8,772 bases of DNA from Gammaproteobacteria bacterium (GTDB lineage Bacteria > Pseudomonadota > Gammaproteobacteria > Pseudomonadales > Porticoccaceae): contig QNFO01000032.1 in the NCBI GenBank assembly GCA_003646355.1, forward strand, positions 1 through 8,772, read 5' to 3'. Shown here piece by piece: positions 1 through 8,772 of this stretch (positions are counted from its first letter, which is position 1; each line of letters begins with the position of its first letter). The translations under genes and the position numbers were made by a program. The notes under the pieces were generated by a model. That model had not been told where the DNA came from, searched no databases, and worked only from the letters and a program-made list of their open reading frames with translations.

Positions 1-20
1 AGTATCGCTAGCTATTGTTC

Positions 21-35
21 AGTGACATTGTCACT
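21..35. promoter_or_regulatory. Perfect 15-bp palindrome, possible operator or hairpin
   Basis: The sequence AGTGACA-T-TGTCACT is a perfect inverted repeat of two 7-base arms around a single central base. It lies 15 bp beyond the stop codon of the Crp/Fnr-type gene. An imperfect outer pair (CTAGCTAT at 8-15 and ATTGCTAG at 46-53, one mismatch) flanks it. No T-tract follows on either strand, so an intrinsic terminator is not well supported. An operator for a gene left of the window, or a 3'-end hairpin, is possible. The binding protein cannot be named. Confidence 0.4.
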
Positions 36-49
36 TAGCGCGTAGATTG

Positions 50-730
50 CTAGTTGAAATATCCTTCAGAGAGAGCCTTCAGAGGCGCGTGTTGTTGAAT
101 GAGAATTCGTCCCCGTGTCGTTTCAATCCAACCTTCGTCTTCAAATTTACGCAGTTGGCGGCTAATGACTTCTCGAGCGGTACCTATTTCTGTGGCCAGG
201 TCTTCATGTGTTGTATGCACCTCCTGTTTGTTGGCACAAAGTTGAAGCAAGTGACGGGCAAGCCGTACGTCGAGCCTTTCCATGGCAACCTCACTGACCA
301 GCTCGATCAAACAGCCGATACGTTTGGACAGGTCATCCATAAGTAGTAAGTGTATGAGCGGAGATTTACTCATTGCCTGACGCAATGAAATGACGGGCAC
401 AGAAAGTGCGCGACAATAGGTTTCTGTTTTGGCACTGGCCGGATAATACCGAGAGCCAAACATGCAATTGGTTGAAAGTATGCACGTCTCCCCCGGCCTG
501 ATTCTGTACAGCAATATTTCTCGCCCATTGCTGGCCGTGGAGAAAACTTTGACTTGCCCTTCGAGAAGAAACAGGTAGTTCTCGCAACTATCGCCCGGTG
601 AAAAAAGGACTGTGTCGCTTGGCGCTTCAATAACGTTGGTGTGAGCCAAAAAAGACTGCTCTAGCACTTTTATTTCTGCAGGAGATGCTGTTGGGAATAA
701 AGTTTCTAGGTCTTTCATCGCGTTGCTCAC
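50..730 (-). CDS. Crp/Fnr-family transcriptional regulator
   Basis: A predicted cytoplasmic DNA-binding regulator of 226 aa, the usual length for the family. Residues about 20-125 form the cyclic-nucleotide-binding-type beta-barrel, including the LFLLEGQVKVF strand pair and an RPGETCIL turn. A dimerisation helix follows (about 125-155), then a winged helix-turn-helix (about 172-215). The recognition helix contains E187-x-x-S190-R191, the ExxSR pattern that FNR-like proteins use to read DNA. The pocket does not show the Arg that CRP uses to hold cAMP phosphate (the stretch reads YPASAKTE), and the N-terminus lacks FNR-type Fe-S cysteines, so the effector is unknown. C83 and C89 sit close together in the barrel and could be redox-active (inference). 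The listed start is GTG with a poor ribosome site. An in-frame ATG at 718 preceded by GTGAG is an equally good start (222 aa). It is divergent from the hydrolase-PilZ gene. Confidence 0.9.
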   Translation of the reverse strand: MSNAMKDLETLFPTASPAEIKVLEQSFLAHTNVIEAPSDTVLFSPGDSCENYLFLLEGQVKVFSTASNGREILLYRIRPGETCILSTNCMFGSRYYPASAKTETYCRALSVPVISLRQAMSKSPLIHLLLMDDLSKRIGCLIELVSEVAMERLDVRLARHLLQLCANKQEVHTTHEDLATEIGTAREVISRQLRKFEDEGWIETTRGRILIQQHAPLKALSEGYFN

Positions 731-952
731 GGGTCTGTAATCGGCGGTCGTTACTGGAACAATAGTTTAATCTTTTATTCGATATGCATCTAATTATTGC
801 AAATATATATTTCTTTATAATCTTTTGCACTGCTTCTCAATGACTGTGTTTATCTTTTAGTCAGCTACACTTTAAGATCAAACAAACGCGAAAGGATTGC
901 CGTATTTTTCGGTTCGCACTATTTACTCGTTTTAATCGAGCGGAGAAGCAAA
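731..952. promoter_or_regulatory. Divergent AT-rich intergenic promoter region
   Basis: This gap separates the Crp/Fnr-type gene (leftward) from the hydrolase-PilZ gene (rightward), so it must hold promoters for both. Two rightward candidates are visible. One is a perfect TATAAT at 816-821 without a good -35 at proper spacing. The other is TTGCCG (897-902), then 17 bases, then TATTTA (920-925), which would give a short leader. A 5-base inverted repeat TGACT (841-845) / AGTCA (859-863) lies between them. No FNR-type TTGAT-N4-ATCAA box was found; only a half site, ATCAA at 877-881. Assignments are tentative. Confidence 0.4.
942..948 (+). promoter_or_regulatory. Ribosome binding site for the hydrolase-PilZ gene
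   Basis: GGAGAAG lies just upstream of the ATG at 953, with seven bases between GGAG and the start codon. This is a good Shine-Dalgarno match and supports the chosen start. Confidence 0.7.
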
Positions 953-2209
953 ATGGATTTTCAGAATAAACGTATCGTGATTTGCTGTGATGGCACCTGG
1001 AATACCCCCGAAGAACCTACCAATGTTGTGAAGCTACTGCGTAGTATTAAACCCTACAGCGATGACGGCAAGCATCAAGTGGTTTTTTATGATCAGGGGG
1101 TGGGAACCTATAATCCTGTTGATAAGTTTATCGGCGGTGCCTTTGGTAAGGGCGTCGAGCAAAATGTGCTCGACGCTTATCGCTTTATTGTCCACAACTA
1201 TCAAGCGGGTGACGAGCTTTACTGCTTTGGTTTTAGTCGAGGTGCTTACACGGCCAGGGCACTGGGTGGCATGTTGCACAGTATTGGGCTGCTACCTAAG
1301 GACGAGCTACAAAACTTACCGGCCGCGTATAAGCATTACCGAACACCTCCCCATAAAAGAAAGGCTCAAACGTATGAGCAAATGCTTAAGCCTGAAATCC
1401 AATTAATGGCGGTGTGGGATACGGTGGGTGCTCTTGGTGCCCCGACGCCAATTTTTGGGCGCTTCACGAAACCACTGGTTGGGTTTTTTAATACCCACCT
1501 AAGCCCAGATATTAAGCATGCCTATCAGGCACTTGCCATTGATGAAAAGCGTGGTGTGTTCCAGCCCGCTTTGTGGACAGGTGAAATTAATAGCGACCAA
1601 ACAGTGGAGCAGACCTGGTTTTCCGGTGTGCATTCTGATGTGGGTGGCGGCTATGAGCAGGCGACTTTATCGAATGTCGCCTTGAGCTGGATGGTCAATA
1701 AATCGAGAGCCCTGGGGCTGGATTTTTCTAATGAATATCTTTCTTACCAAGGCGAAATGCATGCCGATGATTTGCACGATTCATACAGCTGGGCTTACGG
1801 GGCGATGGAGAAGCTAGGTGTTGAGCAAGGTGTTCGACAATTACAGGGTGATCTCGATAATCCGCCCATCAATATTTCAATCCATGAATCCGTTATACAG
1901 CGAATGGATCAGATAGAGAGTTACCAACCCATTAATTTTATCAACACCTTACCTATTTCACGCACTGATGAGCGTCGTCATTTTACGCGTTTGAGCACGA
2001 CTCAATTACAGGGTCTTGTGCAAATAGACTCAGAGGCTATCGGCTGTGAAATCCTGGACTATTCCCCCTTGGGTGGCGTCAAAATAAACTGTGATCAGGG
2101 CTTAAAAGAGTCCGATACTATCGCGATTAGTTCAGCAAGGTTCGCAAAAACGCTAGCGACCTGTGTCTGGCAACAAGGCAATACCTACGGACTACATTTT
2201 GCCGCGTGA
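953..2209 (+). CDS. DUF2235 alpha/beta hydrolase with C-terminal PilZ domain
   Basis: A 418-aa protein without signal peptide or membrane segment, so probably cytoplasmic. Residues about 6-290 match the DUF2235 family, which includes Tle1-type phospholipases. It opens with IVICCDGTWNTP, has the nucleophile elbow G93-F-S95-R-G97 (GFSRGAYTAR), then WDTVGALG (D156) and GVHSDVGGGY (H227, D229). S95, D156 and H227 are the likely catalytic residues by family analogy. Residues about 338-418 look like a PilZ domain: an RxxxR motif at R342-R346 (RHFTR) and DxSxxG at D369-G374 (DYSPLGG), followed by beta-strands ending in a CVWQQGNTYGLHF segment typical of the PilZ C-terminus. Both c-di-GMP-contacting motifs are intact, which suggests a hydrolase controlled by c-di-GMP. 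The substrate is unknown. No VgrG, PAAR or immunity gene is nearby, so a type VI effector role is not supported. The gene stands alone, convergent with a c-di-GMP phosphodiesterase operon. Confidence 0.9.
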   Translation: MDFQNKRIVICCDGTWNTPEEPTNVVKLLRSIKPYSDDGKHQVVFYDQGVGTYNPVDKFIGGAFGKGVEQNVLDAYRFIVHNYQAGDELYCFGFSRGAYTARALGGMLHSIGLLPKDELQNLPAAYKHYRTPPHKRKAQTYEQMLKPEIQLMAVWDTVGALGAPTPIFGRFTKPLVGFFNTHLSPDIKHAYQALAIDEKRGVFQPALWTGEINSDQTVEQTWFSGVHSDVGGGYEQATLSNVALSWMVNKSRALGLDFSNEYLSYQGEMHADDLHDSYSWAYGAMEKLGVEQGVRQLQGDLDNPPINISIHESVIQRMDQIESYQPINFINTLPISRTDERRHFTRLSTTQLQGLVQIDSEAIGCEILDYSPLGGVKINCDQGLKESDTIAISSARFAKTLATCVWQQGNTYGLHFAA

Positions 2210-2322
2210 GACCCTATTCATTAAGGTAGAAACCATGTGGCCCCTTATCCGTACGGCTTAGTAATTGGCGGCATTGTCACGTGCATGACGCGTCAAGTGA
2301 TGGCTGTGGATTATTCAAACTT

Positions 2323-2338
2323 CAACCCGCGAGGGTTG
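2323..2338. terminator. Hairpin between convergent genes, weak terminator candidate
   Basis: CAACCC (2323-2328) and GGGTTG (2333-2338) form a perfect 6-bp stem with a 4-base loop. It sits in the 227-base gap between the convergent hydrolase-PilZ and CBS genes, where a two-way terminator would be expected. Neither side carries a proper T-run: rightward it is followed by GGTGATG, leftward by AAGTTTGAAT. The same gap also has a 10-bp palindrome TGACGCGTCA at 2286-2295. No convincing gene was seen in it other than the out-of-frame tail described under findings. Confidence 0.3.
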
Positions 2339-2436
2339 GGTGATGTGTGCTGAGGGCGCCGTAGGGGTTTAATCGAAAGAGATATCGACGGGTGTGAAGG
2401 GGAATCCTTTATTGCGATGTTTTGATTTGTAGTGAA

Positions 2437-2670
2437 TTAAGTCAGTAAGAGGGTATTTACTCTTTTGTTCAAAGTCGCTGCGTCCCGGCTGGTTTCTGCT
2501 GCGGTGCCGATATGTGGGCTTAAAGCTTTGAGTAAATCGCGATCTGAAATTACACGGGCAAGTATATCGGCATCGAGAACAAGTAAGTGATGAAAATTGG
2601 TGTTGTTGAAAATATCGTTAACCACATGAAGCGAATCGTCCATTTCAACACTGACTACTACTGTCGACAT
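2437..2670 (-). CDS. Short CBS-domain protein, probably truncated
   Basis: A 77-aa ORF containing most of one CBS domain. VSVEMDDSLHVVNDIF leads into HHLLVLDAD and ISDRDLLKALSP, the hallmark strand-helix pattern. CBS domains usually work in pairs that bind adenosine nucleotides. Here the frame closes after LNKRV, where related two-CBS proteins usually run on into a second repeat, and no second repeat is visible in any frame. The reading frame also stays open upstream of the ATG with a CBS-like lead-in (FKSIEQLMST), as if the original start had been lost; no ATG or GTG was found there. A weak ribosome site and 23 bp spacing place it last in the operon, after the phosphodiesterase. It could be a functional single-CBS protein or a decaying remnant. 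It is clearly CBS-related, but its function is uncertain. Confidence 0.6.
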   Translation of the reverse strand: MSTVVVSVEMDDSLHVVNDIFNNTNFHHLLVLDADILARVISDRDLLKALSPHIGTAAETSRDAATLNKRVNTLLLT

Positions 2671-2693
2671 TAGCTGTTCTATAGACTTGAAGC

Positions 2694-4394
2694 TTACTCG
2701 GTGATGGCTTGGTAGGCTGTAGCCCAGTTGATAAAGTCCTCCACTGCCAGGGGTTTAGAAATAAAATAACCCTGGGCGATGTCGCAGCCATGTAGTTTGA
2801 GTTTGTCCCACTCCTCCTGGGTCTCTACACCCTCGGCAACGGTGGTCATATTAAATTCGCTGGCTAAAACAGTGCAAATTCTGACGATAGAATTGGCCTC
2901 GGCATCGTTGACCATACGACTGACAAAATGACGGTCAATTTTTAATTCAGAAAAAGGGGATTCGTAGAGTTTCTTTAATGAAGAGTCGCCAGTGCCAAAA
3001 TCGTCGATAGACAGTGAAAAGCCTTTCATTCGCAGACGATTAAAAATATCGAGAGCCATTGAAGTATCCGTAAGGATCGTGGACTCGGTTAATTCAAGAA
3101 TAAAGTATTCGGGCTCAAAATCGTGTTCCTTTATAAGTACGTCGAGTTGTTCTGGAAAGTGCAAATCGACAATATTTTGGGCAGAAATATTGATAGAAAT
3201 GGTAATGTTATAGCCTGCTGCCTTAACCTTTTTATAGGCCTTAATGGATTCAGCTATAACCACCTGGGTTAGCTCAGTCATTAATCCATTCTGTTCCGCC
3301 AGGGTGATTATTTGGTCAGGAAAAACTAGCCCCCTGACAGGGCTCAGCCAACGAACGAGGGCTTCGACGCCACAGATCGAGCCATCAGAAAATTGTATTT
3401 GGGGTTGTAAGTGCACCATAAACTCATTTTGTTTAAGGCCCTGTTTTAATTCTTCTACGGTGATGACTGGCCTGCTGAGACTGCCTTGTGAACCGTCTTC
3501 TGTTGGGCTAGCCTTGGGAGGTCCTGTTGGGTCAGCTAGTACGGTATTAATGTGACGATATATATGTGCATGGTTAACCCTTTTGATAACGTCAATAAAT
3601 ATTTCAGTGTCAACGGGCTTGTTTAAAGTGTCTGCCACATTGAGTTGTCTGGATTCAGCAAATTGTCGTGCCGACTGTAAAACCCGCTCATCAAAACCAC
3701 TGACTAGAATAAAGGTTGGGTTGATGTTTTTCTCAGCGAGATCCCTCATGACTTCAATGCCATCTTTATCCGGCATATTAAGATCTAGGACGATAATGTC
3801 TCGACTGCTGATTGGAGCTTGCAGGAATTGGAGGCTAGAGCTGTAGGCCGTTGCTTTTAAGCCGGCTTCTTCGCTCATTGCGAGTAAGAGCTCAACGTAA
3901 ACTGGATCATCATCAACGAGGTGAACATGGCAAAAGGGCTGCATTGTCAATGCCCCTGCTTTTATTACAGCTTGATGGATGTTATCTAAATTATTTCGAG
4001 TGTAGGGTTCTATCCGCTTGTCTGTGCCATTGATGTGCTCAATGAACCAGTCTCTAAGAAAGAGGACAAAGTCTTTAGGTGCTTGCTCATGCTGTTGTAC
4101 GAGCATGATTTGTTTTTTTAGCTGCTTAATCAATTGCTGATGAATGTCGCAATGCTTGTCAAAAAATGGATAGGGTGAGGCGGCCATAAGAGCCTCTTCG
4201 CGCTTGAAATGTACTTCGGTGTAGTTGAGAAGATTGGCCATCATGCAGTAGAGGTCTGTGGCGTCTACTTTAGTTTTGCTTACCCAATAAGCATCTTGAA
4301 AAACATTAAATAATACTTTGTGATCATCATCTATATCATCTGCGCCCGTGCTTAAATTGTCTGTCCAGAATATAGGAGAGTCATCCATGGGCAT
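2694..4394 (-). CDS. Hemerythrin-REC-EAL c-di-GMP phosphodiesterase response regulator
   Basis: A 566-aa soluble protein with three domains. Residues 1-135 are a bacteriohemerythrin with all di-iron ligands expected for the family: H25, H62, E66, H81, H85, H120 and D125, so it should bind O2 or NO. Residues about 156-275 are a receiver with acidic pair D161/D162, phospho-acceptor D204 (VLDLNMPD), S232 and K259. Residues about 312-556 are an EAL domain with E344 (EAL), N402, E434 (ELTES), D464-D465 (DDFGTG), K485, E521 (EGVET) and Q541. All catalytic positions are present, so it should hydrolyse c-di-GMP to pGpG. The loop reads DDFGTGD where Y commonly follows GTG. The start overlaps the kinase stop by 14 nt; an in-frame ATG at 4388, better spaced from GCGAGA, would shorten the overlap to 8 nt. 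The overlap and the receiver make the kinase its likely phosphodonor. Confidence 0.95.
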   Translation of the reverse strand: MPMDDSPIFWTDNLSTGADDIDDDHKVLFNVFQDAYWVSKTKVDATDLYCMMANLLNYTEVHFKREEALMAASPYPFFDKHCDIHQQLIKQLKKQIMLVQQHEQAPKDFVLFLRDWFIEHINGTDKRIEPYTRNNLDNIHQAVIKAGALTMQPFCHVHLVDDDPVYVELLLAMSEEAGLKATAYSSSLQFLQAPISSRDIIVLDLNMPDKDGIEVMRDLAEKNINPTFILVSGFDERVLQSARQFAESRQLNVADTLNKPVDTEIFIDVIKRVNHAHIYRHINTVLADPTGPPKASPTEDGSQGSLSRPVITVEELKQGLKQNEFMVHLQPQIQFSDGSICGVEALVRWLSPVRGLVFPDQIITLAEQNGLMTELTQVVIAESIKAYKKVKAAGYNITISINISAQNIVDLHFPEQLDVLIKEHDFEPEYFILELTESTILTDTSMALDIFNRLRMKGFSLSIDDFGTGDSSLKKLYESPFSELKIDRHFVSRMVNDAEANSIVRICTVLASEFNMTTVAEGVETQEEWDKLKLHGCDIAQGYFISKPLAVEDFINWATAYQAITE

Positions 4395-7300
4395 TCTCGC
4401 TATTGATGCAAACTCGATCCAGCAACAGGCGCAGGCGTTTGAGTAGTTCGTTGGGGGAGTAGGGTTTATTTATTATATTATTCGCTAGTTCCAAATTGAT
4501 ATTGTCAGCAGGGTGGTCGAAAACAAAGCCGCTAGTCAATTGGATTTTTATAGCTGGATAACGAGACTGAATTTCACGTGCCATGGCAAATCCATCCATG
4601 TTGGGCATGACGACATCACTTAAAACAAGAGCAATATTCTGTTCCGCAGCCAATGCTGCAAGCGCTTGTAGACCGTCGCTGGCTGTTAGGACAGTGTAAC
4701 CGGCATCTTGTAGTATTTCCCTTGCCAGCTCTTTTAACGCGGGTTCATCATCCACGACAAGAATCTTTTCGGTGCCATTTAATATTATGTTGCCATCAAG
4801 TAAAGATGTTGGTGCTTCATTATCCTGGGACTGATAGCGAGGAAAGTAGAGGTCGAACTGAGTGCCTTTGCCAAGTTCAGATGAAACGCTGATGGCTCCT
4901 CCTGAGCGTTCCATAAACCCATAAACCTGGCTTAATCCCAGCCCGTTACCTTCTGTCCCTTTAGTGCTGTAAAAGGGATCGAAGATTTTTTCTAGAAGGG
5001 AGTCTTCAATCCCGCAGCCAGTATCACAAACAGAAAGCTTGATGTAATCGTTTTCAGCGAGATTAAGTGCTACTGCTTTGTCTTTAGAGAGGTGGGTGTT
5101 TTCTGTACATAGGGTTAATGATCCACCCTCGGGCATTGCGTATTTGGCATTAATGGCAAGGTTGAGAATGGCGTCCTCACAATCGCCATTATCTATCCAG
5201 GCCAGCCAGCGTTCATCACTAAATTCACATTTTAGCTGTATTACAGCAGTCAGGGATTTGGCGAGAGTATCTCTTATATTATCGAGGGTTTGATTAATAA
5301 CAACAGGGCTAGAGTCTGTGTTTTCTGGGCGGGAAAAATTCAACATCTTTTTAGTCAGTTGTTCACCGCGATAGGCAGCATGGATGATTTCATCAATAAA
5401 TTTATCTGCCCCTTCAACTGTACTGTATCGCCGTTTTAGCAAGCCGGAGTAGCCGATAATTACCCCCAGCATATTGTTGTAGTCGTGAGCAATGCCGCCG
5501 ACTATTTGGCTTAGGGCCTGCATTTTTTGATGGCGAACAAGGTGTTGCTCGGCACGCTTTCTTGCGCTGGCATTGGTAGCCTCTGCAACCAAATAGGCAA
5601 CATTACCTCGCTCATCAAATACTGGATGGATGCTGTAATCGACCCATAACAAACCTTCTGAGGTATTAATTTCCAGTTCTCTTTCGACCTTTTCAGCTCT
5701 CGATGCGCGAAGACAGTCGCTCTTTACCTGCTCTTGTTCGTGACTATTGTGTGAAAACCAGGGGCTCTCCCAGAGTTTCAAGCCAACAACATCGGCTAAT
5801 AAAGTGCCTGTGATTTCCAGTGGGGGTTTATTGGCGAAGATGATTGTGCCGTCGGGTTGTAAGGTGACAAGCATGCTTAACATCCCGTCGAGGAGTTGCT
5901 GCAAGCGTTGTTGATTGTTTTTTTCTAAGTCTTCGAGCCGGCGTTGCTCGGTGATATCCATAAACAACGCAGAGACGCCAATTATACTTCCCTCCTCGTT
6001 AATTAGCGGGGTGCTGTACCACTCGCAGATAATGGTGCGGCCATCTCCTGTTACGCTTGTGACGATGTCACGTCGACTAGTGCGATTTTTTATCAACTTC
6101 ACCCATGCACTATCGGGCAGGGTGTTCATTGCATTGAATCTTAAAACCCTGGTGGAATGTTTGCCGATAATATCCTCTTTTTTTAATGAAAATATTCTTT
6201 CACCGGTAGGGTTTATATCGATAATTTCAAAATTGATATTCCACTCAATCATTCCCAGCGGTGATTCCTTCCAATGCAAGGAGGAACGATAGAGTGTGTC
6301 TCGTAGCTCGGCACGCAAACTATATTGTTCACTGACATCATTGAAGATTAATACCATGCCGTGAATGTCGCCGTCATCATTTTTAATAGCGGCGGCTGAA
6401 TCGGCAATATGGTGCTCAGTGCCATCTTTGGCAATTAGTGTCGTGTGATTACTGAGATAAACCGTTTCCCCAGTGGCGATAACTTTCTCGACGGGATTGG
6501 CTATAACTTGGCGGGTTGAAGCGTCAATGATAGAAAATACATTGTTTATTAGCTCGCCCTGGCAATCCTTTAATAGGTAGCCTGTCAGCTGTTCTGCCAC
6601 AGGGTTCATCCGTGTGATGTTGCCCTTGGTGTCGGTGGTGATTACAGCATCACCAATACTATGGAGTGTGATGGAAAGATTATTCTCGCTTTTCTCTAAA
6701 CGCTGGTGCTCGCTCTTAACGGTTTCTGCCATTGTATTAAAGGCGTGCCCCAGGTCGCCAATCTCATCATTGCCCCTTAGCATTATTGGCGTGTAATCGC
6801 CTGAGCTCATAAAATTATTTGCTGATTCGCTGACCTGTTTTATGCGCTGGCTAATCCAGTAATTAAAATAGATTGCTGTTAAGAGACCGATCAATGCCAG
6901 TATTATTAGCATCGGTATAATTAGCTGGTTGATCAAGACTTGGCTTTCGGTGGCGAAGCCATTCATGTCGTAGCGAATAATCATCGCGCCAATTTTATCT
7001 GCTTTTAAAGAACTGCTTGATAGTCGCCCTAGCATGATGGGTGTTATGCCAAAGAGGGAGGCCCCATCTTCTGATAGCCAGATTAAATTTTTAGGGTTTG
7101 ATTTTATTGTCTCAAGGTACTGCTTAACATTGGGCTTAAGGCTTGGATCGACAGTGTAATTATCGATGACTTTAAGATCATCAATATTCATGTTGATGAG
7201 CTCTCTGCGCGTGCCAGCTATTATTTTGGCCTTGTTATCAATCAGTATTGCACTCTTTTTGGTTCTGTCAGCAGCTAATAATGATATGGCTTTTTGTATT

Positions 7301-7536
7301 TGCCTGGCTTCATTGTTTGCCGCAAGAAATCCAATGTTTTCCTGTAAGCCAATAAGTTGAGACTGGATACCCTGCTTTTTATCGTCGATATACTGGCTTT
7401 TAATATGTGCTGACAATATAAAAAACAGTAAAATACTCTCTAGTACAAAAATTAACACGATAAGCGCCGTCATTTTTGTACTGATGGACTTCCCTGTCGT
7501 GCGTTTTTCTATAATAGGCGTATCAGTTTTTTTCAT
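4381..7536 (-). CDS. Membrane hybrid sensor histidine kinase (sensor-HAMP-3xPAS-HK-REC)
   Basis: A 1051-aa inner-membrane kinase. TM1 spans about 23-44 and TM2 about 204-226, enclosing a periplasmic sensor of about 160 aa that looks Cache-like. A HAMP linker (about 227-280, NDEIGDLGHAFNTMAETV) is followed by three PAS domains (about 284-405, 412-530, 542-660). The kinase core has H684 in GGIAHDYNNML, the H-box style of CckA-like (HPK4) kinases. Its ATPase domain has N796, D838-x-G840-x-G842, FDPFYSTK and NGLGL. The C-terminal receiver (about 923-1040) has D929/D930, acceptor D974 (VLSDVVMP) and K1024. All catalytic residues are present. There is no HPt domain, so phosphate may pass directly from H684 to the receiver of the downstream phosphodiesterase, or D974 may compete as a sink. 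Its ATG lies inside the end of the lipoprotein gene (14-nt overlap), implying coupled translation and a shared ligand signal. Confidence 0.95.
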   Translation of the reverse strand: MKKTDTPIIEKRTTGKSISTKMTALIVLIFVLESILLFFILSAHIKSQYIDDKKQGIQSQLIGLQENIGFLAANNEARQIQKAISLLAADRTKKSAILIDNKAKIIAGTRRELINMNIDDLKVIDNYTVDPSLKPNVKQYLETIKSNPKNLIWLSEDGASLFGITPIMLGRLSSSSLKADKIGAMIIRYDMNGFATESQVLINQLIIPMLIILALIGLLTAIYFNYWISQRIKQVSESANNFMSSGDYTPIMLRGNDEIGDLGHAFNTMAETVKSEHQRLEKSENNLSITLHSIGDAVITTDTKGNITRMNPVAEQLTGYLLKDCQGELINNVFSIIDASTRQVIANPVEKVIATGETVYLSNHTTLIAKDGTEHHIADSAAAIKNDDGDIHGMVLIFNDVSEQYSLRAELRDTLYRSSLHWKESPLGMIEWNINFEIIDINPTGERIFSLKKEDIIGKHSTRVLRFNAMNTLPDSAWVKLIKNRTSRRDIVTSVTGDGRTIICEWYSTPLINEEGSIIGVSALFMDITEQRRLEDLEKNNQQRLQQLLDGMLSMLVTLQPDGTIIFANKPPLEITGTLLADVVGLKLWESPWFSHNSHEQEQVKSDCLRASRAEKVERELEINTSEGLLWVDYSIHPVFDERGNVAYLVAEATNASARKRAEQHLVRHQKMQALSQIVGGIAHDYNNMLGVIIGYSGLLKRRYSTVEGADKFIDEIIHAAYRGEQLTKKMLNFSRPENTDSSPVVINQTLDNIRDTLAKSLTAVIQLKCEFSDERWLAWIDNGDCEDAILNLAINAKYAMPEGGSLTLCTENTHLSKDKAVALNLAENDYIKLSVCDTGCGIEDSLLEKIFDPFYSTKGTEGNGLGLSQVYGFMERSGGAISVSSELGKGTQFDLYFPRYQSQDNEAPTSLLDGNIILNGTEKILVVDDEPALKELAREILQDAGYTVLTASDGLQALAALAAEQNIALVLSDVVMPNMDGFAMAREIQSRYPAIKIQLTSGFVFDHPADNINLELANNIINKPYSPNELLKRLRLLLDRVCINSENAHG

Positions 7537-8530
7537 AGTATAAAGTTGTGTCCCCTAGTAGTGCAGATGGCTCGACACTGCTTTTAATTAACGCTTGCTT
7601 AAGCATCACTTCTGATATTTTGTCGATTGTCTGTGCTAGCTCAGGCTGTGGCTGGCCCTTCAATAGCCCCTGGTTTTCAGCTCGGCCGGGAATTTTTAAA
7701 CCCGCATAGGCCGCTAGTGTGTCTTCGACCCCTAGCCCCATGCGTCGGCCCAATATTTCGGCGGTTTGATGAGGCTCTGTGCCAATTAGACTGATGCTAT
7801 CAAACCAGGCGTTAATCAGTTCCTGAACGACTTTGGGGTGGCGCTCCAAATAGGCTGTTCTAACGACTAGTACATCAATAATTTCATTGGGTATTTGACT
7901 ACTGTCGAAGATCACATGGCCACCCGCCATCAATAATTTTCCTAGCAGAGGCTCAAATGTCACCACCGCAGCCACTTTACGCTGCAGAAACGCTTTTTCC
8001 TGCTGGTCGATATCCAGTGGTACGATTTCAATCGCAGCTCTCGCTAAATTAGCGCTATCTAGCGCCCGGCTGATGACATAGGCTCCCAGAGCGTTGCCCT
8101 CCACCCCAATTTTTTTCCCTTTTAGATCACCAAGGCTATCAATTGACGCTTGGGCCACTATGGCATCAGCGCCATGGGAGGTATCCATTATCAGCACGAC
8201 TTGCAGTGCTTCTCCCGTATCAGACAGCTGTAGCACTTCATCGAGGGTCAGGGCGGCTGCGTCAATTAAGTCATTGCGAAAGGCTTGCATAACCTGCGTT
8301 GAGGATGACAGTTCGACCAATTGAACGCGTTCAGTATCTAGCTTGCCAGTGTGTCGGGCCAGGTAAAGGGGTTCATAGCCAGGCCAAACATTCGTCCCCA
8401 GACGCAGGGTAGGTGGGCTGCTCTCGGTACAACTGGCAACTAAGCAGCAAATTAAAAGCACCAAGGGCAAGCCATGGCTCAAATATATGCTGTTATTTTG
8501 ACGGCGCTTAATCATCAATGATCTGTTCAT
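7523..8530 (-). CDS. NitT/TauT-type substrate-binding lipoprotein, likely sensor partner
   Basis: A 335-aa periplasmic binding protein of the ABC nitrate/sulfonate/taurine/pyrimidine-precursor (SsuA, NMT1/THI5-like) type. The N-terminus has a basic start, a hydrophobic core (LPLVLLICCL) and the lipobox VASC with C34 as the lipid-anchored residue. The mature part begins with LRLGTNVWPGYEPLYLAR, and includes DLKGKKIGVE (about 136-144) and a VAAVVTFEPLL segment (about 187-196), typical of the family. The bound ligand cannot be read from sequence. No permease or ATPase gene is seen in the window. The gene overlaps the sensor kinase by 14 nt, which favours a role in presenting ligand to the kinase rather than import (inference). 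The Shine-Dalgarno upstream of the ATG is weak. The gap to the upstream hemerythrin gene is 44 bp. Confidence 0.9.
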   Translation of the reverse strand: MNRSLMIKRRQNNSIYLSHGLPLVLLICCLVASCTESSPPTLRLGTNVWPGYEPLYLARHTGKLDTERVQLVELSSSTQVMQAFRNDLIDAAALTLDEVLQLSDTGEALQVVLIMDTSHGADAIVAQASIDSLGDLKGKKIGVEGNALGAYVISRALDSANLARAAIEIVPLDIDQQEKAFLQRKVAAVVTFEPLLGKLLMAGGHVIFDSSQIPNEIIDVLVVRTAYLERHPKVVQELINAWFDSISLIGTEPHQTAEILGRRMGLGVEDTLAAYAGLKIPGRAENQGLLKGQPQPELAQTIDKISEVMLKQALIKSSVEPSALLGDTTLYYEKN

Positions 8531-8541
8531 TGGAGGCTCTG

Positions 8542-8621
8542 ATATTTAAGGTGCTGGCTTTATTTTTATTAGCGTTATGCCTTGATGCCTTGCTGTTGAA
8601 AATACTCGCCATATTTAAGGT
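8542..8621. repeat. 11-bp direct repeat ATATTTAAGGT
   Basis: ATATTTAAGGT occurs at 8542-8552, in the gap before the lipoprotein gene, and again at 8611-8621, inside the end of the hemerythrin gene. The copies are 69 bp apart and are identical over 11 bases, but the flanks differ. It may be chance in AT-rich sequence or a trace of a small duplication. Confidence 0.25.
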
Positions 8622-8772
8622 CCTCGCCGAGGATGTGCCCTTTTAGCCAGCCGGTGAGGAATACGATGCCTTCTATCATATTGACTTTCTCACCCTCTTC
8701 AATACTTTTAATGACATCTGCGACCTGGCCTAGTAATGCGGTATGTGCTCGTTTCTGACTGGTAAGTTCAGG
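8575..8772 (-). CDS. Bacteriohemerythrin-like protein, 3' part only
   Basis: The last 65 codons of a minus-strand gene cut by the right edge of the window; translation runs from 8772 to a TAA at 8575-8577. The fragment reads as the second half of a bacteriohemerythrin: a PELTSQKRAHTALL helix, an IEEGEK linker, then FLTGWLKGHILGEDLKYGEY. The final ligands are present as H46 and D51 of the fragment (HILGED, the H-x4-D spacing) and one middle His (H10). The position four residues before H10, normally a second His ligand, is Gln (QKRAH). It is probably a single-domain protein of ordinary length, but the start is not visible. It lies 44 bp upstream of the lipoprotein gene on the same strand, so it is likely in the same operon and may supply oxygen or NO sensing, or di-iron chemistry, to the circuit. 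Confidence 0.8.
   Translation of the reverse strand, partial: PELTSQKRAHTALLGQVADVIKSIEEGEKVNMIEGIVFLTGWLKGHILGEDLKYGEYFQQQGIKA

Follow-up and report, generated by a model that had tools for sequence, protein, structure and literature searches.

The window (the whole 8,772-nucleotide stretch of DNA analysed) carries at 953..2209 on the forward strand a gene for a 418-amino-acid protein that joins a DUF2235/Tle1-like α/β-hydrolase to a C-terminal PilZ domain—an assignment based on the open reading frame, a PF09994 match, the predicted fold and fused homologues. The gene lies between a divergent Crp-type regulator (50-730, reverse strand) and a CBS protein (2437-2670, reverse strand); the latter is very short, with 77 residues and a single CBS match. 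After the CBS gene comes a hemerythrin-receiver-EAL protein (2694-4394, reverse strand). Patterns read off its sequence include what we take to be the usual EAL motifs, and it is apparently a c-di-GMP phosphodiesterase with a hemerythrin-type domain. A large PAS hybrid histidine kinase and, next to it, an NMT1-type substrate-binding protein occupy 4381-8530 (reverse strand); together with the EAL protein, they seem to form one signalling operon. A partial ORF running off the window's end (8575-8772, reverse strand) matches hemerythrin weakly (E 0.06). In a related locus (L001, 9486-11090, reverse strand), the gene adjoining the fusion encodes an MCP that has a hemerythrin domain, the window's hemerythrin belonging to a different kind of protein.

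Domain architecture of the fusion protein

The catalytic domain covers residues 6-249 (968..1699), where PF09994, the T6SS Tle1-like catalytic domain formerly called DUF2235, matched with an E-value of 8.2e-84 over profile positions 1-286 of 287. An earlier, sequence-only reading of this DNA had pointed to a GFSRG nucleophile elbow with candidate Asp and His residues, all of which could be located: Ser95 (1235..1237) is the nucleophile within GFSRG, Asp156 (1418..1420) the candidate triad acid within WDTVG and His227 (1631..1633) the candidate base within GVHSD. They align with Ser240, Asp280 and His347, respectively, which form the triad of TleB according to the relevant passages of PMC12421835; by our own count, the chain numbering of the structure used runs 36 ahead of that article's. 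In structure comparison, the T6SS enzymes Tle1 and TleB are among the catalytic part's best matches.

Residues 250-337 (1700..1963) form a helical or linker part, delimited by the ends of PilZ-less matches and by model confidence (pLDDT 61-92 in blocks of ten residues). Many PilZ-less DUF2235 matches stop near query position 333-356 in the genomes of the class and family of Rheinheimera lutimaris (G003); because many such proteins match to about residue 335, the PilZ domain follows a complete enzyme. The relative placement of hydrolase and PilZ domain is uncertain in the full-length model (pTM 0.77).

The PilZ domain itself, residues 338-418 (1964..2206), was identified indirectly. The earlier reading had proposed a PF07238 search of the C-terminal region as a check; the profile gave no match at E up to 1 against the window protein, either whole or as the C-terminal piece alone. 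That piece matched nothing in Pfam or NCBIfam, and in the whole protein Pfam leaves the C-terminus uncovered at E up to 1. Since the protein's own sequence thus yields no PilZ match in either collection, the assignment was made through homologues and the fold. Of the 115 sequences aligned, 62 match PF07238 with E-values of 0.01 or less, the best being 1.3e-8, and homologue P0016, 77% identical in the alignment, scored 27.1 bits against a cut-off of 22.5. Precomputed annotation, counted by eye, places PF07238 and PF09994 together in 36 of the best 120 homologues listed. A search scored on residues 325-418 alone recovered only 21 close relatives among 58 candidates.

When the full-length model was compared with known structures, most of the 50 matches shown fell on the hydrolase, with 8u0i and 9b8v falling on the PilZ part, and a domain-only model was therefore built; this model and its structural matches bear out the predicted six-stranded PilZ barrel. 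Both signature motifs occur at the positions claimed for them from sequence. RxxxR (R342-R346; 1976..1990, with arginine codons at 1976-1978 and 1988-1990) stands before strand 1, and DxSxxG (D369-x-S371-x-x-G374; 2057..2074) lies between strands 2 and 3. The motif pair is by pattern alone only suggestive, because shuffling the last 88 residues 20000 times produced RxxxR...[DN]xSxxG in 47 cases. A looser pattern in the last 110 residues was present in 13 of 15 fused proteins, 2 of 67 other DUF2235 ORFs and 32 of 1238 other ORFs of at least 200 aa. Homologue profile matches, two predicted structures and structure comparison thus back the originally proposed DUF2235/Tle1-like hydrolase with a C-terminal PilZ domain, and together the sequence and predicted structures show a complete α/β-hydrolase and, C-terminal to it, a PilZ fold that carries both motifs for c-di-GMP.

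Conservation of the active site and the c-di-GMP motifs

The aligned set of 115 sequences comprised the window protein and 114 homologues and was drawn from the best 120 homologues listed. Five of these were left out as short: P0043 and P0102, which are pieces of 270 aa, and P0113, P0118 and P0119 (359-366 aa), which cover 78-79% of the query and apparently have no PilZ domain. Ser95, Asp156 and His227 are invariant in all 115 sequences, and the triad is likewise invariant among the DUF2235 ORFs taken from genome loci, 14 of them fused and 67 not. R342, R346 and G375 are also present in 115 of 115, next to D or N at position 369 in 110, S371 in 109 and G374 in 99. Because the set consists of best-scoring hits from which apparently PilZ-less ones were dropped, the presence of a PilZ domain was selected for; the invariance of both ligand-contacting arginines was not. 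The mean majority frequency is 0.72 in the catalytic part, 0.50 in the linker and 0.48 in the PilZ domain, where R342, R346 and G375 are the only invariant residues among 81 positions. An RxxxR motif retained throughout such a divergent domain is as expected for a working binding site, and the joint conservation of the triad and the c-di-GMP-contacting arginines is as expected if c-di-GMP switches the enzyme. Pairwise identity in one domain tracks that in the other (r 0.75 over 6555 pairs), which shows that they descended jointly and says nothing of function.

The second motif is looser. The strict [DN]xSxxG form is kept in 92 of 115 sequences; since the other 23 depart from it, some homologues may bind c-di-GMP differently or not at all. 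These departures, together with a window sequence that falls under the Pfam threshold, would suit a PilZ domain that no longer binds a ligand and persists as a mere structural appendage. We regard this as very doubtful for the window protein, however, which keeps the canonical residues of both motifs and belongs to a set in which RxxxR and G375 never vary despite the divergence around them.

Distribution, ancestry and genomic setting

A scan of one genome per species gave 553 confirmed loci, and among the best 80 that were kept, the fusion occurs in 14; the other 66 loci (67 ORFs) have no C-terminal PilZ profile match. The class of G003 yielded matches at E up to 1e-20 in 52 of 369 sampled genomes, two of which, G003 being one, match to the PilZ end (at most four candidates per genome were scored). 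Within the family of G003, 45 of 295 genomes match at E up to 1e-60, 18 of them at full length, G003 included. Fusion records outside Gammaproteobacteria come mostly from MAGs, for which binning errors are possible; with this proviso, full-length matches were found in 2 of 194 genomes from the class of G010 (locus L022, titled Desulfuromonadaceae), G010 included, and in 2 of 196 from the class of G008 (L014, titled Nitrospirales), G008 included, and both Pfam domains occur in P0110, titled Gemmatimonadales. Each of ten fusion-bearing genomes has one copy of the fusion.

A quick tree of 99 catalytic domains (32 fused, 17 of them hand-picked from A2, and 67 not fused) placed the fused sequences together except for three PilZ-less ones inside the group (L012, L013 and L015). 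These three have short tails that lack a PilZ profile match and represent possible domain losses; the constrained likelihood favours their placement outside. Several independent fusions were considered and set aside, the likelihood being better by 11.7 (p-AU 0.71) when the 32 fused sequences were held together. The data are most simply read as one old fusion event, which is favoured, not proved.

With ORFs picked mechanically, the one that follows the fusion gene is encoded on the opposite strand in 13 of the 15 loci (window counted), or in 12 without the doubtful L022 ORF (74 aa, overlapping the fusion gene), as for a self-contained sensor-enzyme; an upstream gap of at least 80 bases is seen in 14 of 15. 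No conserved neighbourhood was found across the 15 loci. The widest shared cluster besides the fusion spans four (L003, L004, L006 and L014); in three of these loci its member lies two genes downstream of the fusion, and the L004 member matches the ABC transporter ATPase, which is a very common family. Of the window's ORFs, the fusion alone belongs to a cluster common to at least two of the 15 loci. The proximity of the likely c-di-GMP phosphodiesterase to the fusion gene is suggestive, but the relatives compared do not share it.

We also scanned 20 neighbour proteins from 13 loci; the 14 relatives have 28 immediate neighbours, of which 19 were covered, along with one second neighbour. They include two chemotaxis receptors, a methyltransferase, an acyltransferase, a phospholipase/carboxylesterase-type hydrolase, an acyl-CoA dehydrogenase, an amylase, a fumarase-type lyase, ABC transporter parts and regulators; neither these proteins nor the 15 loci offer a hint as to substrate. 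The hydrolase (Abhydrolase_2; L005, 6883-7836, forward strand) lies just upstream of the fusion gene in a Marinobacter MAG. The methyltransferase adjoins the fusion gene in L002 (7691-8878, reverse strand) and matches part of the PADLOC model mad2 (E 7.8e-25), which may reflect a resemblance among methyltransferases in general.

The structural matches of the PilZ domain include the MapZ-CheR1 complexes 5y4r and 5xly, and MapZ acts by binding a partner, a methyltransferase. The PilZ domain could likewise bind c-di-GMP yet serve to place the enzyme, through a partner protein or membrane recruitment, with catalysis unchanged. We hold such a role to be rather unlikely: the domain already sits in cis on a complete enzyme, and neither the 15 loci nor the 20 neighbour proteins show a conserved neighbour that could be the partner.

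The kinship with Tle1 and TleB raises the question of a secreted T6SS effector in which the C-terminal domain would serve as a structural module. VipB, the T6SS sheath family, occurs in seven of ten fusion-bearing genomes. In G009 the fusion gene has a VgrG about 5 kb away and, within roughly 5-13 kb, a protein kinase and a T6SS cluster as well (L123, 7876-13120, reverse strand, and 13522 onward, forward strand). However, an MCP gene and one for an FAD-dependent protein separate the fusion gene from the VgrG group in G009, VipB was not found in the other three genomes (some of the ten being MAGs or drafts), and none of the 20 neighbour proteins matches a T6SS component family, although 2 of them have no Pfam match and an unnamed immunity gene might be present. 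The seven other window ORFs scanned gave no VgrG, PAAR or immunity Pfam match. A c-di-GMP sensor would, moreover, be sensible only in the cytosol, and we consider secretion as an effector very improbable.

Pairing a cyclic dinucleotide with a lipase is also the logic of CBASS, in which the phospholipase CapV is directly controlled as a cGAMP receptor (relevant passages of PMC11800159), and a phage-defence effector switched by a cyclic nucleotide might be envisaged for the window protein. This appears scarcely credible: the fusion protein has no PADLOC match at E up to 0.01, and neither the scanned ORFs of the window nor the 20 neighbour proteins gave a CD-NTase match. The domains that make c-di-GMP (GGDEF) are plentiful elsewhere in the fusion-bearing genomes, occurring in all ten tested with 6 to 80 each.

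Proposed c-di-GMP control and relation to known systems

On balance, we think it fairly probable that the window protein is a serine esterase or lipase of the DUF2235 (Tle1-like) family, with a predicted Ser95-Asp156-His227 triad, and that it is subject to c-di-GMP—a cytosolic enzyme whose activity or membrane access would be set by the messenger on its own PilZ domain. The cytosolic location is proposed from its N-terminus. c-di-GMP would bind at R342/R346 and D369-G374, and judging by the motifs and the modelled fold, binding by the PilZ domain is likely. Binding would then reposition the domain so as to open (or close) the active-site entrance, and control of the attached enzyme in cis seems reasonably probable. 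A gating role is favoured because the C-terminal part of TleB covers its catalytic pocket (relevant passages of PMC12421835); by analogy, the PilZ domain may gate the active site here. That c-di-GMP would activate rather than inhibit is a guess.

The substrate would probably be a phospholipid or another long-chain ester, drawn from the cell's own inner leaflet or stores. Members of the Tle1 family hydrolyse phospholipids (PLA1/PLA2; relevant passages of PMC9860674), and a phospholipid in particular is a plausible but somewhat doubtful candidate. It is only tentatively that we suggest one lineage to have wired its c-di-GMP pool into lipid hydrolysis, a single chain sensing the messenger and cutting the cell's own phospholipids or stored esters. 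If so, the motile-to-sessile decision would remodel lipids without transcription or partner proteins. Enzyme control of this kind would tie lipid or ester turnover to c-di-GMP signalling and provide a testable intracellular role for the large non-T6SS group of DUF2235 proteins, and the small two-domain protein offers a simple, direct test of allostery.

To our knowledge, few enzymes are controlled directly by c-di-GMP through a PilZ domain of their own chain; the best-known example is cellulose synthase. The architecture had been thought undescribed, and indeed we found no account of a PilZ domain with a DUF2235/Tle1 hydrolase in the portions of the open-access literature consulted; PMC3482391 and PMC8612006 mention both domains, and their relevant passages do not describe a fusion. 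Automatic annotation already records both domains on many homologues. What is new is thus the combination, each part being of a known kind and PilZ-enzyme fusions as such being known.

The closest relatives in function and form help to place it. Tle1/TleB phospholipases (PF09994; 6sjl, 6ski, 4o5p, 9j3f) are T6SS effectors with large extra modules, whereas here the C-terminus is a PilZ domain and a Pfam scan of the window's ORFs found no T6SS gene. The PilZ-less bacterial DUF2235 proteins, mostly of about 340-420 aa, share both the enzyme and its triad with the fusion; 67 ORFs of this type, all without a C-terminal PilZ profile match, stand beside the 15 fused ones (window included). The cellulose synthase BcsA also carries a PilZ domain (9b8v, 4p00, 4hg6), but is a glycosyltransferase in a membrane complex, the window enzyme being a soluble hydrolase. 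CapV is patatin-like, responds to cGAMP and has no PilZ domain. Finally, the N-acyl amino acid synthases Nas343 and Nas354, for which c-di-GMP control is only proposed (relevant passages of PMC4897644), resemble the window protein in joining an enzyme of acyl chemistry to a C-terminal PilZ domain, and differ from it in that the enzyme is an acyltransferase and not an α/β-hydrolase.
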